From: Lewinella sp. IMCC34183
Lineage (GTDB): Bacteria; Bacteroidota; Bacteroidia; Chitinophagales; Saprospiraceae
Length of the DNA: 64,000 bases
Assembly: GCF_003390915.1 (NCBI RefSeq)
Contig: NZ_QMEM01000001.1
Coordinates: forward strand, 1 to 64,000
Direction: 5' to 3'
In this document: in pieces, positions 1-64,000 of the stretch
Position numbering within the stretch: the first letter of the stretch is position 1
How the letters are laid out: each line of letters starts with the position of its first letter
Notes under the pieces: model-generated
The model's database searches: none
What the model saw: the letters and a program-made list of their open reading frames with translations, nothing else
What the model was told of the DNA's origin: nothing
Made by a program: the position numbers and the translations under genes

Positions 1-563
1 GCGGATTACCCACAGATTTGCTCAGATTTTCCCGCAGGGCAATGGATTTCGCGGATTGGCGACTGGCGCTGCGCGCCGCCGTAGCTCGAGAAAGCGTATC
101 CACTGCAATTTAGTTTTCTCGTTGGCGATTCTAACGCACGCGTTGCTTTGGTCTCACTGCGGATTGGCTGCGCCGGTGGATTGGTTTCGCGGATTTGGCG
201 CGGATTTGCCGGCAAGGCTCCGGTTTCTCACAGATCGACTGCGCCGCGCGGATTACCCACAGATTTGCTCAGATTTTCCCGCAGGGCAATGGATTTCGCG
301 GATTGGCGACTGGCGCTCCACGCCGTCGTGCAGCTCAGGGCTATTGCAAACCTCGACCCCAGGTGGTTGGGCGCTTTAGTGTTACGGCATGTTTGTAGTT
401 TACCACGGATTGCTTGCGCCTGCGGATGGGTTTCGCGGATGGGGCACGGATTTTTTCCGCACAACTACGTTTCACGCAGATCGGCTGCGCCACCCGGATT
501 TCCCGCAGATTTCCCCGAAGGCTACTGGATTTCGCGAATGGGCGATCGGTGCTGCGCGCCACC
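1..563. repeat. Diverged tandem repeat, period about 246 bp
   Basis: Positions 1-70 recur exactly at 248-317, and a diverged third copy lies near 493-555. The sequence leading into the second copy (from 161) matches that leading into the third (from 407). The period is therefore about 246 bp, with just over two copies in the window, and the array continues off the left edge. Each unit is made of smaller variants on a CGCGGATT/CACAGATT theme. Short open frames on both strands here have no recognisable protein and look like by-products of the repeat. Confidence 0.75.
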
Positions 564-650
564 GTATCCGTCATAGTGCCGTATAGGGCCTGCTGAAAAA
601 CAAATGAGCATTGTGTCTCGCAGACATCACGAACGCCGTGGCATCTCCGT

Positions 651-996
651 GGAAAGCTCTGCGCAGCGCAGCCCCTGTGATAAACGCTGTCACGCACCCA
701 CCCAAGCGAAGCAAGGGGCAAATGTGCCTCGAGCAAACCCGACAACGCAACAACTCACCAATCTGTGGAAAGCTCTGCGCAGCGCAGCCCCTGTGGTAAA
801 AACCTTTCACGCACCGACCCAAGCGTAGCGAGGGGCAAGTGTGCCACAAGCAAACCCGACAACGCAACAACTCACCAATCTGTGGAAAGCTCTGCGCAGC
901 GCAGCCCCTGTGGTAAAAACCTGTCACGCACCCACCCAAGCGAAGCGAGGGGCAAGTGTGCCGCAAGCAAACCCGACAACGCAACAACTCACCAAC
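651..996. repeat. Three tandem copies of a 116-117 bp repeat
   Basis: Units start at 651, 767 and 884 with GGAAAGCTCTGCGCAGCGC and are about 95% alike. Each holds the near-palindrome CTGCGCAGCGCAG, then GCCCCT, then ACCCAAGCGNAGCGAGGGGC about 40 bp on, so GCCCCT and AGGGGC could pair within a unit. The same 20-bp core recurs in the unrelated 57-bp array at 7623-7793. No convincing gene lies here; a repetitive minus-strand frame across 571-987 is explained by the repeat. The remaining 997-1071 bp is the lipA leader. Confidence 0.8.
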
Positions 997-1071
997 CCAA
1001 ACAACTAGATTTCTAAAGAATTCAACGACTTTTGTCCTGCTTCGTTATTACCCTAAACCACCGCCACCGGT

Positions 1072-1944
1072 ATGATCGATCTTCCCGTAGCATCCGCCCG
1101 CCCCGAACGCCAACGCAAGCCCGACTGGCTGCGCGTCAAACTCCCGATCGGGCCCGACTACAAGCGGGTGCGGAAGCTGGTCGACGAGTACCAGCTCAAC
1201 ACCATCTGCCAGAGCGGCAACTGCCCGAACATGGGCGAATGCTGGGGGGCCGGTACCGCCACCTTCATGATCTTGGGCAACGTCTGTACCCGTTCGTGCA
1301 GCTTCTGCGCCGTGAAGACCGGCCGGCCCACCGAGTACGACGTCGACGAGCCCCGCCGCGTGGCCGAGGCCATCGACCTGATGCAGGTGAAGCACGCCGT
1401 GCTCACCTCCGTCAACCGCGATGAGCTCAAGGACCGCGGCGCCGAGATCTGGTACCAGACCGTCCGCCACATTAAGGAGCGGACCCCCCAGGTGACCATC
1501 GAAACCCTCATTCCCGACGTGCGCGGTAACTGGGATGCCCTTTACCGTATGATCGACGGTGGCCAGGAAGTAGTCAGCCATAACATGGAAACCGTCGAGG
1601 AGCTCTACCGCAAGGTCCGTCCCCAGGGTCGCTACCACCGCAGCCTCGAGGAGCTGAAGCGCATCAAGGACGCCGGGAAGCGCACAAAGACCGGCTTCAT
1701 GGTCGGCCTCGGCGAAACGGAAGAACAAGTCGACCGCATCCTCGACGACCTCGCAAACGTCGGTGTCGACGTCGTGACCATCGGACAGTACCTGCAACCC
1801 ACCGCCATGCACCTGGCCGTTGACAGTTTCGTCACCCCGGATACGTTCGCGCACTACAAGGCGCTGGGAATGGAGAAAGGCTTCGACTTCGTCGAGAGCG
1901 GCCCGCTGGTGCGGAGCAGCTACCATGCGGAGCGGCACCTCTAA
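1072..1944 (+). CDS. lipA: Lipoyl synthase LipA
   Basis: Radical-SAM lipoyl synthase, 290 aa, a typical length. It inserts two sulfurs into octanoyl groups on the E2 and GcvH proteins. The auxiliary cluster cysteines are C46, C51 and C57 (CX4CX5C) and the radical-SAM cysteines are C72, C76 and C79 (CX3CX2C). The C-terminal RSSY (281-284) supplies the serine ligand typical of LipA. The ATG at 1072 follows a gene-free repeat region. The carboxylase-like gene starts about 9 bp after the stop, so the two may be co-transcribed. No lipB is in the window. Confidence 0.97.
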
Positions 1945-1976
1945 ATTTCAAATTTGAGATTTAAAATTTCAAATTC
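1943..1976. repeat. AT-rich direct/inverted repeat between lipA and the next gene
   Basis: The 12-mer AAATTTCAAATT occurs at 1944-1955 and 1964-1975, and the block is nearly self-complementary around its centre. It is almost pure A/T in a GC-rich neighbourhood. It covers the lipA stop-distal gap and the first codons of the following gene if that gene starts at TTG 1954. It could be a small inserted element or an mRNA hairpin. Confidence 0.55.
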
Positions 1977-3312
1977 TCGGAAGCTAGTTCCCATCCATAC
2001 CCTGGTCTTCCTGAGGATCGCCTTGGGACTGCTCGGAGCCGGCGACATCCTCGGCAACGGGGTCTACTACCACTGGTATCTCGACGCCTTTTCCGGCTTC
2101 ACCTTCCGTTACTTTGGCTTCGAGTGGGTGCATCCGCTGCCGGAGCCGCTGCTTAGTCTGTTCTTCGTCGTGGGGTTTCTGGCCGGCATCGCCGTGGCCC
2201 TGGGCTGGCGCTTCCGGGTGACGGCACCTCTGTTCGCCGCCTGCTTCACCTATCTCTTTCTGCTGGAGAAGGCCCACTACCTCAACCACGCCTACCTGTT
2301 CATGTGGTTGGCCTGGCTGCTCGTGCTTACCCCGGCCTGGCGGGAGTGGTCGCTCGACGTGCGGCGCGACCCAAGCCAGTGGTCGCCCGTAGCGCCGCGC
2401 TGGAGCGTGTGGGTGTTTCCGCTGCTGATGGGGCTGGTCTACTTCTTCGGCGGCATCAACAAAATCAATTACGACTGGCTCATCGAAGCCATGCCGCTCC
2501 ACCTGTGGCTGGAACGCCGCGGGAACATGCCCGTGCTGGGACCCCTCTTCGAGCTGCGGGAAACCGCCTACCTGATGGCCTGGGGCGGGATGCTGCTGGA
2601 CCTCTCGGCCCCTTTCCTCCTGCTGCACCGGCAGCTGCGGTGGGTGGCGCTGGGACTGCTGCTCTTCTTCCACGCCACCAACCACCTGATCTTCAACATC
2701 GGGATCTTCCCCTACCTGTCGCTGGTGCTGACGAGTATGTTCTTCGCGCCCGACTGGCCCCTGCGTCTCGTGAACGGGATCGCCCGCCGCAGCCCCCGCG
2801 TCGCCCGCTGGCAACGCAACTGGCGCGCGCCCCTGACCCATCCCGTTGCTCCGGGTACCCTCTGGCACCCGCGCCCCGCCGCCCTGGCCGTACTGGTGGC
2901 CGTGCACGTTTTTCTGCCCCTCCGCAACTGGCTCTTTGCCTCCGACGTCAACTGGACCGAGGAGGGCCACCGCTACAGCTGGCGCATGATGCTGCGCAGC
3001 AAGCAGGGCCGCGGCATCTACCGCGTGGTCGACCCGGCGGGCGAGGTGCGGATCGTGAACCCCCGCGACAGTCTCGATGCCCGGCAGTACACCAAGCTGG
3101 TCACCCACCCCGACATGATCCTCCAGTACGCCCACCACCTCCGCGACGTGGCGCCCGGACCGGTCCGTGTCTACGGCGACTTCCAGGTGCGCCTCAACGG
3201 GCGGCAGCGGCAGGAATTTATCGATCCCGAGGTAGACTTGGCTACGCTGGAGTGGCGCTGGCTCGGTAGCAAGCCCTGGATCCGGACCGAGGATCAGAGC
3301 GTGGAGAGGTAA
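1954..3312 (+). CDS. HTTM-domain, vitamin K-dependent gamma-carboxylase-like membrane protein
   Basis: A 452-aa protein with several hydrophobic helices over the first ~270 residues (HTTM domain) and a hydrophilic C-terminal third after another helix near 305-325. It aligns by eye with gamma-glutamyl carboxylase: LEKAHYLNHAYLF (104-116) matches the segment carrying human His160, here H112, and GGINKINYDWL (166-176) matches the segment carrying catalytic Lys218, here K170. Membrane location is expected; the substrate is unknown. No ATG is available in frame near the 5' end, so TTG 1954 is used; it lies in an AT-rich repeat, so the start is uncertain. Its 3' end overlaps convergent cysM by 19 bp. 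Confidence 0.8.
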   Translation: MRFKISNSRKLVPIHTLVFLRIALGLLGAGDILGNGVYYHWYLDAFSGFTFRYFGFEWVHPLPEPLLSLFFVVGFLAGIAVALGWRFRVTAPLFAACFTYLFLLEKAHYLNHAYLFMWLAWLLVLTPAWREWSLDVRRDPSQWSPVAPRWSVWVFPLLMGLVYFFGGINKINYDWLIEAMPLHLWLERRGNMPVLGPLFELRETAYLMAWGGMLLDLSAPFLLLHRQLRWVALGLLLFFHATNHLIFNIGIFPYLSLVLTSMFFAPDWPLRLVNGIARRSPRVARWQRNWRAPLTHPVAPGTLWHPRPAALAVLVAVHVFLPLRNWLFASDVNWTEEGHRYSWRMMLRSKQGRGIYRVVDPAGEVRIVNPRDSLDARQYTKLVTHPDMILQYAHHLRDVAPGPVRVYGDFQVRLNGRQRQEFIDPEVDLATLEWRWLGSKPWIRTEDQSVER

Positions 3313-4169
3313 CGGTCACCGCGGTCGCAGATGATGGCGACGATCAGGCCCGCGTCGAGTCCTTCCGCAAGGCGTAGGGCCGCCGCCGTGGCACCACCCG
3401 AGCTCATGCCGGCGAACACGCCGCATTCCGTGGCCAGGCGGGCGCTTGTGGCGGTAGCTTCCTCCTCGCTCACGTCGATCTTCTGGTCCACGACGGTCTC
3501 GTCGTAGATGGCCGGCAAAAATTCCGGGCTCCAGCGGCGTATACCCGGGATGCTGCTGCCGTCGGTGGGCTGTACACCCACGATCTGCACCGCGGCCGAT
3601 TGCTCGTGCAGGTAGCGGCCCGTCCCGGTGATCGTGCCGGTGGTACCCATGCTGCTCACGAAGTGGGTGACCTGTCCGTCGGTGTCGCGCCAGATTTCGG
3701 GGCCCGTGCTGCGGTAGTGCGCCATCCAGTTATCGTCGTTGCTGAACTGGTTGAGCTGCACGTAGTCGCCGCTATCTTCCATCTCCTGGGCCAGCTCGCG
3801 GCTGTACTCGATGGTGCGGGTGGCGGGGGTAAGGATCACCTCGGCACCGTAGGCCCGCATGGTCTTGATGCGCTCCTCGGTGCTGTTTTCGGGCATGATG
3901 AGGGTCACGGGAATCTTCAGTTTGGCCGCGATCATGGCGATGGCGATGCCGGTGTTACCGCTGGTGGCTTCGACGATCCGTTTGCCGCCGTCCAGATCGC
4001 CGCGCTCCCGTGCGCCCAGGATCATGCTCAGTGCGGCGCGGTCCTTGACGGAGCCGCCGGGGTTCTGTCCCTCCAGCTTGCCGTAGAGTTTGATGGCGGG
4101 ATTGTCCTGCAGGTTGGACAAGTCGACGAGGGGGGTGTTCCCGATCAGGGAGAAGAGGTCGCGGCTCAT
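3294..4169 (-). CDS. cysM: Cysteine synthase B (CysM-type)
   Basis: PLP enzyme of 291 aa making cysteine from O-acetylserine and sulfide or thiosulfate. The PLP lysine is K42 in GGSVKDRAA, the substrate loop TSGNTG is at 69-74, and the phosphate-cup GTTGT is at 175-179. The C-terminus ends in CDRGDRYLS, as in CysM rather than CysK. The ATG (4169-4167) overlaps the upstream stop in an ATGA arrangement, so it is probably translationally coupled as the last gene of a three-gene operon (5805 down to 3294). Confidence 0.93.
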   Translation of the reverse strand: MSRDLFSLIGNTPLVDLSNLQDNPAIKLYGKLEGQNPGGSVKDRAALSMILGARERGDLDGGKRIVEATSGNTGIAIAMIAAKLKIPVTLIMPENSTEERIKTMRAYGAEVILTPATRTIEYSRELAQEMEDSGDYVQLNQFSNDDNWMAHYRSTGPEIWRDTDGQVTHFVSSMGTTGTITGTGRYLHEQSAAVQIVGVQPTDGSSIPGIRRWSPEFLPAIYDETVVDQKIDVSEEEATATSARLATECGVFAGMSSGGATAAALRLAEGLDAGLIVAIICDRGDRYLSTL

Positions 4170-5287
4170 GGGTCGAAGTTGAGGTAGGGCAACAGCGCGG
4201 CTAGGGTTTCGGTGGAGACGGCCCGCACTTTTTTCAGGTCCTCGGCCGAAGCGAAGGGGCCGTGGTTCTGCCGGTAGCGCACGATGATCTGGGCGGTACG
4301 CCGGTCGAGGTAGGGGTGAGAGGCAAGGGCCTGGGCGTCCAGCCGGTTCACCCGCAGGGGCCGGGAGATGCCGCTCACGCGGAGCTGCGGCACGATGCGC
4401 TGGTACACGGAATCGGGCAGGCCGTAGGTTTCCGCGACCTGCTCCACGGATGCAAAGCCCCCCAGCCGGTCGCGGTAGCCGACGATGCGGGCGGCCCGGG
4501 TGGGGCCGATGCCGGGGAGTTGCGTCCAGGCTTCCGCATCGGCGCGGTTGATGTCGAGGGGGGCGGCAGCGGCTACGGGGGCGGGGCGGCGCGGCGCGGG
4601 TGCGGTGGAATCGGGAAGAGAAATAGCGACCAGGCTCAGCAGCCCGCGGACTTGGGTGCTGTCCAAAGCGCGGACCCGGAGGAGGTCTTCGGGTTGGCGG
4701 AAGGTTAGGGGGCGGTAGCTGCGGTACTTCACCAGGGCGTTGGCCTGCCGCTCGGTGAAGCCGAGCAGTTGCAGGCTGTCGGCGGAAAGGGTGTTGGGGT
4801 CGAAGGTGAAACGTTGGGGCGGGGGCGGCGCGGGTTCTTCCCCTGCCGGTGGTGACGGCACGGACGGTCGCTGCGGATAGCGGGCCCAGGTAGCCAGCCG
4901 ATCGGCCTGCTCGGGGCGCAGGACGCGCAGCCGGCGGAAGTCGTCGGCCGTCCGGAACGGACGCTTTTGCCGGTAGCGGAGGACGGCCGTGGCCTGTCGC
5001 CCGGTAAGCCCGAGTTGCTGCAGATCGGTGGCCGTTACGGTATTCGCATCGAAGGGGAAGGGTTCGGCTGCGGCGGTCGCTGTCGTGGGTGCTGGCTGGT
5101 CGGCTTGCCGTAACCGCTCGGCGGCGGCCAACAGGGCGGCGTCGTCGGCACCGAAGTCCGGGGGCGCGGAGGCGGGCCACCACCGGCTGGCGAAGTAGCC
5201 GCCGATCAGAATGGCGAGCAGCGCGATCAGTCCGCCGCGCTGCGCGCGGGTATAGGCCCAGGGTGGGGGAGGAGAGCCGCCCGCCAT
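4166..5287 (-). CDS. Membrane-anchored protein with four ComEA-type helix-hairpin-helix repeats
   Basis: A 373-aa protein with one N-terminal membrane segment (about 18-34), a Pro/Ala-rich linker, and four HhH-like repeats of about 60 residues. The third (LDINRADAEAW, then LPGIGPTRAARI) is the most canonical; the others are degenerate. Such proteins are related to the DNA-binding competence protein ComEA, but four copies is more than ComEA itself has. The start is ATG 5287-5285, which overlaps the DUF1761 stop as ATGA. A longer upstream reading would run into that gene. A DNA-binding role is inferred from the family. Confidence 0.8.
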   Translation of the reverse strand: MAGGSPPPPWAYTRAQRGGLIALLAILIGGYFASRWWPASAPPDFGADDAALLAAAERLRQADQPAPTTATAAAEPFPFDANTVTATDLQQLGLTGRQATAVLRYRQKRPFRTADDFRRLRVLRPEQADRLATWARYPQRPSVPSPPAGEEPAPPPPQRFTFDPNTLSADSLQLLGFTERQANALVKYRSYRPLTFRQPEDLLRVRALDSTQVRGLLSLVAISLPDSTAPAPRRPAPVAAAAPLDINRADAEAWTQLPGIGPTRAARIVGYRDRLGGFASVEQVAETYGLPDSVYQRIVPQLRVSGISRPLRVNRLDAQALASHPYLDRRTAQIIVRYRQNHGPFASAEDLKKVRAVSTETLAALLPYLNFDP

Positions 5288-5805
5288 CAGCCCGCCAGTG
5301 GTAACCGGAGAAAGGCACAGAGCACGCCGCCCATCAGGGCCAGCGTGATCGCCCAGTAGCCGACGTGGATCAGCACGTAATTCCACCTGCGCCGCTCGAA
5401 GAGGGCGTTGATGGCGAAAATCGGGCCGACGAAGGCGAGGGCGATCTCGAGGCCTTGAAAGACCCCGTGCCCGAAGCTACGGTGGTTGGTCAGCAGTCCG
5501 CTGCTGGCGTCCAGTTCCGCGAGTTGGTTCATGAGCGGGCTGCCCGCTTCCGCGAAGCCTTCTTGGTTGAGGAGCAGACCGGCGATGGCCATCTGGTGGA
5601 TGACAAAAAATTGCAGGACAACGGTGATGACCAGGCTGAAGAGGTACGTCATGCCGAAGATTACCGCCATATTGCCGCCGCGCAGCCGTTCGGGATTGAG
5701 TCCGGTAGCGCGCATCCACATTCCGCCCACTACCCGCTCGTTGTAGTAGACGGAGCCGACAAGCAGGGGGATGAGGGCCGTGGCCGGAAAGAGCCACCAA
5801 TTCAT
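5287..5805 (-). CDS. DUF1761 family membrane protein
   Basis: A 172-aa protein with four predicted membrane helices. It begins with the MNWW...PLLVGSVYYN pattern and WM-x-ATGL typical of DUF1761, a family of unknown function. It is the first gene of a minus-strand operon whose next genes (HhH protein, cysM) are joined to it by ATGA overlaps. The 151-bp gap to divergent recN must carry both promoters. Confidence 0.82.
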   Translation of the reverse strand: MNWWLFPATALIPLLVGSVYYNERVVGGMWMRATGLNPERLRGGNMAVIFGMTYLFSLVITVVLQFFVIHQMAIAGLLLNQEGFAEAGSPLMNQLAELDASSGLLTNHRSFGHGVFQGLEIALAFVGPIFAINALFERRRWNYVLIHVGYWAITLALMGGVLCAFLRLPLAG

Positions 5806-5901
5806 CGTTCTTTGTGTTTAATGGGTGAGTGGAAAGTGAAGCTAACAAAAATACGGGAGCCACGCCAATCCCGGTTCCGCCGCGCAAACAACCGCCCGTT
5901 A

Positions 5902-5934
5902 ATTGTAATCCCCGTCCGAATCGTTGTAAATTTG
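5902..5934 (+). promoter_or_regulatory. Probable recN promoter (Bacteroidota-type)
   Basis: An exact TAAATTTG (5927-5934, consensus TAnnTTTG) has ATTG (5902-5905) 21 bp upstream as the -33 element. The recN ATG lies 22 nt after the -7 box. Confidence 0.6.
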
Positions 5935-5956
5935 GGCTTTTCCAACAAATAGGTCT

Positions 5957-7621
5957 ATGATCAAACGGCTGCACATCAGTAACTACGCCATCATCGAGGA
6001 GCTGACGCTGGACTTCGCCGACGGGCTCAGCATCATCACCGGCGAAACGGGCGCGGGAAAATCGATCGTACTGGGGGCGCTCAACCTGATTTTGGGCGGC
6101 CGGGCGGATACCAAGACCCTCTTCGACGACAGCCAGAAGTGCGTCATCGAGGGACGCTTCGACATCGCCGCCTACGACCTGAAGGCTTTCTTCGCGGAGA
6201 ATGACCTTGACTACGACCCCGAACTGATTATCCGCCGCGAGATCACCCCCTCCGGCAAGAGCCGTGCCTTCGTCAACGACACGCCGGCCAACCTGAAGGT
6301 GCTGCAGCAACTGGGCGCCGTCCTGATCGACCTGCACCAGCAATTCGACACGCTGTACATCAACAATAGCGACTTCCAGCTGGAACTGCTCGATGCCCTC
6401 GCCGGCCAGGGAGTAGCCGTGACGGCCTACCGGGCCGACTACCAGCGGTTGCAGGCGGTGCGCCGCAAGCTTAATCAGCTGCAGGAGGAGCAGGCCCAGG
6501 CCCGCCGCGAGCAGGAGTTCCTGGAGTTTCAGGTCAACGAACTGGAGCAGGCCGCCCTGCGCCCCGACGAGCAGGAGGACCTGGAAGGCGAGCAGCATCG
6601 CCTGAGTAACGCCGAGGAGATCAAGCAGATCACCTCCGGTGCCTTCCGCTACCTGACCGAGGACGACGAATCCGTCACCGATCGCCTGCTGTCCATTTCC
6701 AACAAGCTGATGCCCCTGGCCGCGGGAGATCCTAAACTCCGGGAGATCACGGACCGCTTCGAAAGCATCCGTCTGGAACTTGAGGAAGTTTCCTCCGATC
6801 TGGAAGCCTTCGGCGAGGATACCGACATCAGCCCCGAGCGGCTGGAAGAAGTGGAGGAGCGCCTAAACGTCATCTACCGCCTGCAGACGAAGCACAGCGT
6901 GAAGACCGTCGCGGAGCTGATAGCCATCTACACCGACCTGTCGGGCCGGCTCGACCATTTCTCCGACCTGGACGGTCAGATCAACAAGCTCGAAAAGGAG
7001 CGCGAAAAGCTGCTGGCCGATCTGCAGCGGCAGGGCCTGATCCTGCGCAAGGAGCGCGAGCGCATTGCTCCCAACTTCGGCAAGCAGGTCCAGACGCAGC
7101 TGTCCGACCTCAGCATGCCCAACGCCCAGCTGAAGGTGGACTTCACACCGCTACCCCAGCCGGGACCCCACGGCCTCGACGAGGTGCGCTTTCTTTTTTC
7201 CGCCAACAAGGGCGGTAAGCTGCAGGCCATCAAGGATGCCGCCTCGGGTGGTGAGATGTCGCGCCTTGCGCTCGTCACCAAGAGCCTGGTCGCTTCCGCC
7301 ATGGAGCTGCCCACCCTGATCTTCGATGAAATCGACGCCGGCGTCAGCGGCGACGTCGCCCAGCGCATGGGCCGCATCCTCACGGACCTGAGCAAGCACC
7401 ACCAGGTGGTGGTCATCACGCACTCGCCCCAGGTGGCCAGCCGGGCCCACCGCCACTACTTCGTCTACAAGACCGACAAGTCCGACGCCGACCGCACGAT
7501 CACCCGCGTCCGTGAACTGGACCGCGACGAGCGGGTGCGGGCTATCGCTACCATGCTCAGCCAGAACCCGCCTAGTGAGTCTGCGCTTAAGAATGCTAAG
7601 GAGTTGATTGAGGCTGTTTAG
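5957..7621 (+). CDS. recN: DNA repair protein RecN
   Basis: SMC-like ATPase of 554 aa acting in double-strand break repair. The N-terminus has the RecN pattern of LHISNYAIIEELTLDF followed by Walker A GETGAGKS (29-36). A long charged central region (about 150-370) forms the coiled coil. The C-terminal half has the ABC signature ASGGEMSRLAL and Walker B TLIFDEIDAGVSG. Length is usual. It is a single-gene unit with its own promoter, followed by a repeat array starting 2 bp after the stop. Confidence 0.97.
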   Translation: MIKRLHISNYAIIEELTLDFADGLSIITGETGAGKSIVLGALNLILGGRADTKTLFDDSQKCVIEGRFDIAAYDLKAFFAENDLDYDPELIIRREITPSGKSRAFVNDTPANLKVLQQLGAVLIDLHQQFDTLYINNSDFQLELLDALAGQGVAVTAYRADYQRLQAVRRKLNQLQEEQAQARREQEFLEFQVNELEQAALRPDEQEDLEGEQHRLSNAEEIKQITSGAFRYLTEDDESVTDRLLSISNKLMPLAAGDPKLREITDRFESIRLELEEVSSDLEAFGEDTDISPERLEEVEERLNVIYRLQTKHSVKTVAELIAIYTDLSGRLDHFSDLDGQINKLEKEREKLLADLQRQGLILRKERERIAPNFGKQVQTQLSDLSMPNAQLKVDFTPLPQPGPHGLDEVRFLFSANKGGKLQAIKDAASGGEMSRLALVTKSLVASAMELPTLIFDEIDAGVSGDVAQRMGRILTDLSKHHQVVVITHSPQVASRAHRHYFVYKTDKSDADRTITRVRELDRDERVRAIATMLSQNPPSESALKNAKELIEAV

Positions 7622-7622
7622 C

Positions 7623-7793
7623 CCGTGATGAGGGTCTCTGACCCGATCCACACCCAAGCGGAGCGAGGGGCTGGTTAGTCCGTGATGAGGGTTTCTGATC
7701 CGATCTACACCCAAGCGGAGCGAGGGGCTGGTTAGTCCGTGATGAGGGTTTCTGATCCAATACACACTCGAGCGGAGCGAGGGGCTAGTGATT
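7623..7793. repeat. Three tandem copies of a 57-bp repeat
   Basis: Units begin with CCGTGATGAGGGT at 7623, 7680 and 7737, exactly 57 bp apart and about 90% identical. Each ends with a variant of ACCCAAGCGGAGCGAGGGGC, the core also found in the 117-bp array at 651-996. The array starts directly after the recN stop. It has no CRISPR character, because the units abut with no unique spacers. Confidence 0.8.
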
Positions 7794-7848
7794 AAAGGCG
7801 GGATTGTGGGGTTCTCTTCCGACCGTGTGTCGTGCCCCGTGAGGCTAC

Positions 7849-7918
7849 ATCGCGCCGGAGGCGCTCAACCCTTACGAGATGGCCCGTGCATTTCTATCGC
7901 GCCGGAGGGGCTCAACCC
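7849..7918. repeat. Pair of 23-bp repeats in a gene-free gap
   Basis: ATCGCGCCGGAGGCGCTCAA... at 7849-7871 recurs at 7896-7918 with one change (C to G). The two starts are 47 bp apart. They lie in the 437-bp gap 7622-8058, which otherwise holds the 57-bp array, a 12-bp palindrome at 8028-8039 and the hairpin at 8038-8057. No gene was seen in the gap. Confidence 0.6.
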
Positions 7919-8037
7919 GCTATGGAACCGTTACGCATAAAAAAATGATAGCCCGGGTTCAAGTCCTTTGCGGTCGACTACAATCCGAGTGCGGCAGGGA
8001 GTTCATCGTGCAACTGAGAGGTACCGTATTCCGCGGA

Positions 8038-8057
8038 ATGTTCTTTACTGGGAACAT
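8038..8057 (-). terminator. Hairpin just downstream of the VTE4-like gene
   Basis: ATGTTC (8038-8043) and GAACAT (8052-8057) pair around an 8-nt loop, immediately after the stop at 8059 on the minus strand. There is no T-run, so termination by this hairpin is only possible. The overlapping palindrome ATTCCGCGGAAT (8028-8039) could be an alternative fold. Confidence 0.35.
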
Positions 8058-8058
8058 C

Positions 8059-8907
8059 CTATCGACTAGCCGTAAGCACCCCATACCGGATAGCACCACT
8101 AGCAAAGCCCTTCCGCATATACTTCATCGCCCAGGCTCCCATAATGGTCCCCTTGCCGGCGCGGACCAGCCCTGGCCAGTTGCGCGGATCCAGTCCGCTG
8201 CGGATCACCGCGCCCCAGAAGGGCTCCACGGAGTCGGACCAGTCGTCGGTGCGGAGATTGGTCAGCCCGGCCTCGGCGGCCGCCGCCTCGAGCTCGGAGA
8301 CGCTGACCAGGGGCGGGAGGTGGTAAAGGTCGCAGATCTGCTGCAGGGTATACTGGTCGGAGGGGGAGAGGTAGGGGGGCTCGTCGCGGTGGCACCAGGT
8401 GGCCATCAGCAATTTCCCGCCGGGGCGCAGCAGACTCCGAAACAGCCGGAAGAGTTGCACCTTATCTTCCATATGCTCGGCGGACTCCATGCTCCAGATC
8501 AGGTCGAAGCGGCCGGTCACCTCGGGGTCGAGGTCGTAAACGTTCTTGGCGATCAGGTTCAGGCGGTCAGACAGGCCCGCCTCGCGGTTATAGCCGTTGC
8601 CGCGGTGAGCCTGTACGGGACTCAGCGTGACGCCGATACCCTCCGCGTCGGGGTAGCGCAGGGCCAGGTACCGGCTGCTGCCCCCCACGCCGCAGCCGGC
8701 GTCGAGAAAGCGCTGGACATCCGATGTGGGGGCTACGCCCCACTCCAATAGTGCGTCGATCATGTCGAGTTGGGCCTGCTGGTGGGAGACTTTCCGCTTG
8801 CCGTCGGGGCCGTAGTAGCCGTGGTGCATCTGTTCACCCCAGGTGTCCAGCCACAGCGGGGTGGACCGGTCGTAAAAGTCCCGAATGCGCTCGTTGAGTT
8901 CTTCCAT
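8059..8907 (-). CDS. SAM methyltransferase resembling gamma-tocopherol methyltransferase (VTE4)
   Basis: A 282-aa class I methyltransferase. SAM motif I is LDAGCGVGGS (69-78), followed by SRYLA. FDLIWSMESAEHMEDK and LMATWCHRDEP are close to the matching stretches of plant and cyanobacterial gamma-tocopherol methyltransferases and related sterol or terpenoid C-methyltransferases. Only 3 bp separate it from the upstream VTE3-like gene, so the two form an operon. The likely role is methylating a prenylated aromatic ring. The exact substrate cannot be read from sequence, and other small-molecule methyltransferases share these motifs. Confidence 0.75.
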   Translation of the reverse strand: MEELNERIRDFYDRSTPLWLDTWGEQMHHGYYGPDGKRKVSHQQAQLDMIDALLEWGVAPTSDVQRFLDAGCGVGGSSRYLALRYPDAEGIGVTLSPVQAHRGNGYNREAGLSDRLNLIAKNVYDLDPEVTGRFDLIWSMESAEHMEDKVQLFRLFRSLLRPGGKLLMATWCHRDEPPYLSPSDQYTLQQICDLYHLPPLVSVSELEAAAAEAGLTNLRTDDWSDSVEPFWGAVIRSGLDPRNWPGLVRAGKGTIMGAWAMKYMRKGFASGAIRYGVLTASR

Positions 8908-8910
8908 AGG

Positions 8911-9837
8911 TCAGCGGCGGCGGCGCAGGATGGCCCGTCCGATGAAGAAGACGGCGACGGCACCGAGGCCGTACAGTACGGCCTTCTGCTCCTTGTTGAG
9001 GGGTTGTTGCTCGCCTTCCACGCCGCGTAGCGGAGCGGTGACGTGGGCCAGCAGCGCCATCGGAATGAACAGGAAGCCGGCGGTAGAACCCACCAGCACG
9101 CGGCCGGTGAGCAGGAGGTTACGGCCGAGCCAGCCGCCCTCGGGTTCGTGGGCGGTAAGGGCGCGCGAGCGGCGCGGACCGGCCTTGGCACTTGGACCGG
9201 GGGCGGGCTTGGTGCCCACGATCGCGATACCGTAGCGTTCGTTCGCCTGCCACTGCGGCCGTACGTATACCCAGTCGATATCAGTGAAGCCGGCAGTTTG
9301 GAAGTAAAGATGGTAGTCGTTTTCCGGCGGAAACAGCATCCAGGCGTTTGCGATGAACTTGCTGACCGGATTGACGGGTTCGATGGGGCCGATCATGAGT
9401 GCCTGACCGCCCTCCTTGACCACGCGGTAGGCCTCGAAGATCCCCTGCTGGGGGTCGGGCCAGTACTCGATGGAGCCGGCGGAAACATACCGGTCGAAGG
9501 TATCGTCGGGGAAGGGCAGGTGCTCGGCGTCACCGAGGCGGAAGCGGCAGTTTTCCAGTTCCGGTTTGACCATGGCGCGCTCCATTTGCTGGGGGCTCTG
9601 GTCGAGACAGATGACGTTGCGGGCGGGTACCCGCTGCACGATGCCCTGGGTAGTGAACCCGGTACCCGAACCTACATCCAGCACCTTTAGCTTGTCGGGC
9701 TCGGACCAGTCCACGATGTCGAGGGCCTTCTCCCGCATGGGCTCGGTCCAGAACAGGGGGTTAACCAGCTTATCGTAAAAGTTGGACAGGTAGCGGTAAA
9801 ACCAGAAGGCTTCCCGCTTGTGCTGCATTAGTCTCAT
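8911..9837 (-). CDS. Membrane-tethered methyltransferase resembling plant MPBQ/MSBQ methyltransferase (VTE3)
   Basis: A 308-aa protein. The methyltransferase half has FYDKLVNPLFWTEPMR, motif I VLDVGSGTGFTT (52-63), DQSPQQM (79-85) and FDRYVSAGSIEYWPDP (114-129). The last stretch is nearly identical to plant VTE3, which methylates quinol precursors of tocopherol and plastoquinone. A basic linker and two hydrophobic segments (about 235-260 and 285-303) follow, ending RRRR, which suggests a C-terminal membrane anchor. ATG 9837-9835 was chosen because it precedes the conserved N-terminus; ATG 9828-9826 is an alternative. It is first gene of the pair with the VTE4-like gene. Confidence 0.8.
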   Translation of the reverse strand: MRLMQHKREAFWFYRYLSNFYDKLVNPLFWTEPMREKALDIVDWSEPDKLKVLDVGSGTGFTTQGIVQRVPARNVICLDQSPQQMERAMVKPELENCRFRLGDAEHLPFPDDTFDRYVSAGSIEYWPDPQQGIFEAYRVVKEGGQALMIGPIEPVNPVSKFIANAWMLFPPENDYHLYFQTAGFTDIDWVYVRPQWQANERYGIAIVGTKPAPGPSAKAGPRRSRALTAHEPEGGWLGRNLLLTGRVLVGSTAGFLFIPMALLAHVTAPLRGVEGEQQPLNKEQKAVLYGLGAVAVFFIGRAILRRRR

Positions 9838-9971
9838 GGGCGAATCAGTTGCTCCATGTAATACGCCAGCCGGCCCTTTGTTCGCGCCAATCTTTCGCCA
9901 TCGGAACAACACGGCCTCCGCACCTGCGTTCCCGCCATTAACTCTACCTTGGCGTTTAATCCACCCCGACC

Positions 9972-12050
9972 TTGGCAAACGAATTAGTCAAACGCGATTC
10001 TTCCTGGCTGGAATTCAACGCGCGGGTACTGCAGGAAGCTGCCGACCCCCGCGTCCCGTTATATGAACGGATCCGGTTTCTGGCCATCTACAGCTCCAAC
10101 CTGGACGAATTTTACCGCGTACGGGTATCGTCGCTGCGTCAGTTCAAGAAGCTGCCGAAGAACGAGCGGCGCCGCCTGTTCACCTTCCGGCCGAAGCGGG
10201 AGCTGAAGAACATCCGCCGCACCGTGTACCGGCAGCAGGAGGAGTTCGGGCGCATCTTCCGCGATGAGATCCTGCCCCAGCTGGTAGACGAGAACATCCA
10301 CCTGATCCACTCCGACCAGATGGACGATGCCCAGCGCGCCTTTGCCGCCGAGCACTTCGACCACAACATCAAGCCCCACCTGGAGCTCCACTGGCTCCCC
10401 ACCGAGGACGAGCAGGAAGCCGGTCATGAACTCCCCTTCCTGGACGACGGCCAGCTCTGCCTCGCCGTGAGCCTCAACGAGCCCGAAGCCGAGGAAACCG
10501 GCGAGGTGGCCCTGGTGCCGCTGCCCGTCGACCGCACGGGGCGTTTTTTGGTACTGCCCAGTCCGGAGGACGACCCGGAAGGCTACTACGTGATCTTCAC
10601 CGACAGCGTGGTGCGCGCCAACCTGGGCCGGTGGATGGACCGACGGGTCGACTTCGGCTACAGTTTCAAGCTCAGCCGCGACGCGGAACTCTACATCGAC
10701 AATGAGTTCGACGGCGACCTCCTCCGCAAGATCGAGCACAGCCTGGCCACGCGCGACACCGGCCTGCCTACCCGCTTCCTCTACGACGGCGACATGCCCA
10801 GTTGGATGCTCAACCGCCTCAAGAGGGCCCTGCACTTGTCGAAGTACGATATGATCCCCGGGGCGCGCTACCACAACTTCAACGACTTCTTCACCTTCCC
10901 GCAGCCCCCCGGCCGGGAGTACCTGGCGTACGAACCGCTGCCCCCGCTGCCGCACCTGAAGCTGGAAAACGCCACCAGCATCATGGACGTGATCCAGGCG
11001 ACCGACGTGCTGCTGAGCTTTCCGTACCAGAAGTACGATTACGTACCGCAGCTGATCCGCGAGGCCGCCGATCACCCGGAAGTGCGCAAGATCCGCATTA
11101 CGCTGTACCGGGTGGCCAAGAGGTCGCAGGTCGTCAGCAACCTGCTCTACGCCCTGCAGCAGGGTAAGCAGGTGGAGGCTTTCGTGGAGGCCAAGGCCCG
11201 CTTCGATGAGGCCAGCAACCTTTACTGGGGTAAGGAAATGACCGAGGCAGGTGCCTACGTGCGGTACAGCTATCCGGCCGTCAAGGTCCACACTAAACTG
11301 CTACACATCGAGCGGCGTACCGAGGAGGGTGACACGATCCACTACAGCTACATCGGCACGGGCAACTTTAACGAGAAAACGGCCAAACTTTACACGGACC
11401 ACGCCCTGCTGACCGCGCGCCCCGCCCTGGGTAAGGACGTCGAGCGGGTCTTCGACCTGCTACGGGGCAGGCTCATCCTGCCCCGCTGCAAGCACCTGCT
11501 GGTCGCCCCCTTCAATATGGAGGAGGAATTTTTGGACCTGATCGACCACGAGATCGAGATCGCTCGCGAGGGAGGCCACGCCTACATTTTCCTGAAAATG
11601 AACAGCCTCGAGGAAGAGACCATGATCGCGAAGATCCGGGAGGCCGCGCGGGCCGGGGTACAGGTACGGCTGATCGTGCGCGGCATCTGCCGGCTGGTCC
11701 CCGGACCAAAGGAGCACATCAAGATCATCAGCATCATCGACCGCTTTCTGGAGCACGCCCGCATTTTCATCTTCGGCAATAACGGAGCCGAAAAGGTGTA
11801 CATGGGCTCGGCCGACTGGATGAACCGCAACCTGTACCGGCGGGTGGAGGTGGTGACGCCGATCTACGACCACCTCATCAAGCTAGAGCTGCGCCGCATC
11901 ATGGATATGCAGTGGCGCGATAACCAGCGCGCGCGGCACATTTCCGAGCGGGAGCTTAATCGCTACCGAAAAGCGGGGCCCGATGCCGGTACCTTCCGGG
12001 CACAGCAGGATATCTACGACTATTTCCGCCGCCAACTCGACGGGGCATGA
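9972..12050 (+). CDS. ppk: Polyphosphate kinase 1
   Basis: A 692-aa Ppk1, the usual length, making polyphosphate from ATP. The N-terminal domain starts RDSSWLEFNARVLQEA. Catalytic His is H440 in PAVKVHTKLLHI, followed by YIGTGNFNEKTAKLYTDHALL, and both PLD-like halves are present. The start is TTG 9972, because the conserved N-terminus begins there and no ATG is near; a TACCTTGG box lies 19 nt upstream (9945-9952). Its TGA overlaps the next ATG. It is the first gene of a four-gene operon to 14591. Confidence 0.96.
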   Translation: MANELVKRDSSWLEFNARVLQEAADPRVPLYERIRFLAIYSSNLDEFYRVRVSSLRQFKKLPKNERRRLFTFRPKRELKNIRRTVYRQQEEFGRIFRDEILPQLVDENIHLIHSDQMDDAQRAFAAEHFDHNIKPHLELHWLPTEDEQEAGHELPFLDDGQLCLAVSLNEPEAEETGEVALVPLPVDRTGRFLVLPSPEDDPEGYYVIFTDSVVRANLGRWMDRRVDFGYSFKLSRDAELYIDNEFDGDLLRKIEHSLATRDTGLPTRFLYDGDMPSWMLNRLKRALHLSKYDMIPGARYHNFNDFFTFPQPPGREYLAYEPLPPLPHLKLENATSIMDVIQATDVLLSFPYQKYDYVPQLIREAADHPEVRKIRITLYRVAKRSQVVSNLLYALQQGKQVEAFVEAKARFDEASNLYWGKEMTEAGAYVRYSYPAVKVHTKLLHIERRTEEGDTIHYSYIGTGNFNEKTAKLYTDHALLTARPALGKDVERVFDLLRGRLILPRCKHLLVAPFNMEEEFLDLIDHEIEIAREGGHAYIFLKMNSLEEETMIAKIREAARAGVQVRLIVRGICRLVPGPKEHIKIISIIDRFLEHARIFIFGNNGAEKVYMGSADWMNRNLYRRVEVVTPIYDHLIKLELRRIMDMQWRDNQRARHISERELNRYRKAGPDAGTFRAQQDIYDYFRRQLDGA

Positions 12051-12625
12051 ACTTCCTGGCGCACCTGACGCTCTCCCACTTTTCGGCCGACCTCCAGGTC
12101 GGTAACTTCGTCGGCGACTTTATCCGGGGCCGGGAACTGGCGCAACTGCCACCGGGCATCCGCCGGGGCGTATTGATGCACCGCGCCATTGACGCGCTCA
12201 CCGATGCCGATCCCGACGTGCGGGCCCTGAACGCCCGCATCCGCGAACGCCACGGACGGTACGCGCCGGTGGTCAGTGACGTGGCCTTCGACCACTTTCT
12301 GTACCTCAATTGGGATCGGTTCGGTCCCGCCCCCTTCGATGAGTTTACGGCGCAGGTATATCGCCGGCTCGACGCGGCCCGCGACGACATGCCAATGCGT
12401 ATCTGCGGTCATATCGACGCGATCGTGCGGCACGAGTGGCTGGGTATGTACGCGACGCAAAACGGCATGCGCGACGTCTTCCGCCGTATGACGCCGCGGC
12501 TCAGCCGGCCGGAGCTGGTCCGGGATGCGCACCTTTCCCTGGTTCATCTCACCGAACCCATCAACCAGGCCCTGCTGCGACTGTTCCCCCGGTTACAACA
12601 GCTAGCCGAATCCTACCGTGAGTGA
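12047..12625 (+). CDS. ACP phosphodiesterase-like protein (AcpH/DUF479 family)
   Basis: A 192-aa protein starting MNFLAHLTLS with NFVGDFIRG, the pattern of acyl-carrier-protein phosphodiesterase AcpH, which removes 4'-phosphopantetheine from ACP. RGVLMHRAID and SDVAFDHFL supply the His and Asp residues of this HD-like family. The start overlaps the ppk stop (ATGA) and the end overlaps the next gene by 8 bp, so translation is probably coupled. Enzyme activity is inferred from the family only. Confidence 0.8.
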   Translation: MNFLAHLTLSHFSADLQVGNFVGDFIRGRELAQLPPGIRRGVLMHRAIDALTDADPDVRALNARIRERHGRYAPVVSDVAFDHFLYLNWDRFGPAPFDEFTAQVYRRLDAARDDMPMRICGHIDAIVRHEWLGMYATQNGMRDVFRRMTPRLSRPELVRDAHLSLVHLTEPINQALLRLFPRLQQLAESYRE

Positions 12626-13082
12626 CTCCTCTTATGCAATAGATCTACGCCTTGAGCGGTTTTCCTCCTACCTCACCGTGAAGGTGAGCGGCAACCAGCG
12701 TATGGTCCGCGACGAGATCCGGAAAAAGTGGCTCGTCCTCCAGCCGGAAGAATTTGTCCGGCAGCTGTTGCTGCACTTCCTGATCCGGGATATGCGCTAC
12801 AACCGCAACCGCATTACCGTCGAACGCGGCGTGGCGGTGAACGGCGAACCGCGACGGACGGATATTCTGGTATTTGACCAGGATATGCGGCCGTTCCTGC
12901 TCATTGAGTGCAAGGCGCCCAAGGTGCCGCTTACAACGGATGTGTTCCGGCAGGCGGCAAATTACAACGGACCCTTGCGCGTACCGTACCTTATGATCTC
13001 CAACGGCCGCGAATCCTACGTAGCCGCCATCGACTACACCGCGGAGGACTACCGCCTGATGAGGCACGTCCCCGAATGGTGA
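12618..13082 (+). CDS. Stand-alone HsdR N-terminal-like PD-(D/E)XK nuclease domain protein
   Basis: A 154-aa protein matching the N-terminal nuclease domain of type I restriction HsdR subunits without the helicase. The catalytic pattern is intact: D82 in RRTDILVF, and E97 and K99 in LLIECKAP. No hsdM or hsdS is nearby, so it is unlikely to be a restriction system; such short proteins are common in Bacteroidota beside housekeeping genes. GTG 12618 overlaps the previous gene by 8 bp. The biological role is unknown. Confidence 0.75.
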   Translation: MSDSSYAIDLRLERFSSYLTVKVSGNQRMVRDEIRKKWLVLQPEEFVRQLLLHFLIRDMRYNRNRITVERGVAVNGEPRRTDILVFDQDMRPFLLIECKAPKVPLTTDVFRQAANYNGPLRVPYLMISNGRESYVAAIDYTAEDYRLMRHVPEW

Positions 13083-13094
13083 TATCCTCAGCCC

Positions 13095-14591
13095 GTGCCC
13101 AAACTGCTCCACGTCGACGATTTGTCTTTGTCCCTGGCGGACGGTACTCCGGTCATTGACGGGTTCGGCTTCGAGGTGGCGGCCGGCGAATCGGTGGGGC
13201 TGATCGGTCCTTCCGGCTGTGGCAAAAGCCTCACCACCCATGCGCTGTTAGGCCTGCTGCCCGAGGCCGTACGCCTCCGGCGTGGTACGGCGGATTTTCA
13301 GTGCCGCGGGGGAGAAACGGTGGACCTGCTGTCCTGCTCCGAGCGGCGGCGTGCATTACTGCGCGGCCGTGAGATCGCCCTTATCTTCCAGGAACCCCAG
13401 AGCGCGTTGAACCCCGTACTTTCCTGTGGCCGGCAGCTCCTGGAGACCATCCGGGAAGTCGGGGGGGAAGAGGGGCCCGCGGAGGAAACGGCCCAACAAC
13501 TTTTGGAACAAGTAGGGCTGGCGCCCCTCGGCCGGCGCGTACTGGCGGCCCTGCCGGGCGAATTGAGCGGGGGGCAGCTGCAACGGCTGCTCATCGCGAT
13601 GGCCCTTGCGGGGCGTCCCCGGCTGCTCATCGCCGATGAACCCACGACCTCCCTCGACGCGCTTACGGAACGGGAAATTATCGTCCTGCTGGACCGTCTG
13701 CGGCGTGAGCACGCCATGGGTATGCTCTTCATCGCCCACGACCCCCGCCTCATCCGCCGCGTTACGGACCGGCAGGTGCAGGTCCCCGGTACCGCTGTTG
13801 CGAGCTATCCAGTGGCCACGGCGGTCGCGGAGCGGAGGGAGCTGGAGGACACGTCGGAGCGGACGCTCTCGGTCGAGGGGCTGCGCATCGGGTACGGGGA
13901 GGCCCGGAAACCCGCCATACGCGATTGTTCGTTTCACATACGGTCCGGCGAATGGGTAGGACTCATCGGCCCCAGCGGCTGCGGCAAGAGCACGCTCGCC
14001 GGCTGGCTGGTAGGGCTGCAGGGCGCCCAGTCCGGCCGGTTGCGGGCGGCGGAACTGGAATTGCCGGCAACCCTTGGGGGGCGGCAGATCCGGCAGGCTA
14101 CCGGTGCACAGGTAATCTTCCAGGATGTGGCCGGCAGCCTTAACCCCCGCATGACCATCGGCCGTGCGATCAGCGAAGTGCTCCGCCCCGGCGGAGGCGA
14201 CGACGTACGGACCCTGCTCCGTCAGGTCGACCTGCCGCCGGACCGGACCATGCCCAAGTATCCTAACCAGCTCAGTGGCGGGCAGCGTCAGCGGGTCGCG
14301 ATCGCGCGGGCCCTGGCCGCTGCCCCCCGCCTGCTTATCTGTGACGAAGCCTTCTCCGGTCTCGATCTTCCGCTGCGCATGGAGGTGCTCGCGCTTTTGC
14401 GGCGGGTCTGCGCCGCGCGGAAGATCAGCGTACTGCTCATCACCCATGATCTGGAAACGGCACTGGAATGTACGGATACCGTGCTGCTGATGGAGGAGGG
14501 AGAGATCGTGGAGCGCGGCCGGACCTCGGAAGTATTCGGTGCTCCCACGAGCGAACTGGGTCGGCGCTTCGCCGCGGCCCGCAACTGGTAA
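13095..14591 (+). CDS. Double-ATPase ABC transporter protein (DppD-DppF-like fusion)
   Basis: A 498-aa protein with two ABC ATPase domains. The first has Walker A GPSGCGKS (38-45), signature LSGGQ (near 158) and Walker B LLIADEPTTSLD. The second has Walker A GPSGCGKS (292-299), signature LSGGQRQR and LLICDEAFSGLD. The pattern is that of peptide or nickel uptake ATPases fused head to tail. GTG 13095 follows the previous stop by 12 bp. No permease or binding protein is in the window, so substrate and partners are unknown. Confidence 0.85.
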   Translation: MPKLLHVDDLSLSLADGTPVIDGFGFEVAAGESVGLIGPSGCGKSLTTHALLGLLPEAVRLRRGTADFQCRGGETVDLLSCSERRRALLRGREIALIFQEPQSALNPVLSCGRQLLETIREVGGEEGPAEETAQQLLEQVGLAPLGRRVLAALPGELSGGQLQRLLIAMALAGRPRLLIADEPTTSLDALTEREIIVLLDRLRREHAMGMLFIAHDPRLIRRVTDRQVQVPGTAVASYPVATAVAERRELEDTSERTLSVEGLRIGYGEARKPAIRDCSFHIRSGEWVGLIGPSGCGKSTLAGWLVGLQGAQSGRLRAAELELPATLGGRQIRQATGAQVIFQDVAGSLNPRMTIGRAISEVLRPGGGDDVRTLLRQVDLPPDRTMPKYPNQLSGGQRQRVAIARALAAAPRLLICDEAFSGLDLPLRMEVLALLRRVCAARKISVLLITHDLETALECTDTVLLMEEGEIVERGRTSEVFGAPTSELGRRFAAARNW

Positions 14592-14627
14592 AGAACTAAA
14601 GCACCGGGCGGGTACGTTAAGACGGCT

Positions 14628-15230
14628 ATGAAGCGATCGTCCCTACTCCTCTTCCTGTTGGGCCCGTGCTGGCTGTTGGCGCAATCCTACGACGCCGCCC
14701 TGGGCATCCGGGTAGGAACCGAATGGGGGGCTACGGCCCAACTCCGGGTTCCGCAGATCCACAAGAACTTCGTGCTGGAAGGTATCCTGCTCAGTTCCAT
14801 AGGCAAGGACGAGGGCACGCTGACCCTGCTGGGCAAGCAGCACCAGCCGCTGCTGAGCCGGCGGCTCAACCTCTTTTACGGGGCGGGACTGCACGCCGGC
14901 TGGAGCAACGAGGTCGACGGGGATACCGGGCAGACCTTCAACGGTCCGAAAGGGATAACCGGGATCGTCGGCCTGGAGGCGACGTTTGCCCGCATCAACA
15001 TCAGCTACGACTTCAAGCCCGCGCTCAACGTCGCCGGTGGGGCCTCGGTGCTCGACACCCACACCGCCGTGAGCGTGCGCTACGTCATCGGCAAGCGGTA
15101 CAGCATCTGGGACCGCAGCAAGGAAAAGGAGATCCGCAAGCGGCGGCGCGTCCGGGACCGCGAGGGGCGGCGTGAGGAACGGCGGCGTTCGGACAAGCGG
15201 TGGTTCCAATTCTGGAAGGCCGGCGAGTAG
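14628..15230 (+). CDS. Secreted outer-membrane-type protein with polybasic C-terminus
   Basis: A 200-aa protein with a signal peptide ending near LLAQS (residue 19). It has alternating beta-strand-like sequence to about residue 160, then a strongly basic tail rich in Arg, Lys and Glu (about 163-190) ending FQFWKAGE. No family was recognised. The start ATG at 14628 is 7 nt after a TACGTTAA box. It is separated from the ABC gene by 36 bp and from the reductase by 73 bp, so operon membership is unclear. Confidence 0.7.
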   Translation: MKRSSLLLFLLGPCWLLAQSYDAALGIRVGTEWGATAQLRVPQIHKNFVLEGILLSSIGKDEGTLTLLGKQHQPLLSRRLNLFYGAGLHAGWSNEVDGDTGQTFNGPKGITGIVGLEATFARINISYDFKPALNVAGGASVLDTHTAVSVRYVIGKRYSIWDRSKEKEIRKRRRVRDREGRREERRRSDKRWFQFWKAGE

Positions 15231-15303
15231 CGCCGACCGCCGGCGGCCGCCCCGCTTGAACACCCTCCCCCCGATGGGGTTTGGCAGTAGACAAACCGCC
15301 CCA

Positions 15304-16479
15304 ATGCCCCAACCAGAGTACGATGTAGTCATCATCGGGGCCGGCCCCGCCGGCTCCACCACCGCCCGTTTCACCGCCGCTGCCGGCCTGCGCACGCTGC
15401 TCGTCGACAAACGGCAGGAATTGGGGGCCCCCATCCAGTGCTCCGGTGCCATCAGCCGCCACGCCCTGGAAGACGTGGGCATCGTTCCGGATGACGAGTT
15501 TATCCACGAGGCCATTTACGGCTTCGCCATCTACGACCAAACCGGCGAGCGCCACGTCCACGATTACCGTTCGCTCAAGCCCGACGAATACGGCAGCGGC
15601 CCCGGCCGAAAGCCGCTCGGCTACGTAGTCGACCGCCGCCGCTTCGATCGCTACCTGCTTACCCAGGCCGAACGAGCGGGCGCGGACACCTGGCTCAAAA
15701 CCGAAGGGCGGGGGTACACCCCGACCGACGATGGCGGCTGTACCGTGCACCTGCGGCGCTACAACCAGGATATCGACGTGCGCGCCCGGCTGCTGGTGGG
15801 TGCCGACGGGCTCCAGTCGCAGGTAGGCAAGTGGGCTGGCCTGCAGACCCACATCAAGATCACCGAGCTGGCGGGTTGTCTCCAGTTTATCGTCGACCGC
15901 GTGGAGACCGAGGGCCTGCTGGAGATCGTCACCGGCCACGAGTGGGCCCCCGGGGGCTACGCCTGGGTGTTCCCGAAGGGGCACGGCTACGCGGAGATCG
16001 GCCTCGGTGTCATCGCCACGATGACCGATAAGCCGGCCCGCTGGCACCTCGATAAATTCATGACGCAGAGCTTCTTTCGTGAGCGCTTTGCCGATTGCCG
16101 CATCCTCGAGGTGCAGGGCGGGGGCGTACCCCTCGCGGCCCCATTGCGGACCCAGTACGCCGACAACCTGATTCTGGTCGGCGACGCCGCCCGCCACGTC
16201 AATCCCATCACCGGCGGCGGACTGCATACGGCCGTAGCGGGGGGGAAGATCGCCGCCGGCTTCATCACCGGCCACCTCGAAGACGGAATGCCGCTGCGCG
16301 ACGGTGCCCTCCGAGCCTACCAGGACGTATGGCTGGACGCACTGGGCGACAAGATGTGGAAGCTCTACGGGATAAAGACCGACATCTTTCACAACATGAA
16401 CATCCGCGAGCGCGACGAGCAGCTCTACGCCACCATGGCCGACTACTTTAGCCCGACCTCAGAATTCAAAAAAATATGA
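15304..16479 (+). CDS. Geranylgeranyl reductase family FAD-dependent oxidoreductase
   Basis: A 391-aa flavoprotein with the FAD motif VVIIGAGPAGSTTA (8-21), a central ADGLQSQVGKW and late GDAARHVNPITGGGLHTA, the pattern of the ChlP/digeranylgeranyl-glycerophospholipid reductase family. These enzymes saturate isoprenoid chains on lipids, chlorophyll or quinones. The start was set at ATG 15304, because the FAD fold begins there; an upstream in-frame extension lacks similarity. It ends in an ATGA overlap with a ferredoxin gene, a likely electron donor. Prenyl-quinone side chains are a plausible substrate. Confidence 0.85.
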   Translation: MPQPEYDVVIIGAGPAGSTTARFTAAAGLRTLLVDKRQELGAPIQCSGAISRHALEDVGIVPDDEFIHEAIYGFAIYDQTGERHVHDYRSLKPDEYGSGPGRKPLGYVVDRRRFDRYLLTQAERAGADTWLKTEGRGYTPTDDGGCTVHLRRYNQDIDVRARLLVGADGLQSQVGKWAGLQTHIKITELAGCLQFIVDRVETEGLLEIVTGHEWAPGGYAWVFPKGHGYAEIGLGVIATMTDKPARWHLDKFMTQSFFRERFADCRILEVQGGGVPLAAPLRTQYADNLILVGDAARHVNPITGGGLHTAVAGGKIAAGFITGHLEDGMPLRDGALRAYQDVWLDALGDKMWKLYGIKTDIFHNMNIRERDEQLYATMADYFSPTSEFKKI

Positions 16480-16712
16480 GCAAGCAACAGCCCGTATTAT
16501 TCAACATCGGCTGGAATGCCTGTATCAACTGCGGAGCGTGCGTAGCCATCTGCCCCCAGGAGGCGGGCTTCGTCAGTCCGTTCGACACCATAGCGGTCGA
16601 CCGGCCCTGCGACATCGCCTGCCTGTTGTGTGAGCAGATCTGCCCCGTCGATACCATTACCCACGTGCCGGCCCCGGCACCCGCTACGCAAAACGGTGCA
16701 GGCGTTCGATAA
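16476..16712 (+). CDS. Ferredoxin, two [4Fe-4S] motifs
   Basis: A 78-aa protein with C16, C19, C22 and C26 (CX2CX2CX3CP) and a second set C45, C49, C52 and C56 (CX3CX2CX3CP). The first spacing of the second set is one residue longer than usual. The start overlaps the reductase stop, so it is translationally coupled and probably supplies electrons to that enzyme. Its 3' end overlaps convergent threonine aldolase by 29 bp. Confidence 0.85.
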   Translation: MSKQQPVLFNIGWNACINCGACVAICPQEAGFVSPFDTIAVDRPCDIACLLCEQICPVDTITHVPAPAPATQNGAGVR

Positions 16713-17703
16713 CGTAGTCGATCTGTTGGTCGTCCACGCCCAGGTGGGTAGTGAAGCGTACCGTTTGCGGCCCGAAGGGGGTAGCCAGGATACCCTCGGC
16801 CCTGAGCTCATCCAGAAAGGCCGCCGCGGTGCGGTCACCGGCCAGCTCGAAAATGCAGATGTTGGTTTCCGCCGGGGCCACCGACGCCACGAAGGGTAGG
16901 GGAGCCAGCACTTCCGCTAGTCTACGGGCCCGGGCGTTGTCCTCGCGCAGGCGGTCGACGTGGTGCTCCAGGGCGTAGCGTCCGGCGGCGGCCAGGTAGC
17001 CGGCCTGCCGCATGCCGCCGCCCAGTACCTTGCGGTAGCGGCGCGCCTCCGCGATCAGGGGGGCGGAACCGAGCAGCAGGCTTCCCACCGGCGCACCCAA
17101 TCCCTTGCTGAGGCACAGCGAAATGGAGTCGAAAGCTTCCCCCCAGTCGCGTGGTTCCTCGTCGGTCTCGACAAGGGCGTTGAACAGACGGGCCCCATCG
17201 AGGTGGGCCGCCAGACCGTGGCGGCGTGCCTCGGCAATCAGGGTACGGGCTTCGTGGAGGCGGTAGATACTTCCACCCCCCTTGTTGCAGGTATTTTCCA
17301 GGACGAGCAACCGGCTGCGCGGCAGCCAGTCGTATTCGGGTTTCACGGCGGCGCTCACCTGCCCCGGCAGGATCTTGCCCCGCTTCCCGTGCACCAGGGC
17401 GATGCTCACGTTGGAGATCAGCCCGTAGACGCCCCCTTCGTACTGGTAGATGTGGCTCTTTTCCTCGCAGATCACCTCGTCCAGCGCCCGTGTGTGGCAC
17501 TTGATGGCGATCTGGTTGGTCATGGTCCCGGAAGGACAGAAGAGCGCGGCTTCCATCCCGAAGCGGTCCGCGGCGTATTCCTCCAGCTCGTTGACGGTAG
17601 GGTCCTGGCGGAAAACGTCGTCCCCCACCGGCGCGGAGAACATGGCGTCACGCATCGCCGGGGTGGGCTGGGTGACGGTGTCGGAGATCAGGTTGACGGT
17701 CAT
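16684..17703 (-). CDS. ltaE: Low-specificity L-threonine aldolase
   Basis: A 339-aa PLP enzyme that splits threonine or allo-threonine to glycine and acetaldehyde. It begins with LISDTVTQPTPAMRDAM, has the PLP-stacking region CPSGTMTNQ (56-64), HLDGAR (167-172) and the PLP lysine K200 in LSKGLGAPVGS. Length is typical. It follows the saccharopine dehydrogenase-like gene by 8 bp on the same strand. Substrate stereopreference cannot be read from the sequence. Confidence 0.92.
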   Translation of the reverse strand: MTVNLISDTVTQPTPAMRDAMFSAPVGDDVFRQDPTVNELEEYAADRFGMEAALFCPSGTMTNQIAIKCHTRALDEVICEEKSHIYQYEGGVYGLISNVSIALVHGKRGKILPGQVSAAVKPEYDWLPRSRLLVLENTCNKGGGSIYRLHEARTLIAEARRHGLAAHLDGARLFNALVETDEEPRDWGEAFDSISLCLSKGLGAPVGSLLLGSAPLIAEARRYRKVLGGGMRQAGYLAAAGRYALEHHVDRLREDNARARRLAEVLAPLPFVASVAPAETNICIFELAGDRTAAAFLDELRAEGILATPFGPQTVRFTTHLGVDDQQIDYVIERLHRFA

Positions 17704-17711
17704 GGCGGGGC

Positions 17712-18938
17712 TCAGGATTCGATGGTTCCTTCGGCGAAGTTGCTCAGGTAAGTGAAGTGCGGTCCCAGTTCGCCGCCCCGGGTGATGGTGGCCCGCTCGA
17801 GAATCTCGCTGGATTCCCGGGAAAATTCCGGCAGGATTTCCTTAATGAGGGTTTCGCCGAAGGCCTTGCTGGCGTCGCGGGGCAGTTCGCTGGGGAGGTT
17901 ATCGACGGCCATTACGTCCACGGATTCGGGGCGGAAGGGCTCGGTCTCGGTCTCGTCGGCCGGGTCAAAGCCAAATACCGGATCGGCGATCGTGGAAGGT
18001 CGTATGGTGGAGGGGACGCTGGCCGCAGGTGCAATGTCGCAGGTAATGTCGGCAATGGTCTGGATGTGAAATTCGGGCGAGTGCATGTCTCCGATGGTGA
18101 AGAACGCCGGGGCGCGGCCGTCCCAGAATATGCCGTTGATGAAGACGTCGGCGACGCGGGCGTACGGGGCGAACGCACTGCGGTATTCCTCCCCGTGCTG
18201 GTAGAAGTGACTGCGCTTGACCGCCTTGCCCGTGGGATGGGTGACGTAGTCCTCGACGGCCAGCTGGGTGAAGACGGGCCCCGTGGTGTCTCCGACGAAC
18301 TCAGCCGGGGTCACCTTACGGAATCCCATATCCTTCAGCACCCGCGCGGCGCCGGCCCCTACGCGTCCGGTACCCGTGAGGACGACCTTCATCTCGGGTA
18401 AGTCCACGGCCCGGTAGGCTTTAATAGCGGCGGCGTAGTCGTAGACATCGCGAAGGCGCGGAAGCGAGAAGCGGCCGGTGCGCTCGCCGTAGGCCCACAC
18501 GCCATTGTGGGCGCCCACCATGCCGGCCCAGTAGCCGAAGGCGATGAGGCGGCGGCCGCGGTCGTCGGTAAAGTATTCGTAGTCGAGGTGGGTTACCTCC
18601 TTGTCCAGCAGGGCGCGCAGAAGGGGTTGGTTATATGGCTGAAACTTGGCCACGTGGGCGAAGTTGCAGTAGGTTTTGCCCGGGATGAGGCGGTCGATGG
18701 GGACCTCCTTGATGCCCAGCAGTAAATCTTGGGACGTGATGTCTTCCTGCACGGGCACCCCGGCCTTGCGGTAGTCCTCATCGGGGAAGCAGCGGTGCAA
18801 GCTGGGCTGCACGATCAGGTCATAACCGCGGCCGATCAGTCCGGCGCACTGTCGCGGGGTGAGCGGTACGCGGGCGTCGGGGGGTGTTTTGTCTTCGCGG
18901 AGAACGGCGATCCGGGGCAGGGTAGGGGCGGTGGTCAT
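17712..18938 (-). CDS. Saccharopine/alanine dehydrogenase-like NAD(P) oxidoreductase
   Basis: A 408-aa protein of the AlaDH/PNT fold. The N-terminal half has REDKTPPDARVPLTP and the nucleotide-binding glycine motif is LTGTGRVGAGAA. FGYWAGMVGAHNG and ADVFINGIFWDG resemble lysine-forming saccharopine dehydrogenases (LYS1 type). The cell also has lysA, so it may not make lysine this way; a reductase with another 2-oxo acid is possible. It starts directly at the PAP2 stop with no gap, and ltaE follows by 8 bp. Confidence 0.75.
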   Translation of the reverse strand: MTTAPTLPRIAVLREDKTPPDARVPLTPRQCAGLIGRGYDLIVQPSLHRCFPDEDYRKAGVPVQEDITSQDLLLGIKEVPIDRLIPGKTYCNFAHVAKFQPYNQPLLRALLDKEVTHLDYEYFTDDRGRRLIAFGYWAGMVGAHNGVWAYGERTGRFSLPRLRDVYDYAAAIKAYRAVDLPEMKVVLTGTGRVGAGAARVLKDMGFRKVTPAEFVGDTTGPVFTQLAVEDYVTHPTGKAVKRSHFYQHGEEYRSAFAPYARVADVFINGIFWDGRAPAFFTIGDMHSPEFHIQTIADITCDIAPAASVPSTIRPSTIADPVFGFDPADETETEPFRPESVDVMAVDNLPSELPRDASKAFGETLIKEILPEFSRESSEILERATITRGGELGPHFTYLSNFAEGTIES

Positions 18939-19688
18939 TTAGTCAGGAGTTACGGGTTCCTCGACCGGCGGGAGGGGCTGTTTCGGCGTCCACCAGATGC
19001 CGTCGTCGAGGGTGGTGTTAGTAGGGAAAAGCTTCCATTGGAGGAAGAACATTGCTACCGCGATCAGGAGGCCGAGGAAGGCCCCGGCGGTGACGTCGCG
19101 CAGGAAGTGGTACAGCAAGTACATCCGGCTGAATCCGACCAGGATGGCCAGCAGAAAGCAGAAGAAACTGATCACCAGCTTCGGGCGGCGAACGTTGAAG
19201 CACACGAAGCTGTACAGCGCGAAGGCGGAGGCGGAGTGACCGCTCGGAAAACTGGTGTAGCCCCAGTTGCGCATGCCCTCGTCGAAGAGGTTCAGGTTGT
19301 GCCAGAGGGCCTCGAAATTGTCGAAAAAGTAGCGCATTGGCCGCGCCTCGGCAAAGTAGAGCTTGAGCACGCCGGTGATCGCGGCCACCGCAATCCCCGT
19401 AAAGGCGGCAAAGAGGGCGGTGCGCAGTCGGAAGGTCACCGCCACCAGGATGACCGCTACGTAGGCGATGGGTTCGCCGAGGAGGGTGCCGTAGATGAAC
19501 AGTACGTCGAAGGGGTCGGTACGAAGCTGGTTGATGGCCACCAGTGCGTCGCCCTGCTGCCGCGTGAGGACGAGGTAGAGGTTGAACAGGATGAGGAGCA
19601 CCACGCCGATCAGGAACACGCGGTTGGCGCGGACGAAGGTCTTCCAGCGCAGGCTGGGCGGGGTGAAATGGCGTCGGGTGAACGGCAT
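18939..19688 (-). CDS. PAP2-family membrane phosphatase
   Basis: A 249-aa membrane protein with about six helices and all three PAP2 motifs: KX6RP at K109-P117, PSGH at 148-151, and SRX5HX3D with S187, R188, H194 and D198. This family dephosphorylates phosphatidate, undecaprenyl pyrophosphate or similar lipids in the envelope. TACCTTCG sits 4 nt before the ATG. It sits 13 bp after the LptF/LptG-like gene on the same strand. Confidence 0.9.
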   Translation of the reverse strand: MPFTRRHFTPPSLRWKTFVRANRVFLIGVVLLILFNLYLVLTRQQGDALVAINQLRTDPFDVLFIYGTLLGEPIAYVAVILVAVTFRLRTALFAAFTGIAVAAITGVLKLYFAEARPMRYFFDNFEALWHNLNLFDEGMRNWGYTSFPSGHSASAFALYSFVCFNVRRPKLVISFFCFLLAILVGFSRMYLLYHFLRDVTAGAFLGLLIAVAMFFLQWKLFPTNTTLDDGIWWTPKQPLPPVEEPVTPD

Positions 19689-19692
19689 CCCG

Positions 19693-19700
19693 CGAAGGTA
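19693..19700 (-). promoter_or_regulatory. TACCTTCG box 4 nt before the PAP2 start
   Basis: On the minus strand TACCTTCG is followed by CGGG and then the ATG of the PAP2 gene. If it is a -7 box, the transcript would begin at or within a few bases of the start codon. Confidence 0.4.
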
Positions 19701-19701
19701 C

Positions 19702-21408
19702 TTAGTTCCGCGACTTCGCCAGGCGCTGACGGATGGCCGCTACCTGCTTGCTGTCGCGGGCGGAGCGGAAAAGCTGCTTGGCGCGGTCGGTATCGACGAG
19801 TTTGGCATCGTTGCGCGCGCTGAAGGTGATCCACAGGCTGACCGGAAACAGGATGATGCACGGCAGCCAGCCGGCGAAGGTGGCGTCGAAGACGAAGCTC
19901 TCCGCCAGCTTTCGGCAGAGAATGGTCAGAATGATGAAGACCACGAAAAAGATGATGCTCACCAGTATAGGATACCCGAAACCTCCCTTCCGTACGATGG
20001 CGCCCATCGGCGCGCCGATGAAAATGAAGATGATGCACACCACCGCCATGCTGTACTTCATGTGCATATCGAAGATGTGCTTCACCCGGCTCTCGCGGAT
20101 GCCCGGCAGCAACCGCAGGGTGGATTCCGCCTGCGCGACCACCGAACGGATATTGGAACGGGCGCGGTTGTACACCCGCGTCTGGTCGTCGGCCGGCAGA
20201 CTGTCCATCAGGGAAGCCACCCCGGACCACGTGGTGGCCCCGGCGACCAGCGGGGAATCCTCCGCCTGGCTCAGACGGGCGAGGCGACGCTCTTCCAATT
20301 CCGCCTCCCGTTTGCGGATCAGTCTGGTATTTACGGGTGTCGACCGACGGGCCGGTGAGGGTGCCGCGTCAATGGGGCGGTACGGCAGACCACTGGAATC
20401 GGCCGCCGGGCCATCGTCTCCGTACTCGACCCCGGAGTAGGCGGCCGAGTCGATGCCGGTAAGGTCTTGTTGCTCCTGTGCCACGGGACGGTAGCGTACC
20501 GTGTCCCGGGGAAATTCGGGGAAGTAGGCTACCAGGTGATTACTCAGTCCCTGCTTGCGGACCGCGATGTCGATATCGATGGAATCCACGCCTTCCTGCA
20601 GTTGCCAAGTCGAAAGCATACTGCGGTTTGTGGAAAAGAGAGAGGCGGCGTGGCGTTCGAGTTTGAATTCGCTGAGGTCGAAGGTCTTGGTATAGCTGGC
20701 GAAGCTGGTGCGCATGAAGGGGGCATCCCGGCCGCCGCGACCGCTGGCCCGCTGTTCGACGTACTGGTGTCCGTCGTAGAGCCGCATCACGAAATAGTCA
20801 CCGCCGTCGGAAGTGTACATTTCGCCGTTGGTGGCGGTTATCTGGGTAAGCTCCCCCACGTTGGCCTTCGAGTGGTCGTAGATGAGCACGTCACTGATGT
20901 CGCGCCCGTCGTCGCTTCGCCCACCGAGGCGGATGGTGAACTGGTTGAAGTCCTCGTTGAAGACGCCGGGTTCCATATTCAGGGTCGGCTTCTTTTGCTG
21001 GATGTCGTACATCCGGGAGCCAAACTGCAAGTTCGCCGCGGGGATCACATAGTCGCTGCACAGGTAGGAGACCAGGGCGCTGATGCTACCAAAGATGACC
21101 AGCATACGGATGACGCGCAGCAGGCCTACGCCGGCCGACTTGAAACTGGAGAGTTCGTAATGCTCGGCCAGGTTGCCTAGCACCATCACGGAAGAGATCA
21201 GGAGGGCCAGGGGCAGGGCGAGCGGGACCAGGCCTACGCACTTGTAGGCCAGGAGCTCCATGATGAGGAAAAAGCTGAGCCCTTTACCGGCGATGTCGTC
21301 CAGGTAGAGCCACAGGATCTGCATCAACAACACGAAAAGCGCGATGGCGAACGTGACGATAAAGGGGCCTACGAAGGACTTCGCCATCAGTTTATCCAGC
21401 TGCTTCAT
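19702..21408 (-). CDS. LptF/LptG-family permease (YjgP/YjgQ)
   Basis: A 568-aa inner-membrane protein with the LptF/G plan: MAKSFVGPFIVTFAIALFV at the start, four early helices, a large periplasmic part (about 140-430), and a final block of helices containing APMGAIVRKGGFGYP. It would move lipopolysaccharide with LptB and LptC. The periplasmic part is longer than in E. coli LptF (366 aa) with a low-complexity stretch around 330-400. It is the only such permease seen here, as is common in Bacteroidota where one protein may serve both roles. Confidence 0.87.
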   Translation of the reverse strand: MKQLDKLMAKSFVGPFIVTFAIALFVLLMQILWLYLDDIAGKGLSFFLIMELLAYKCVGLVPLALPLALLISSVMVLGNLAEHYELSSFKSAGVGLLRVIRMLVIFGSISALVSYLCSDYVIPAANLQFGSRMYDIQQKKPTLNMEPGVFNEDFNQFTIRLGGRSDDGRDISDVLIYDHSKANVGELTQITATNGEMYTSDGGDYFVMRLYDGHQYVEQRASGRGGRDAPFMRTSFASYTKTFDLSEFKLERHAASLFSTNRSMLSTWQLQEGVDSIDIDIAVRKQGLSNHLVAYFPEFPRDTVRYRPVAQEQQDLTGIDSAAYSGVEYGDDGPAADSSGLPYRPIDAAPSPARRSTPVNTRLIRKREAELEERRLARLSQAEDSPLVAGATTWSGVASLMDSLPADDQTRVYNRARSNIRSVVAQAESTLRLLPGIRESRVKHIFDMHMKYSMAVVCIIFIFIGAPMGAIVRKGGFGYPILVSIIFFVVFIILTILCRKLAESFVFDATFAGWLPCIILFPVSLWITFSARNDAKLVDTDRAKQLFRSARDSKQVAAIRQRLAKSRN

Positions 21409-21444
21409 CGCACGTAAAGACGCCGGGGGGGCGGAGAATGTTGC

Positions 21445-21777
21445 CTACTTCTCCTTGCGGAGATCGTCGTTCAGGTCGCGAAACTCCTCGTCGCTGGCGA
21501 TGTGGCCAGTCTCCTTCATGTCATCTATGGTGCGGCGGGCCTCGTCGGGGCTCATGTTTTCGGAGCGGTGGCCATCGATTCCGTCCTGGTTGATGTTGTA
21601 GCTGGTATCGTTGACCACGTTCTGGCGGGGATCGTTCGTTTTTACTTCTTTGGCGCGCTGGGTATTCTGTGCGCGCTTGGTGAGGTAGAAGACGACGGCC
21701 AGTACGATCAGCGCGCCGAGGATCCACCACACGTCTTCGGAAAGCTCGTTGGATTGGAGGTAAAGTGACATTTGCAT
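21445..21777 (-). CDS. Small membrane protein of unknown function
   Basis: A 110-aa protein with one membrane helix (about 17-34, WWILGALIVLAVVFYLT) and a charged cytoplasmic tail rich in Asp, Glu and Arg. No family was recognised. Two ATG choices exist (21777 and 21771). It is upstream of the LptF/LptG-like gene by 36 bp and may share its transcript. Confidence 0.55.
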   Translation of the reverse strand: MQMSLYLQSNELSEDVWWILGALIVLAVVFYLTKRAQNTQRAKEVKTNDPRQNVVNDTSYNINQDGIDGHRSENMSPDEARRTIDDMKETGHIASDEEFRDLNDDLRKEK

Positions 21778-21860
21778 TTATTCATGAAACCTGTCGGCCA
21801 CCCGCATATGTTCAGACGTTACCTACCTTCACGTTAAAGCCCCAGCAAATCCTTACTACT

Positions 21861-23114
21861 ATGCAGTTTGCCAACGGACGCTACGCAGTCGCGGGCGTCG
21901 ATCTACTTTCCCTTGTTCAGGAGTACGGTGCCCCGGTATACGTCTACGACGCCGATCGCATGAAAGCCCAGTACGCACGTATCCAAAAAGCGTTTTCGGC
22001 CGTACCCAGGCTGCGCATTAATTATGCCTGTAAGGCCCTCACCAACCTGAATGTGCTGCGGCTCTTCCGTCAGCTGGGCAGCGGACTGGATACGGTTTCG
22101 ATGCAGGAGCTCGATCTCGGGCTGATGGCCGGCTTCGACCCCCACGATATCCTGTTCACCCCCAATTGCGTGGGACTCGACGAGGTGAACGAGGCGGTCA
22201 GCAAGGGCGTGCGGATCAACATCGACAACATCTCCATTTTGGAGCAATTCGGCGACCAGCACCGCGGGGTGCCGGTCTGTATCCGGCTTAATCCGCACAT
22301 CATGGCGGGCGGCAACAGCAAAATCAGCGTGGGGCACATCGATTCCAAGTTCGGGATCAGCATCCACCAGGTACCCCACGTACTTAAGGTGGTCAACGCG
22401 CTTGGCCTGACCGTGGAGGGACTGCATATGCATACCGGTTCCGATATTCTCGATGCCCAGGTGTTTCTCCAGGGTGTGGAGATCCTGCTGCGCGCCGCGA
22501 CCGACTTCCCCGACCTGGATTACATCGATTTCGGCTCCGGTTTCAAGGTGCCGTATAAAGAGGGGGGCATTGCCACCGACATCGAGGACCTCGGCCAGCG
22601 ACTGAGCGAGCGATTCAATGAATTTTGCGGGAACTACGGCAAGGAGCTTGAACTTATGTTCGAGCCCGGCAAGTTCCTGGTGAGTGAAGCGGGCACCTTC
22701 CTCGTGCGCACCAACGTCGTTAAGACTACGCCGGCCACCGTATTCGCCGGCGTCGACAGCGGACTGAATCACTTCATCCGCCCCATGTTCTACGACGCCT
22801 ACCACCACATCACCAACATCAGCAACCCGGGCGGCAAGCACCGCATCTACACCGTGGTCGGCTACATCTGCGAAACCGACACCTTCGGGATCAACCGGCA
22901 GCTGAATGAGGTACGGGAGGGCGACATCCTGGCCATGGCCAACGCCGGCGCCTACTGCTACATGATGGCGAGCAACTACAACAGCCGCTACCGGCCGGCC
23001 GAGGTGATGATCCTTGACGGAAAGGCCCACCTGATCCGCCGCCGGGAAACCATGGAGGATCTGCTGGGTACCCAAGTGGAGGTGCCCCAGCTGGTCGACG
23101 CCGTTCAGGCGTGA
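21861..23114 (+). CDS. lysA: Diaminopimelate decarboxylase
   Basis: A 417-aa PLP enzyme catalysing the last step of lysine synthesis. The PLP lysine is K58 in INYACKAL. HMHTGSDI takes the place of the usual HIGSQ. FGSGFKVP, EPGKFLVSEAG and the catalytic Cys in YICETDTFG are present. ATG 21861 matches the conserved start; an upstream in-frame extension is unlikely. TACCTTCA lies at 21824-21831. The stop overlaps the start of the MOSC gene (TGATG). Confidence 0.95.
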   Translation: MQFANGRYAVAGVDLLSLVQEYGAPVYVYDADRMKAQYARIQKAFSAVPRLRINYACKALTNLNVLRLFRQLGSGLDTVSMQELDLGLMAGFDPHDILFTPNCVGLDEVNEAVSKGVRINIDNISILEQFGDQHRGVPVCIRLNPHIMAGGNSKISVGHIDSKFGISIHQVPHVLKVVNALGLTVEGLHMHTGSDILDAQVFLQGVEILLRAATDFPDLDYIDFGSGFKVPYKEGGIATDIEDLGQRLSERFNEFCGNYGKELELMFEPGKFLVSEAGTFLVRTNVVKTTPATVFAGVDSGLNHFIRPMFYDAYHHITNISNPGGKHRIYTVVGYICETDTFGINRQLNEVREGDILAMANAGAYCYMMASNYNSRYRPAEVMILDGKAHLIRRRETMEDLLGTQVEVPQLVDAVQA

Positions 23115-23938
23115 TGGAGGTCGCGGCACTGTACCGCTACCCGGTGAAAAGCCTCGGGGGTGAATCCGTCCACCAATTGGTACCCCGCGAGCGCGGGTTT
23201 AGAGACGACCGGCGCTGGATGCTCGTCGACGCCGACGGGACATTTATCAGTCAGCGTACCCACCCCGAACTCGCGCAGTTCTCCGCCGAGCTTCGGGAGG
23301 CCGAAGGGCTCCGCATCCGGTCCGTGTCCGACGGAGCCGTCGTCTGGGAAACGCAGGAAGCCCGCCCGGAAGGGGGTCAGGAGATGCAGGTGACGGTATG
23401 GGACGACACCTTCGCCGCCCGGCTGGTACCCACCCCCGCGGAGCTGGGCGAGCGCCTGGGGCTGCCGCGCAGCACCCGCCTGGTGTACATGAGCGAGCGG
23501 GGGAACCGCCCGGTCGATCCGCGCTACGCCCGGCAGGCCGAGCGGGTAAGCTTCGCCGACGGCTATCCCTACCTTATCGCGACGACCGCCAGCCTGGCGG
23601 ACCTGGCCGACCGACTCGGTCGCCCGGTCGAGATGCTGCGGTTTCGTCCCAACCTGGTCGTGGCGGGCGCCGGTGCCTACGCCGAGGATACGTGGGATAC
23701 CCTGCACGTCGGGGCGCATACCTTCTACCTGCCCAAGCCCTGCGCCCGGTGTATCATGGTCACCCAGCACCCGCGCACCGGCGAACGCGACCCGTCCATT
23801 CTGGCCGGCCTCGCCGCCTACCGGAAACGCGGGAACAAGGTGCTTTTCGGCGTGAACGCCCTGTGGGCGGGGGGCGCGGGTGCAATCGCTTGCGGGGACT
23901 CCGTGTCGCCCGGCGGGCAACCGGTACCGGCTACTTAG
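23114..23938 (+). CDS. MOSC domain protein (YcbX-like, no ferredoxin domain)
   Basis: A 274-aa protein with an N-terminal beta-barrel (ALYRYPVKSLGGESV, RGFRDDRRWMLVD) and a C-terminal MOSC domain with RFRPNLVV and PCARCIMVTQ, where the cysteine may bind a molybdenum cofactor. Similar proteins reduce N-hydroxylated compounds with a 2Fe-2S partner domain, which is absent here. ATG 23114 overlaps the lysA stop. The 3' end overlaps the convergent TPR lipoprotein gene by 8 bp. Confidence 0.82.
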   Translation: MEVAALYRYPVKSLGGESVHQLVPRERGFRDDRRWMLVDADGTFISQRTHPELAQFSAELREAEGLRIRSVSDGAVVWETQEARPEGGQEMQVTVWDDTFAARLVPTPAELGERLGLPRSTRLVYMSERGNRPVDPRYARQAERVSFADGYPYLIATTASLADLADRLGRPVEMLRFRPNLVVAGAGAYAEDTWDTLHVGAHTFYLPKPCARCIMVTQHPRTGERDPSILAGLAAYRKRGNKVLFGVNALWAGGAGAIACGDSVSPGGQPVPAT

Positions 23939-25178
23939 AACTGGCCGACGTCAGGGACCGGATGCGCTCCAGATCGGGGTGCTTGCTGTCGGTGGCCGCG
24001 GCCTTGGCCAGGTGCTCGCGGGCCTTATCCAGGTCGCCGCGGTGGGCGTAGATTTCGGCCAGCATGCGGTTCACGTCGATGTTGTCGGGGCGCACTTCGT
24101 ACGCGCCTTTCATGTATTCGAGGGCCTTATCGTAGTCCCGGTGGTGGTCCTGGTACCAGGCGGCGTATTCCATATCCATGTTGTGGCCGCTCTGCACGTC
24201 GTCTTCGAGCATGGCCAGGATCTCCTCTTCGATGGCGGCCGACTCTTCGGTGCGGCCCTGCAGCTGGTAGATCTCCGCCAGCTGGGTGTAGTAGCCTACT
24301 TCGGGGATGATGTCCCGGGCCTCGTTCAGCAGGCGCTCGGCTTCTTCGTATTCTTTGTTGTCCATGGCCAGCTCCGCCTGGGCGGCGAGGGCGAAGGGGT
24401 AGTTGGGCCGCTCCCGCAGGATGATGGCGTACTGCTCGGCGGCCTTGTCGGGCTGCCCGTAGCGGTGGTAGAGTTCACCCAGGGTAAGGCGGGCCCAGGC
24501 GGTGGATTCGTAGCCGGGGGCGCCGGCATTCACGGCACGCTTCATGGCCTCGATGGCGCCGTCTACGTCGCCGTGGATCTCACGGAGGTAGGACACGCGG
24601 CTGTAGGAGCGCAGGTCGGGCCGAATTTCGTTCATTTTATCCGCCGCGGCAATGGCGGCCGCGTAATTGCCCAGCTCGACGTTGGCATCGACCACGGCAC
24701 CGTAGACCTGTGCGTTGTAGGGGTTGATGCTGATGGCCTGCTTGGCGGTCGCGAGTGCTTCGGGAAAGGCGTGCTGCGAGAGCTGAACGCCGGCCTTGGT
24801 GGAGAGGGCGTCAAATTCAAGGTTGGGGTCCTTGGGCCCGGCGTGGTTGAGCGCGAGGGCCTCGTCGAGCATCTGCAGGGCGGCGGGGTAGTAGTGGCCG
24901 TGCTCGCCGGTGACGCGGGCTTCGTTTACGAAGATCTTGGCGATCGTGATGCGGGGCTCGATCGCGTCCGGGTTTTCGAGCCGCAACTCGCCGGCCATCT
25001 GCATGTAGCCGCTCTGGGTCTGGTCCCACTCCATGGTCTGCTGCAGGGCCTCGGGGCGGGGGAGGAGTTCGGGTATGGAAACGGTGTCGGCATCGTCGGT
25101 TCCCGGAGCCGTCTCGCCCGAGCACGCGCCAAGGAGCAGAAATAACAGGGAAAGGAAGGGAAGTAGGTTGGTAGACAT
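23931..25178 (-). CDS. TPR-repeat lipoprotein
   Basis: A 415-aa protein with a lipoprotein signal: LLFLLLGAC places the lipid cysteine at C19. The rest is a run of TPR-like helices, including EPDN/KPDD-like turns and AEIYAHRGDLDKAREHLAKA near the end. It may scaffold partner proteins at the outer membrane. It lies directly downstream (minus strand) of the two DUF4331 genes, with a terminator at 25203-25243 between, so it probably has its own promoter. Confidence 0.8.
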   Translation of the reverse strand: MSTNLLPFLSLLFLLLGACSGETAPGTDDADTVSIPELLPRPEALQQTMEWDQTQSGYMQMAGELRLENPDAIEPRITIAKIFVNEARVTGEHGHYYPAALQMLDEALALNHAGPKDPNLEFDALSTKAGVQLSQHAFPEALATAKQAISINPYNAQVYGAVVDANVELGNYAAAIAAADKMNEIRPDLRSYSRVSYLREIHGDVDGAIEAMKRAVNAGAPGYESTAWARLTLGELYHRYGQPDKAAEQYAIILRERPNYPFALAAQAELAMDNKEYEEAERLLNEARDIIPEVGYYTQLAEIYQLQGRTEESAAIEEEILAMLEDDVQSGHNMDMEYAAWYQDHHRDYDKALEYMKGAYEVRPDNIDVNRMLAEIYAHRGDLDKAREHLAKAAATDSKHPDLERIRSLTSASSK

Positions 25179-25202
25179 GAAAGGCGGGTTATAAGAGATA
25201 AA

Positions 25203-25243
25203 CAAAAAGCGTGGTACCCGTATTGCTCGACGGATACCACGCT
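25203..25243 (-). terminator. Intrinsic terminator after the T9SS DUF4331 gene
   Basis: Read on the minus strand, AGCGTGGTATCC pairs with GGGTACCACGCT (12 bp, one wobble) around a 12-nt loop, followed by TTTTTGTT. It ends 95 bp upstream... of position 25178, directly after the gene at 25273. Confidence 0.85.
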
Positions 25244-25272
25244 GATTTCACAATTCGCGGGTGGGGCGGTCC

Positions 25273-27351
25273 TTAGTTGGACTTTACCATGCGGATCGAC
25301 TGCAGGATCCTACCGTTGCCGTTCGATACGACCGCGAAGTAGACGCCCCGGGGCAGCTGGTTCACCTGCACCGGAATGGTGTGCTCGCCGCTGGGGTAGG
25401 TCTGGCGCGCCAGGTTCTGGAGCATGCGGCCGTTGACGTCGTACAGATCGATGTTGACCGCGGCGGTTTCCCGTATCCGCAGGCGGATGCTGGTCTGGTT
25501 CTGGAAGGGGTTGGGGAAGTTCACGCCGATTACGTTGGGCGCGTCGGCTCCCAGGCCTTCCGCGTTGAAGAAGTCGGCGACCGCGTTGGGCTGCAGGGCA
25601 CCGCTGCACTCACCCTTGCCGCTGTGCGGCAGGGCCAGGTACGGGAATTCGCTGCGGAAGGGCTCGTCGTTCGTTTCGACGCCCGTCGTGTAGCTGTACA
25701 CGCCCAGCAGCATATCGGTGGCCAGGTTCGGGGTCTCGGCCGTAATGTCGTAGTCGTTGTATCCGAGCCCGATGGCGGCCAGGACCAGTCCCGAAACGGC
25801 CTGCAGTTCGATGCGGGTCACGTCGTCCTCGAGGCGGCGTCCGTTGGGGAAGCCGTCCATGTTCGGGATCATTTCCAGGTCCATGGTGGTGTTGAAGCGG
25901 GGATCGGTCAGTCCGAGTACCGCGGCCTGGATGAGGCCCAGCGAGCTGAAGTCTTCCGAATCGCGGTCGGTGGGGGGCACGGCCAGGTTGATCCGCAGCA
26001 TGTCACCGCCGTTGGGCAGGAAGTTGTTGATGAAGGGCTTACCGGCGGCGAGGGGGTTGCCGACGGGTTTGCCGGTGGCCAGCTGGTAGGGGCGGGCGTT
26101 GGGTACGCCGGTGTGGAAGATGGGCCACAGATCGACCGAGCGCGGCAGCTTGGGGCCGGGAAGGAGGAAGTCCTCGTAGGTGCTGCCGGCTTCGAGCACG
26201 GTACCCTCGAGGGCTGCGTTGCCCTTCAGGATGAAGAGACCGTCGGCCTCGTTGCTAAAGTCCACGTTGCCGAGGACGGTGGGGCTGGCGGTCTGGATGC
26301 GCAGGGGAGCGAAGGCCGGTACGGCACTGCCGAACTTATCGTCGTCCATGTAGAGCGCCAGTTCGGGATTGTAGAAGAAGGAGTCCAGCAGCACGTCGCT
26401 GAGTTCCTCGTAGGGCGTCAGGGCGTTCCAGTAGTCCTTCATGCCCACGGGGATGACGGCCTCGTTGGTGAGGGGCATGCCCAGGCGGCTGACCTGTACG
26501 TAGTCGTTGTCCTGCACGACGGGCTTGGAACCGTCATTCTGGAGTACCCGCACCTTGGGCCGGCTGGCGGAGGCCCACACGCCGATGATGAAATCGGGGT
26601 CCAGGATGTCGTCGGGCGTAGAGCCTACGCCTTCCTTCAGCAGCGCGCCGATGGGCACGTTGAGGACCAGGGCGTTGGTGTTGAAGCAGGCCAGTCCGTC
26701 GATGGGGTCGCCGTTCTGCCGGGGCGCGTCGCCCAGGTCGAAAATGCCGCCCAGGTCGACGAAGAAGGGATCATCTACCGGTCCGGCGAAAACCGTGATC
26801 AGTTCCGCCGTGGTTTCCACGGTGGAGTTGGAGTAGGCCTCGTAGCTCTCCTGGTTCAGTCCGACTTCGGACTGGATCGAGCGCGGTCCGATATTGGGAG
26901 CTGGCACGTCGCCGTTCTCGACGATGACGTCGGTCGTACCGTCGGCCATGATCCGCTCGAGGCGGTAGGTGGTCTTGAGGTTCTGCTTGCCGAGTCGGAT
27001 ATTGAAGAAGGTGGATTCGTCTTCGTTGGTCCGGGTAAAGGTGAAGCGGAAGGTCACGTCGTCACCCGGGGTGGCGACGTCGTTGTCTACGTGGATCTCG
27101 TAGCGGATGTCCTCGCCGAAGTGGTACCAGTTGGGGCCGCCGTGGGGCAGCTGCATCGGGATGTAGGTGGCGATGAGGGTCACCATATTATCCTCGCCGG
27201 GCGTCCGGAAGGCGTACACGTCCACGTTGTCCGCCAGCGGGTCGTCCGAGATGAGGGGAGCTTCGCGGTGGGAGGAGGCATAGGCCGCCGAGCCCATCAG
27301 TACCGCCAGCAGGAGCAGCACCGCGTTTTTAAAGGGTTGAAATGATTGCAT
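25273..27351 (-). CDS. DUF4331 exoprotein with type IX secretion sorting domain
   Basis: A 692-aa secreted protein. The signal peptide ends near AYA (residue 25), then SSHREAPLI begins the DUF4331 domain. The last ~84 residues (about 609-692, from FPNPFQNQTSI through GVYFAVVSNG to RMVKSN) are a type A T9SS C-terminal domain, so the protein is expected to be exported and surface-attached or released. The domain's function is unknown. It is about 65% similar by eye to the neighbouring paralogue (27417-29171), which lacks the sorting domain. A strong terminator follows. Confidence 0.85.
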   Translation of the reverse strand: MQSFQPFKNAVLLLLAVLMGSAAYASSHREAPLISDDPLADNVDVYAFRTPGEDNMVTLIATYIPMQLPHGGPNWYHFGEDIRYEIHVDNDVATPGDDVTFRFTFTRTNEDESTFFNIRLGKQNLKTTYRLERIMADGTTDVIVENGDVPAPNIGPRSIQSEVGLNQESYEAYSNSTVETTAELITVFAGPVDDPFFVDLGGIFDLGDAPRQNGDPIDGLACFNTNALVLNVPIGALLKEGVGSTPDDILDPDFIIGVWASASRPKVRVLQNDGSKPVVQDNDYVQVSRLGMPLTNEAVIPVGMKDYWNALTPYEELSDVLLDSFFYNPELALYMDDDKFGSAVPAFAPLRIQTASPTVLGNVDFSNEADGLFILKGNAALEGTVLEAGSTYEDFLLPGPKLPRSVDLWPIFHTGVPNARPYQLATGKPVGNPLAAGKPFINNFLPNGGDMLRINLAVPPTDRDSEDFSSLGLIQAAVLGLTDPRFNTTMDLEMIPNMDGFPNGRRLEDDVTRIELQAVSGLVLAAIGLGYNDYDITAETPNLATDMLLGVYSYTTGVETNDEPFRSEFPYLALPHSGKGECSGALQPNAVADFFNAEGLGADAPNVIGVNFPNPFQNQTSIRLRIRETAAVNIDLYDVNGRMLQNLARQTYPSGEHTIPVQVNQLPRGVYFAVVSNGNGRILQSIRMVKSN

Positions 27352-27365
27352 TGTTTTTATTGTAG

Positions 27366-27388
27366 ACCCCGCCCCCGGGGGGCGGGGT
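27366..27388 (-). terminator. GC-rich hairpin between the two DUF4331 genes
   Basis: ACCCCGCC-CCCGGG-GGCGGGGT is an almost perfect inverted repeat at 27366-27388, between the stop of one DUF4331 gene (27417) and the start of the next (27351). There is no T-run after it, so it may attenuate rather than end transcription, or protect the mRNA. Confidence 0.5.
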
Positions 27389-27416
27389 GGTCAGTTAATG
27401 AGGCAGCGCGCGGCGG

Positions 27417-29171
27417 CTATTCGTTGATCGTGTTGGTGTGATCCACCTCGGTACCGCGCCAGGGCATGGCGACGTACGGGAAGGTGGCGCGGAACGGCTT
27501 GTCGTTCATTTCCACCTCGGTGGTGTAGCTGAGCACGCTCAGCAGGTCCTCGGTCACGGGGCTGGCGTTGGGGTCGGCAGCGTCGTAGTCGTCGTACCAG
27601 AGGCCGATGGCGGCGAGTACGATACCGGATACGGCCTGCAGCTCGATGCGAGTCACGTCGTCCTCCAGGCGGCGCCCGTTGGGGAAGCCGTCCATGTTGG
27701 GGATGAATTGCAGTTCCGCGGAGCTGTTGAACGCCCCGTCGGTAAGGCCCAGCACGGCGGCCTGCACGAGGCCGAGCGAGCTGAAGTTGTCGCTGTCGCG
27801 CGGGGTGGGCGGCACGGCCATGTTCAGCCGCAGCATGTCACCGCCGTTGGGCAGGAAGTTGTTGATGAAGGGCTTGCCGGCGGCGAGCGGATCGCCCATT
27901 TTGCCGGTGGCCAGCTGGTAGGGGCGCAGGTTGGGAACGCCGGTGTGGAAGATCGGCCACAGGTCGACCGAGCGGGGCAGGTTCGCTCCCGGCAGGAGGA
28001 AGTCCTCGTAGGTGCTGCCGGCTGCGAGTACAGTACCGTCCAGGGCGGCGGAGCCCTTCAGGTCGAACAGTCCGTTGCCTCCGTTGGAGAAGTCGAACGC
28101 GCCGAGGCTACTCGACTGGATCATCAGGGGCGAGAAGGCCGGTACGGAGGCCGCGAAGGCACCCGGGGAGATGTACAGGGCCAGTTCGGGGTTGTAGAAG
28201 GAGGGGTCGAGCGTGAGGTCGGCGGCTTCCTGGTAGGGGGTCAGCGCGTTCCAGTAGTCCTTCATGCCGATGGGGATGACCGCTTCGTTGGTGAGGGGCA
28301 TGCCGAGGCGGCTGACCTGGACGTATGCGCCGGAGTCCTCGATGTCGTCGCCGCTGTTGATGGTGCGCATCGCCGGACGGCTGGCCGAGGCCCATACGCC
28401 GATGACGTAGTCGCCGTCGAGAATGTCGGCCGGGGTGTTGGCGGCGCTCTTTTTCTTCAGGGTGGTGATGGGCACCTTCAGGGCCAGGGTGTGGACGTTG
28501 AACTGCGCCAGCCCGTCGCGGCTGATGTCGTCTTCACCCTGCCGCGGGCTGTCGCCCAGGTCGAAGATGCCGCCGAGGTCGACGAAGAAGGGATCGTCGG
28601 CGGGACCGGCGAATACCATTTCACCGGTACTGGCCGTGGTGATCGCGCTTTCCCACAGGGTTTCGTAATTGCTGTTCAGGCCGACCGGCGACTCGATCGA
28701 GCGGGGCCCGATGTTGTAGGGGGGCACGATGCCCTCCTCCACGATGGTCTGGAAGGTGTTGCCGCCGTCGAGGCTGCGCTCGAGGACGTAGGTGGCCTTG
28801 ATGTTTTCCGCGCCCAGTCGGATATTGAAGAAGGTCGACGGGTCCTGGTTCATCCGGGTGAAGGTGAAGCGGTAGGTGATCTCGTCGCCCACGATGGTGT
28901 GGTCGTTATCGACGTGAATTTCGTACCGGATGTCTTCGCCGAAGGTGTAATAATTGGGGCCGCCCTGGGGGAGCTGCATCGGGATGTAGTTCGCGATGAG
29001 GGTGACCGTGGAGGGATCGTCGGGGCTGACGAACGCGTATACGTCCGTGTTATCCGCTAACGGATCGTCCGCAATCAGGGGAGCCTCCCGGTGGGAGGAG
29101 GCCAGGCTTACCTGAGAAACGGCGAAAATGAGAGCGAAACTACCCAGACAGCGTAGTAGAAGTTGATGCAT
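27417..29171 (-). CDS. DUF4331 exoprotein without T9SS sorting domain
   Basis: A 584-aa protein with a signal peptide ending SLA (24), then SSHREAPLI, the same mature start as its downstream paralogue. The two share long stretches such as NFLPNGGDMLRLN, DGFPNGRRLEDDVTRIELQ and GLPLTNEAV-like blocks. It ends shortly after PYVAMPWRG, where the paralogue carries its sorting domain. It is thus expected to be periplasmic or exported by another route. ATG 29171-29169 gives a clean signal peptide; a longer upstream reading was rejected. The function is unknown. Confidence 0.82.
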   Translation of the reverse strand: MHQLLLRCLGSFALIFAVSQVSLASSHREAPLIADDPLADNTDVYAFVSPDDPSTVTLIANYIPMQLPQGGPNYYTFGEDIRYEIHVDNDHTIVGDEITYRFTFTRMNQDPSTFFNIRLGAENIKATYVLERSLDGGNTFQTIVEEGIVPPYNIGPRSIESPVGLNSNYETLWESAITTASTGEMVFAGPADDPFFVDLGGIFDLGDSPRQGEDDISRDGLAQFNVHTLALKVPITTLKKKSAANTPADILDGDYVIGVWASASRPAMRTINSGDDIEDSGAYVQVSRLGMPLTNEAVIPIGMKDYWNALTPYQEAADLTLDPSFYNPELALYISPGAFAASVPAFSPLMIQSSSLGAFDFSNGGNGLFDLKGSAALDGTVLAAGSTYEDFLLPGANLPRSVDLWPIFHTGVPNLRPYQLATGKMGDPLAAGKPFINNFLPNGGDMLRLNMAVPPTPRDSDNFSSLGLVQAAVLGLTDGAFNSSAELQFIPNMDGFPNGRRLEDDVTRIELQAVSGIVLAAIGLWYDDYDAADPNASPVTEDLLSVLSYTTEVEMNDKPFRATFPYVAMPWRGTEVDHTNTINE

Positions 29172-29364
29172 AAATGCTGTACTTGGATTAAAGAGTTGGT
29201 GAAAACGGTGACATACCGATACATCTACGGCAAGCGCCGGTATTTCGGTTTTGTTCACGACAATAATTCTGCCAAAACTCGTCCAAAAAGCATATTATTT
29301 CATCTTAACTCCGATTGCGTTAAAATGATGCCCCATCCGGGGGATAAAAGGTGAAGAAAGGTGT
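29172..29364. other. Leader of the DUF4331 genes, no gene seen
   Basis: About 190 bp upstream of the DUF4331 gene pair, AT-richer than its surroundings. No ORF of note, tRNA or clear TAnnTTTG box was found on the minus strand. It presumably carries the promoter. Confidence 0.5.
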
Positions 29365-29398
29365 GTGAAAATTTTGCCCCGGTGCGGGGATTTTTCAC
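29365..29398 (-). terminator. Hairpin terminator overlapping the cutC stop
   Basis: CCCCG and CGGGG (29377-29381 and 29385-29389) form a stem around GTG, flanked by matching GTGAAAA (29365-29371) and TTTTTCAC (29391-29398). On the minus strand the TGA of cutC (29397-29395) lies at the start of this structure, followed by the stem and CAAAATTTTC. Confidence 0.65.
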
Positions 29399-30138
29399 GA
29401 AACCTTAATTTGATTGAGGTAGCGCCGAACCTGGTCCGCCGTGACGACCTCCCGCTCGTACTCCGGCAGGCCGGGTACGCCCATATAGACTTCCGGATTG
29501 CGGTGTACCATGGAGCTTTGGTGAAGCTCGAATGCGGTAGCGTGAAATTCGGTAGCCCCGGTCACGGTAAGCACCTCCTGCACGTTCTCTGGCGTGATGC
29601 CGCAGCCCGGCAGGATGGTAATGTCCGCGCCAGCGTGTTCGACCAGACGGGCAATGAGGGCCGCTCCTTCGGGTACGGTCGCACGCTGGCCCGAGGTGAG
29701 GACCGTCGTTACGCCCAGGTCGCGGAGGCGGTCGAGCGCCGCGAAGGGATCGCGGCATACGTCAAAGGCCCGGTGAAAGGTGACGGATAGGGGACCCGCC
29801 GCCCGGACCAACCGCTGCACCTGCGCCTCCGCCACCCCCCCGTCCGGCGTCAGCATCCCGAATACGACCCCGTCGGCGCCGAGGTCGCGGCACACCTCGA
29901 TGTCCCGTTCCATGGCCACCAGTTCGCGGGAGGTGTACACAAAGTCTCCCCCCCGCGGGCGTATCATGACCCGCAGTTCGATGGGGATCTCGCGGCTGGC
30001 CGCGATGGAACCGAGACTGGGGGTGAGCCCGCCCTCGACCAGGGCCGAGCACAGTTCTACCCGGTCGGCACCGCCCGCGTGCGCGGCGTGGACGTCGTCC
30101 GCGCTCTGCAGGCACACTTCGAATTTGACCTTACTCAT
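29395..30138 (-). CDS. cutC: CutC family protein
   Basis: A 247-aa TIM-barrel protein beginning KFEVCLQSADDVHAA with GADRVELC, ELRVMIRPRGGDFVY, VTFHRAFD and ILPGCGI, all typical of CutC. The family was named for copper homeostasis in E. coli, but its biochemical role is unsettled. ATG 30138-30136 matches the family start and overlaps the aspG stop by 8 bp, so it is the last gene of the aguA-aspG-cutC operon. Confidence 0.92.
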   Translation of the reverse strand: MSKVKFEVCLQSADDVHAAHAGGADRVELCSALVEGGLTPSLGSIAASREIPIELRVMIRPRGGDFVYTSRELVAMERDIEVCRDLGADGVVFGMLTPDGGVAEAQVQRLVRAAGPLSVTFHRAFDVCRDPFAALDRLRDLGVTTVLTSGQRATVPEGAALIARLVEHAGADITILPGCGITPENVQEVLTVTGATEFHATAFELHQSSMVHRNPEVYMGVPGLPEYEREVVTADQVRRYLNQIKVS

Positions 30139-31147
30139 CACTGGGTACTTTGCTTCCCGGTACGACCATACGATTGCCTTCTGACTCGGTGTAGACGGCA
30201 TAGTCAAAATTGGGATGAATGCAGTAGCCGCCGGTGTTGCCCTGCTTATCCAGGGCGATGAAGCCTACCTGGATTTCCCGCCAGTCGGGGTTCTTTTCGA
30301 TCACCCGTTCTACGGCCAGCCGGCAGGCGTCGGTGGGGGAGTGGCCCTGGCGCATCAACTCGACCACCAGAAAGGAACCGCACGCCCGCACTACCGCTTC
30401 CCCCCAGCCGGTGGCCGTGGCCGCGCCGACGTTGTTGTCCGCGTACAGTCCCGCGCCGACGATCGGGGAGTCGCCCACCCGCCCGTGGTACTTGAAGGCG
30501 GCACCCGAGGTGGTACAGGCCGCGGCGATGTTGCCGTTGCGGTCGAGCGTTAGCAATCCGATAGTATCGTGGTTTTCGACGTTGATCGGGGGGCGGTAGC
30601 CGGGGTTGTCACGCTTCCAGGTTTCCCAGTCTACGCGTGCGGCGTCGGTCAGGAGGTCCGTCAGGGGAAAGCCTTCGGCGATGGCAAACTGCTGGGCTCC
30701 CTCGCCGGCGAGCATTACGTGGGGGGTGTTTTCCATTACCCGGCGGGCTACGGATATCGGGTGTAGGATTTCCTGCAGGGCCAGTACGCTCCCGCAGTCG
30801 CCCGCCCCGTCCATGATGGCCGCGTCCAGGGTGACTATGCCGTCGCGATCGGGCCGCCCGCCAATCCCGACGGTGCTGACTTCCGGGTCGGCCTCGGTGA
30901 CCCGCACGCCGGCCTCGGCCGCGTCCAGGGCGCTGCCGCCGGCCTGTAAGTTGGCCCAGGCCGCCTCGTTGGCGGCCAGGCCGTGGCGCCAGGTGGATAT
31001 TATCACGGGGCCTCCGGGCCCGGTGGTGGCGGCGGGTTGCTCGGCGGCCGCACTATCGGTACCCGGTGAGCAGCCGGCAGCCAGGGCGGTGGCGGAAAGG
31101 GCGAGTGGCGCGCGGCGGATAAACCGGCGGCGGGTAATCGGGGGCAT
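30131..31147 (-). CDS. Glycosylasparaginase-like Ntn hydrolase, Tat/lipoprotein signal
   Basis: A 338-aa N4-(beta-N-acetylglucosaminyl)-L-asparaginase or related isoaspartyl peptidase. The nucleophile is T195 in ENHDTIGLLTLD, where the precursor should self-cleave. The signal has twin arginines (TRRRFIRR, 5-12) and a lipobox LAAGC placing a lipid cysteine at C26, so it should be a Tat-exported lipoprotein. A periplasmic role in recycling glycoasparagine is plausible. It sits 16 bp after aguA and overlaps cutC. A longer upstream start was rejected. Confidence 0.87.
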   Translation of the reverse strand: MPPITRRRFIRRAPLALSATALAAGCSPGTDSAAAEQPAATTGPGGPVIISTWRHGLAANEAAWANLQAGGSALDAAEAGVRVTEADPEVSTVGIGGRPDRDGIVTLDAAIMDGAGDCGSVLALQEILHPISVARRVMENTPHVMLAGEGAQQFAIAEGFPLTDLLTDAARVDWETWKRDNPGYRPPINVENHDTIGLLTLDRNGNIAAACTTSGAAFKYHGRVGDSPIVGAGLYADNNVGAATATGWGEAVVRACGSFLVVELMRQGHSPTDACRLAVERVIEKNPDWREIQVGFIALDKQGNTGGYCIHPNFDYAVYTESEGNRMVVPGSKVPSDE

Positions 31148-31163
31148 ATCTGATGGGGTTTTT

Positions 31164-32153
31164 TCAGGAGATTTTCCAGGTGGGGATTTGCATGGTGAGG
31201 CAGTGCAGGGCACCGTGCTGTTCCACAAATGCGCGGCAGTCGACGCCCACGATATGGTAATCACTTTCGTTGGCCAGAATATCTAATGCCGTCTGGTCCG
31301 CGCGGCTGCCGTAGGTAGGTAGGAAGAGGGTGCCGTTGCTGATGAGGAAGTTGGCGTAGGAAGCGGGAAGCCGGTGCCCGTCGACCCGGCTCGTAAGGGT
31401 CTCAGCCCAGGGTAACTCCACCAGCCGGTAGTCGGTCGCGATCGTCCGCAATTCTTCGCGCAGGGCGACGAAGTCGGCATGGTGGGGGTCGGTAGGTGGC
31501 GGAGGGGCCACGTAGGCGATGGTTTCCTCGTCGAGGAAGCGGGCCACCGTGTCGACGTGGGCGTCGGTGTCGTCGCCTTCCAGCTCACCGTGGTCTAGCC
31601 ACAGGACGCGGCGGGCACCGAGTTGCTCCCGCAGGACCACCTCGGCGGCGGCCCGCGTGGTGAAATCGTTGCGGCCCGTGGACAACAGGCAGCGGCTGGT
31701 GGTCAGCAGCGTTCCCCGTCCGTCCGATTCGATGGAGCCGCCTTCCAGTACCGTTTCCACGCGTCGGTAGTCGGCCCCGGGATACAGGGCCGCGTGGATG
31801 TGCTGCGGGAGCTCATTGTCGCGTCGGGCGTCGAACTTGCCCCCCCAGCCATTAAAGGTAAAGTCGAGCAGGCGCGGGCCTCCGTCCAACACCGTGATCG
31901 GGCCGGAGTCGCGTACCCAGCTGTCGTCGGTGGGCAGGTGCAGCACTTCGCCGGTGTACCGGTCGGCATAGGGCGCAAAGTGTGTCTGGTCGCTGACGAT
32001 CAGCGTAGTGGGGCAGACCCGCTGAACGACGTTGGCGGCGCGCACCATAGCCGCGGAAGCCGCGTCGAGGACCGTCCCCCAGTCGCCGGAGCGACGGGGG
32101 AAAACAAAGAACACCCGTTGTTGCGGCTCCCACTCGGCCGGCAGTCTAAGCAT
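31164..32153 (-). CDS. aguA: Agmatine deiminase/peptidylarginine deiminase family protein
   Basis: A 329-aa enzyme converting agmatine to N-carbamoylputrescine in polyamine synthesis. The family signatures are present: WVRDSGPITV, EGGSIESDG, DDTDAHVDTVARF and the catalytic Cys C318 in HCLTMQIP. Length suits bacterial AguA; porphyromonas-type peptidyl deiminases are secreted, and this one has no signal peptide. It is the first gene of the aguA-aspG-cutC operon, divergent from the FGE-like gene with 43 bp between. Confidence 0.9.
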   Translation of the reverse strand: MLRLPAEWEPQQRVFFVFPRRSGDWGTVLDAASAAMVRAANVVQRVCPTTLIVSDQTHFAPYADRYTGEVLHLPTDDSWVRDSGPITVLDGGPRLLDFTFNGWGGKFDARRDNELPQHIHAALYPGADYRRVETVLEGGSIESDGRGTLLTTSRCLLSTGRNDFTTRAAAEVVLREQLGARRVLWLDHGELEGDDTDAHVDTVARFLDEETIAYVAPPPPTDPHHADFVALREELRTIATDYRLVELPWAETLTSRVDGHRLPASYANFLISNGTLFLPTYGSRADQTALDILANESDYHIVGVDCRAFVEQHGALHCLTMQIPTWKIS

Positions 32154-32196
32154 TGTGTTTTCTATTTTGCGTGGGCAATATCGTTTTTATCTGCTT

Positions 32197-32982
32197 ATGT
32201 CGATCCAGCAACTCTTACTCCTTGGCGCGTTCGCGGGTGCCATGTTCGCCTGTTCTCCGGCGGACCCCCCCGGTTCCGAACCCGGCCGCGAAGGCGAGTA
32301 TCCGGGCATGGTGTGGATCTCCCATCCCGATGGCGGATATTATATGGACGTTACCGAGGTCACCACCGCAGCGTTCGGCGAGTTTATCGCCGCCACCGGC
32401 TACCGCACCGAGGCGGACAGTTTTGGCTGGTCGGGGGTATTCTCGCTGGAAGAGCTGACGTGGTTGCCCGTCAACGGAGCCAATTGGGAGTATCCGCGGG
32501 GTCCCGCGCAGCCGGCCGCTATGCCGGAGGAACCGGTGACCCAGGTCAGCCTGAGGGATGCCCAGGCCTACGCCGCCTGGGCCGGCAAGCGCCTGCCCAC
32601 CGAGCGCGAGTGGATGTACGCGGCGACCCAGGGCGATACCCTGCGCGCCTATCCGTGGGGCAAGGAGATCACCCCGGACGGTACGTTTCTCGGCAACTGG
32701 TGGCAGGGCCCCTTCCCCTACCGCAATGAGGTGGCCGACGGCTACGCGGGCATTGCCGCCGTCGGGCAGTTCCCCCCGACCGACAACGGGCTCTACGATA
32801 TAAGTGGAAATGTGTGGGAGTGGACGGTGTCGCACAGGCCGGGAACTACGGAATCTATAATTAAGGGAGGATCCTTTCTCTGTAGCACCAGCTACTGCAC
32901 GGGCTTTAACCTGCAGGAGCGGCAGTTCACGGCGGCCGACAGTGGGCTCAATCATCTTGGCTTCCGCTGCGTAGCGGGCTAA
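32197..32982 (+). CDS. Formylglycine-generating enzyme-like lipoprotein
   Basis: A 261-aa SUMF1/FGE domain protein. It has a lipobox FAC with lipid Cys C19, then DVTEVTTAAFGEFI, RLPTEREWMYAA, YPWGKEI, NVWEWTVS and GGSFLCSTSYC with C229 and C234. This Cys pair matches the FGE active-site pair that binds copper and oxidises sulfatase cysteine to formylglycine; many bacterial homologues lack it. A lipoprotein FGE is unusual, and no sulfatase lies in the window. ATG 32197 was chosen for the signal. Confidence 0.8.
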   Translation: MSIQQLLLLGAFAGAMFACSPADPPGSEPGREGEYPGMVWISHPDGGYYMDVTEVTTAAFGEFIAATGYRTEADSFGWSGVFSLEELTWLPVNGANWEYPRGPAQPAAMPEEPVTQVSLRDAQAYAAWAGKRLPTEREWMYAATQGDTLRAYPWGKEITPDGTFLGNWWQGPFPYRNEVADGYAGIAAVGQFPPTDNGLYDISGNVWEWTVSHRPGTTESIIKGGSFLCSTSYCTGFNLQERQFTAADSGLNHLGFRCVAG

Positions 32983-33117
32983 AAAAAAGCGGCCTCCAAA
33001 TCGGGAGGCCGCTAGTATAAAGCTTAAAGTCGATCATGCCGTGCTAGAGAACCGGGGCGGAAGATGCTTGCACTACCGGGTCTGGTGAAGTGCGGCGTCA
33101 TTCGTTTCCCCCGATTG
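32980..33117 (-). ncRNA. Candidate small RNA ending at the T8 terminator
   Basis: On the minus strand TATCTTTG (33131-33124) matches the -7 consensus, which would start a transcript near 33117. Downstream CGGGG (33113-33109) and CCCCG (33057-33053) close a long rod-shaped hairpin with inner pairs ATG/CAT and GCACT/AGTGC, and an ACC/GGT tip. About 40 nt later comes the terminator at 33013-32980. No ORF of any length supports a protein in this stretch. No known RNA family (SRP, tmRNA, RNase P) was recognised. Confidence 0.5.
32988..33013 (-). terminator. Strong intrinsic terminator with T8 on the minus strand
   Basis: AGCGGCCTCC and GGAGGCCGCT form a 10-bp stem around 6 nt. On the minus strand eight T residues follow at once (32987-32980). 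On the plus strand there is no T-run, although the FGE-like gene ends here. The orientation points to a minus-strand transcript ending here, for which no protein gene is seen. Confidence 0.85.
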
Positions 33118-33500
33118 ACAAGTCAAAGATAGGAGCCCAAACGCGTGCCATGCTGGTGTCTTTTACCGGGCTATGTCACCTCCACTAACCCGACACCGGG
33201 GAGGCCGAAGGCTGATGGCAGATTAAACCATTGTCAGAATGACAATTTCCAAATTATGCTTGAATATTGACCGATTGGAAGTTAAATATTTGGCATGTTA
33301 GAATATGGTTCACGGTGATTTGTCACGTTCAAGCACAAGATAATAGCGGTACCTACATTAAATCGGTTAAAATACGCTCATCGAGGGATAGATAATGCGC
33401 AGGGGTGATGGTGGGGTGGTCGTGGCTTTCAAAAACAAGTGATTGATTTAGCAACTTTTACAGTCATTTTTGTTGTAAATTGTGCATCCGACCCCTTCCC
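33118..33500. other. Gene-free gap before the radical-SAM gene
   Basis: No ORF on either strand. An inverted repeat ATTGTCA-GAA-TGACAAT lies at 33230-33246 and a perfect AT-rich stretch covers 33240-33480. TAAATTGT (33474-33481) could be part of the plus-strand promoter of the radical-SAM gene, 20 nt before its ATG. Confidence 0.45.
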
Positions 33501-34760
33501 ATGAACGAGAGAACCGCCGAGAAACTAACCATCCTTGCCGACGCCGCGAAGTACGACGTGTCCTGCAGCAGCAGCGGCAGCAAGCGCCGAAACACGCCCG
33601 ACGGGCTCGGCAATGCTACGGGCATGGGCATCTGCCATACCTACACCCAGGATGGCAGATGCGTCTCTCTCCTGAAGATCCTGCTTACCAATCACTGCAT
33701 CTTCGATTGCGCCTACTGCGTGAGCCGTCGGAGTAATGACGTCAAGCGCGCCGCCTTTACCGTGGACGAAGTGGTCGACCTGACGCTCAACTTTTACCGG
33801 CGCAACTACATCGAGGGGCTTTTTCTCTCCTCCGGCATCTTTAAGAGCGCCGACTACACCATGGAGCGCCTCGTCCGCATCGCCAAGAATCTCCGTACGG
33901 AACATAAATTCAACGGCTACATTCACCTCAAAGCCATTCCGGGGGCCAGCGACGAGCTGATCCACGAGGCCGGCCTCTACGCCGACCGCCTAAGCGTCAA
34001 CCTGGAGATGCCTTCAGAAATGAGCCTGAAGAAGGTGGCGCCCGAGAAGAATTACGCGGAGGTGTACCAGCCCATGAATTTCCTTAAGTCGTCGATCACC
34101 GGCTACCGCGAGGAAAAGCGGTCGCTTATGAAGACGCCCAACTTTGCTCCCGCCGGCCAATCCACGCAGATGGTGATCGGTGCGAGCCCGGAGAGCGACC
34201 AGGATATCCTCAAGCTGGCTACCTCGCTGTACTCCGAGCAGCAGCTCAAGCGGGTCTACTACAGCGGCTACGTTCCGATCAGCGACGATAGTCGGCTTCC
34301 CACCCTCTCCGCGCCACCCCTGCGCCGCGAGAACCGCCTCTACCAGGCCGATTGGTTGATGCGCTTCTACGGCTTCAGCGCCGAGGAGATCGTGGACGAC
34401 GCCAATCCCAACCTTGATCCCGAAGTGGATCCCAAGCTGGCCTACGCTCTCCGTAACCCGGCGAGCTTTCCCGTGGACGTCAATAAGGCGCCCTACGAAA
34501 TGATCCTCCGAATTCCGGGGGTAGGGGTCAAGTCGGCAAAAAAAATCGTTGACGCCCGTCGGTTCCGCCCCCTGCGTCGGGAGCACCTCCGCAAGATCGG
34601 CGTCGTCTGGAAGCGCGCGCAGTATTTTCTGATCTGTGCCGACAAGGATTTCCGCCAGCTCGGTTTTGATCCCGGCATTATTCGACAGCAAGTCATTCAC
34701 GGCGCATCAAAGACCGGGCGACACGCCAGGGACGCCGACCAACTCGTGCTCTTCGGATAG
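33501..34760 (+). CDS. Putative DNA modification/repair radical-SAM protein
   Basis: A 419-aa protein of the family often annotated as a putative DNA modification/repair radical SAM protein. The radical-SAM cluster motif is C66, C70 and C73 (NHCIFDCAYC). Extra cysteines lie upstream at C22, C45 and C54. The C-terminus has a helix-hairpin-helix, RIPGVGVKSAKKIV, typical of DNA binding. Family members are usually next to a TIGR03915-type partner of the uracil-DNA-glycosylase fold; none is seen here. ATG 33501 was used. Terminated by the hairpin at 34806-34837 or read past it. Confidence 0.85.
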   Translation: MNERTAEKLTILADAAKYDVSCSSSGSKRRNTPDGLGNATGMGICHTYTQDGRCVSLLKILLTNHCIFDCAYCVSRRSNDVKRAAFTVDEVVDLTLNFYRRNYIEGLFLSSGIFKSADYTMERLVRIAKNLRTEHKFNGYIHLKAIPGASDELIHEAGLYADRLSVNLEMPSEMSLKKVAPEKNYAEVYQPMNFLKSSITGYREEKRSLMKTPNFAPAGQSTQMVIGASPESDQDILKLATSLYSEQQLKRVYYSGYVPISDDSRLPTLSAPPLRRENRLYQADWLMRFYGFSAEEIVDDANPNLDPEVDPKLAYALRNPASFPVDVNKAPYEMILRIPGVGVKSAKKIVDARRFRPLRREHLRKIGVVWKRAQYFLICADKDFRQLGFDPGIIRQQVIHGASKTGRHARDADQLVLFG

Positions 34761-34805
34761 GTACCGCCGGCTTCCCACTGCGGACCTGTCCGACGTAAAA
34801 TGAAA

Positions 34806-34837
34806 AAGCCCCTCCGGATCGCGATCCGGAGGGGCTT
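34806..34837 (-). terminator. Perfect 16-bp palindrome terminator
   Basis: AAGCCCCTCCGGATCG is followed by its exact complement. On the minus strand TTTTTCATTTTA follows, so this ends the TPR gene at 34871-36190; it may work in both directions because the radical-SAM gene ends 46 bp to the left. Confidence 0.85.
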
Positions 34838-34870
34838 ACTATTGGGTTCCGCGTGGGGCGGGTACCGGGT

Positions 34871-36190
34871 TTAGTTGAAGTAGCTTTCGGTGATGGTTTC
34901 ACCGGCCTGTACCTTCTCGATGCGGGCCTTCATCTCGTTGGAACCGTCATAATCGTCCTGACGGGCGAAGATCTCCTTGAGAGCGATCAGGGTGTTCAGG
35001 TTGCTGGGGTCGGTCTGCTCGGCCTTCTTGAAGTAGGGGAAAGCCAACGCGAATTCGTTGTTAATTTCCTCGTTCAGGGCTTCGTACTTCTTCTGACCCT
35101 CTTTGCTGAGGTCGTTACCGAGTTCTACCAGTTGCTCCGTCATTTTGGCGGCGCGGTTGAAGTAGAGGGCTCCCAGGCTGTAGATGAGGGAAGCGTCGTC
35201 GGGCTTGATTTCCAGACCGGCTTCGTAGTTCTTCTTAGCCAGGTCGAAGTACTCAGCTGCCTTTTCGGGATCTTCGTCCCGGCGCTTCTGGTAGAGCTGC
35301 TCGTACACGCGACCCAGGGTAGCGTAGAGGCTCATGTTATCGGGCTCGGCGTCGATGGCTTCCTGAAGCTTATCGGTCAGCTCGTCGAGTTTACCCTGGG
35401 CGAGGTAGTAGTTGATCTCGGTGAAGAGCAACTGGGTTTCCTGGGGAAACTTCTCGCGACCTTCGGCGAGGTACTGACCGGCCTTTTCCATGTCACCTTT
35501 GCCACTGTAGACCTTGTACAGGCCGTCGTAGATACCGGCGTCTTCGTAATCGTTCTCGTAGAGCTTCATAAGGATGGGCTCGGCGGCGTCAAAGTCCTCG
35601 GCGAGGACGGCGGACAGCGCGGAGTAGTACTGCTCCTCCTGTACTTTGGCATCGTTGCCTTCGTAGGTGCTCGAACCACCGTTTTCCATCAGGAACTCGT
35701 GAACGGCCACGCTTGTGTTGAACGCCTGGTAGCTGTCGTTGTAGTTCTTGTCCTGGATGGCGTAAATGCCTTCATTGGAGATATTGGCCTGCAGTTCCTC
35801 AAGACCCTTGAGCGCGGTCTTGCGGTCGCGGTTCTTATCGGCCATTTCGTAGGCCTTCATATACATCTTGGAAGACTTCACAGCGGCCTGAGCCACGACG
35901 GGTTCCATGGGCTGGTCACCCGCGAGGGCACGGTCCTGGATGTACCGCTGAACGGCGGTGGCGTAGATGTCACCGGCGGTGAGGTAAGCATCGACGTCGG
36001 ACTGCATCTGGGAGTCGTCCATAGCTACCTGGATAGCGTCGACGGCGGATTGCAGGTCCATCAGGTCCTGACCGGATTGGTAAGTTTTGTACGATTTTTC
36101 GGCGTTCTTAAACGCGTCTTCTCCACTCTGCGCGAAGGCGGCAGAAACGGCAAAGACGGCGATGATCGCGCTAAGCATAAAATTACGCAT
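34871..36190 (-). CDS. Secreted TPR-repeat protein
   Basis: A 439-aa protein with a signal peptide (about 1-20, ending AAFAQ) and many TPR-like helices. It is strongly acidic and rich in Glu, Asp and Lys, unlike the basic proteins around it. EPDN and KPDD turns are typical. Such proteins are common in the Bacteroidota envelope; its partner is unknown. ATG 36190-36188 suits the signal peptide. A terminator follows. Confidence 0.75.
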   Translation of the reverse strand: MRNFMLSAIIAVFAVSAAFAQSGEDAFKNAEKSYKTYQSGQDLMDLQSAVDAIQVAMDDSQMQSDVDAYLTAGDIYATAVQRYIQDRALAGDQPMEPVVAQAAVKSSKMYMKAYEMADKNRDRKTALKGLEELQANISNEGIYAIQDKNYNDSYQAFNTSVAVHEFLMENGGSSTYEGNDAKVQEEQYYSALSAVLAEDFDAAEPILMKLYENDYEDAGIYDGLYKVYSGKGDMEKAGQYLAEGREKFPQETQLLFTEINYYLAQGKLDELTDKLQEAIDAEPDNMSLYATLGRVYEQLYQKRRDEDPEKAAEYFDLAKKNYEAGLEIKPDDASLIYSLGALYFNRAAKMTEQLVELGNDLSKEGQKKYEALNEEINNEFALAFPYFKKAEQTDPSNLNTLIALKEIFARQDDYDGSNEMKARIEKVQAGETITESYFN

Positions 36191-36417
36191 GGGTAAAGTT
36201 TGTTGGTTGTTGATTGGTTTGTGTGCTGTCCTGTAGACGGTTTCGGGCCGCAAAGGATATATGCAAAACGTTATTATAGCGGGCAAGTATCGTTAATACC
36301 TTCCTAAAGTTAGTGAAACGCCCCGCAATAGCTAGTGTTCATGCGGGGTAGAGGTAGAGGAGGAGGGGCCCGGCGGACTTCGTCCCCCGGGTATCCTCCC
36401 CGCGTTTCCTGGCAAAC
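36191..36417. other. Gap between gyrA and the TPR gene
   Basis: About 230 bp. It holds a minus-strand AT-rich leader upstream of the TPR gene, with TTTTGCATATATCCTTTG on the minus strand a loose promoter candidate, and an inverted repeat at 36369-36391 near the gyrA stop. No gene was seen. Confidence 0.5.
36369..36391 (-). terminator. Hairpin downstream of gyrA
   Basis: CCCGGCGGAC and GTCCCCCGGG pair around a 3-nt loop with one C/C mismatch, about 27 bp past the gyrA stop on the minus strand. There is no T-run, so it is only a possible terminator. Confidence 0.4.
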
Positions 36418-39000
36418 TTACTCTTCTTCGGTACCCAGAATACCTTCGGCACTGAGCTGCTCCTCGTCGATGCTGACCACGGCCACGTCGGCGATGGCGT
36501 CGTCGCCATCCAGCTTGATTAGGCGAACCCCCTGGGTGGACCGGCCCATGACCCGCAGGTCTTCCATGGAGGTGCGGATGAGGATTCCCGAACGGTTGGT
36601 GATCATCAGGTCATCGTCGTCGCTGACGGCCTTGATGGTCACGAGCTCGCCGGTCTTCTTGCTGATCTTCATCGTCGAGACGCCCTTGCCGCCGCGGTTG
36701 GTGATGCGGTAGTCGCCCCAGTCGGAGCGTTTGCCCATTCCTTTCTCGCTAACTACCAGGATGGTCTTGTCGGTATCCCGCTCGTGGTCGAGCGTTACCA
36801 TGCCGACAACGGCGTCTTTTTCGCCGTTAAGGCTGATGCCCCGTACGCCGGCGGCGTTGCGGCCCATGTTGCGCACCTTCTCCTCCTCGAAGTGAATTGC
36901 CTGTCCCTTGCGGGTGGCCAGGAAAACGTGGCTGCTGCCGTTGGTGAGGCGGGCTTCCAGTAGTTCGTCGCCCTCATTGATGGTGATGGCATTCACGCCA
37001 TTCGTACGGGGACGGCTGTACTCTTCCAGGCTGGTCTTCTTAACCTGCCCGCGCTTGGTGGCGAAAATGACGGAATGCTGCTGCAGAAACTCCTCGTCGG
37101 TGAGGTCGGCTACGCTAATGTAGGCCCGCACGCTGTCCTCTTTGGGGATCGCCAGGATGTTCTGAATGACGCGGCCGCCGCTGTTTTTGCCGGCTTCGGG
37201 GATCTCGTAGATACGGAGCCAGAAGCACCGTCCCTGCTCGGTAAAGAGTAGGAGGTAGTTGTGGTTGCTGGCAATGAAGAGGTGCTCCACGAAGTCGGCG
37301 TCGCGCGTCTTGCTACCCCGGCTGCCCCGGCCTCCGCGGCCCTGGGCCCGGTACTCGGCCACCGGGGTACGCTTAATGTATCCGAGGTGAGAGATGGTGA
37401 CCACCACGTCCTCGTCGGCGATCATATCCGTGATCGAGATATCGGCGGTGTCCAGGCTTATCTCCGAGCGGCGCTCGTCGCCAAAGCGGGCCCGGACGTC
37501 CTGCAGTTCTTCTTTGATGATACCACGCTGCAGTTCCTCACTTTCCAGGATGGCCCGCAGGCGGTCGATCAGTTCGCGGATCTCGGCGTATTCTTCCCGG
37601 ATCTTGTTGATCTCCAGGCCGGTAAGCTTTTGCAGGCGCATATCCAGGATGGCGCGTGCCTGCTCTTCGCTCATGACGTTGCCTTCGAGGACGATCAGCT
37701 CCTCCGTCTGCACCTCCTTAACGAGCCCGCCGAATTTGTTCCAGAAGGCGGTCTTGTCCTCGACGAAGTCGCCGGCCATAAGTCCGTCGCGGGCCTCGTC
37801 CGGACTGTCACTGGCGCGGATGAGGCGGATCACCTCGTCGAGGTAATCCAGCGCGATTAGCAGGCCGATGAGGATGTGGGCGCGGGCGAGGGCCTTGTTA
37901 AGTTCGAAGACCGTGCGCCGCTGGATCACTTCCAGGCGGAAAGCAACGAACTCCTCGATCAGGTCCTTGAGGTTGAGCGTCATGGGCCGTCCGCCGACCA
38001 GTGCCACGTTGTTCACGCCGTAGCTGGTCTGCAGCGGGGTGTACTTGTAAAGGTAGCTGAGTACGATAGAGGCCATCGCGTCGCGCTTGATCTCGATGAC
38101 GATGCGGAGTCCGTCGCGGTCTGATTCGTCGCGTACGGCGCTGACGCCGGTGATCTTGCCGTCGTTGACCAGCTCGGCGATCTTGGCCACCAGCGTGGCC
38201 TTGTTGACCTGGTAGGGGATCTCGCTGATGATGATGGTCTCGCGGTCGTTGTTATCGACCTTGATATCGGCCCGTCCGCGCACGACGACGCGGCCGCGGC
38301 CGGTGCGGAAGGCTTCCCGCACGCCGTCCATACCGTAGATGATACCACCCGTGGGGAAGTCGGGAGCCTTGATGTACTCCATCAGCTCGTCTACCGTAAT
38401 GTCCGCGTTGTCGACCATCGCGATCACGCCGTCGACCACCTCATTGAGGTTGTGGGGGAGCATGTTGGTGGCCATACCTACGGCGATACCGGAGGCGCCA
38501 TTGACCAGCAGGTTGGGGATGCGGGTGGGCATCACGGTGGGCTCCTTGAGGGTATCGTCGAAGTTCAGCTGGAAGTCGACGGTGTCTTTGTCCAGGTCGC
38601 CGAGGATGCTATCGGAGATACGCTGCAGGCGTGCCTCGGTGTAGCGCATGGCGGCGGGGCTGTCGCCGTCCATGGAGCCGAAGTTGCCCTGGCCGTCGAC
38701 GAGGGGGTAGCGCAGGGACCATTCCTGGGCCATACGGACCATGGTGTCGTACACGGAGCTGTCGCCGTGGGGGTGGTACTTACCCAGCACCTCACCGACG
38801 ATACGTGCCGACTTCTTGTGGGAGCCTCGGTAGCTCAGGCCGAGCTCGGACATGCCGAACAGGACCCGCCGGTGCACCGGCTTCAGGCCGTCGCGGACGT
38901 CGGGCAGCGCGCGGCTTACGATGACCGACATCGAATAGTCGATGTAGGCCGATTTCATCTGATCCTCGATGTTAACCGGGATGATGCGTTGATTTGGCAT
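36418..39000 (-). CDS. gyrA: DNA gyrase subunit A
   Basis: An 860-aa type II topoisomerase subunit, near usual length. The catalytic tyrosine is Y120 in [10 protein letters not shown]. The quinolone-resistance region [10 protein letters not shown] has S81 and D85, the residues equivalent to E. coli S83 and D87, so the common resistance changes are absent. The C-terminal beta-pinwheel holds QGRGGRG, a diverged GyrA box (QRRGGKG). ATG 39000 is directly divergent from ubiE with 136 bp between. Confidence 0.97.
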
Positions 39001-39124
39001 AAAGTGCTAAAAATTAGATGGGAAAAAGCCAGGTTTTTCCCCGTTTGGGGGCGCATTCGCCTACGCGCGAAGGTACAAAAATCGTGCCGGAAAACCTAGC
39101 TAAACCAATGGCTTTGTCAGGGGT

Positions 39125-39132
39125 TACCTTCA
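39125..39132 (+). promoter_or_regulatory. TACCTTCA box 4 nt before ubiE
   Basis: TACCTTCA is followed by CCAT and the ubiE ATG (39137). If it is the -7 box the mRNA would be leaderless or nearly so. No TTG was found at the -33 position. Confidence 0.35.
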
Positions 39133-39136
39133 CCAT

Positions 39137-39874
39137 ATGTCAGCCAGCGAAAAAGTAGTCAAACCTTACGGGGAAGGGGATTCCAAGAAGCAGGAAGTGG
39201 GGCGCATGTTCGATGCGATCGCCCCTACCTACGACCTCCTCAACCGCGGTACTTCCCTCGGGGTGGATACGCTGTGGCGCCGTAAACTGATCGCCCAGCT
39301 CGATCCCTCCGTTCACCGTCGCATCCTGGACGTCGCCACCGGTACCGCCGACGTGGCGATACAGACGGTGCGGCGCGCCAACGTCGACCACGTCACCGGA
39401 CTGGACCTCAGCGAGGGCATGCTGGCCTACGGACGCACGAAGGTGAAAGCCGCCGGGCTGGAGGACCGCATCACCCTGCAGCAGGGCGACAGCGAGAACC
39501 TGCCCTACGCGGATGAGACCTTTGATGCCGTGACCGTGGCGTTCGGAGTACGTAACTTCGAGAACCTTGAGCGTGGCCTCTCCGAGATGCGCCGCGTGCT
39601 CCGGCCCGGTGGCAAACTGGTGGTGCTGGAATTCAGTCGGATCCGGTACGCACCCGTACGTTGGGGCTTTAATCTGTACTTCGGCAAAATTATGCCGCTG
39701 ATCGGCCGTTTACAGAGTAAGGATCCGCGGGCCTATGCCTACCTCTTCGAGAGTGTACAGGCCTTCCCGAGCGGCGCGGATTTCGTAACGATCCTGGATC
39801 GGGTCGGCTATAACAACACTGAATGCCACGCACTTACTTTCGGAATCGCTTCCATCTATACCGCTACCCGCTGA
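39137..39874 (+). CDS. ubiE: Demethylmenaquinone methyltransferase (UbiE/MenG)
   Basis: A 245-aa methyltransferase acting in the last step of menaquinone synthesis. RMFDAIAPTYDLLNR and ILDVATGTADVAI (SAM motif), GLDLSEGML, AFGVRNFENLERGL and MRRVLRPGGKLVVLEFS are all standard for this family. The final 52 bp overlap the porT gene in another frame, an arrangement repeated across Bacteroidota. It is divergent from gyrA. Confidence 0.95.
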   Translation: MSASEKVVKPYGEGDSKKQEVGRMFDAIAPTYDLLNRGTSLGVDTLWRRKLIAQLDPSVHRRILDVATGTADVAIQTVRRANVDHVTGLDLSEGMLAYGRTKVKAAGLEDRITLQQGDSENLPYADETFDAVTVAFGVRNFENLERGLSEMRRVLRPGGKLVVLEFSRIRYAPVRWGFNLYFGKIMPLIGRLQSKDPRAYAYLFESVQAFPSGADFVTILDRVGYNNTECHALTFGIASIYTATR

Positions 39875-40563
39875 CGTTCGCGTTGTTGCTGGCCCTCAGC
39901 ACCTGCGCCCGCGCCCAGTTCACCGGCGGTAACAACCGTAACTTTTACGACTTTCAGAATAAGCCCTACTACTTCGGGATTACGCTGGGCTTCAACTCGA
40001 GCCGCTACACGCCCTTCCGGAGCGAGGAGTTCATCTTTACCGACTCCATCGTGGGCGTAGAAAGCCTTAATGGACCCGGCTTCAACCTTAACCTGATCGG
40101 TAACCTCAAATTGGGCAAGTATTTCGATTTCCGGTTCACGCCTGGCTTCAGCTTCGCGGAGCGTACCCTGAACTACACCCAGAACCGGCAGCAGCAAGTC
40201 GAGACGCAGGAGAAGGTAGAATCGGTCTTCATCGAGATGCCATTTTACTTCCGGTATAAGTCGGCGCCCTACCGCGACAAGCGACTTTTCCTCATCGCGG
40301 GTATGAAGTATAGCTTCGACGTGGCCAGCGAGTCGCGGACCCGGCAGGCGGAGGAATTGGTACGCATCAGTCCCCACGACTACTCGATCGAGTACGGGGC
40401 GGGTATCCAGATTTTCTTCCCCTACTTTATCCTGTCACCGGAATTCAAGATTAGCCACGGTATCGGAAACACCCTGCTCTTCAATCCTACGCTGCCGGAA
40501 AGCCGGGTACTGGAGAAGGTGACCAGTCGCACCTTCACCCTGTCCTTCCACATCGAGGGGTAA
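39823..40563 (+). CDS. porT: PorT family outer-membrane protein
   Basis: A 246-aa beta-barrel-like protein with an N-terminal signal (to about residue 31, LSTCARAQF), then YYFGITLGFNSSRYTPFR and PYFILSPEFKISHG, which match PorT, a component needed by the type IX secretion system. It starts inside ubiE and overlaps it by 52 bp, the usual arrangement. It supports the T9SS sorting domain seen at 25273-27351. A shorter start inside the signal is possible. Confidence 0.85.
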   Translation: MPRTYFRNRFHLYRYPLTFALLLALSTCARAQFTGGNNRNFYDFQNKPYYFGITLGFNSSRYTPFRSEEFIFTDSIVGVESLNGPGFNLNLIGNLKLGKYFDFRFTPGFSFAERTLNYTQNRQQQVETQEKVESVFIEMPFYFRYKSAPYRDKRLFLIAGMKYSFDVASESRTRQAEELVRISPHDYSIEYGAGIQIFFPYFILSPEFKISHGIGNTLLFNPTLPESRVLEKVTSRTFTLSFHIEG

Positions 40564-40589
40564 GGATAGGACCCCGCCCAAACAGCTTA

Positions 40590-41345
40590 CTACCGCGCCG
40601 CGCGGATGATGGCCGCAAAGCCCGCAGCGTCGAGGCTGGCGCCACCGACTAGTCCTCCGTCCACGTCGGATTCGGCGAACAGCTCGGCGGCGTTGCCCGG
40701 CTTCACGGATCCCCCGTACAGGATGCTGGTGTTGTTGGCAATGTCACTACCGAACTGGTTGGTGATCATGCGGCGGATGTAGGCGTGCATCTGCTGCGCC
40801 TGCTCGTTGGTGGCCGTCTTACCGGTACCGATGGCCCAGACGGGTTCGTAGGCGATGACGACCTGTTTCATCTGTTCGGGGTCGAGGGAGTACAGCGCCT
40901 GCTCGATCTGGCGGCCGACCACGACCTCTTGGTTACCCGCCTCGCGGATGTCGAGTTTCTCACCGCAGCAATAGATTGGCTTGAGGCCGTGCTCGAGGGC
41001 CGTGGTAAGCTTCAGGTTGATGAGGTCGTCATCTTCCCCGTTGTAGTCGCGCCGCTCGCTGTGGCCGAGAATCACGTACTCGATGCCGGCGTCGACGAGC
41101 ATGGCAGCGCTGATCTCCCCGGTGTAGGCACCGCTTTCCTTTTCGTGGATATTCTGCGCCGCTACGGCGTAGTTGGCGTGACCGGATACTATCTGCTGAA
41201 TTTGCATCAGCTGGATGGCCGGAACACCGAAGATCACCCGGGTACCGGGTTGCGGCACTTCGGACAGGATCTTCTGCACGAGTGCCTTGCCCTCACTGGG
41301 CGTTGTATTCATTTTCCAATTTCCGGCGACGATGGAGCGGCTCAT
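40590..41345 (-). CDS. tpiA: Triosephosphate isomerase
   Basis: A 251-aa glycolytic enzyme. Catalytic residues are K11 in AGNWKMN, H95 in ILGHSERR and E167 in AYEPVWAIGTGK. Length is typical. It is convergent with porT (26 bp gap). A 24-bp repeat and hairpin lie between its start and bioB. Confidence 0.97.
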   Translation of the reverse strand: MSRSIVAGNWKMNTTPSEGKALVQKILSEVPQPGTRVIFGVPAIQLMQIQQIVSGHANYAVAAQNIHEKESGAYTGEISAAMLVDAGIEYVILGHSERRDYNGEDDDLINLKLTTALEHGLKPIYCCGEKLDIREAGNQEVVVGRQIEQALYSLDPEQMKQVVIAYEPVWAIGTGKTATNEQAQQMHAYIRRMITNQFGSDIANNTSILYGGSVKPGNAAELFAESDVDGGLVGGASLDAAGFAAIIRAAR

Positions 41346-41355
41346 AGGGTGGGAG

Positions 41356-41450
41356 GTTAGTTCTTTAGTCGGGTAGTTCTGTAGTTCTGTAGTCGGGTAG
41401 TTCTGTAGTTCTTTAGTCGGGTAGGGACGGACTACCGAACTACAGAACTA
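41356..41450. repeat. Two 24-bp tandem repeats with an inverted arm
   Basis: GGGTAGTTCTGTAGTTCTGTAG... occurs at 41371-41394 and 41395-41418 with one change, preceded by a partial copy from 41356. Positions 41398-41418 pair with 41430-41450 in 19 of 21 places around an 11-nt loop, so RNA from either strand could form a long hairpin. It sits between tpiA and bioB on the minus strand. Confidence 0.7.
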
Positions 41451-41467
41451 CCGAACTAACATTCCCG

Positions 41468-42550
41468 TCACTTCCGTTTGGCTTCGTTACGCTCGATGCG
41501 GTGGCCGGGGCGGCTCCACTTGATGCGTTGCTTTTCGCCGGGAGGGCCGGGATCTTCCTTCGGGACGGGGCGCTCGCCCTTGGCGTAGGCGCGGGTGGCT
41601 TTGAGGCCGAGGGCACTGAAGAGTTCCATGTCGGCAAAGGCCTCTGGATTGGGGGTGGTGAGGAGCTTGTCGCCGGCGAAGATGGAGCCGGCACCGGCAA
41701 AGAAGCAGAGCGCCTGACCTTCGGGGCTCATCTCGGTGCGGCCGGCGCTGAGGCGTACGGTGGTGGTAGGCAGGACGATCCGTGTGACCGCGATCATGCG
41801 CACCATCTCAAAGATATCGACGGGCTGCTGGTCCTCCAGGGGGGTGCCCGGTACGGCAACGAGGGCGTTGATGGGGACCGATTCCGGGACGGGCCGGAGG
41901 CTGCCCAGGGTGAGCAGCATCTTCAGGCGGTCGGTGATGCTTTCACCCATGCCGATGATGCCGCCGGAGCAGACGGTCAGTCCGGCCTTGCGGGCGTTGC
42001 CGATCGTTTCCAGCCGGTCTTCGTAACCGCGGGTAGAGATCACCTCCTTGTAGTAATCTTCGCTGCTGTCCAGGTTATGGTTGTAGGCGTACAGACCGGC
42101 AGCGGCCAGGCGCTCGGCCTGGTTGGGGGTAAGCATACCGAGGGTAGCGCAGACTTCCATGTCGAGGCCGTTGACCGTCCGGACCAACTCCAATACCTGC
42201 TCGAATTCGCCGTCGTCGCGCACGTTCCGCCAGGCGGCCCCCATGCAGAGGCGGCTGCTGCCCAGGCCCTTGGCGCGCTCGGCGGCGGTCTTTACCTGCT
42301 CGACGGACATCAGGGCATTTTCCTCGATGTCGGTGTGGTAGCGCGCCGCCTGGGGGCAATACCCGCAGTCTTCGGGGCAACCCCCCGTTTTGATACTTAC
42401 AAGACTCGATACCTGAACCTCGTTCGGATCGTGGTGCTCGCGGTGCACGGTGGCCGCACGGAAGAGCAGTTCCATGAGCGGGAGATCGTGCAGTGTCTGC
42501 AGATCATCCAGGGTCCAGGTGGTGAGGGTTGGGGCGGGAGAAGCGGTCAT
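41468..42550 (-). CDS. bioB: Biotin synthase
   Basis: A 360-aa radical-SAM enzyme that inserts sulfur into dethiobiotin. The radical-SAM cysteines are C58, C62 and C65 in GGCPEDCGYC. CSGGIIGMGES and SAGRTEMSPEGQAL, the latter holding the conserved Arg ligand of the 2Fe-2S cluster, are present. It carries a basic Lys/Arg-rich C-terminal tail (from about 325) beyond the barrel. ATG 42550-42548 was chosen. TATATTTG lies 6 nt before it. No other bio genes are nearby. Confidence 0.96.
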   Translation of the reverse strand: MTASPAPTLTTWTLDDLQTLHDLPLMELLFRAATVHREHHDPNEVQVSSLVSIKTGGCPEDCGYCPQAARYHTDIEENALMSVEQVKTAAERAKGLGSSRLCMGAAWRNVRDDGEFEQVLELVRTVNGLDMEVCATLGMLTPNQAERLAAAGLYAYNHNLDSSEDYYKEVISTRGYEDRLETIGNARKAGLTVCSGGIIGMGESITDRLKMLLTLGSLRPVPESVPINALVAVPGTPLEDQQPVDIFEMVRMIAVTRIVLPTTTVRLSAGRTEMSPEGQALCFFAGAGSIFAGDKLLTTPNPEAFADMELFSALGLKATRAYAKGERPVPKEDPGPPGEKQRIKWSRPGHRIERNEAKRK

Positions 42551-42556
42551 AGGCCG

Positions 42557-42564
42557 CAAATATA
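42557..42564 (-). promoter_or_regulatory. Exact TATATTTG box 6 nt before bioB
   Basis: TATATTTG on the minus strand matches TAnnTTTG and is followed by CGGCCT and the bioB ATG, implying a leader of only a few bases. The preceding gene (42569) ends 19 bp upstream of the start. Confidence 0.5.
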
Positions 42565-42568
42565 GAAA

Positions 42569-44014
42569 TCAACCGTCGGGGAGGGCATATATGTACCACC
42601 ACTTTTGCCGGTCGAGCCAGCCGCCCACGTTCAGGGGGGCGAGCCAGGCGGGCCGGCCGGCGTACACCAGGCGTGCGCCGGGCGCGGGCGACGGCCTGTC
42701 GCGGGTGTGGTCGAGCCACAGCAGCGGTAATGTTGAATCGACGGGAGCCACGGCGCTTTCTGCGGTATCCACCACGGTCGCCGGGCGGTGGTAGAAGCGC
42801 GACACGGCACCCTCCGCCCGAATGATTTGCGGCTGCGGACCAGTCATGCGGACCCCGGAAGGGTAGGTATCGTAAACGAAGCGGGACGGGCCGATCTCCG
42901 AAGCGGCCGGGCGCAGCAGCACCGACAGTAGCAGAAGCACATTTACGGCTACTACCGTCCAGCCGGCAATCCGTATCCACCGCCCGTGCCAGAACGCGCC
43001 GTAGCGATCGTGCAGCGCGGCGGCGGCTCCGGCCACGTAGACCGGCAGTAGCGGCACCAGGGGAAAGAGAAACCGGATGTCCTTGCGGCCGAGCAGCGAA
43101 TGCACCAGAACAAAGACCAGCCCCGCCCACGCCAGCGGATCGCGGCGGTATGCGTAGCAGAAATACCCGAAGCCTCCCAGGTACAGCAAACTCACCGGCG
43201 GGATACCCCGCAGCAGCACTAGTTCTACGTAGCCGTACCACGGCAAAATACCGTAGCCGGCCGCTTTACCCGCTACCAGGTTTTGTGCGAAGTAGTTCCA
43301 GGCCGGCAGGGTCCAGGTGCCGTAGAGCCAGTAGGTGAGCGGATACGCGACAAGCAGGGCCAGCAGCCCACCGCCCGTGCACGCCAGCAACCGACTCCAG
43401 TGCTCCCGCCGCACGACCAATAGCCACAGCCCGAAACCCGCCACCAGCAGGGCCGCTTGGTACCGAAACAGGAAGGCCACTCCAAAGAGCACGCCGGCCC
43501 CGAAGACGCTGCGGCCCCCGGCGGGAAGAAATTGCCCGGTGCCCACCGCCGGCAGCGGATAGAGCAACATGGCGATGACGGCCGTCAGGCCCGACCAGTT
43601 TTCACTCGAAAAACGCACTCCGCAGTAGTACGCACACCAGTGAAAGAGCAGCGCCAGCAGGAAGGGGCGCCGCAAGGGTTCCGGCAGGCTATGCCGGCAA
43701 CGGCGCCACAAGCTCCGCGCGACCAGCAACGTAAAGACCGCCGACAGCAGCCGCAGCATGAGGGCCACCGTAAAGGGGTTGGCCGGGCCGCCCAGGCCAA
43801 CCACCTGGTAGGTAGCGTACGCGATGGCGGGCTGCAGGGCTGGCCGCATCCGCTCGTGGAATTCCCAGGGCAGGTCGTCCGCCGTCGCCAGCCCCAGTTT
43901 GTAGCCCGCGAATTCAAGGATCTGGAAGTGCTCGTCGCCCTGGTGGTGGCCCTCCGATCCCCAGGCCGCTACGGCGAACAACAGGGCGGCCGCCGCCCAC
44001 CAGCGCCTACTCAT
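42569..44014 (-). CDS. Membrane mannosyltransferase-like glycosyltransferase (GT22/Alg9-like)
   Basis: A 481-aa membrane protein with about ten helices. The first loop has GDEHFQILEFAGYKLG, resembling the DE motif of Alg9/Pig-B-type mannosyltransferases that use a dolichol- or polyprenyl-linked sugar. RKDIRFLFPLVPLLPVY is a second family feature. Acceptor and sugar are unknown. Its start overlaps the phospholipase-like gene by 8 bp, and it is part of the minus-strand run 47894 to 42569. Confidence 0.7.
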   Translation of the reverse strand: MSRRWWAAAALLFAVAAWGSEGHHQGDEHFQILEFAGYKLGLATADDLPWEFHERMRPALQPAIAYATYQVVGLGGPANPFTVALMLRLLSAVFTLLVARSLWRRCRHSLPEPLRRPFLLALLFHWCAYYCGVRFSSENWSGLTAVIAMLLYPLPAVGTGQFLPAGGRSVFGAGVLFGVAFLFRYQAALLVAGFGLWLLVVRREHWSRLLACTGGGLLALLVAYPLTYWLYGTWTLPAWNYFAQNLVAGKAAGYGILPWYGYVELVLLRGIPPVSLLYLGGFGYFCYAYRRDPLAWAGLVFVLVHSLLGRKDIRFLFPLVPLLPVYVAGAAAALHDRYGAFWHGRWIRIAGWTVVAVNVLLLLSVLLRPAASEIGPSRFVYDTYPSGVRMTGPQPQIIRAEGAVSRFYHRPATVVDTAESAVAPVDSTLPLLWLDHTRDRPSPAPGARLVYAGRPAWLAPLNVGGWLDRQKWWYIYALPDG

Positions 44015-45188
44015 GGGGGCGGAGGGGGTGTTGTCCTACGGTACTACGAGTAGTGTCCGCCAGCGTGGCGGCCAGGGCCGGATCGAGTTCGCGCAGGTCC
44101 GGCTGGCCGGCATCGACCCAGCAGCTGTACCAGGCCGACCCCACCGCCCGGATGGCGGCCCGGAAACGCGCCTCCACCATGCCGTTCATGGCAGCGGACC
44201 ACGCCCGGGAGAATTCGCTGCATTCCGTAGCTACGGTCCGGCCCAGCCGCTCCTCGTAGCAGCGTTGCTGGTCTACCGGGTAGGTGGCGCGAAGGCGGCG
44301 CTCGGTATTGAGTACGCTGTCGACCAGGGCGTGGCTCTCCAGTACGATGTCCCAGTAATAGCTTTCCGGGTCGGCAATGTAATCGGCCGGCCCGACGAAA
44401 TAGTCGTACTCGGCGTCGGCAAACAGCTCCGGCAACCGACTCTCCCAGAAGGCGTGGATGCCCGTCTGCCCGCTCAGTTGCCCGTTGTAGTTCTCGGTGG
44501 TGTGCAGGGGCACGTGGGCGTCGCCAACGTAGTGGCCCAGTTCCGCGGCCAACTGCAGGATTCGTTCGGCGTCGCGGTCAACGAAGGCCTGGGTGAGGCG
44601 ACGGTGGTGCTGCGGAAGGTAGTAGGGCAGGATGCCGTGGGCGCTCAGGGGATCCTCCAGGAGGGACAGCTCGCCGGTGACGGGGATACCCAAATTGCGA
44701 AGCGAATCCCCCGCTACTTCCTCCATCCGTGCGTACCATAGGCGCCGGTATTCGCCGTAGGCCACGTCTACGGTGTGGTCGGCGGAGCGCAGGAGCAGCA
44801 GGTCGTGGTCGGCCAGGAGCGTATCCGGGTACCAGACCGTGGTATCGCCCGTCGGACCGATGTCAAGCAGGTGGCCGTAGGCCGCACGGGCATCGGCGTA
44901 GGTACGGGGAAGGGTAGAGAAGGGCGGATGGCCCCAGTGGTCGAGGTCCATATAGTGGCGGACCGCCTCGTAGTCGCTGGCGTAACGCCGCTTGTCGGGA
45001 TCCACGGCGTGCTCGCTGAGGTAGTCAATGTGGTCGCGGAAGTATAGTCCCATACCGGCCGGCAGGGTAAAGGTGGCCAGGCGGTTGATGCGCCGGTGCC
45101 CGAAGAAACCCCACTCCGGTGCCGTGGGTGCGGGGGCAACGGCGACCAATGCCAACAGGCAAACCACCAGCATTGTCCCGTACCTCAT
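44007..45188 (-). CDS. Zinc-dependent phospholipase C-like protein
   Basis: A 393-aa protein with a signal peptide (about 1-22 from ATG 45188) and the fold of the zinc phospholipase C / S1-P1 nuclease group. EWGFFGHRRINR supplies the first His, EHAVDPDKRRY and GHYVGDAHVPLHT further metal ligands. An extracytoplasmic hydrolase is inferred; the substrate is not. The end overlaps the glycosyltransferase start by 8 bp. Starts at 45203 and 45209 were rejected because they extend before the signal. Confidence 0.65.
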   Translation of the reverse strand: MRYGTMLVVCLLALVAVAPAPTAPEWGFFGHRRINRLATFTLPAGMGLYFRDHIDYLSEHAVDPDKRRYASDYEAVRHYMDLDHWGHPPFSTLPRTYADARAAYGHLLDIGPTGDTTVWYPDTLLADHDLLLLRSADHTVDVAYGEYRRLWYARMEEVAGDSLRNLGIPVTGELSLLEDPLSAHGILPYYLPQHHRRLTQAFVDRDAERILQLAAELGHYVGDAHVPLHTTENYNGQLSGQTGIHAFWESRLPELFADAEYDYFVGPADYIADPESYYWDIVLESHALVDSVLNTERRLRATYPVDQQRCYEERLGRTVATECSEFSRAWSAAMNGMVEARFRAAIRAVGSAWYSCWVDAGQPDLRELDPALAATLADTTRSTVGQHPLRPHE

Positions 45189-45189
45189 G

Positions 45190-46164
45190 CTAGAAGGAGT
45201 CATAACCAAGGAGTAAGGGTTGGGTGGTTTCCACGGCCAGCAGGGCCCAGTCCCGGTCGTCGTTCACCAGGGCGGTATAAGCTTCCAGGGTCTGGTCGGG
45301 GGTGTCGGGCCAGCGGTAGCGGGGAAAGATTCGGGCGACCTGCTCTGCTTTGCCCACCTCCTGTAGCCGGATGATCGCGAAGGGCAGGCGCTCCCGGGCC
45401 GCGGCGATGCTGGCGGTATCGCCGTTCTCCCACCGGCTTATATAGTACGATTCGTAGCGACTGAGGATTCCCTCGGCCACGCCCCTGGGAACCTCGCGTG
45501 CGGGTGCCTGTCCGCGCACCAGGGGAGACAATTGGAAGGTGCCTTCCTCGGACCGCTCCAGCCGGAACCCTTTGTTCTGCTGCCGGGGATATTCGATGCT
45601 GAGCGACGTGACCCGCTCCGGGTCGGCGTGGTACAGCTCCTTGGAGCGCCACTCGTCGCCGCGCAGGTTGAAACGGTGACGCACGTTGCCGGTCCACATG
45701 GGGAGGTGCACCACGTAGGGGTTGTTGCTGCCCTCCACGATGGCCGCCGTGCCGGTTTCTCCGTTCGTGCCGCCGCCGATGTAGTACCCCCGCAGCTTGT
45801 TGCCGGATGCGTCGAAGAGCTGCACCAGAATGCCCGCGCTCGCCAGGCTGCGGACCAGGGTGGGCACGGCGGCGCTTGGGGGGAGTCGCTGTACCTCCAA
45901 TCGTTCGAGGGCCTGGAGCAGGTTCTTCATCGCGTTTTCGTTGGCGGGGTAGTCGTTGTAGCGCCAGCTCGTCGGGCCGCCGCGCTCGAAGGTGGCCTGG
46001 TTTCCTTCCCGGTCGGCAATGAATATGCGGGCGATGTCTTTCGTATCTGCGTAGCCAAAGGCCCGCTCCGCCGCATCGGGGGCCGGTGGCGTGTAGGTTG
46101 TGGCCAGGTAGGCCAGGCCGGCCAGCAGCAGGGTAGCCGTCAGCAGGATCAGGGTACGTTTCAT
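45190..46164 (-). CDS. DUF4340 protein, likely GldG partner
   Basis: A 324-aa protein with one N-terminal membrane helix (about 4-22) and a long periplasmic part beginning RAFGYADTKDIARIFI, the pattern of DUF4340. In many bacteria it follows GldG-like ABC-associated proteins, as here: its ATG overlaps the gldG stop (ATGA) and it probably works with it. One base separates it from the phospholipase-like gene. Function is unknown beyond that. Confidence 0.75.
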   Translation of the reverse strand: MKRTLILLTATLLLAGLAYLATTYTPPAPDAAERAFGYADTKDIARIFIADREGNQATFERGGPTSWRYNDYPANENAMKNLLQALERLEVQRLPPSAAVPTLVRSLASAGILVQLFDASGNKLRGYYIGGGTNGETGTAAIVEGSNNPYVVHLPMWTGNVRHRFNLRGDEWRSKELYHADPERVTSLSIEYPRQQNKGFRLERSEEGTFQLSPLVRGQAPAREVPRGVAEGILSRYESYYISRWENGDTASIAAARERLPFAIIRLQEVGKAEQVARIFPRYRWPDTPDQTLEAYTALVNDDRDWALLAVETTQPLLLGYDSF

Positions 46165-47894
46165 GCCGGGCGGTTGGTAGCGTACCGCCGACGCCGCAAG
46201 TAATTGAATACGATGCCAAATAGGGCCAGCACCAGTAGGGGTACTCCCAGATTAAGGGCTCGCCAGTAGCCGGCCTCGGCCACGGCGGTATCGCGGTCGA
46301 GCAGCCGCAGCCGAACCTGTTTGCTCCGGCTGGTGATCACGCCTTCGGGGTCAAGCAGGTACTCCACGGCGTTCAGTATGAAAGTCTTGTTGGCGTAGGG
46401 GATCTTGTTCCAGGGGTTCACGCCCAGGTAGCCCACTTCTCCGCGACTGTTGACGCTGTTGGCCAGTACGTCGCCGTCGCTGATGACGATCATTGCGGTG
46501 GGTACCGACGTTGCCCGGTACTCCATTCCGTTCTGCCGTAGCAGCTGTTCATTTTCCCGGCTGAGGCGGTTGGCGTAGGGACTGTCGAAGGTTCCCTCCA
46601 GCAGTACCGCCAGGGGCAGGCCCGCTTCGTTGAAGCGGTCGAGGTCGACGCTGAATTTCTGGGCGTCCAGATCGATGGGCGAAGGCAGCCGCTGCCGCCG
46701 GCTGCGGTCGCTGCTGGCCAGCAGGGTGGTTTCTTCCGTACCAGGGTTTTCGCCGACCAGCTCGATGAGGGTAGGGTAGCGCAGGTCTACCGCGTCGATG
46801 TTTTGTACGATAGGGTGATCGGCCTCCGGCAGGGCGAGAACGTGGTAGGGGAAGGGGACCAGGTCGACCTTCGGGCCGCTCGGTCCCTGGCTGGTGGCGA
46901 TCGGAATGGGGGTGTTGACCAGGTCCAGGACCAGCTGGTTGCCGAGGCGGAATCCGTACTTGAAGAACAGTGCGTCTAGGCCCAGTTCCCGGCTCTGGGG
47001 ATAAGCTTCGCCGGTGGCGCGCAGGCTGTCGAAGTCCATGGCCACGGCGTCTACCGCCCAGATGATCTTCCCCCCGTTCATCACGTACTGGTCGAGCTTG
47101 AAGGCCTCGAAATCGGTAAAGGGTACGGTGGGCTTGGCCACGATCAGCAGGTCGATGTCGGTGGAGAGCGTGGCGAAACTGTCCAAATACACCGGACCGA
47201 CCTCATAATCGCGGCGGAGCTCGGCTACCAGGTCAGCGAACTGCCGGGCACCCAGCTCCCCGTTGCCGAGGGTAAATCCGATCACCGGCCGGTCGTTGTC
47301 GGTCAGCCCGTCGATGGCGGCGGTCAGGTTGTACTCCAGCAGGCTTTCCGCCTGGTTGAGCTGCTGGGCCAGGGGCACGTCGGGGCGGGCGGTCTGCAGC
47401 AGGGGCACGATCCGGCGCCGGTCACCGTAGTACACGATCGCGTAGGGGTAAACGGCCTGGGTGGACCGCTGCCCGGCCGTTTGCTGGAAGTCGGTCATCG
47501 GGATAATGCCGTCCTGCAGCATGTCCTCCTGCCGCTGTTTGACCTCCTCCGGGGAACCCGCGAGGGGGTCGGCGAAAGTGTACTCAATCTGGTTGGTGTA
47601 GGCTGTAAAGTCCTGTAGTGTTTCCTCCACCGCGGTCCGCAGCCGCTGGTAGCTGGCGGGCAGCTCCCCCTCCAGCAACACCTGCACGAAGACGGGCTCC
47701 CGCAGGCGCGACAGTTGGTCGCGGGTACTTTCGGTGAGGGTGAAGCGCTTGTCCTCGGTGAGGTCCAGTGCTCCGTATAGGCGCGTACCGCCCAAGCGGG
47801 CATTAGCCAGTACATTTACCGCGACCAGCAGGACCACGGCGAGGGCAAACTGGATCAGGCTCTGTATCCGGTGCTTTCGTTCGAGAGAGGGCAT
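46161..47894 (-). CDS. gldG: Gliding-motility-associated ABC protein GldG
   Basis: A 577-aa protein with an N-terminal helix, a large substrate-binding-like region and a C-terminal helix followed by RRRR. Early features FTLTESTRDQLSRL, YAIVYYGDRRRIVPLL and WAVDAVAMDFDSL, and late LNAVEYLLDPEGVI, match GldG. GldG usually works with the permease GldF, which is normally encoded just upstream; here the upstream gene is a divergent hydrolase. The longer upstream reading was rejected because it runs through that gene. TATCTTCG lies 15 nt before the ATG. Confidence 0.85.
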   Translation of the reverse strand: MPSLERKHRIQSLIQFALAVVLLVAVNVLANARLGGTRLYGALDLTEDKRFTLTESTRDQLSRLREPVFVQVLLEGELPASYQRLRTAVEETLQDFTAYTNQIEYTFADPLAGSPEEVKQRQEDMLQDGIIPMTDFQQTAGQRSTQAVYPYAIVYYGDRRRIVPLLQTARPDVPLAQQLNQAESLLEYNLTAAIDGLTDNDRPVIGFTLGNGELGARQFADLVAELRRDYEVGPVYLDSFATLSTDIDLLIVAKPTVPFTDFEAFKLDQYVMNGGKIIWAVDAVAMDFDSLRATGEAYPQSRELGLDALFFKYGFRLGNQLVLDLVNTPIPIATSQGPSGPKVDLVPFPYHVLALPEADHPIVQNIDAVDLRYPTLIELVGENPGTEETTLLASSDRSRRQRLPSPIDLDAQKFSVDLDRFNEAGLPLAVLLEGTFDSPYANRLSRENEQLLRQNGMEYRATSVPTAMIVISDGDVLANSVNSRGEVGYLGVNPWNKIPYANKTFILNAVEYLLDPEGVITSRSKQVRLRLLDRDTAVAEAGYWRALNLGVPLLVLALFGIVFNYLRRRRYATNRPA

Positions 47895-47909
47895 AGGTCG
47901 ATTGGACGG

Positions 47910-47917
47910 CGAAGATA
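47910..47917 (-). promoter_or_regulatory. TATCTTCG box upstream of gldG
   Basis: TATCTTCG on the minus strand lies 15 nt before the gldG ATG, in the 96-bp gap to the divergent hydrolase. Confidence 0.4.
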
Positions 47918-47990
47918 GGTACTGGCGGACACTGCCCCGTAGGGGGCTGCCCGGTTCCCTAACGTCGGCCTGCACGAAATCCGTTTTCCC

Positions 47991-48947
47991 GTGAAAAAAC
48001 TCCTTGTCGGCCTCGGTACGCTTCTGGTCATCTACCTGCTCATCACCTTCGTGGTCAGCAACCAGGTCCTGGACACCCCCCTCCGTACCTTCGAGGAATC
48101 GTACCGCATCGGTTCCGAACGCTGGCACCTCAATATGGACAGCCTCCGGGCCGCGCTGCCGACCCCGGAGGGCGTCAGTTTTCAAAGCCCGGTCGACGGC
48201 ATCACCCTGCGCGGCTGGCTGTATCGCCGCCCGGAAAGCGACTGCGCCGTGCTCTTCGCCCACGGCTACCACGACAATCGCGTGAGCATGCTGAAGTACA
48301 CCCCGGTCTTCGCCGACTGCCACTGCGACCTGCTGCTTTACGATCATCGCGGATTCGGCGAGAGCGACGAAGCTTACGCCACGGGGGGCGTGAACGAGGC
48401 GCGCGACCTGCTGGCGGCCCACGCCTTCCTGCGGTCGGCAACGGGACTGCCCGACGAACGTATCGGGTGGGTAGGGGAAAGCTGGGGTGCCTCGGCGGCC
48501 CTGATCGCGGCGGCGGACAGCTCCGGCCGGCCGGCCTTCGTGGTCGCCGAGAGCCCCTACGCCGACTGGGAGTCGGCGATCACCGAACGAGGTGCACGGC
48601 AGTACGGCCCCGTATTGTCGGTCATCGCACCGGGCACGTTCCGCTGGGCCAGTTACCGCAGCGGTGTAGACGTGGCGGCGGCCAGTCCGCTGCGCGCGGC
48701 GCCGGACGTGCGCGCACCCGTGTTGCTGATCCACTCTTTGGCAGATACCCTTACGGACCCCGCCCAGTCGGACCTGCTGGCCGAGCGCCTGCCGGAGGAG
48801 CTGCTTACCTACCGCCGCCTCAACTGGGGAGCGTGGCACGCCCACAATATCGTGTGGCGCCCCGGGGAATACGCGGACCTGGTCAGGCGTTTTATCGCCG
48901 AACGGGCACCAGATTTCTGCACTTCCGTCACCCGCACGCCGCGATAG
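47991..48947 (+). CDS. Membrane-anchored alpha/beta hydrolase
   Basis: A 318-aa protein with one N-terminal helix (about 4-22), then HGYHDN (91-96) as the oxyanion region, DHRGFGES, and the nucleophile S164 in GESWGAS. Asp and His of the triad fall in LIHSLADTL and WGAWHAHN. It resembles YqkD/Bem46-type hydrolases. GTG 47991 is the start; no ATG is near. The substrate is unknown. Confidence 0.82.
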   Translation: MKKLLVGLGTLLVIYLLITFVVSNQVLDTPLRTFEESYRIGSERWHLNMDSLRAALPTPEGVSFQSPVDGITLRGWLYRRPESDCAVLFAHGYHDNRVSMLKYTPVFADCHCDLLLYDHRGFGESDEAYATGGVNEARDLLAAHAFLRSATGLPDERIGWVGESWGASAALIAAADSSGRPAFVVAESPYADWESAITERGARQYGPVLSVIAPGTFRWASYRSGVDVAAASPLRAAPDVRAPVLLIHSLADTLTDPAQSDLLAERLPEELLTYRRLNWGAWHAHNIVWRPGEYADLVRRFIAERAPDFCTSVTRTPR

Positions 48948-48964
48948 AAAGGCACGGGAGTTAG

Positions 48965-48992
48965 TTGTTTGACCGCTGGCGTTGTATTTTTG
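48965..48992 (+). promoter_or_regulatory. Promoter candidate of the haloperoxidase-like gene
   Basis: TATTTTTG (48985-48992) is an exact -7 match with TTG (48965-48967) 17 bp upstream, shorter than the usual 19-21 bp spacing. It lies 52 bp before the ATG at 49045. Confidence 0.5.
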
Positions 48993-49044
48993 ACGGCCCA
49001 CCAAAGACGTGCCCGACTCCGATCATTAGCAAATCGCGCACGCC

Positions 49045-50418
49045 ATGTTACGAATGAATCGACTGCTCCCCTTATTTCTTTTGCTGGCATTGCTGTCGGC
49101 TTGCACCGAGGACGTGAATCCCGATTACCAGAAGGAAGTGGCCAACCCCGCTTACTTCCACCGCTCGGTAAAGCAGCTCACCGACGTGATCGTCCACGAT
49201 ATCTTCTCCCCGCCGGTCGCCAGCCGGATCTACAGTTACTCTAGCCTAGCCGGCTACGAAGCCCTGGCCGCCGGAGACCCTAACCTGCAGTCGTTAGCGG
49301 GACAGATCCCCCACCTGGCACCCGCGCCCGCGCCCCCCGCCGGCGTCGAGATCGCCTACCCGCTGGCCGCAATAACGGCGCAGCTTAAAGTTGGTAAAAG
49401 CCTCATTTTCAGTGAGGATAGAATGGACGAATTCCGTAATCAATTGATGGCCGAAATGCTTGAGATACGTATGCCCGTGGAGGTTTATGACGCATCGGTA
49501 GCCTACGGGGAGGCCGTTGCCGATCACGTGATCGCCTGGTACAACGGCGACATGTACAAGCAGACGCGTACCTACCCCAAATACTCCATTACGCAGGACG
49601 AAAGCAAGTGGCAACCTACGCCGCCAGACTACATGGACGGTATCGAACCGAGTTGGATGAAGATCCGGCCGTTCGCCCTCGACAGTGCCAGCCAGTTCCG
49701 CCCGCTGCCGCCCACCGAATACAGCCTCGACCCGGATAGCAAGTGGATGCGGGAAGTCAATGAGGTGTATACCGTGTTCTCCGGCGTGGACGAACAGCAA
49801 TCGGCCGAGCGGCAGGCCATCGCGCAGTTCTGGGACTGTAATCCCTACGTGAGTCACACCGTGGGCCACCTGATGTTTGCCACCAAAAAGATCACCCCCG
49901 GGGGGCACTGGATCAACATCGCCGCCATCGCGGCCAAGAAGGCCGACGCCGACTTCACCCGAACGGTGGAAACCTACGCCCTCACCAGCATGGCCATGTA
50001 CGACGCCTTCATCAGCTGCTGGGATGAGAAGTACCGCAGCAAACTGGTGCGCCCGGAGACCTTCATCAACCGCCACATCGACCAGGAATGGCGTCCGCTG
50101 CTGCAGACGCCGCCCTTCCCGGAGCACACCAGCGGGCACTCGGTCGTGAGCCGCGCCTGCGCCATCGTACTGACCGACCTGTACGGAGATAACTTTGCCT
50201 TCGCCGACGACAGCGAGGAGGAATACGACCTGCCGACGCGCAAGTTTCCCAGTTTCCTGGCCGCCAGCGAGGAGGCCGCCCTAAGCCGCCTCTACGGGGG
50301 TATTCACTACCGCCCGGCGATCGAATACGGCATTGCCCAGGGTGAGGCCGTAGGCAAGCACCTGCTGGAACGCGTGAGCACCCGCCCCCTCATTACGGAG
50401 GAGCGCCCGGGCCGGTGA
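49045..50418 (+). CDS. Vanadium haloperoxidase-like PAP2 lipoprotein
   Basis: A 457-aa protein with a lipobox LLSAC placing the lipid cysteine at C20. The vanadate/phosphate-binding residues are KX6RP (KYRSKLVRP), PEHTSGHS and SRLYGGIHY, the pattern of vanadium haloperoxidases in the PAP2 superfamily. It is anchored to a membrane rather than free. A haloperoxidase or phosphatase cannot be told apart from sequence. Its stop overlaps the next GTG (GTGA). Confidence 0.83.
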   Translation: MLRMNRLLPLFLLLALLSACTEDVNPDYQKEVANPAYFHRSVKQLTDVIVHDIFSPPVASRIYSYSSLAGYEALAAGDPNLQSLAGQIPHLAPAPAPPAGVEIAYPLAAITAQLKVGKSLIFSEDRMDEFRNQLMAEMLEIRMPVEVYDASVAYGEAVADHVIAWYNGDMYKQTRTYPKYSITQDESKWQPTPPDYMDGIEPSWMKIRPFALDSASQFRPLPPTEYSLDPDSKWMREVNEVYTVFSGVDEQQSAERQAIAQFWDCNPYVSHTVGHLMFATKKITPGGHWINIAAIAAKKADADFTRTVETYALTSMAMYDAFISCWDEKYRSKLVRPETFINRHIDQEWRPLLQTPPFPEHTSGHSVVSRACAIVLTDLYGDNFAFADDSEEEYDLPTRKFPSFLAASEEAALSRLYGGIHYRPAIEYGIAQGEAVGKHLLERVSTRPLITEERPGR

Positions 50419-50675
50419 ATTATCTCCTGGCCCTGCTTGCCCAGCTGATCGGGTATCTGCTCATATTGCTATACGACGATTACCTCGGCACGCTGCTGGC
50501 CCTCATTCTGGGTGTGATCGCCCTTGCCGTATGGGTTCTGAGCTACGTGGTGGAGTGGATACAGGCCAGCCGGGTCTCGCCGCGGTACTACCGCTACCTG
50601 CTGACCGTCTGGGTCGCTCCGCTCATCGCTTTGCTCGGCTTCATTTTTCTCCGGGGAGGCGTTGCCTGGTTGTGA
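50415..50675 (+). CDS. Small membrane protein (3 helices)
   Basis: An 86-aa protein with three hydrophobic segments (about 3-20, 22-48 and 62-83) and almost no charged loops. No family was recognised. GTG 50415 overlaps the haloperoxidase-like stop, suggesting coupled translation and a shared role at the membrane. Confidence 0.6.
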   Translation: MNYLLALLAQLIGYLLILLYDDYLGTLLALILGVIALAVWVLSYVVEWIQASRVSPRYYRYLLTVWVAPLIALLGFIFLRGGVAWL

Positions 50676-50714
50676 GCCCGAACATGTGCGGCACGGTGCT
50701 GCTTGATTAGGCGT

Positions 50715-51083
50715 ATGAAGCGATTTCTTGCTTACTCCCGCGGGCGGTTGTCCGCTTTTGGCTACGCTTTCCGCGGTGCCTACGACCTGTTGCGGAACCA
50801 TGCCCCGTCCAAGATTCACATGGCCGCTTTCGTGGCCATGTTCGCCCTGTCGTGGGTGCTCGATTTCCCATTGTGGAAGTGGGTGGCCTTCTTCATCTGC
50901 AGCGGCATGGTGCTGGCCGCCGAGGCCCTGAATACCGCCGTCGAGTACGTCGTCGACCTGGTCAGCCCGGAGTACAACATTCTGGCCGGCAAAGCCAAGG
51001 ACGTGGCGGCGGGGGCGGTGCTGTTTACGGCGGTGTTTTCCGGGCTGGTGGCGATCCTGTTGGTCGTGGACGCCCTGCTATAA
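50715..51083 (+). CDS. dgkA: Diacylglycerol/undecaprenol kinase (DgkA family)
   Basis: A 122-aa membrane kinase with three helices and the family signature EALNTAVEYVVDL followed by AKDVAAGAV. It recycles diacylglycerol or undecaprenol in the inner membrane. ATG 50715 was chosen; a TTG at 50703 would add four residues. It lies 39 bp after the small membrane gene. Confidence 0.93.
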   Translation: MKRFLAYSRGRLSAFGYAFRGAYDLLRNHAPSKIHMAAFVAMFALSWVLDFPLWKWVAFFICSGMVLAAEALNTAVEYVVDLVSPEYNILAGKAKDVAAGAVLFTAVFSGLVAILLVVDALL

Positions 51084-51094
51084 ACCGTTACCGG

Positions 51095-51946
51095 CTAGTA
51101 GGTGCTGATCATGTTGGCCGGCACCAGTAACGTATAGTTCGCGACTCCCTCCGATGCTGGTTGCAGTTCGTCGATGTCCGGCTGTTGTAGGGTGGTGATC
51201 GTCACGACCTTGAGTTGGGGCTTGTACTGCCGCAGGTACCAGCTGATTCCTTCGAAATTATCGCTGTGGTAACTCCCGTTTAGGTGGACGAAGGGCACGC
51301 CCTCCGTCGCGTTCTTGGCAATGTACCACGCCATGGTGGCGTCTTTGATGGCCTGGGCCTTGGGGAAGTTCTCTCCGCCGTGGGGCGATCCGTGGCCCTC
51401 GACCAGCATGGCCTTGTAGCCGGGCAATTCCGGGTCGTAGGGGACCGGCGCGAGGGGCGGCAGCAGGGCCTGGTCTTCCGCGGGCAGGCTCCGTAACACA
51501 ACAAAGCCCCGCTGGAACACCATTCTGGCGAACCGGCGGGGCGTATTCGTTGCGATCACTTTGGCGCTGTCGGCGCGAGCGGCCTGCAGGATGGGCAGGT
51601 AGTCCGTGTGGAAATTGGGCCACACGCCACCCGTGAGGCTGTCGAGCTCACCGACGGTGACCTCATTGGCCTGAAAGGCGTCCAGCGCCTCCTGCTCGTC
51701 GGTCTCAAACATCTCCATGCCCAGAGTGTAGCGGTCCAGATGATCCAGGATCTCTAGTTCCATCCAGTGGGCGATGGGGTTGTCGTGGTATTCTCCGAAC
51801 AGAATCACGTCTGCGTCGCGCAGTTCCCGCATCATCTTTCCAAACTTTACCGAGCGACCTTTCTGGTTGTACAGCTGGTAGGCCGGATTGTCCTGGGCGA
51901 CCAGGATAGTGGAAAAGAACAACAGGAAAAACGTAAGTCGAAGCAT
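51095..51946 (-). CDS. ChaN family (haem-binding uptake-like) protein
   Basis: A 283-aa protein with a signal peptide ending near LVAQ (residue 18) and the ChaN/DUF399 fold: DADVILFGEYHDNPIAH, GMEMFETDEQ, ATNTPRRFAR and HLNGSYHSDNFEG. ChaN of Campylobacter binds haem; here the residues near GEYHDN fit, but iron uptake is only inferred. It is convergent with dgkA (11 bp gap). Confidence 0.82.
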   Translation of the reverse strand: MLRLTFFLLFFSTILVAQDNPAYQLYNQKGRSVKFGKMMRELRDADVILFGEYHDNPIAHWMELEILDHLDRYTLGMEMFETDEQEALDAFQANEVTVGELDSLTGGVWPNFHTDYLPILQAARADSAKVIATNTPRRFARMVFQRGFVVLRSLPAEDQALLPPLAPVPYDPELPGYKAMLVEGHGSPHGGENFPKAQAIKDATMAWYIAKNATEGVPFVHLNGSYHSDNFEGISWYLRQYKPQLKVVTITTLQQPDIDELQPASEGVANYTLLVPANMISTY

Positions 51947-51983
51947 CGCGGCGGGGTAGGTTGGGGACCCGCCAAGTTACGAT

Positions 51984-52898
51984 TTAGTAGGGCATCTCAC
52001 CGCCGGTGGCACCGATGACCTCACCGGTCATGTAGCTGCCTTCCTGGCTGGCGAGAAGTACGTAGGCGGGGGCAAGCTCGACGGGCTGGCCGGGGCGCTT
52101 GAGCAGGGTGGAACTGCCGAACTTCTCGATCTTGTCCTGGGGCTGTCCACCGGACGACTGCAGGGGCGTCCAGAAGGGTCCGGGAGCTACGGCGTTGACA
52201 CGGATGCCGCGTTCGGCTACCTGGGCGGCCAGGGCCTTGGTGAAGGCTACGTTAGCGGCCTTGGTCTGGGCGTAATCGATCAGGGTAGCGGAGGGGTCGA
52301 AGGACTGTACCGAGGCGGTGTTGATGATGGCGGCTCCGGCCTCCATGTGCTTCAGTGCGGCCTTGGTGATCCAGAAGGGGGCAAAGACGTTAACGTGGAA
52401 GGTATTGGAGAACTGCTCGGTGGTCAGCTCGTCGATCTTCTTCACGGCGGTCTGGCGACCGGCGTTGTTCACGAGGATATCGATACCGCCGAGCTCGGAA
52501 ACGGCCTTCTCGACCAGTTCCTGGCAGAAGGACTCCTCGACGATGTCGCCGGGAATGGCTACGGCCTTGCGCCCCTCGGCTTCGATGAGTTTAATGACTT
52601 CCTGTGCGTTCTGCTCCTCCGAGGGCAGGTAGCAGATGGCCACGTCGGCACCCTCCCGGGCGTAGGCGATGGCGGCGGCGCGGCCGATACCGGAGTCACC
52701 CCCGGTGATCAGGGCCTTGCGACCTTCCAGGCGGCCGAAGCCCACGTAGCTTTCTTCGCCGTGATCGGGCTCGGGCTCCATCTTGTTGACGCTGCCGGGA
52801 CGGTTTTGCGGCTGGCGGGGGAAGGGCGGTGCGGGGTACTGTTCGAGCGGGTTCTGCTTACGGTACCGGTCGGTTAGGTTGTTGGTGGTAGTAGACAT
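51984..52898 (-). CDS. SDR family oxidoreductase (YghA/general stress-like)
   Basis: A 304-aa short-chain dehydrogenase. It has an N-terminal extension ([12 protein letters not shown]...QNRPG), cofactor motif [22 protein letters not shown], and catalytic Ser in NTASVQS and Tyr/Lys in DYAQTKAAN. The C-terminal [14 protein letters not shown] is typical of this stress-related subgroup. Substrate unknown. It is divergent from the WbqC gene. Confidence 0.9.
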
Positions 52899-52951
52899 AA
52901 AATGTTGTTTATTAATGCACTTGATACCCGGCTAACGGGCAGCATTTCCCA

Positions 52952-52959
52952 TATGTTTG
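52952..52959 (+). promoter_or_regulatory. TATGTTTG box upstream of the WbqC gene
   Basis: An exact TAnnTTTG sits 17 nt before the proposed CTG start of the WbqC gene. Its TATG also forms the first possible ATG of another frame, which would then lie in the promoter and not be translated. Confidence 0.4.
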
Positions 52960-52975
52960 CCAAAACCCTCGACCG

Positions 52976-53560
52976 CTGGAGCCTAACAAGCCGCTTACTA
53001 CCACAACTGCCTATTTCCCGCCGCTCTCCTGGCTGCTGGCCGCCCTGCGCCGGGGGGAGTGGTGTTGGGAGGCGCACGAGAATTACCAGAAGGGCGGGTG
53101 GCGCAACCGCTGCCGGATCGCTGCCGCCAACGGACCGCTCCTGCTTACTATTCCGCTGGATAAAGGTAAGCACCAGCAACGGCCGATTCGGGAGGTGGGT
53201 ATCAGCTACCACGACGACTGGCCCCGGCAGCACCAGCAGGCTATCCGCTCGGCCTACGGGCGGGCACCCTACTTCGAGCACTACGGCCCGTCGTTGCTGA
53301 CCCTACTGGATGCCCCGCCAGAGCAGTTGTGGGACCTCAATTGGAGGCTGATCGAGCACGTTGTGGATGCGTTGGGCCCGGACCTGACGCTCTCATCGAC
53401 TGAGGAGTTTCTCGGCGCGGACGCGGGTGCGGTGGAACAGCCGGTACCGGAATATCCGCAGGTTTTTGCCGACCGGCACGGCTTTCAGGGGCAGCTTTCC
53501 CTGCTCGACGGGCTGTTTTGCCTGGGCCCGGAATTGCCGTTGCTGGCTTACCAGCGGTAA
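52976..53560 (+). CDS. WbqC family protein, no ATG/GTG/TTG start at its 5' end
   Basis: About 194 aa if it starts at CTG 52976. The frame reads TTTTAYFPPLSWLLAALRRG, then WEAHENYQKGGWRNRC, GPLLLTIPL and SYHDDWPRQHQQAI, all typical of WbqC, whose members usually begin a few residues before the AYFPP motif. Upstream in this frame there is no ATG, GTG or TTG before an in-frame stop at 52922, and the first GTG (53195) would cut off the conserved N-terminus. A CTG start, a frameshift or a sequence error are all possible. WbqC proteins are tied to polysaccharide biosynthesis. Confidence 0.7.
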   Translation: MEPNKPLTTTTAYFPPLSWLLAALRRGEWCWEAHENYQKGGWRNRCRIAAANGPLLLTIPLDKGKHQQRPIREVGISYHDDWPRQHQQAIRSAYGRAPYFEHYGPSLLTLLDAPPEQLWDLNWRLIEHVVDALGPDLTLSSTEEFLGADAGAVEQPVPEYPQVFADRHGFQGQLSLLDGLFCLGPELPLLAYQR

Positions 53561-54240
53561 ATCAGGCGCAGGTCGAACGGAAGATTGAAGGTGGTAAACT
53601 CACCCACGTTGTTACGACTGTCCCAGGCGTCCTCCAGGAACAGGCGGTATTCCGTATCGCTCCCGTAGGCACTGTCGACGTGGCGCACGCGACGGAAGCG
53701 CGTACCGACCCCTGCGGAAAATTCTACCGCCAGGTGCGCGGTGATGGCCCAGTCTGCGCCGACCATCAGGTTCAGCGTACGGGTGCGGGTATCCACCCCG
53801 ACCGAATCATCGTGAAGGATGAACTCGCCGGTCTCCGTTTCTTCCTGGAAGGTGGCCACGGTGCGGTGGGTGCGCCAAAGCAGATCGCCCCGGACCTGCA
53901 CGAAGGGAACGAGCGGGGTTTCGGGGCGCTGCACGAAATAGCGCCGGCCGGTAAGGTGCAGCCGCCCGCCCCGCTGATCGCTGACATTGACCGTCGGTTC
54001 ATCCTGGGGGAGGAGCCACAGGTAGCCGACCTCGGCCGACCAGCCGGCGGGCCAGACCAGGCCCACGGCTCCGAGGAGTCCCCGATTGACTGGTTCGAGC
54101 AGTTTGGGCGGCGACCAGGCGACGTACGGCCGCAAGCGACCTTCCGGGGCGGTTTCCGCGATCGACTGTCCGGACATCACCGAAGCGGCGCAGATGACCA
54201 GTACGATGATTGGCAGGAACCGGGGGTGGCGAGCATTCAT
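53548..54240 (-). CDS. Secreted beta-barrel-like protein
   Basis: A 230-aa protein with a signal peptide (to about residue 25, VMSGQS) and alternating strands, ending FDLRLIYRW with a terminal aromatic residue as in outer-membrane proteins. No family was recognised. It overlaps convergent WbqC by 13 bp and is divergent from the dynamin-like gene. Confidence 0.6.
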   Translation of the reverse strand: MNARHPRFLPIIVLVICAASVMSGQSIAETAPEGRLRPYVAWSPPKLLEPVNRGLLGAVGLVWPAGWSAEVGYLWLLPQDEPTVNVSDQRGGRLHLTGRRYFVQRPETPLVPFVQVRGDLLWRTHRTVATFQEETETGEFILHDDSVGVDTRTRTLNLMVGADWAITAHLAVEFSAGVGTRFRRVRHVDSAYGSDTEYRLFLEDAWDSRNNVGEFTTFNLPFDLRLIYRW

Positions 54241-54276
54241 GACCTGACAACGCGGTGCGGGTAGTCGCCGCTGCTT

Positions 54277-54284
54277 TACCTTCG
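54277..54284 (+). promoter_or_regulatory. TACCTTCG box 4 nt before the dynamin-like gene
   Basis: TACCTTCG is followed by TAGC and the ATG at 54289, the same spacing seen at ubiE and PAP2. Confidence 0.4.
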
Positions 54285-54288
54285 TAGC

Positions 54289-56010
54289 ATGTCCAACCTA
54301 ATCGACGCCGGCCTCCAGGCCGACCGCGCCCGCCTTGAGGAGATCATCAAGCGGCTGCACGAACTCACCATCCGTATCGGCCACGAAGAGATGGCCCGTA
54401 CGGTGAGCGACCTGCGCAACCGCATCTTCGAACCCTTCATGTTCGTGATCGTCGGGGAGGTGAAGGCTGGTAAGTCCAGCTTCGTCAACGCCCTGCTGGC
54501 TACCGGTGAGGAGATCGCCAAGGCCGCCCCCCAGCCGATGACCGATACCATCCAGCAGATCATCTACGGGGAAGAGCGGCGCGAAGTGACCGTGAACCCC
54601 TACCTGAAGAAGATCTTCCTGCCGGTCGAGATCCTCCGGGAGATCGCCATCGTCGATACGCCCGGTACCAACACGATTGTGGAATACCACCAGGAGATCA
54701 CCGAGCAGTTCATTCCCGCCAGCGACCTGATCGTCTTCGTTTTCGAAGCCAAGAACCCCTACCGGCAGTCGGCCTGGGACTTCTTCAAGTACATCCACGG
54801 CGACTGGCGCAAGAAGACCATCTTCGTGCTCCAGCAGCGCGACCTGGCCACCGAACAGGAACTGGCGGTCAACCGGGAGGGCGTGGCCGAAAAGGCGCGA
54901 AAGGAGGGAATCGAGGCGCCCCAGGTCTTTGCCGTGAGCGCCCGCGACGAACAGGCCGGCCAGGCCGATACCGGCTTCGCGCCGCTGCGGCAGTACATCG
55001 CCGACAACATCACCGGCGGACGGGCGCCCCGCCTGAAGCTCAACAACAGCGTGCTCACCGCCCAGACCATCAACGAAAAGATCGCCGACGGCCTCCTGAC
55101 CCGCCGCCGGCAGTACGAGGCCGACGCCGCCTTCCGGCAGGATATCCAGCAGACCCTCGACGAGCAGGTAGCCCAGAGTAACAAGCAGGTGGACCTGATG
55201 GTCGAGAACCTGCTGCTCACCTACGACGGCATCACCCGCGACAAGCTGGCCGAGCTGCGGGGCGGGCTAAGTATGTTCGGCCTGGTGAAGCGCAGCATCG
55301 CCTCCACCTTCGGCAGTACGCCCGGCGCCAAGGAGTGGCTCGAGAACCTGGCCAGCGGCCTCGAGACCGACCTGAACGAAAAACTGCGCGCCCGCCTCAA
55401 CGAAAACGTCGTGGACCTGGCCGAGACCATCCAGCAAATGGTCAAGACCATCGACCTGAAACTGCGGGGCAGCCAGACGATCCTCAGCAACGACCACGAA
55501 ATCTTCAGCAGCATCGCCGAACGTAGGGAGAACGTCCTGCGCGACCTGCAGGACCAGTTCAATCGCTTCGTTAGCAAGACGGAGAACTTTACCGACGAGA
55601 GCCTCTTCGCCGACCGGGAGAATATTGCTCCCAACCTGGCTGCCGGCGGGGGTATCGCGGCACTCGGCGTCATCCTGATGGCCCTGAGCACGCTGCCGGT
55701 GGTGGACGTAACCGGTGGCGTACTGACCACCGTGGGCATCATCTTTGCCGGCTTCAGTACTCGCGGCAAGCGCAAGCGGATCGTGGAAGGCTTCGAGGAG
55801 GAGATCAGCACGGGCCGCACCCGGCTGGCTACCGAGCTCGAGGAGAAGCTCAAGAGCTACATCGCCACCCTGCGCCGCCGCATCGAGGGCAACTTCGGCC
55901 GCTTCGACGAGATGCTGGAGCGCGAGGAGAAAAACCTGCTGATCCTCGAGGGCACCCACCGGGAGGTGCGGCAGGAGCTGGCGGTGCTGGAGGAAGAGCT
56001 AACGCCCTGA
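54289..56010 (+). CDS. Dynamin-family GTPase, membrane-remodelling type
   Basis: A 573-aa protein. The GTPase has G1 GEVKAGKSS (56-64), G2 threonine at T85, G3 DTPG (123-126) and a degenerate G4 QQRD (182-185). Long helical regions (about 260-450) follow, then two membrane segments (about 453-489) forming the paddle, and a charged helical C-terminus. This is the plan of bacterial dynamin-like proteins that act on membranes in stress or division. It begins 4 nt after a TACCTTCG box; a pseudouridine synthase gene follows. Confidence 0.87.
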   Translation: MSNLIDAGLQADRARLEEIIKRLHELTIRIGHEEMARTVSDLRNRIFEPFMFVIVGEVKAGKSSFVNALLATGEEIAKAAPQPMTDTIQQIIYGEERREVTVNPYLKKIFLPVEILREIAIVDTPGTNTIVEYHQEITEQFIPASDLIVFVFEAKNPYRQSAWDFFKYIHGDWRKKTIFVLQQRDLATEQELAVNREGVAEKARKEGIEAPQVFAVSARDEQAGQADTGFAPLRQYIADNITGGRAPRLKLNNSVLTAQTINEKIADGLLTRRRQYEADAAFRQDIQQTLDEQVAQSNKQVDLMVENLLLTYDGITRDKLAELRGGLSMFGLVKRSIASTFGSTPGAKEWLENLASGLETDLNEKLRARLNENVVDLAETIQQMVKTIDLKLRGSQTILSNDHEIFSSIAERRENVLRDLQDQFNRFVSKTENFTDESLFADRENIAPNLAAGGGIAALGVILMALSTLPVVDVTGGVLTTVGIIFAGFSTRGKRKRIVEGFEEEISTGRTRLATELEEKLKSYIATLRRRIEGNFGRFDEMLEREEKNLLILEGTHREVRQELAVLEEELTP

Positions 56011-56014
56011 TTCC

Positions 56015-56602
56015 GTGGCCCATCGATACTTTCTCCTCGACAAGCCCTACGGCATGCTTTCGCAGTTTACCCGCGAGCTACCGGAGCACCGGACACTGGC
56101 CGACCTGCACGCCTTTCCGGCCGGTGTCTACCCCGTGGGCCGGCTCGACCGGGATAGTGAGGGCTTGCTGATCCTGACCGACGATACCCGCCTGAACCAC
56201 CGCCTGCTGCAACCCGCCCACGGGCACCGGCGCACCTATTGGGTACAGATAGAGGGGGCACCGACGCCCGCGGACCTGCACCGCCTGGCCGCCGGACCTA
56301 CCATACGCATCAAGGGTAAAAGCCACGCTTCGCTGCCGCTGACGGTTGAACCCATCGCACCCGCGCTCCCGCCCCGGGATCCGCCCGTGCGCTACCGCAA
56401 GAACGTACCCGACAGCTGGCTGGCCCTTACCCTGACCGAGGGAAAAAACCGGCAGGTACGGCGCATGTGTGCGGCCGTGGGCTATCCGGTGCTGCGGCTG
56501 GTGCGGCAAGCCATAGCCGGGGTCAGCCGGGCGGACCTGCTGGGGGAGCGGGTACGGGAGGTGGACGGCGACTGGCTCCGCGATCGCCTCGAACCTCGGT
56601 AG
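56015..56602 (+). CDS. rRNA pseudouridine synthase (RluE/RsuA-like)
   Basis: A 195-aa enzyme without an S4 domain. The catalytic Asp is D45 in VGRLDRDSEGLLILT, and LTLTEGKNRQVRRM is the second family motif. This matches the RluE type, which modifies 23S rRNA. GTG 56015 is 4 bp after the dynamin-like stop, so it is likely co-transcribed. Confidence 0.88.
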   Translation: MAHRYFLLDKPYGMLSQFTRELPEHRTLADLHAFPAGVYPVGRLDRDSEGLLILTDDTRLNHRLLQPAHGHRRTYWVQIEGAPTPADLHRLAAGPTIRIKGKSHASLPLTVEPIAPALPPRDPPVRYRKNVPDSWLALTLTEGKNRQVRRMCAAVGYPVLRLVRQAIAGVSRADLLGERVREVDGDWLRDRLEPR

Positions 56603-56670
56603 GGGGGTTGGTATTCTACGAATAAATCGCGTTCTTAGCCAACGCATTGGTAACCAAACACCCCACCCCT

Positions 56671-56886
56671 ATGGAACGGCTACGCAGAACCCTCGAGCGC
56701 TCCGCCTTCGGCGTGTGCGGCTGGCTGGGCGACAAGATGGGCATCCGGCGGACGCGCGTGCGGCTTTACTTCATCTACCTCTCGTGCCTTTCCCTCGGCT
56801 CCTCCTTACTGTTTTATTTCTTCGCCGCCTTTTGGCTGAACGTTCGCGAGTACATGCGTGAAGGACGCCGACAGATGGGGCTATAA
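56671..56886 (+). CDS. Small PspC-domain protein
   Basis: A 71-aa protein with one PspC-like domain: FGVCGWLGDKMGIRRTRVR followed by a long hydrophobic helix (about 30-55). Full PspC is longer and usually sits with other psp genes, which are absent here. ATG 56671 was chosen over TTG 56647. Confidence 0.65.
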   Translation: MERLRRTLERSAFGVCGWLGDKMGIRRTRVRLYFIYLSCLSLGSSLLFYFFAAFWLNVREYMREGRRQMGL

Positions 56887-56955
56887 CGGCGCGGACGCGG
56901 GTGCGGTGTAGCGACGGTAACCTACATTGCGGGCCCGTTACCAATACTCTGCTCC

Positions 56956-58209
56956 GTGACCGAATCAACAGAAACCCCGAACGCGTCCACCCCCCTCGGA
57001 ATCGCCATCATCGGGCTGGGCGGGGCCGTCGGCACGACGGTCGCGGCCGGCCTCGAACTCATCCGCTCCGGCCGGCAGGATACGACCGGCCTTCCGCTGG
57101 CCGAATTCACCGGACTTGACCTTACCGACTACCGGTCGGTGTACTGCCGGGGCTGGGACCTCTTCGATCAGGATCTGCTGACCGCCGCCCGCCACCACGG
57201 CGTACTGTCCGAGAAGCAGCTCGAGGCCGTGGCTGGCAGCCTCGCCGCCCAGCGGCCCTGGACCGCGATCAGCAACCGAAACTACTGTCGCGGGGTAGTG
57301 GGCGAGCGCGACAGCACCGGTACGCACCGGGAACTTATCGCGGGTATCATCAAGCAACTGGATGCGTTTTCCGGCGACCTCGGAGGTTCCGTGGTGGTCA
57401 TCAACCTGGCCAGCACGGAACACGCTCTCGATCCCGCCGGCGACATTTACCATTCGGTGGAAGCCTTCGAGGCGGCGCTCGACGCGAACCATACCGGTAT
57501 CACCCCCGCCATGCTGTACGCCTACGCCTGCATCAGCCACGGGGTTGCCTACGGGAACTTTACGCCGAGTCGGGCGGCCGATATCCCGGCCCTCCGCGAA
57601 CTGGCGGGACAGCGACAGGTACCCGTGGCCGGAAAGGACGGCAAGACGGGGCAGACCTTCATCAAGACGGTGCTGGCTCCGGCGTTTCGCGCCCGGGCCC
57701 TGCGGGTTGACGGCTGGTTCAGTACCAACATTCTTGGCAACCGCGATGGAGAGGCGCTTCGCCACCCCGAATCCCTGGAAAACAAAATCGGTACCAAGGG
57801 AGACGTGCTGACGAGCTGCCTGGGCTACCCCGTGGAGGACCACCTGGTACGCATCAATTACTACCGCCCGCGGGGCGACGACAAGGAGGCCTGGGACAAT
57901 ATCGACTTCACCGGCTTCCTCGGCCAGCGAATGCAGATGAAGGTCGACTTCCTTTGCAAGGACAGCATCCTGGCCGCCCCGCTGGCCATCGAGATCGCCC
58001 GCTGCCTGGACCTGGCCCGCCGCCGCGGGCAGGGTGGGGTAGTGGAGGCGCTGGGCGCCTTCTTCAAGGCACCCATGACGCGCGACGGGCGGGATCCCGC
58101 ACACGCCTTCCCCGAGCAGCAAGCCGAGTTATCGCGCTGGCTGCACGCCCAGGGAGCCACGGACCCGGCCGGTCCCTCCACCTCCGATTACGTACCGCAC
58201 CCGGAATAA
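56956..58209 (+). CDS. ino1: Inositol-3-phosphate synthase
   Basis: A 417-aa enzyme turning glucose 6-phosphate into inositol 3-phosphate. It has the NAD motif GIAIIGLGGAVGTT, NRDGEALRHPESLENKIGTKG and FLCKDSILAAPL, all typical of the MIPS family. GTG 56956 precedes it; no ATG is near. TACATTGC lies 26 nt upstream. It is 2 bp from a sugar-epimerase-like gene, so inositol derivatives may be the pathway of this operon. Confidence 0.93.
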   Translation: MTESTETPNASTPLGIAIIGLGGAVGTTVAAGLELIRSGRQDTTGLPLAEFTGLDLTDYRSVYCRGWDLFDQDLLTAARHHGVLSEKQLEAVAGSLAAQRPWTAISNRNYCRGVVGERDSTGTHRELIAGIIKQLDAFSGDLGGSVVVINLASTEHALDPAGDIYHSVEAFEAALDANHTGITPAMLYAYACISHGVAYGNFTPSRAADIPALRELAGQRQVPVAGKDGKTGQTFIKTVLAPAFRARALRVDGWFSTNILGNRDGEALRHPESLENKIGTKGDVLTSCLGYPVEDHLVRINYYRPRGDDKEAWDNIDFTGFLGQRMQMKVDFLCKDSILAAPLAIEIARCLDLARRRGQGGVVEALGAFFKAPMTRDGRDPAHAFPEQQAELSRWLHAQGATDPAGPSTSDYVPHPE

Positions 58210-58211
58210 GC

Positions 58212-59069
58212 ATGAGCACGCTTCGCTACGCCTACAACACCAACGGCTGCGCCCACCACCGGCTGCCGGATGCCCTGCGACTTATCGCCGCGGCCGGCTA
58301 CGCGGGCGTGGCGCTCACGCTCGACTGGCATCACCTGGACCCCCTCGCCCCGGACTGGGAGCGGCGCACGGAGGAGGTGGGCAGGCAGCTGGACGAACTG
58401 CAGCTGGGCTGCGTGATCGAAACCGGAGCCCGCTACCTCCTGGACCCGCGAACCAAGCACGAACCCACCCTGCTGCACCCCTCGGCGGCCGGTCGGGCCC
58501 GGCGCGTCGCCTTCCTCAAGCGCGCAGCCGATATCGCCCACCGACTGGGGGCGGAAACCGTCTCGTGCTGGGCGGGTGTGCGGCAGGCGGCCGTGGGGAA
58601 GCGCGAAGCCTACGGGTACCTGGTGGACGGGATGACCGAGGTCGTAGCCTACGCCACCGAGCGGGGGGTGACCATCAGCCTGGAACCCGAACCCGGCATG
58701 CTGGTGGAGACCAACGCAGACTACCTGCAGCTCAAGCAGGCGAATCACGTGCTTGCCAAGCACTTACGCCTGGCCCTCGACGTAGGCCACGTATGGGTGA
58801 CGGGGGAGGGAGACCCGGCAGCGGCGGTAACTACCCACGCCCGCGACCTGGGGACGGTGGCGATCGAGGGAATGAACCGGGGTGTCCACCTCCACCTGCC
58901 CCCGCACGAGGGCGATATGGAACTGGGGCCCGTGCTCCGGAATTTGCGGGCGATCGATTTTCGCGGCCTGGTGTGCCTGGAACTCAGCCGCGAAAGTACG
59001 CGTGCCCACCTGGCCATCCCGGAAGGCATCAAGTATCTGCGGACGCTGGAAGGCACGGCAGTCGGCTAA
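58212..59069 (+). CDS. Sugar phosphate isomerase/epimerase-like TIM barrel
   Basis: A 285-aa xylose-isomerase-like protein with metal-binding Glu, Asp and His residues in SLEPEPGMLVE, LALDVGHVWV and HLHLPPHEGD. The N-terminus NTNGCAHHRLPDAL is unusual for inosose enzymes. It follows inositol-3-phosphate synthase by 2 bp, so it may act on an inositol derivative. EboE-type proteins share the fold, but EboE is longer and other ebo genes are absent. Confidence 0.75.
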   Translation: MSTLRYAYNTNGCAHHRLPDALRLIAAAGYAGVALTLDWHHLDPLAPDWERRTEEVGRQLDELQLGCVIETGARYLLDPRTKHEPTLLHPSAAGRARRVAFLKRAADIAHRLGAETVSCWAGVRQAAVGKREAYGYLVDGMTEVVAYATERGVTISLEPEPGMLVETNADYLQLKQANHVLAKHLRLALDVGHVWVTGEGDPAAAVTTHARDLGTVAIEGMNRGVHLHLPPHEGDMELGPVLRNLRAIDFRGLVCLELSRESTRAHLAIPEGIKYLRTLEGTAVG

Positions 59070-59099
59070 CTTTCGACGCCGCGAATTGTCTTTGTTGCC

Positions 59100-60095
59100 A
59101 TGCCGCACCAACCATCCGCCGACCTCCGCGACTGGTCCGGCCGCCTCAACCGGCTGGCGGCCGCGGGACGGCCCTGCTTCTTCCTGCTGGACTTCGAACT
59201 GCGGCAACCCCGGCTCTGGACGCTGGATCAATTGCCGGACGCGGGCGTCCGGTTTGCGTTTCCGGGGCACCCCGACCCGCTGCGTACGGCGCCCCGGCCG
59301 GGAAAACTGCATGGCCCCGGTCCGGACCGGCAGGCTTATGCTGCCGCTTACGCCGCGGTACAGGCAGGGCTGCGCCATGGCGACAGCTTTCTCACCAACC
59401 TCACCTTCCCCAGTCCAGTGGACTTCGCGGGTACCCTTACGGCGGCTTACGAACACGCCGCCGCGACCTACCGCGTGCTCCTGCCGGGTCGCTTTGCCTG
59501 CTTCAGTCCGGAAAGCTTCGTGAAGGTCACCGCGGCGGGCCGCATCGAAACCCGACCAATGAAGGGCACGGCACCGGATACGGCGGCCGGCCGGGCGGCA
59601 CTACTGGGGAGTACCAAGGAGATCGCGGAGCACGCCACCATCGTGGACCTCATGCGGAACGACCTGAGCCAGTTGGCGCGCGAAGTCCGGGTGCTGGAGT
59701 ACCGCTACCTGGACTCCACCGAGGCGGGCGCGGCGGGCCTGCTGCAGTCGAGCTCGCGCATCGGGGGGCAACTGCCGTCGGACTGGAGAGAACGACTGGG
59801 CGACTGGCTCCTGCAGCTATTACCGGCCGGTTCCGTCAGCGGGGCACCGAAGCCGGCTACCCTTGACCTGATCCGCCGCGCCGAAGGCGGGCCAAGGGGG
59901 TACTACTGTGGCGTCGCGGGCTACTTTGACGGGGCGGAACTCGACAGTTGCGTCCTGATTCGCTTCCTTGAACGGCGGGCGGATGGTGGGTTTATGTTCC
60001 GGTCGGGCGGGGGCATTACGGCCCGCAGCACGGAAGCGGAAGAGTATGCCGAGCTGCTGGCCAAGATCCGTCTTCCCCTGGGGAAATACGTTTAG
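59100..60095 (+). CDS. pabB: Aminodeoxychorismate synthase component I (PabB)
   Basis: A 331-aa chorismate-using enzyme for folate. It has SFLTNLTFP, RPMKGTAPD, IVDLMRNDLSQLA, SVSGAPKPATLDLI and GGGITARSTEAEEY, all of the anthranilate synthase/PabB family. It is short because it lacks the N-terminal domain of longer PabB proteins. It lies 30 bp after the epimerase-like gene and 20 bp before pabC. Confidence 0.93.
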   Translation: MPHQPSADLRDWSGRLNRLAAAGRPCFFLLDFELRQPRLWTLDQLPDAGVRFAFPGHPDPLRTAPRPGKLHGPGPDRQAYAAAYAAVQAGLRHGDSFLTNLTFPSPVDFAGTLTAAYEHAAATYRVLLPGRFACFSPESFVKVTAAGRIETRPMKGTAPDTAAGRAALLGSTKEIAEHATIVDLMRNDLSQLAREVRVLEYRYLDSTEAGAAGLLQSSSRIGGQLPSDWRERLGDWLLQLLPAGSVSGAPKPATLDLIRRAEGGPRGYYCGVAGYFDGAELDSCVLIRFLERRADGGFMFRSGGGITARSTEAEEYAELLAKIRLPLGKYV

Positions 60096-60100
60096 CCTTA

Positions 60101-60108
60101 TATCTTCG
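60101..60108 (+). promoter_or_regulatory. TATCTTCG box 7 nt before pabC
   Basis: TATCTTCG lies in the pabB-pabC gap, 7 nt before the ATG at 60116. It may give pabC its own transcript. Confidence 0.35.
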
Positions 60109-60115
60109 CGCGTCG

Positions 60116-60730
60116 ATGGCCCCTTCCGCTCCTCACTTTCTTGAAACCATCCGCATTGTTGACGGTCAGCCGCAGTTGCTTTCGCGTCACCAGACGCGGG
60201 TGGACCGTACCCGTCACCGGTTCTTTGGCAAGGCGCCCGCCTTCCGCCTCAGCCGGGTTATCGACGAGCTTGACCTGCCCGCCAGCGGGGTCCACAAACT
60301 GCGGATCGTGTATGGTGCCTCGCTCGAAAGTGCAGAGGTGCACCCATATACGATCCGGCCGGTACGTTCGCTTCGCGTAATCGAGGCCGACGACCTGCGG
60401 TACGGCAAGAAGTACGCCGACCGGAGCCACCTGGAGAAACTATTCGCGCAGCGGGCGGGCTGTGACGATGTCCTGATCGTGCAGCGTAACCACCTGACCG
60501 ACAGTAGCTATGCGAACCTGGCTTTCCACGATGGTAACAAGTGGTATACACCGGCTTGGCCCCTGCTTCCCGGTACTCGTCGGGAGGAATTGATCGACCG
60601 GGGCGTACTCTTTCCGACCGTCATACGGCTACGGGACCTGTACCAGTTCGAGGAAGTGCGCCTCGTCAACGCGATGATGGAGTGGGAAGAGTCGCCAACC
60701 ATTCCGACCACGGCGGTCCTGCGGCACTAG
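60116..60730 (+). CDS. pabC: Aminodeoxychorismate lyase-like class IV aminotransferase (PabC)
   Basis: A 204-aa PLP protein following pabB. The likely PLP lysine is K99 in GKKYADRSHL, and LTDSSYANLAFHD matches the conserved Ser/Asn region. It starts with FLETIRIVDGQP. It is shorter than E. coli PabC (269 aa) and diverged, so the role rests partly on the neighbour. It would release 4-aminobenzoate. The stop overlaps the convergent START gene (CTAG). Confidence 0.8.
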   Translation: MAPSAPHFLETIRIVDGQPQLLSRHQTRVDRTRHRFFGKAPAFRLSRVIDELDLPASGVHKLRIVYGASLESAEVHPYTIRPVRSLRVIEADDLRYGKKYADRSHLEKLFAQRAGCDDVLIVQRNHLTDSSYANLAFHDGNKWYTPAWPLLPGTRREELIDRGVLFPTVIRLRDLYQFEEVRLVNAMMEWEESPTIPTTAVLRH

Positions 60731-61335
60731 CGGGCGGCTTCCAGTCGCCGCCGCAGGTTGGCAACCGTCCGGGCCGGGCCCCCGGTCATGATCTCTTTGC
60801 GCAACCAGCCGGGCAACCCGGCACCGGCATCGGTACGCACGGTGCACTGCAGCTCTACTTCGCCGTCCGCCAGCGGCCGGATGACCCATTCGCCACCGTA
60901 CACGGTCAGGCGGTCACGCCCGTCGGTGGGCGGGATCGCGCCCGGTTCGGCGGTGATGGTGCGGGTAAGGACCCCCGCCGCGTCGACCCATTGTCGTACG
61001 CGGGCCACGACCTCCTTGTCGCGGAACGGAAAAGGCATATCGATCCCGGAAACGTAGACGAAGTTGTTTGCCGTGCCGCCCGGTACGATGTAGGCACCGT
61101 CGCAACGGTGAACCCACTCGTCGTAACGGGAAGCCTCGTCGAGCGTACGTCGTACGCGGGGCAGGGTAGTGGCGGCCTGGGTAACCACGCGAACGGAAAG
61201 CTCACCGGCGCTCTCGTCGCGCACGTACACCCGCACCCCGTCCTCCTCCGTCTGCAACACGAACGGGCGGCTATCCTGCGCCGTGGCGTAGTTGCAAGCG
61301 AATAACAGGAGGTAGATCAGGGGGCGATAAGACAT
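60727..61335 (-). CDS. Secreted START-domain protein
   Basis: A 202-aa protein with a signal peptide (to about residue 19, NYATAQ) and a START/polyketide cyclase-like lipid-binding domain: DGVRVYVRDES, SRYDEWVHRCDGAY, FPFRDKEVV and GGEWVIRPLADGEVEL. The ligand is unknown. It is convergent with pabC. TACCTTCC at 61364-61371 on the minus strand may be its promoter, 28 nt before the ATG. Confidence 0.75.
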   Translation of the reverse strand: MSYRPLIYLLLFACNYATAQDSRPFVLQTEEDGVRVYVRDESAGELSVRVVTQAATTLPRVRRTLDEASRYDEWVHRCDGAYIVPGGTANNFVYVSGIDMPFPFRDKEVVARVRQWVDAAGVLTRTITAEPGAIPPTDGRDRLTVYGGEWVIRPLADGEVELQCTVRTDAGAGLPGWLRKEIMTGGPARTVANLRRRLEAAR

Positions 61336-61396
61336 AGGCAGTGACCGGATTACCGGAGAAAACGGAAGGTAGGTATCGTGGGGTAGGTGTACGGCA

Positions 61397-61422
61397 GGAA
61401 CAAAAAATTTCTATCTTGTTCC
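61397..61422. promoter_or_regulatory. Inverted repeat upstream of the DUF1080 gene
   Basis: GGAACA (61397-61402) and TGTTCC (61417-61422) form a 6-bp inverted repeat 14 bp apart, about 60-80 bp before the DUF1080 start, the size of a dimeric repressor site. TATATTGG follows at about 61430. Confidence 0.35.
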
Positions 61423-61479
61423 GCGATATATATTGGCTTTGGTGCCCTGGGCGCCCATTTTTACATTAACCCACCCATC

Positions 61480-62841
61480 ATGCAAAAGCGGTTGATTACT
61501 ACCGTACTGCTGGCTGGCGCCCTGACTTCTGTCGCGGCCCAGGACGGCTTCACTTCATTAACAAACGGTAAGGACCTGAGCAATTGGGAGTCCTACGGGG
61601 GGCAGGCTCCCTACGAGATCGACGGCGACGTCATCACCGGCACCGCCGTGGTGAATACCCCCAACACCTTCCTGTGTACGGACCGGCCCTACGGTGACTT
61701 TGTCCTCGAACTGGAGTTCAACGACGATGCGCCCCTCAACAGCGGCGTCATGGCGCGGGGACAGTGGCGGCAGGCGGGCGATATCCGCCGCATTTACGGC
61801 TACCAGGTAGAGATCGATCCCAGTGCCCGGGCGTATACCGGTGGCATTTACGACGAAGCCCGCCGGGGGTGGATCTATCCGCTCCACTACAACGACGCGG
61901 CCCGCTCCGCTTACCGGCAGGGCGAGTGGAATCAGCTCCGCATCGAAGCCATCGGCAACAACCTGCGCACCTTCGTGAACGGACAGTCGGCGGCCAACCT
62001 CATCGACAGTGTCGATGCTTCCGGGCTTATCTGTCTGCAGGTGCACGCCATTTCCGAGGAACTGGCCGGCAAGCAGGTGAAGTGGCGCAACATCCGCATC
62101 AAGAACAACGCCACCGAAGCCGACCGCATGGACGCTGTGCTGGCTCCCGTAGAAAACCTGCTCGTCAACCAGCTCTCCGAAGCCGAACGGCGGCAGGGCT
62201 GGCGGCTGCTCTTCGACGGACAGTCGACGGACAACTGGCGCGGCGTAAAGCTCGACGAGTTTCCCGCCCGAGGCTGGGAAGTGGCCGACGGCGAACTGCG
62301 CGTCCTGGCCGGCAACGGCGGCGAAAGCACCAACGGCGGCGATATCGTAACGAAGGAAACCTTCGGTAATTTCGACCTGATCTTCGAATTCAAGCCCACG
62401 GAGGGGGCCAACAGCGGGGTCAAGTACTTCGTGGATCCCGACCTCAATCGCGGACCCGGCTCCGCCATCGGACTTGAGTACCAGATCCTGGACGACGAGC
62501 GCCACCCCGACGCCAAGGCCGGCGTACGCGGTAACCGGACCATGGCCTCCCTCTACGACCTGATCCCCGCCAACCCGGTAGACGTTGACCGCCGCAAGGA
62601 ATACCGGATCGGCGACTGGAACCGGGGTCGCATCCGGGTCAAGGACGGTAAGGTCGAACACTGGCTCAACGGATACAAAGTGGTCGAGTACGATCGCTTT
62701 AGCCAGCTGTTCGACGCCCTCGTCAACTACAGCAAATACAAGGACTGGGAAAACTTCGGGCAGTGGCCCAAGGGGCCTATCCTCCTGCAGGATCACGGCG
62801 ACGCCGTGGCCTTCCGTACCATCAAGATTCGTGAGCTTTAA
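61480..62841 (+). CDS. Secreted protein with two DUF1080 domains
   Basis: A 453-aa protein with a signal peptide (to about residue 20, SVAAQ) and two DUF1080 (concanavalin-like) domains, about 21-215 and 240-453. Each has NSGV...PSAR or NSGVKYFVDPD patterns. The family is now linked to 3-keto-glycoside hydrolases. ATG 61480 suits the signal. It precedes a Gfo/Idh/MocA enzyme by 11 bp, a pairing that fits oxidation of sugars at C3 and cleavage. Confidence 0.85.
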   Translation: MQKRLITTVLLAGALTSVAAQDGFTSLTNGKDLSNWESYGGQAPYEIDGDVITGTAVVNTPNTFLCTDRPYGDFVLELEFNDDAPLNSGVMARGQWRQAGDIRRIYGYQVEIDPSARAYTGGIYDEARRGWIYPLHYNDAARSAYRQGEWNQLRIEAIGNNLRTFVNGQSAANLIDSVDASGLICLQVHAISEELAGKQVKWRNIRIKNNATEADRMDAVLAPVENLLVNQLSEAERRQGWRLLFDGQSTDNWRGVKLDEFPARGWEVADGELRVLAGNGGESTNGGDIVTKETFGNFDLIFEFKPTEGANSGVKYFVDPDLNRGPGSAIGLEYQILDDERHPDAKAGVRGNRTMASLYDLIPANPVDVDRRKEYRIGDWNRGRIRVKDGKVEHWLNGYKVVEYDRFSQLFDALVNYSKYKDWENFGQWPKGPILLQDHGDAVAFRTIKIREL

Positions 62842-62852
62842 ACTACCCGATC

Positions 62853-64000
62853 ATGTCAAATCGTCGATCCTTCCTTAAGCAATCCGCCCTCACCACCGCC
62901 GGCCTTACCGTCGGCCTGCCCCTCAGCAGTCAGGTCATGGGGGCCAACGATACCGTCAACGTGGCGGTTTTTGGGGTCAACAGCCGGGGAAGCTATCTCG
63001 CCCGCACCTTTGCGGGAGCCAAGAACTGCAAGGTGGTCGGTATCGGCGACGTCGATACCCGCGCCATTGAAAAAGGCCAGAAAGCCGTGGTGGACGGCGG
63101 GGGCAAGAAACCCAAAGGAGGACAGGATTTCCGCCGCTTCCTCGACGACAAGAAGATCGATGCCGTAGTTATCGCCACCCCCGATCACTGGCACGCTCCC
63201 ATGGCCATCATGGCCCTGGAAGCCGGCAAGCACGTCTACGTCGAAAAACCCTGCAGCCACAACCCGGCCGAGGGCGATATGCTCGTGGCCAAACAGGCCG
63301 ACACCGGCCTCAAGGTGCAGATGGGCAACCAGACGCGCAGCAGCGTGACCCTGAACAAGGTCGTCAAGGAGATCCATGACGGACTCATCGGCGACGCCTA
63401 CGCCGGCAAGGCCTGGTACGCCGCCAATCGCGGACCCATCGGCGAGCACGAGCCCGCTCCGGTTCCCGAATGGCTCGATTGGGACCTCTGGCAGGGCCCC
63501 GCGCCCCGGCAGGACTTTGACGCCCTGCTCGTCCACTACAAATGGCACTGGTTCTGGAAGTATGGTACCGGCGAGCTGCTCAATAACGGCACGCACGAGA
63601 TCGATATGTGCCGGTGGGCCCTGGGGGTAGAGTACCCCGAGCAGGTCCAGTCCAGCGGTGGCCGCTTCGCCTTTGATGACGCCTGGGAAACCTACGATAC
63701 TCAGCTGGCGAGCTTCAAGTACCCCGGCGGCAAGCATATCCACTGGGACGGCCGCAGCTGCAACGCCATGCCGCTCTGGGACCGCGGCCGCGGCTCCATG
63801 ATCTACGGTACCGAAGGCAGCGTGCTCATGGACCGGGGCGGCTTCATCGTCTACGACCTGGAAGGAAAGGAACTGCGGAAAGAGGACGAAGACGGCAAAT
63901 CGATCAGTATGGACACCACCGGAGGCGGTAACCTCGACGAGCTGCACATCGCCAATTTTATTTCCGGCATCAATTCCGACGAGCAGCTCAACTCGCCCGT
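62853..64000 (+). CDS. Gfo/Idh/MocA oxidoreductase, cut by the window end
   Basis: At least 382 aa; the frame is open at the right edge. It starts MSNRRSFLKQ, a twin-arginine Tat signal, followed by a hydrophobic run to about residue 26. The NAD motif is FGVNSRG (40-46), and YVEKPCSHN holds the family Lys in EKP. It has the HWHAP and GTHEIDMCRW patterns of this enzyme group. With the DUF1080 protein upstream it may act on oxidised sugars outside the cytoplasm. Confidence 0.87.
   Translation, partial: MSNRRSFLKQSALTTAGLTVGLPLSSQVMGANDTVNVAVFGVNSRGSYLARTFAGAKNCKVVGIGDVDTRAIEKGQKAVVDGGGKKPKGGQDFRRFLDDKKIDAVVIATPDHWHAPMAIMALEAGKHVYVEKPCSHNPAEGDMLVAKQADTGLKVQMGNQTRSSVTLNKVVKEIHDGLIGDAYAGKAWYAANRGPIGEHEPAPVPEWLDWDLWQGPAPRQDFDALLVHYKWHWFWKYGTGELLNNGTHEIDMCRWALGVEYPEQVQSSGGRFAFDDAWETYDTQLASFKYPGGKHIHWDGRSCNAMPLWDRGRGSMIYGTEGSVLMDRGGFIVYDLEGKELRKEDEDGKSISMDTTGGGNLDELHIANFISGINSDEQLNSP

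Follow-up and report, generated by a model that had tools for sequence, protein, structure and literature searches.

According to the excerpted text of one review, only photosynthetic organisms make tocochromanols (PMC5745509). The described pathways closest to the genes reported here are the cyanobacterial tocopherol pathway (Synechocystis slr1736, VTE1, slr0089, sll0418, and ChlP) and the plastid pathway of plants and algae (VTE1 to VTE4 and GGR). A benzoquinone-type prenyl lipid is also found in a non-phototroph, through the methyl-plastoquinone (mPQ) pathway of the Nitrospirota (MpqA to MpqE). Plant VTE3, for which a cyanobacterial orthologue is described as absent, has been ascribed an archaeal origin in the extract of one study (PMC5159609). 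Cyclase-like proteins are already known in heterotrophs, where the available section of the study gives their function as not known (PMC4963081), and Methanosarcina acetivorans has a geranylgeranyl reductase whose locus also includes a ferredoxin and whose substrate is a precursor of archaeal ether lipids, as far as the extract of its description goes (PMC10821996). Among the best-ranked matches of a literature search for tocopherol or HPT with bacterial terms, no such pathway in non-photosynthetic bacteria was found.

The sequence analyzed here (the window) comprises the first 64,000 nucleotides of contig NZ_QMEM01000001.1 from Lewinella sp. IMCC34183, a host that we take to be non-photosynthetic. 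Judged from its genes, this heterotrophic marine bacterium looks, as do many of its relatives, to have a full vitamin E-type gene set. We consider it probable that a non-photosynthetic Neolewinella-like bacterium has a tocochromanol pathway, running from HPPD to VTE4, whose genes are dispersed and of which two pieces lie in the window (Table 1). The HPT and gamma-TMT families are common to this gene set and the cyanobacterial pathway; however, the first methyltransferase here is of the plant VTE3 type, the reductase lies closer to models of archaeal enzymes and comes with a ferredoxin of its own, and the cyclase-like protein is distant. HPT, HPPD, a VTE4-type protein, and a tailed VTE3-type protein (judged against the presumed plant sequence) are held in common with plants and algae, whereas the bacterial operon and the archaeal-like GGR with its ferredoxin are not.

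Table 1. Genes in the window considered in this analysis
Feature	Position	Strand	Basis
VTE4-type (gamma-tocopherol methyltransferase-like) C-methyltransferase, 282 aa	8059..8907	-	ORF, identity, distribution
C-methyltransferase of the plant VTE3 type (MPBQ methyltransferase-like), 308 aa, with a hydrophobic tail at the C terminus	8911..9837	-	ORF, alignment, identity, distribution
Geranylgeranyl reductase family protein, 391 aa, closer to archaeal models than to ChlP	15304..16479	+	TIGR02032, GGR_cat domain
Small [4Fe-4S] ferredoxin, 78 aa	16476..16712	+	Fer4 8.4e-10, sequence
UbiE/MenG menaquinone methyltransferase (separate pathway, context only)	39137..39874	+	TIGR01934

The initial annotation had described an adjacent VTE3/VTE4-type pair, and both open reading frames are present, separated by 3 bp (8908 to 8910). 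An alignment of 20 sequences from the genus places the VTE3-type start at a conserved ATG near 9837 (MRLMQHK), versus the opening of the reading frame at 9978. Across 267 residues, the VTE3-type protein is 49% identical to the sequence that we take to be Arabidopsis VTE3, our reference for the plant protein; identity to UbiE is 28% over 103 residues. The catalytic part is equally near to two haloarchaeal homologues (Halomontanus rarus and Natrinema versiforme plasmids; 48 to 49% over ~187 residues). Unlike the window protein, however, these are only 209 to 219 aa long and lack the hydrophobic tail, which follows the methyltransferase domain here and aligns with that of the presumed Arabidopsis VTE3. 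The latter is 46 to 55% identical to Saprospirales-type proteins and 31 to 46% identical to three haloarchaeal ones, and the prenyltransferase that neighbors the Halomontanus gene is not an HPT (39.8 bits; cut-off, 226). The VTE3 trees allow the presumed Arabidopsis VTE3 a place inside or beside the Saprospirales proteins, as a topology that keeps the latter together was not rejected (p-AU = 0.2 and 0.143). We found no plant-type VTE3 orthologue in 146 cyanobacteria, because the best match there, in 10 genomes with matches at E ≤ 1e-15, scored 70 bits versus at least 401 bits for Saprospirales-type orthologues. VTE3 matched 242 plasmid records, none covering >80% of the query and the best being haloarchaeal, and 17 pattern matches in viral contigs included no relative. 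Against solved structures, the VTE3-type protein (26 sequences) matched other methyltransferases, with no tocopherol or MPBQ methyltransferase name among the matches listed.

The second methyltransferase is 39 to 44% identical to cyanobacterial gamma-TMT-type proteins, versus 29 to 31% for the MPBQ-MT type, in agreement with its first description as VTE4-like; the type names gamma-TMT (slr0089) and MPBQ-MT (sll0418) rest on sequences that we presume to be those proteins. The sll0418 type formed a separate clade (100/100) in a methyltransferase tree in which the branching order among groups is not fixed. The best 60 of its 64 matches to solved structures were other methyltransferases, none named as a tocopherol or MPBQ methyltransferase. 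Some of the cyanobacterial gamma-TMT-type proteins compared adjoin HPT.

To determine how these genes are distributed, we searched 40 genomes, 21 from the genus of the window (Neolewinella, own genome included) and 19 from other relatives. VTE3 orthologues were found in 21/21 genomes of the genus at 455 to 775 bits (other 19, ≤45 bits) and VTE4 orthologues likewise in 21/21 at 411 to 658 bits (other 19, ≤67 bits), so that within this set the likeness is far above chance. HPT accompanied both in all 21 Neolewinella genomes and in 0/19 other relatives. The three genes are contiguous on one strand in 12/21 genomes of the genus and lie together on one strand at 28 of 39 Saprospirales-type HPT loci. 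HPT is joined at these 39 loci by reductase, VTE3, and VTE4 (14 loci), VTE3 and VTE4 (14), reductase and VTE4 (2), or VTE4 at a contig start (1), and it stands alone at 8, all of which are from the genus of the window (8/8). Judged from contig positions that agree, sixteen of the 39 belong to genomes already counted among the 21; the other 23 comprise 14, 6, 2, and 1 loci of these respective types and none with HPT alone. In two operons (L152 and L166), VTE3 is missing from the stretch examined. At 20/36 cyanobacterial loci, HPT has a VTE4-type gene in the same orientation whose start is within 4.5 kb.

The reductase, 5.5 kb away in the window, had been tied to the methyltransferases in the initial annotation, and this link is strengthened by the 14/39 loci at which the same reductase precedes VTE3-VTE4-HPT and the 2 more at which it precedes VTE4-HPT. 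HPT lies apart from VTE3-VTE4 in nine genomes (own included), and the distance from reductase to VTE3 is 5.4 to 5.5 kb in 9/9. In the window, the reductase-VTE3-VTE4-HPT operon is seen in a broken-up form.

The missing components were located outside the window. A homogentisate prenyltransferase scored 306.3 bits on the NF009525 equivalog model (cut-off, 226; 364.2 bits in Flavilitoribacter), which makes it a member of the homogentisate phytyltransferase family with a predicted prenylating activity, and HPPD scored 440 bits (cut-off, 277). The genome thus does encode a candidate prenyltransferase for a second quinone. Its five UbiA-family genes encode CtaB, an MqnP-like protein, HPT, a GGGP-transferase-like protein, and EboC, with no chlorophyll synthase and no MenA-type prenyltransferase among the five. 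HPT had no match in 72,556 plasmid records. Among 14 named control genomes, none exceeded the HPT cut-off (7 matched below it), while 8 matched HPPD, one above the cut-off; Synechococcus elongatus, the sole cyanobacterium of the 14, fell below the HPT cut-off. HPPD was also considered as a dedicated tocopherol gene, which is not supported because homogentisate-dioxygenase-like genes, all below the family cut-off, occur with or without HPT (18/21 genomes of the genus and 17/19 others).

The reductase exceeds the cut-off of the geranylgeranyl reductase superfamily model (216.5 bits; cut-off, 158.8), and its PGGYAWVFP fits the PxxYxWxFP motif. It does not qualify as ChlP/BchP (TIGR02023, 120.4 bits, cut-off 343.3; TIGR02028, 60.7 bits, cut-off 505.3). 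Its translational coupling to the ferredoxin was verified as an ATGA at 16476 to 16479, in which the reductase stop overlaps the ferredoxin ATG. A ferredoxin follows the reductase at 16/16 operon loci and at 16/16 loci of the genus (L223 included) and is likely its electron donor. Reductase orthologues occur in 16/21 genomes of the genus and 0/19 others; of the five genomes without one, G003 is 88% complete, G010 is 55% complete, and the other three are 98 to 100% complete. With isolate names assigned from agreeing contig positions, no reductase orthologue was detected in N. agarilytica or Lewinella sp. W8; N. xylanilytica and N. persica have the reductase. The M. acetivorans enzyme likewise has a neighboring ferredoxin but acts on an ether-lipid precursor, according to the same extract (PMC10821996), whereas the reductase here belongs to a tocochromanol-type operon. 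On the model for archaeal digeranylgeranylglycerophospholipid reductase, the window reductase reaches 201.9 bits, which is short of the cut-off (780) but more than its 60.7 bits on ChlP, and the genome encodes a GGGP-transferase-like UbiA protein (L004). The methyltransferases and reductase might accordingly modify menaquinone, a carotenoid, or an archaeal-type ether lipid, with HPT a neighbor by coincidence. We regard this as very unlikely, since HPT is above its equivalog cut-off, many Saprospirales-type genomes have it clustered with these genes, and in the set of 40 genomes the orthologues were found solely where HPT is present. For menaquinone, the annotated ubiE at 39137 was confirmed (243.9 bits; cut-off, 158.35).

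A search of the genome for VTE1 yielded a VTE1-like protein outside the window (77.5 bits over the whole protein on PF14249; Pfam cut-off, 26.6). Such proteins score 45 to 81 bits in Saprospirales-type genomes versus 301 to 543 bits for VTE1 in 8 cyanobacteria; by score, therefore, the protein falls outside the VTE1 of phototrophs and is termed VTE1-like only. It aligns with a cyanobacterial VTE1 profile over 291 columns (hhalign; 99.6%, E = 5.6e-24), and its profile had no match among solved structures. An invariant EKDWG occupies the position of the YxEKNWG motif, which the available section of one study links with possible catalysis; the heterotroph proteins described there are likewise distant relatives of tocopherol cyclase and have a similar motif, but those found here co-occur, not exclusively, with HPT, VTE3, and VTE4 (PMC4963081). 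None of the 14 control genomes exceeded the PF14249 cut-off (one match, not S. elongatus). The protein is present in 18/18 HPT-bearing Saprospirales-type genomes tested and in 21/21 of the genus. It also occurs without HPT in 4/19 relatives, and because of this and its distance from cyanobacterial VTE1, it may have some other function.

In that event, the product could be an uncyclized C20 di- or trimethyl-benzoquinone, plastoquinone-like and saturated or not, that functions as an antioxidant or as an additional quinone in redox reactions, with the VTE1-like protein unrelated. Outside the Saprospirales clade, four MAGs with HPT (L203, L204, L205, and L209) gave no PF14249 match, which fits a benzoquinone, as do the plastoquinone derivatives known, from part of one report, in non-phototrophic Nitrospira (PMC12324825). 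On the MpqE model, the VTE3-type protein scored only 29.2 bits (cut-off, 335), so it was rejected as MpqE, and the UbiE of the window scored 205.9 bits. In known pathways, however, VTE4 enzymes act on a chromanol, and the VTE1-like protein is found wherever HPT is in the Saprospirales-type genomes tested. We give the benzoquinone a modest chance.

The tocochromanol route has, as observed features, the presence of its genes, their family assignment, operon conservation, co-occurrence, and purifying selection. The last was seen in VTE3, VTE4, HPT, the reductase, and the VTE1-like gene, each compared with one congener (G013): dN was 0.087 to 0.175, far below dS at 0.87 to 1.68. This low dN, together with a supported clade of Saprospirales HPTs (96/96), HPT carriers that include cultured isolates as well as MAGs, and the presence of the genes in 21/21 sampled genomes of the genus, argues against a nonfunctional fragment of algal or cyanobacterial origin, whether decayed or newly captured. 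HPT and VTE4 do resemble cyanobacterial enzymes and some members of the clade live with algae, but we consider such a fragment extremely improbable.

All of the chemistry, including the length of the side chain and the cyclization, is inferred from sequence. HPPD would convert 4-hydroxyphenylpyruvate to homogentisate, which HPT would couple to a C20 prenyl diphosphate with loss of CO2. The reductase and ferredoxin would saturate the side chain, VTE3 would methylate the ring to a 2,3-dimethyl benzoquinol, the VTE1-like protein would close the chromanol ring, and VTE4 would add the last methyl to give alpha-tocopherol; members without the reductase would be expected to make tocotrienols. The tocopherol-like or saturated prenyl-quinone pathway first suggested for the window is thus supported by the HPT, HPPD, and VTE1-like genes elsewhere in the genome, and the predicted product is a ring lipid derived from homogentisate that carries a prenyl chain and methyl groups, with a tocopherol or tocotrienol as its likeliest identity.

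A bacterial VTE3-type protein with a plant-like tail, in a pathway context and with no orthologue in the cyanobacteria searched, reopens the source of plant VTE3. It is conceivable, if doubtful, that plant VTE3 came from a Saprospirales-like bacterium already using it in a tocochromanol operon and that heterotrophic Saprospirales make true vitamin E. If the proposed pathway is correct, vitamin E would be a bacterial product independent of photosynthesis, made through a conserved operon in marine heterotrophs. This would provide a compact operon for vitamin E production in microbes and a contrast within one genus between reductase-bearing species that make tocopherols and reductase-lacking species that make tocotrienols.

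The genes of the window matched the initial annotation: gene coordinates confirmed adjacent VTE3-type and VTE4-type methyltransferase genes with a 3-bp gap, coupling of the geranylgeranyl reductase to a ferredoxin, and a ubiE gene. The window is bases 1 to 64,000 of contig C34 of a 5.1-Mb genome that is 98% complete. The genome-wide search proposed in that annotation for HPPD (which makes homogentisate), homogentisate phytyltransferase (HPT, or VTE2) and VTE1 recovered HPPD and HPT above their cut-offs, together with a PF14249 (tocopherol-cyclase family) protein, referred to here as VTE1-like. Among 14 named control genomes, including Synechococcus elongatus as the sole cyanobacterium, none passed the HPT cut-off and none the PF14249 cut-off. 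HPT is one of five UbiA-family genes in the genome; the other four are CtaB, MqnP-like, GGGP-transferase-like and EboC. The MqnP-like gene (L002), the only menaquinone-type one, scores below the MqnP cut-offs and points to the futalosine route to menaquinone. The genes around the EboC-type gene (L015) may form an ebo-like cluster, judging by the likeness of the neighbors.

Coordinates of features in the window, elsewhere in the genome (contigs C34, C44, C53 and C54) and at outlying loci
Feature	Position	Strand	Remark
VTE4-type methyltransferase	window 8059-8907	minus	3 bp from VTE3-type gene
VTE3-type methyltransferase	window 8911-9837	minus	upstream of VTE4-type gene
Geranylgeranyl reductase family protein	window 15304-16479	plus	TIGR02032 216.5 bits, cut-off 158.8
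[4Fe-4S] ferredoxin, 78 aa	window, ends 16712	plus	start overlaps reductase stop
UbiE/MenG	window 39137-39874		
HPT	C34:358070-358927		NCBI equivalog model 306.3 bits, cut-off 226
HPPD	C44:211762-212826		440 bits, cut-off 277
Tocopherol-cyclase-family protein	C53, about 214.2-215.1 kb		PF14249 77.5 bits (whole protein), cut-off 26.6
MqnP-like UbiA gene (L002)	C34:778757-779515		TIGR01475 268 bits, cut-off 180.8
EboC-type UbiA gene with neighbors (L015, C54)	4959-7041		NF035940 340 bits
HPT and overlapping ORF of outlying MAG L203	562-2174		
HPT and overlapping ORF of outlying MAG L209	387-1999		
HPT of Solirubrobacterales MAG (L207)	35-892		352 bits
Haloarchaeal gene pair (L305, Halomontanus rarus plasmid NZ_CP119799.1)	2953-4645		VTE3-like methyltransferase divergent from UbiA-family prenyltransferase

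An HPT alignment scan of 84,980 species genomes gave 123 relatives, 80 of which were kept as loci and grouped by us as 39 Saprospirales-type, 36 cyanobacterial and 5 others. The Saprospirales-type loci comprise 33 titled so and 6 MAGs added by likeness, whose titles go no further than Bacteroidia, Bacteroidetes, Bacteroidota or bacterium. Counting as neighbors those genes that lay on the HPT strand, within 4.5 kb, and scored >100 bits, we found HPT with reductase, VTE3 and VTE4 at 14 of the 39 loci, with VTE3 and VTE4 at 14, with reductase and VTE4 at 2, with VTE4 at a contig start at 1, and without neighbors at 8. All eight of the last class are from the window's genus, Neolewinella/Lewinella (seven titled with either name and one MAG that agrees with G012 in contig position). 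By contig position, sixteen of the 39 loci overlap with the 21 genus genomes described below, so that the same genomes are counted in both; the other 23 gave 14, 6, 2, 1 and 0 for these classes. By coordinates, VTE3, VTE4 and HPT adjoin on one strand in 12 of the 21 genus genomes; in the remaining 9, including the window genome, HPT lies apart and the reductase is 5.4 to 5.5 kb from VTE3. The ferredoxin gene follows the reductase at every operon locus (16/16) and genus locus (16/16) that has one. One MAG (L163) has genes for HPPD and for a homogentisate-dioxygenase-like protein immediately upstream. Because of these layouts in relatives, the reductase belongs with the methyltransferases, as the initial annotation had supposed, and the window shows a broken-up operon. 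Two related operons of the Saprospirales type (L152 and L166) have reductase, VTE4 and HPT; VTE3 was not found in the stretch examined.

The genes also occur together across 40 genomes (the window genome with 20 congeners, plus 19 further members of the family and order). At a threshold of E ≤ 0.001, HPT was present in 21/21 genus genomes and 0/19 other relatives. VTE3 and VTE4 were found throughout the genus at ≥455 and ≥411 bits, against ≤45 and ≤67 bits in the 19 others, and the reductase in 16/21 at ≥610 bits, against ≤83 bits. Five congeners (G002, G003, G008, G010 and G016, two of them incomplete assemblies) keep HPT, VTE3 and VTE4, and no reductase orthologue was found in them. An in-frame TGA within VTE3 of G008 (L061) and a VTE4 in two pieces in G012 (L093) reflect either assembly error or decay. 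Of 395 evenly drawn Bacteroidota genomes, only the window genome and one congener passed the HPT cut-off; 237 more gave weak matches (≤71 bits), as other UbiA enzymes would.

The VTE1-like protein was present in 21/21 genus genomes, yet also in 4/19 other relatives (210 to 321 bits), which argues against its being specific. The family was found in all 18 HPT-bearing Saprospirales-type genomes tested, 0/4 other Bacteroidota-type HPT MAGs and 8/8 cyanobacteria, with best stretches of 45 to 81 bits in the Saprospirales type versus 301 to 543 bits in cyanobacteria. Profiles of 15 VTE1-like sequences (3 from HPT-less relatives) and 7 cyanobacterial ones aligned over 291 columns (99.6%, E = 5.6e-24). 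All sequences of the two sets share FEGWY and FP, and EKDWG of the VTE1-like set occupies the position of cyanobacterial EKNW. Passages of PMC4963081 tie YxEKNWG to possible catalysis and describe cyclase-like proteins of heterotrophs as of unknown function. We consider the cyclase step probable rather than established.

The VTE4-type protein has 39 to 44% full-length identity to cyanobacterial gamma-TMT-type proteins and 29 to 31% to the MPBQ-MT type, types named after slr0089 and sll0418. The VTE4 tree contains Saprospirales-type (99/99) and MPBQ-MT-type (100/100) clades and does not fix the order of the groups. The genus is not known to be photosynthetic; the evidence for this in the genome is that chlorophyll synthase is absent among the five UbiA-family genes. 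The reductase falls below the ChlP and BchP cut-offs; it scores higher on archaeal models, yet below their equivalog cut-offs too. It contains PGGYAWVFP, which fits the PxxYxWxFP motif given for Methanosarcina acetivorans GGR, an enzyme that is reported to require a ferredoxin encoded in its own locus (PMC10821996); a ferredoxin gene in the same locus is common to both.

Against Arabidopsis VTE3, the VTE3-type protein has 49% identity over 267 residues, compared with 28% over 103 residues for UbiE and 48 to 49% over about 187 residues for two haloarchaeal plasmid proteins. The Arabidopsis sequence itself shares 46 to 55% identity with Saprospirales-type proteins and 31 to 46% with three haloarchaeal ones. 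A VTE3 profile gave nothing above 70 bits in 146 cyanobacterial genomes. Two VTE3 trees allow plants either inside or beside Saprospirales: a constraint that keeps Saprospirales as one group was not rejected in either (p-AU 0.2 and 0.143). A C-terminal hydrophobic tail is common to Saprospirales and plant VTE3 and is missing from the two nearer haloarchaeal homologues; this tail and the pathway context favor a plant-bacterial link, which would allow transfer in either direction. A review (PMC5159609) ascribes plant VTE3 to archaea. We consider it unlikely that Saprospirales both make true vitamin E and gave rise to plant VTE3; that the catalytic part of the window's protein is equally near haloarchaea and the plant counts slightly further against this reading. 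The prenyltransferase of haloarchaeal locus L305 is not HPT (NF009516, 228.8 bits; cut-off, 205), and this gene pair is possibly part of haloarchaeal quinone methylation.

In the HPT tree, Saprospirales form one supported clade (96/96) beside a cyanobacterial clade (91/98, not flagged as supported) that includes one Solirubrobacterales MAG; the outgroup branch is very long, and the root position is therefore unsure. That MAG (Actinomycetota; L207 and L258) also has a partial tocopherol-cyclase-family match and could be genuine or mis-binned cyanobacterial DNA. Four HPTs of other MAGs branch outside (93/81). At two such loci (L203 and L209), an upstream 237-aa ORF that includes a methyltransferase-like stretch overlaps HPT (at L203 the ORF matched neither Pfam nor NCBIfam models), a gene resembling the dioxygenase-like gene of L163 lies nearby, and no cyclase-family match was found; these perhaps represent a separate homogentisate prenylquinone pathway.

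Among the best-ranked tocopherol and HPT papers, largely without subscription titles, we found no published report of this bacterial pathway. Collectively, these data make it very probable that Saprospirales have a conserved, selected, multi-gene pathway for a homogentisate-derived prenyl lipid, and its products are, with somewhat better than even confidence, tocochromanols.
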